A stretch of 6,363 nt of DNA from a bacterium (GTDB taxonomy: Bacteria > Latescibacterota > UBA2968 > GCA-2709665), in contig JAQCGA010000254.1 of assembly GCA_027619145.1 (NCBI GenBank), forward strand, positions 1 through 6,363, read 5' to 3'. Positions within the stretch are counted from its first letter, which is position 1. Each line of letters begins with the position of its first letter. Shown one piece after another: positions 1 through 6,363 of this stretch. The notes beneath the pieces are model-generated. The model made no database searches and was not told the DNA's origin. It worked only from the letters and a program-made list of their open reading frames with translations. The translations under genes and the position numbers were made by a program.

Positions 1-40
1 TCAGTCCTGACAACGCTTTGGCTTCTACAAACTATCCCTT

Positions 41-445
41 CTACGCAATCTCAAGTGAAAAGTGTCCAATATTTCCATTCCCATAATCGGGAATCTCGAC
101 CATCAGTCTGCCGTTTTTATCCGGTGAAAACCATCCCGAGATCGAATTTTTATAACCAATGACTCCAGTTACCGGTTCGCTCGCCGACTCTGTTGGAGTG
201 TCGGCACTGGTCATTGATACCGCATCCATTTCGGAGGATTTATTGTTAGTAATCCCCTTATTACTGCTTTGCCCGGGGGGCGTTTTGCCGGAAGCCCCCT
301 TCGCGGCATAAACCCTTTCGCCGGAACCGCTCGAATCGGCGGACAGGGGCGACTCACCCGGTCCTCCGCACGCTGTCAGCCCGAACGTCACAACTGCAAA
401 CATAAGCGCATAGCAAACAAATCCTGATAACCAGTGCCTTTTCAT
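41..445 (-). CDS. Small secreted lipoprotein of unknown function
   Basis: Predicted 134-residue lipoprotein. The N-terminus MKRHWLSGF is followed by a hydrophobic stretch and the lipobox L-T-A-C (residues 23-26), so signal peptidase II should cleave before Cys26, which would carry the lipid. The next residue is Gly, not Asp, which in enteric bacteria favours outer-membrane sorting. Residues 27 to about 90 form a Ser/Gly/Thr/Asn-rich low-complexity linker. The last 40 or so residues (IGYKNSISGWFSPDKNGRL and onward) look like short beta strands; I recognise no family. I chose the ATG at 445 because AGAGG lies 6 nt upstream and the signal peptide then starts normally. A GTG at 466 would add seven residues but has no well-placed ribosome binding site. 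The gene is preceded by a strong sigma-54-type promoter and repeated dyads, so it is the likely target of the NtrC-type regulator encoded upstream. No terminator is visible in the 40 bases left after the TAG stop. Confidence 0.8.
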   Translation of the reverse strand: MKRHWLSGFVCYALMFAVVTFGLTACGGPGESPLSADSSGSGERVYAAKGASGKTPPGQSSNKGITNNKSSEMDAVSMTSADTPTESASEPVTGVIGYKNSISGWFSPDKNGRLMVEIPDYGNGNIGHFSLEIA

Positions 446-451
446 TTGAAA

Positions 452-456
452 CCTCT
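452..456 (-). promoter_or_regulatory. Ribosome binding site of the lipoprotein gene
   Basis: AGAGG on the minus strand, 6 nt before the ATG at 445. It decides for this start over the in-frame GTG at 466, whose nearest purine-rich block (AGGAG) is about 15 nt away. Confidence 0.6.
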
Positions 457-529
457 TTCTACACACTGTGAGAAAACTTGCTCCTGAAACGATCTTTCAT
501 TAGTTTTGTGTTTGACACCCTCCCGAAAT

Positions 530-546
530 AGCAAGGGTCGTACCGG
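530..546 (-). promoter_or_regulatory. Sigma-54 (-24/-12) promoter of the lipoprotein gene
   Basis: The minus strand reads CCGGTACGACCCTTGCT. Against the known sigma-54 consensus YTGGCACGRNNNTTGCW it differs at only two specified positions. It keeps the invariant GG (-24) and GC (-12) with exactly 10 nt between them. The predicted start of transcription is near 519, giving a leader of about 74 nt before the lipoprotein ATG at 445. An NtrC-type activator with a GAFT loop is encoded just upstream, and candidate activator sites and an IHF-like box lie at the usual distances. No start site has been mapped, so the assignment rests on sequence match and context. Confidence 0.78.
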
Positions 547-573
547 TTGTTCAACTATGCATAAATTAATTTT

Positions 574-586
574 TAAATTATTGTTT
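574..586 (-). promoter_or_regulatory. Possible IHF box between sigma-54 promoter and activator site
   Basis: The minus strand reads AAACAATAATTTA, one mismatch from the IHF consensus WATCARNNNNTTR. It lies in a very AT-rich stretch (about 556-612), centred roughly 60 bp upstream of the predicted sigma-54 start site and between that promoter and the nearest dyad. IHF commonly bends DNA at this position in sigma-54 promoters. AT-rich DNA produces chance matches easily, so this is suggestive only. Confidence 0.4.
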
Positions 587-653
587 ATTAATGCTATATA
601 TTTTTATACAGATGCATTTCCGAGGAAAAAAAAAGAACTGCGATCCGGCATAC

Positions 654-667
654 GAGTGATATCACGC
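654..667. promoter_or_regulatory. Dyad copy A (GCGTG-N4-CACGC), likely activator site
   Basis: Reads GAGTGATATCACGC, 9 of 10 specified positions of the shared dyad, with a perfect GTGATATCAC core. Its centre is about 141 bp upstream of the predicted sigma-54 start site, a classic distance for an upstream activating site of an NtrC-family protein. The surrounding sequence (GGCAT before, ATC after) is also shared with copy B. Confidence 0.55.
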
Positions 668-688
668 ATCCCTCCTACCGAACCCCTG

Positions 689-702
689 CCCGGGTCTCCG
701 GG
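689..702. repeat. Small GC-rich hairpin
   Basis: CCCGG-GTCT-CCGGG, a 5-bp perfect stem with a four-base loop. Flanking CCTG (685-688) and CAGG (711-714) could pair as an imperfect outer stem. There is no T-run on either side, so it does not look like a terminator. It lies in the non-coding region between the regulator operon and the lipoprotein gene; function unknown. Confidence 0.35.
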
Positions 703-813
703 AATTTCTACAGGGTGGAAACGGTTCTTATGAACATAAATTACTGTTTACAAATATTATATGATATACATACCGAAACTTCCCGCTCGTGCCTACCATC
801 CATTTCAGGCGCT

Positions 814-855
814 GAGAGTGGGGCATGCGTGTTTTCACGCATCGAAGGTTCTCTC
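814..855. repeat. Interrupted stem-loop enclosing dyad copy B
   Basis: Outer arms GAGAG (814-818) and CTCTC (851-855) enclose a perfect 7-bp stem ATGCGTG/CACGCAT (825-831 and 836-842) with a TTTT loop. The inner stem contains the second dyad copy. There is no T-run after it on either strand, so it is not an intrinsic terminator. It could be a DNA-binding site, a structured RNA, or both; the dyad copies nearby favour a protein-binding site. Confidence 0.45.
827..840. promoter_or_regulatory. Dyad copy B (GCGTG-N4-CACGC), likely activator site
   Basis: Reads GCGTGTTTTCACGC, a perfect match to the shared dyad. Its centre is about 314 bp upstream of the predicted sigma-54 start site. Together with its flanks it aligns with copy A over about 22 bases (GGCAT, CG, TG, TCACGCATC in common) with one 2-nt gap, so the two probably share ancestry or function. 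Confidence 0.5.
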
Positions 856-899
856 CCGGATATCCATACAACTTTCTGTTTTTAATATGTTTATCTTAC

Positions 900-935
900 A
901 AAATAAGGAGGGCCGCCTCTGGCGATCCTCCTTAT
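900..935 (-). terminator. Intrinsic terminator of the kinase-dioxygenase-regulator operon
   Basis: On the minus strand a perfect 9-bp stem ATAAGGAGG/CCTCCTTAT (927-935 and 903-911), with a further GCC/GGC pairing inside the loop, runs directly into TTTT then G. It begins about 37 bases after the TAG stop of the regulator gene. The mirror reading on the plus strand has no T-run, so termination should be leftward only. The short T-run suggests it may be incomplete. Confidence 0.7.
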
Positions 936-955
936 CTGGCCCTGCCTGACAAAAC

Positions 956-969
956 GCGTGATATCGCGC
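956..969. promoter_or_regulatory. Dyad copy C (GCGTG-N4-CACGC)
   Basis: Reads GCGTGATATCGCGC, 9 of 10 specified positions, and aligns with copy A over 20 bases with 17 identities. It sits between the stop codon of the regulator gene and its terminator, about 443 bp upstream of the predicted sigma-54 start site. That is far for an activating site but workable by looping. It could instead be incidental or serve another role. Confidence 0.4.
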
Positions 970-972
970 AGC

Positions 973-2361
973 CTACGCCTCGTCCCCCCTGGGCTCAATC
1001 CCGTACTTCTGCATCCGGTACCGCAGCACATGGCGGCTGATGTGGAGCAGCCGGGCGGTTTGCGAGAGATTCCCGTGCGTGTGCTTCAGTGCCTTCACAA
1101 TCACTTCCCGCTCCAGATCCTCCAGCGGCAAGCCCCAGGGAGGAAATTCAATCTCAATCAGTCCCGCTCCGGAAACCTTTGCGGGACTGCTTTCCAACTC
1201 ATGGGATTTTTTGCGCCGATCAATGGGCAGGTTGGAATCTTCAACTTGCTCCCCGTCCGTCAACAGCACCGCTCGCTCAATCACATTTTTCAATTCCCGG
1301 ACATTCCCGGGCCAGGAATAAGACACCAGCAACTCCTCCGCCTCTGCGGACAGCGGACGGAAAGGGAGGCTGTGCAGGCGGCTGTACTCTTTCAAAAAGT
1401 GCACGGCCAGCAACAAAATATCTTCCCTTCGCTCCCGAAGGGGCGGAAGATGGATGGGGATCACGTTCAGGCGGTAGTACATATCTTCCCGAAACTCCCC
1501 ATCTTCCACAGCCTGCTGCAGGCTCTTATTGGTCGCGGCTATAAACCGAACGCCGGCAGACAGTTCCTCGGTCCCTCCCAGGCGGCGGAACTGGCGTGTT
1601 TCCAGCACAGTAAGCAGTTTGGCCTGTACGTCCAGCGACATCAGCCCGATCTCGTCCAGGAAAAGAGTACCCTGTCCGGCCACCTCCACCAGGCCCCGCT
1701 TGCGCGCCGCTGCATCCGTAAACGCACCTTTTTCATAGCCGAACAACTCGGCTTCCAGAAGGTTTGCGGGGATGGAAGCACAGTTGAGCGAAAGGAAATG
1801 TCGATCCTTCCGACCATCCGTATCGTAAATGAGGCGGGCAATCGCCTCCTTGCCTGTCCCGCTTTCCCCGGTAATCAGCACCGTGGTAGCCGTCTTTGCA
1901 ACCCGGCGAACGAGTTCGAAGACCTCCTCCAGTGCAGAACTCTTTCCCACAATCTTATCCGTAGCAGCTCTTCGGATCTCTTTGTCTGTGCCGGTCTCCC
2001 CGATCAAACCGGCTACCAGAACACGCAGTTCCTCCATTGGAACGGGCTTGGTCACATATTTGTCCGCCCCAAGCGCGGCGGCTTCCGCCGCATACCGGGC
2101 CCGTTCGTACGCTGTGACCAGGACCACCCGGCAGCCCTCATCCATTTTCTTTAGCCGTCGAAGGGTCTCCATTCCATCGATGCCGGGCAGGCCCAGGTCC
2201 AGAAGTACAAGAGCGGGCATTGCCTGTTCGCACAAAACAAGCGCTTCCTCGCCGGACACCGCCGTTCGGACATCGTAACCCTGCCTCTTCATCAGATACT
2301 GAAGAGCTGTCAGGGTTTCCGCATCGTCCTCAACAACAAGAACATTGGCAGGCATATCCAT
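973..2361 (-). CDS. NtrC-family sigma-54-dependent response regulator
   Basis: A 462-residue bacterial enhancer-binding protein with three domains. The receiver (about 5-120) has acidic residues Glu11-Asp12-Asp13, phosphoacceptor Asp55, Thr83 and Lys105. The AAA+ ATPase (about 137-365) has Walker A GESGTGKE (165-172), the sigma-54-contacting loop GAFTDA (212-217), Walker B LFLDE (232-236), sensor I AATN (274-277), arginines in FREDMYYRL (289-297) and the WPGNVREL sensor II region (349-356). A C-terminal Fis-type helix-turn-helix (about 415-457) contains SQTARLLHISRHVLRYRM. All parts needed to remodel sigma-54 polymerase are present. It should be phosphorylated by the hybrid kinase of the same operon. 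It starts 27 nt after the dioxygenase stop. A second ATG at 2355 (Met3) has GGTGG about 6 nt upstream and may be the true start. Its likely target is the lipoprotein promoter downstream; autoregulation is possible. Confidence 0.95.
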   Translation of the reverse strand: MDMPANVLVVEDDAETLTALQYLMKRQGYDVRTAVSGEEALVLCEQAMPALVLLDLGLPGIDGMETLRRLKKMDEGCRVVLVTAYERARYAAEAAALGADKYVTKPVPMEELRVLVAGLIGETGTDKEIRRAATDKIVGKSSALEEVFELVRRVAKTATTVLITGESGTGKEAIARLIYDTDGRKDRHFLSLNCASIPANLLEAELFGYEKGAFTDAAARKRGLVEVAGQGTLFLDEIGLMSLDVQAKLLTVLETRQFRRLGGTEELSAGVRFIAATNKSLQQAVEDGEFREDMYYRLNVIPIHLPPLRERREDILLLAVHFLKEYSRLHSLPFRPLSAEAEELLVSYSWPGNVRELKNVIERAVLLTDGEQVEDSNLPIDRRKKSHELESSPAKVSGAGLIEIEFPPWGLPLEDLEREVIVKALKHTHGNLSQTARLLHISRHVLRYRMQKYGIEPRGDEA

Positions 2362-2388
2362 CCACCCGTTTCTTCAAGAATTTCGGGC

Positions 2389-3171
2389 CTACGGCCACAC
2401 CTCCGGAAAATGCTCGCCCTGCATCGGGGCGCCGTCTTCCAGATCCACGAACTGCTTCATCACATGTTGTCCACTGGCCACAAAGTGGGTCTCCTGCGTC
2501 ATATAATGAATTGCAATGGCCCGGCGAGGGCGGTTGCTGGTATTGGCGTGTGAACCATGCCAGGTCAACGCATGATGGTAGTGCACCTCGCCTTTTTTTA
2601 CCGGACAACGCACAATCTCAACCCGGTTCCCATTCCACGTTGAAGGCATCGCCTCATAATTTTCCAGCGTCCGAATAAACTCCATCTGGTTGCCCCACCG
2701 GTGCGAACCTGGCACCATGCTCATACACCCATTCCCTTCGTCCACATCGTCCAGAGCCACCCAGGCGCTTACCTCGGTCATAGGCGCTAAAATGGGCCAC
2801 AGCGGCGCGTCCTGGTGCCACATATTCACCCCGCCGGTCTCCGCTGGCTTGTACTGGATCTGGTCGTGCCAGATGCGTAACCCGTTCGCCCCGGTCAACT
2901 GAACGATCTCCGCTGCAATTCTCCGATTTTGGATCAGGCTACGAAACGGCTCGCTGGCCTCCCAGATATTCACAATCTGCCATACTGGCGTTTCCGGGTT
3001 CGGATTTAAATTCCGGAGCAAAACAGGCTGAACAACGCCGGGGTTGTCCTTCTCTGCAATCACCCGATCCAGATCCGCCCGCAGAAGGTCCACCTCTTCT
3101 TTATCCAGCAGTTGCCCACCATTCAAAAAACCACGTTCCTGAAACCTTGCCACCTGTTCTGGTTGCAACAT
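2389..3171 (-). CDS. Phytanoyl-CoA dioxygenase (PhyH) family oxygenase
   Basis: A 260-residue protein of the Fe(II)/2-oxoglutarate-dependent PhyH family, a usual length. The iron facial triad is visible as His119-x-Asp121 (in MWHQDAPLW) and distal His205 (in TWHGSHANTS). Arg216 lies 11 residues after the distal His, the position that binds 2-oxoglutarate in human PhyH. The LDDVDEGNGCMSMVPGSH block (140-157) is typical of the family. It should couple oxidation of a substrate to decarboxylation of 2-oxoglutarate in the cytoplasm; there is no signal peptide. The substrate cannot be told from sequence, because the family hydroxylates lipids, amino acids, ectoine and natural products. I chose the ATG at 3171 because AAGGAG lies 7 nt upstream; an in-frame TTG at 3177 would be almost on top of that site. 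The gene sits between the sensor kinase and the response regulator, in the same operon and probably translationally coupled to the kinase. Confidence 0.93.
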   Translation of the reverse strand: MLQPEQVARFQERGFLNGGQLLDKEEVDLLRADLDRVIAEKDNPGVVQPVLLRNLNPNPETPVWQIVNIWEASEPFRSLIQNRRIAAEIVQLTGANGLRIWHDQIQYKPAETGGVNMWHQDAPLWPILAPMTEVSAWVALDDVDEGNGCMSMVPGSHRWGNQMEFIRTLENYEAMPSTWNGNRVEIVRCPVKKGEVHYHHALTWHGSHANTSNRPRRAIAIHYMTQETHFVASGQHVMKQFVDLEDGAPMQGEHFPEVWP

Positions 3172-3178
3172 AAACAAT

Positions 3179-3184
3179 CTCCTT
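3179..3184 (-). promoter_or_regulatory. Ribosome binding site of the dioxygenase, overlapping the kinase stop
   Basis: AAGGAG on the minus strand, 7 nt before the ATG at 3171. Its first A is also the last base of the kinase TGA stop codon, so ribosomes finishing the kinase are positioned to start the dioxygenase. It decides for the ATG at 3171 over the TTG at 3177. Confidence 0.8.
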
Positions 3185-5382
3185 CAACTGGCTTGATCAA
3201 GTACCTCCCGGACAAGCCGGGAAAGGGGTTCTAACCGGATGGGTTTTTCCAGGTATCCTGCCGTATCCTGTACCAGATCTGTATCTCCAGATTCTCCCAG
3301 CGGATACCCTGTCATCACCACAACCGGAATCCCGGCATTCCGGGTATGCAAAGCAGCAAGCAATTCACGCCCACCCATTTTGGGCATCACCACGTCTGTA
3401 AGCACCAGAGAAATCTCATCTTTGTGCGCATCGTACACAGACAACGCCTCGTCTCCATTGGACGCAGAAAGCACCTGATAATCCAAGCGCTCTAGCAGGG
3501 TTTGTACCAGCTCCCGCACAGCTTCTTCATCTTCTACGACCAGAATTGTTTCTCCAGATCCCTTAGGAATCGGAGTACGAATCTCTTCCACGGGCGCACT
3601 GATCTTTGGCGCGCTTGGAAGATAAATCTTGAACGTCGTCCCCTGCCCTTCTTCACTTGTCACCAGAATTTCCCCGGCATGTTGCTTCACAATCCCGTAC
3701 ACCTGAGCCAACCCCAGGCCTGTTCCTTTATCCGGGCCTTTTGTCGTAAAAAAAGGATCGAACACATGCTCCAGAATTTCCGGCGGCATCCCCGTCCCCG
3801 TATCTGAAATTTCCAGGACAACCCAATCTCCGGACACCAATTCAGGCATTGGCAAGGGTTGCCCAGGGACCAGTTCAAGCCTTGAAAGCGCCATGTGGAA
3901 CGTGCCGCCGCCTGGCATTGCATCACGCGCATTCACAGCCAGATTGGTCAGCACTTGCTGAAGCTGCGTTGGATCTGCATGGACCTCGTCATCCTGGATC
4001 TCAAAAGATGCTGTAATCCGAATAGTCTCGGGTAAGGTACGCTCCAGCAACCCCACCATATCGGTTACAAACTGGCGCAAAACGACTGGCTCGCGCCGCA
4101 CAATGCTCTTTCGGCTGAAATCCAGAATCTGCCGGACCAGCAAAGCCGCTCGCTGCCCCTGACCCGAAATCATATCCAGATAGCTGCGCCCGGATTCAGA
4201 AAACGTCTCTTCCAGTCCCAGAATCTCTGCAGAAGCCAGAATCACTGTGAGCAGGTTGTTGAAATCATGCGCAATCCCGGCAGCAAGCTGGCCTACTGCC
4301 GCAAGCCGGTCTTGCTGTAGCACATGCTCCTGGACCTCCCGCTCGTGGGTCACTTCCCGCACCACCAGCACCCATCCCCGGCCTGTTCCCTCTTCTACAA
4401 TTGGCTGGGCCAAAACTTCAAAAATCCGTCGAGGCGGTCCTTCCAACAACACATCTTTGGGTACTCCGCCAGACTGAAATACCAGACCTTCTACGGCCCC
4501 GGTACCAATGCGCACAACCTCGCCATCCAACCCGACTTGTGCCAGCAACTCCAGATATTCTTGAGCCACAGGATTGGCTACAATCAAACGCTTCTCTTCG
4601 TCTAACAGACATACCCCTGCCGGTAGATTCTCCACCAGGTTCTGCAACTCGAATGTGCGCTGACGGACCCGCGTTTCAAGCGTCTGATTGAGCCGCTCCA
4701 GATCTTGCTCTCGTTCCCGAAGCGACTCATTCGCCTCGCGCAGCGCCTCTGTCGCCCGGCTCACCTCTGTTTCCAGCAACGTATTAAACTGCTGAAGCTC
4801 GTCAAAAACCTGGATGCTATTTAGCGTAACCGCAATATGTTCGGCAATACTTTCCAGAAAACGCCGGTCTTCCACCTGGAACGCTTCAGGGCTGGAGTGG
4901 CTCAAGTTGAGCACCCCGGAAATCTCCCCCTCCGCCATCAGCGGCAAACAAAAAAGCGCCCCCACTGTAACCGAGGACGCCGGATCGGGCACAAACTGAT
5001 TGGCGTGTCGTACATCCGAAAAAAAAGCGGCCTTCTGGTGTTGTACAACCCACCCAACCACACCCTCGCCAGTCCGAAAACTCCGGGGTGAAAGGCTGGC
5101 CATGTTATAAAACCCCATGTCCTGGTCCTGCTGTCCCTTTGCCGCCTTCAAATAGGCCAGGTTTTTCTCAGAATCGTACAGAAAAATAGAGCAGTTCTCT
5201 GCTCCGGCCTCTGCCAACATCAAATCAATAATCACTTCAAAAACCCGGTGCGCATCCCGCGTGTGCTGAAGTGCCGCCCCAATCCGGCGGATTGCCGCCG
5301 ACTCCCGAATCCTCTCTTCAAACTGCAGAGAAGATGCAGACAGTTCCTCGCGCAGACGCTCAATGTACCGGGGCTGATCCAA
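3184..5382 (-). CDS. Cytosolic hybrid sensor histidine kinase (GAF-PAS-HisKA-HATPase-REC)
   Basis: A 732-residue hybrid kinase with no membrane segment or signal peptide, so it should sense a cytoplasmic cue. Domains in order: short N-terminal helix (1-35), GAF (about 36-190), coiled coil (about 190-248), PAS-like (about 250-345), HisKA with His372 in [10 protein letters not shown], HATPase (about 470-590) and a receiver (about 612-730). The HATPase has Asn484 in the N box, DTGTG (527-531), DPFFTTK and GTGLGL (553-558). The receiver has Glu617-Asp618-Glu619, Asp663, Thr691 and Lys713. The HDFNN context keeps the acidic-x-x-Asn pattern linked to phosphatase activity in HisKA kinases, so it may both load and unload its partner. 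No HPt domain is seen, so the attached receiver may act as a brake or sink while the separate NtrC-type regulator is the output. It starts at TTG 5382: an in-frame TGA lies 15 nt upstream and the next Met is about residue 54. Ligands of GAF and PAS are unknown. Confidence 0.95.
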
Positions 5383-5389
5383 AACAGAT

Positions 5390-5393
5390 CTCC
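5390..5393 (-). promoter_or_regulatory. Ribosome binding site supporting the TTG start of the kinase
   Basis: GGAG on the minus strand, 7 nt before the TTG at 5382. An in-frame TGA (5395-5397) just upstream closes the frame, so no earlier start is possible. The ATG at 5392-5394 is in another frame and meets a stop after a few codons. Confidence 0.65.
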
Positions 5394-5425
5394 ATCAGGA
5401 TCGGGAAACTATACGCATATAAGAG

Positions 5426-5454
5426 AATAAATGGTGCCTTTTATACGAAGTCAA
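5426..5454 (-). promoter_or_regulatory. Probable sigma-70-type promoter of the kinase operon
   Basis: On the minus strand, -35 TTGACT (5449-5454, five of six to consensus) and -10 TTTATT (5426-5431, four of six), with a 17-bp spacer. A start near 5419 would leave a leader of about 37 nt. I found no GG-N10-GC sigma-54 signature and no GCGTG-N4-CACGC dyad here, so the operon does not appear to be driven by its own regulator. Confidence 0.5.
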
Positions 5455-5582
5455 GCGAAAGTAAAGGGAGGGGGTTAAGCGGGATGCAGTTTCGGTATAA
5501 ATCAGAGAAGCGTAGAGAACAAACAAGAGGAAGGAAAGAAAGCGGGGACGAACAACATCAAAAGAAAGATATCTTACGAGCC

Positions 5583-6363
5583 TCAACCCTCGGATCGTGT
5601 GCGCGCCTGAAGCAAACCGTCCATTTCGGCAACATCCCGCATCGCACCCAGTGCCTGAAACCTGTTGCGAGCCACTTCAAAAGCTTCGTACGCCTGGCCA
5701 GCCTGCCCCCGAGCCGCAGCCATTTTGCCCAGATCCCGGTGCGCCTCCGCCGCGCCCAGCGGATTGGAATACTCCTCGCTGAGCCGCAAGCTGTCCCGAA
5801 ACATACTCTCCGCCGTATGCCAGCGCCCACGCAATGTAAACAACCGTCCCATCAAACGATAGGCATCTGCTTCAATCACACGATTGCCAATTTTTCGACA
5901 AACATCAAAAGCGCGGGCACAACAAAGTGCAACCAGCGAAGTATCGCCCAGCTCCAGCAATACTTCCGCCCGTGCCAGATGAATATTTGCCATCACGTCA
6001 AACTGCTGATTCTCTCGTGCAATTTCGAAACCAAGTTCATAACACTTCATGGCCGCATTCCAATCCTGCCGGTCCGCATGCGTCATGCCCAGGTTGTGAT
6101 ATGCCCGGGCCTGGCCTCTGATATTGCCGATTTCCCTGCAAGTCTTCAAGCAAGATTCGTACTGTGAAACCGCAGCGTCCAGATCGCCACGAATGGTAGA
6201 AAGCACCGCCAGATTGTTGAGCACATTCACCTCAATGCCCCGATCTCCGGCTGTCCTTGCACGCCCCAACCCTTCGCGGTACGCCTCTTCCGCCGCATCG
6301 TATTCACCGCGTTGCATAAACACCTCACCCCGATTCGACGCCACCCGTGCCAGGCCCTGCTCG
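5583..6363 (-). CDS. Tetratricopeptide-repeat protein, C-terminal part (5' end outside window)
   Basis: The reading frame stays open to the window edge, so this is the last 259 residues of a longer protein. The GTG at 6344 is inside repeat 1 and is not the real start. Six tandem helical repeats of exactly 40 residues can be aligned on N-x-[GA] at positions 6-8 and a small-residue AA-type pair near positions 19-20 (RGEYDAA, RGDLDAA, RQDWNAA, LGDTSLV, RGRWHTA, RGQAGQA). This 40-residue spacing matches the TPR_12-type arrays found in MalT-like regulators, LGN and kinesin light chains, which bind protein partners or peptides. A short tail (AEMDGLLQARTRSEG) follows. The missing N-terminus could carry a kinase, ATPase, regulator or more repeats; nothing here decides. 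It ends 200 bp before the kinase gene, which has its own promoter, so it is probably a separate transcription unit. Confidence 0.85.
   Translation of the reverse strand, partial: EQGLARVASNRGEVFMQRGEYDAAEEAYREGLGRARTAGDRGIEVNVLNNLAVLSTIRGDLDAAVSQYESCLKTCREIGNIRGQARAYHNLGMTHADRQDWNAAMKCYELGFEIARENQQFDVMANIHLARAEVLLELGDTSLVALCCARAFDVCRKIGNRVIEADAYRLMGRLFTLRGRWHTAESMFRDSLRLSEEYSNPLGAAEAHRDLGKMAAARGQAGQAYEAFEVARNRFQALGAMRDVAEMDGLLQARTRSEG

What the first reader, a model, noticed from the sequence alone, without database searches (positions are those of the whole stretch)
530..546. High-quality sigma-54 promoter drives a lone lipoprotein gene next to an NtrC-type regulator
Minus-strand CCGGTACGACCCTTGCT matches the -24/-12 consensus with exact GG-N10-GC spacing and points at the lipoprotein at 445-41. 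The gene just upstream encodes a complete sigma-54 activator. This gives a concrete predicted target for an otherwise orphan two-component system and a lipoprotein of unknown function.
Basis: partly seen in the sequence, partly recalled or inferred. Interest (0 to 1): 0.72.

Follow-up and report, generated by a model that had tools for sequence, protein, structure and literature searches.

The report
Sigma-54 promoter with upstream activator sites
A lipoprotein gene of an uncultured bacterium has a convincing sigma-54-type promoter, and in front of it lie three copies of a palindrome that the activator encoded next door may bind, which makes this a good but ordinary case of a known type of gene switch.

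Summary
CCGGTACGACCCTTGCT lies at 546-530 (-), with GG-N10-GC. It is the best sigma-54-type match in the window, with 2 mismatches to YTGGCACGNNNNTTGCW: good, not perfect. It ends 84 nt before the lipoprotein ATG, where chance gives such a site in about 0.1-0.5% of cases. The activator gene is complete; its GAFTDA loop is an accepted working variant.

The 527-nt gap holds three copies of a dyad, TGCGTG-N4-CACGCA, at 653-668, 826-841 (perfect) and 955-970. The nearest lies 107-122 bp upstream of the promoter, the usual enhancer distance. Each is followed by an AT-rich stretch with AAACARNNNNTTR. A stable hairpin (935-903), probably a terminator, follows the activator gene.

Best reading: the hybrid kinase of the same gene cluster signals to the activator, which binds the dyads and opens sigma-54 polymerase at 530-546.

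Not shown: RpoN in this genome (none is held), the start site, binding, and conservation. "Lone" is unproven: only 40 nt downstream are visible. New member of a known kind.

The parts
530..546 (-). -24/-12 sigma-54-type promoter CCGGTACGACCCTTGCT
   Evidence: 2 mismatches to YTGGCACGNNNNTTGCW, best in window
519..519 (-). Predicted transcription start (about +1), leader of about 74 nt
   Evidence: Inference from the spacing of -24/-12 promoters; not mapped
41..445 (-). Lipoprotein gene, 134 aa, ATG 445, AGAGG at 456-452
   Evidence: no Pfam or NCBIfam match; best codon score of six frames
368..445 (-). Signal peptide and lipobox LTAC, Cys26 at 370-368
   Evidence: Read by eye; N-terminal helix in a poor model
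653..668 (.). Dyad 1, CGAGTG-ATAT-CACGCA, candidate enhancer site 107-122 bp upstream of the promoter
826..841 (.). Dyad 2, TGCGTG-TTTT-CACGCA, perfect
955..970 (.). Dyad 3, CGCGTG-ATAT-CGCGCA, just after the activator stop codon
574..586 (-). AAACAATAATTTA in AT-rich stretch between promoter and dyad 1; IHF-like (1 mismatch)
   Evidence: the IHF likeness alone is not significant
737..749 (-). AAACAGTAATTTA, second copy of the AT-rich motif
869..881 (-). AAACAGAAAGTTG, third copy of the AT-rich motif
903..935 (-). Stable hairpin after the activator gene, probable terminator
   Evidence: z -3.8; not flagged by the simple terminator scan, the T run after it is short
973..2361 (-). Activator: receiver - sigma-54 AAA+ (GAFTDA) - Fis-type HTH, 462 aa
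2389..3177 (-). Phytanoyl-CoA dioxygenase family (PhyH) protein between kinase and activator
3184..5382 (-). Hybrid kinase GAF-PAS-HisKA-HATPase-receiver, 732 aa, candidate partner of the activator

Best explanation
The site at 546-530 (-) is a real sigma-54 promoter for the lipoprotein at 445-41. The hybrid kinase (5382-3184) leads to phosphorylation of the receiver of the activator (2361-973). The active activator binds the NtrC-like dyads in the gap, chiefly the one at 653-668, and the AT-rich stretch in between helps the DNA loop. Its AAA+ ring then contacts sigma-54 through the GAFTDA loop and opens the promoter with ATP. The hairpin at 935-903 ends the activator transcript, so the lipoprotein depends on its own promoter. 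Shown here: the site and its odds, the dyads, the hairpin, the domains. Inferred: RpoN in this organism, phosphotransfer, that the dyads are this activator's sites, looping, termination and the start near 519.
For: Best sigma-54 site in the window, right strand, 84 nt before the ATG, chance about 0.1-0.5%. Published surveys find that similar sites 0-200 nt before a start codon are enriched only in genomes with sigma-54 (PMC3162934, section 7). Complete activator with receiver, AAA+ and HTH; GAFTDA in 30 of 30 aligned sequences, and D at that place is known in FlgR, the only such activator of Campylobacter (PMC3162934 passage). Three dyads in the gap: one family of three or more in 1 of 1500 dinucleotide shuffles; 32 sites in 846,401 bases of other loci predict 0.02 here. 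Dyad 1 lies 107-122 bp from the promoter; a review gives 100-150 bp (PMC7057263 passage). No sigma-70-type site on the minus strand in the simple scan of the window. The sigma-54 DNA-binding domain was found in 12 of 12 genomes of other lineages that I chose.
Against: Shuffles that keep local composition reach a dyad family of three or more in 47 of 3000. Part of the repetition may come from duplication: units 1 and 2 align over 87 columns. The dyad is absent from the seven 45-48% activator loci examined. No conservation test was possible. The genome is not held, so RpoN is untested. The simple scan did not flag the hairpin as a terminator. The kinase ends in its own receiver, so an extra phosphotransfer protein may be needed.
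Confidence: 0.6

Rival explanations
1. The promoter is a real sigma-54 promoter, but another activator of the same cell works on it; the dyads belong to that activator or to a repressor, and the neighbour activator has its targets elsewhere.
For: Genomes of other lineages hold many activators: 8-18 matches per genome at E 1e-60 in the 11 genomes. Binding of the dyads by this activator is untested.
Against: The dyads lie between this activator's gene and the promoter, one of them just after its stop codon. Activators that control neighbouring genes or a downstream RNA are documented in D. vulgaris (PMC4641369, table passages).
Confidence: 0.2
2. The GG-N10-GC match is a chance resemblance. The lipoprotein is transcribed from another kind of promoter, perhaps in the AT-rich stretch 558-612, and the dyads are an operator for something else.
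For: Two mismatches, including the T before GG. A site this good appears on either strand in about 1% of shuffles of the gap. The AT-rich stretch could hold a promoter type that the sigma-70 scan does not know.
Against: Low odds at this position and strand; agreement of site, dyads and a neighbouring sigma-54 activator; no sigma-70-type site on the minus strand in the scan.
Confidence: 0.17
3. The repeats in the gap are remnants of a duplicated or mobile piece of DNA with no part in regulation; any promoter function is independent of them.
For: Units around dyads 1 and 2 align over 87 columns (score 46; 1000 block shuffles: mean 23, best 42).
Against: The dyads and the AAACARNNNNTTR core recur in all three units while the rest has drifted. 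Rfam gave only one sub-threshold match, on the hairpin at 905-933.
Confidence: 0.03

Closest known systems
Classical sigma-54 promoters with NtrC or NifA enhancers and IHF-assisted looping (general scheme in PMC7057263, passages seen)
   Same: -24/-12 promoter, dyad sites 100-150 bp upstream, AT-rich stretch between, activator with receiver, AAA+ and Fis-type HTH
   Different: Three widely spaced dyads (centres about 142, 315 and 444 bp before the predicted start), dyad sequence of its own, target is an orphan lipoprotein; no experiment
Receiver-type sigma-54 activators with local targets in Desulfovibrio vulgaris (PMC4641369, passages seen)
   Same: Activators acting on neighbouring operons or on an RNA encoded just downstream; GAFTDA in DVU2106; some binding sites more than 300 bp from the promoter
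   Different: Other lineage and other site motif; supported there by comparison of genomes and by binding data cited in the paper
Rrp2-RpoN control of lipoproteins in Borrelia (mentioned in PMC3162934, passages seen)
   Same: A sigma-54 activator linked to lipoprotein production
   Different: No homology of the lipoprotein was tested or is claimed; here the target would be direct and next door

Membership tests
Sigma-54 (-24/-12) promoter | GG and GC with 10 nt between, in a good match to the wider consensus | tested here: met
   2 mismatches to YTGGCACGNNNNTTGCW, chance 0.1-0.5% at this place; consensus form recalled
Sigma-54 (-24/-12) promoter | Right strand and 0-200 nt before a start codon | tested here: met
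   84 nt before ATG 445; criterion from PMC3162934
Sigma-54 (-24/-12) promoter | RpoN present in the organism | not testable with these tools
   No genome held; 12 of 12 chosen genomes of other lineages have PF04552, indirect only
Sigma-54 (-24/-12) promoter | Mapped start at the site and loss of activity without RpoN | not testable with these tools
   Needs an experiment
Sigma-54 (-24/-12) promoter | Conserved upstream of orthologues | not tested
   No relative of the lipoprotein found; not sought in genome collections
Enhancer (upstream activator sequence) | Dyad sites about 100-150 bp upstream of the promoter | tested here: met
   Dyad 1 at 107-122 bp; two more further up
Enhancer (upstream activator sequence) | Dyads more frequent than chance | tested here: met
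   1 of 1500 dinucleotide shuffles but 47 of 3000 composition-keeping shuffles
Enhancer (upstream activator sequence) | Bound by the activator | not testable with these tools
   Needs a binding assay
NtrC-type enhancer-binding protein | Receiver, sigma-54 AAA+ and Fis-type HTH domains | tested here: met
   PF00072, PF00158, PF02954 above their cut-offs
NtrC-type enhancer-binding protein | GAFTGA loop or an accepted variant | tested here: met
   GAFTDA, invariant in 30 aligned sequences; variant accepted in PMC3162934 and PMC4641369
IHF site | Match to WATCAANNNNTTR better than chance | tested here: not met
   Best match has 1 mismatch; 1212 of 3000 shuffles do as well or better; consensus recalled
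Bacterial lipoprotein | Signal peptide with lipobox and Cys | tested here: met
   MKRHW...FGLTAC, Cys26, read by eye; no prediction program was run

The most novel reading that the evidence does not exclude
The gap is an enhancer array made by duplication of a whole promoter module (dyad, AT-rich bend element, -24/-12). Only the module next to the gene keeps a promoter, and the two decayed ones survive as distant activator sites (centres about 315 and 444 bp before the start) that feed one lineage-specific lipoprotein. Dyad 3, which lies within the 3' end of the activator's own message, could also tie activator binding to the end of that message.
Probability: 0.2. Interest if true: 0.42.

Novelty: new member of a known kind. 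Interest (0 to 1): 0.3.

Why it matters
It gives a two-component system of an uncultured lineage a concrete candidate DNA site and target, so one reporter construct and one footprint could settle it. The dyad TGCGTG-N4-CACGCA also offers a search motif for the clade of 57-65% identical activators found in metagenomes, whose targets I did not find described. The biology itself, sigma-54 governing a surface protein, fits a theme already in print (PMC3162934, passages seen).

Tried and rejected
Relatives of the lipoprotein: one protein among 10 candidates passed in the protein search, and it is the window's own; none in viral contigs. That search needs shared 5-residue words, and the lipoprotein was not sought in genome contigs or in whole genomes.

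These searches had different E-value limits (1e-60 to 1e-130) and in most only a part of the candidates per genome was scored, so weaker or unscored relatives may be missed. A PhyH search led to genomes with a 61% PhyH, but no activator passed the limit in their groups. So conservation of promoter and dyads was not tested.

The dyads were sought in the seven loci of 45-48% activators (L083-L088, L213) and not found. The DNA-reading helix differs in the three whose tail the script printed (L085, L086, L087), so this says little either way. The dyad pattern in viral contigs (44 stretches) was not followed.

Dyad 2 as a terminator was rejected: no T run follows. An IHF site by consensus was rejected as not significant: 1212 of 3000 shuffles do as well or better. 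The lipoprotein model, made without relatives, is too poor to search with (mean pLDDT 54). The one Rfam match (905-933 +, 26.1 bits against a cut-off of 40) is the hairpin after the activator gene. A literature search for the NtrC site consensus brought nothing useful, so that comparison is recalled.

Full report
WHAT IS THERE. The 17-mer CCGGTACGACCCTTGCT is at 546-530 on the minus strand, as reported. It keeps GG and GC with 10 nt between and differs from YTGGCACGNNNNTTGCW at two places. Requiring GG and GC, it is the best such site on either strand of the window; the runner-up has 3 mismatches and lies inside the kinase gene. A site of this quality on the correct strand arises in 0.42% of 5000 shuffles of the 527-nt stretch 446-972 and in 0.1% of 5000 shuffles of the 200 nt before the ATG. 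In 88 other bacterial loci, 846,401 bases read on both strands, 46 such sites occur, about 0.5% per 200-nt upstream region; those loci surround activator genes and may include true promoters. With a looser pattern the window is not enriched (15 found, 20.6 expected). The predicted start at about 519 leaves a leader of about 74 nt with AGAGG 6 nt before ATG 445.

THE GENE. The ORF 445-41 codes for 134 aa with a signal peptide and lipobox LTAC (by eye). Its codon score is the best of six frames (-0.07; the others -0.27 to -0.40), though its GC pattern by codon position is flatter than in the other genes. It matches no Pfam or NCBIfam model. The protein search found only the window's own copy. 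A model without relatives is poor (mean pLDDT 54): a signal helix, a long loose linker and a small strand-bearing end. Only 40 nt lie downstream in the window, so whether the gene is alone is open.

THE NEIGHBOURS. Kinase (GAF-PAS-HisKA-HATPase-receiver, 5382-3184), PhyH-family protein (3177-2389) and activator (2361-973) follow one another with gaps of 6 and 27 nt and probably form one transcript. The activator has receiver residues D55 and K105, Walker A GESGTGKE, GAFTDA and an HTH_8 domain. GAFTDA is invariant in the 30 aligned sequences, and present in 88 of the 120 listed relatives and in 11 of 80 general activator loci (forward frames). D at that place occurs in FlgR, the only such activator of Campylobacter (PMC3162934, passage seen). 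GAFTDA is listed for DVU2106 of D. vulgaris, among variants expected to work (PMC4641369, passages seen). Among the close relatives that carry a name are Handelsmanbacteria (P0018) and Latescibacterota (P0030, P0041), so the source is probably an uncultured member of that neighbourhood; this was not tested further.

The gap holds three copies of one dyad: CGAGTG-ATAT-CACGCA (653-668), TGCGTG-TTTT-CACGCA (826-841) and CGCGTG-ATAT-CGCGCA (955-970). Its form, TGC...GCA with a short spacer, is like NtrC sites (recalled). In the other bacterial loci, 32 sites with 2 or fewer mismatches in 846,401 bases predict 0.02 for this stretch. A family of three or more around any perfect dyad appears in 1 of 1500 dinucleotide shuffles, but in 47 of 3000 shuffles that keep local composition, so the range is about 0.1-1.6%. 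The nearest dyad is 107-122 bp upstream of the promoter; a review gives 100-150 bp, with looping often helped by IHF (PMC7057263, passages seen). In D. vulgaris four cases have the promoter more than 300 bp from its activator site (PMC4641369, passage seen). After each dyad, 66-76 nt further towards the lipoprotein, lies AAACARNNNNTTR (586-574, 749-737, 881-869). No shuffle of 3000 has three, but the motif was chosen after seeing it, and its likeness to an IHF site is not significant on its own. The units around dyads 1 and 2 align over 87 columns (score 46; best of 1000 block shuffles 42), and the counterpart of the promoter in unit 2 lacks GG and GC. The other two pairs of units are only weakly alike (p 0.036 and 0.012). 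This suggests an old duplication with one promoter kept. A stable hairpin (935-903; z -3.8) follows the activator gene and is probably its terminator, although the simple scan did not list it.

MECHANISM. Most likely the kinase signals to the activator, which binds the dyads, loops over the AT-rich DNA and opens sigma-54 polymerase at 530-546, switching on the lipoprotein. The DNA features and domains are shown; RpoN, phosphotransfer, binding, termination and the start are inferred. The sigma-54 DNA-binding domain was found in 12 of 12 genomes of other lineages that I chose, and in 4 of 14 control genomes, which is indirect support. A published survey holds that well-placed sites of high score are highly likely genuine in genomes with sigma-54, and links sigma-54 to the cell exterior, lipoproteins included (PMC3162934, section 7 and passages); I did not compute that survey's own score.

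LIMITS. The dyads are absent near the seven 45-48% activators examined.

VERDICT. It is a well-formed example of a known arrangement.

Noticed in passing
   Followed up: partly
574-762: Two AT-rich 26-nt repeats (574-599 and 737-762, 81% alike) are part of a larger repeated unit of the gap.
   Followed up: yes
3184-5382: The kinase has no obvious membrane span and ends in its own receiver, so it may need an extra phosphotransfer step to reach the activator (span judged by eye).
   Followed up: no
5583-6362: A TPR-repeat protein, cut by the window edge, lies upstream of the kinase on the same strand.
   Followed up: no
L214:1595-1681: In the locus of the 61% PhyH relative there is a 1-mismatch dyad (1595-1610) within 90 nt of a 2-mismatch sigma-54-like site on the minus strand; perhaps chance.
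   Followed up: no
L088:3290-3306: A sigma-54-like site with 1 mismatch, CTGGTACGAACGTTGCA on the minus strand, lies in the locus of a 45% activator.
   Followed up: no
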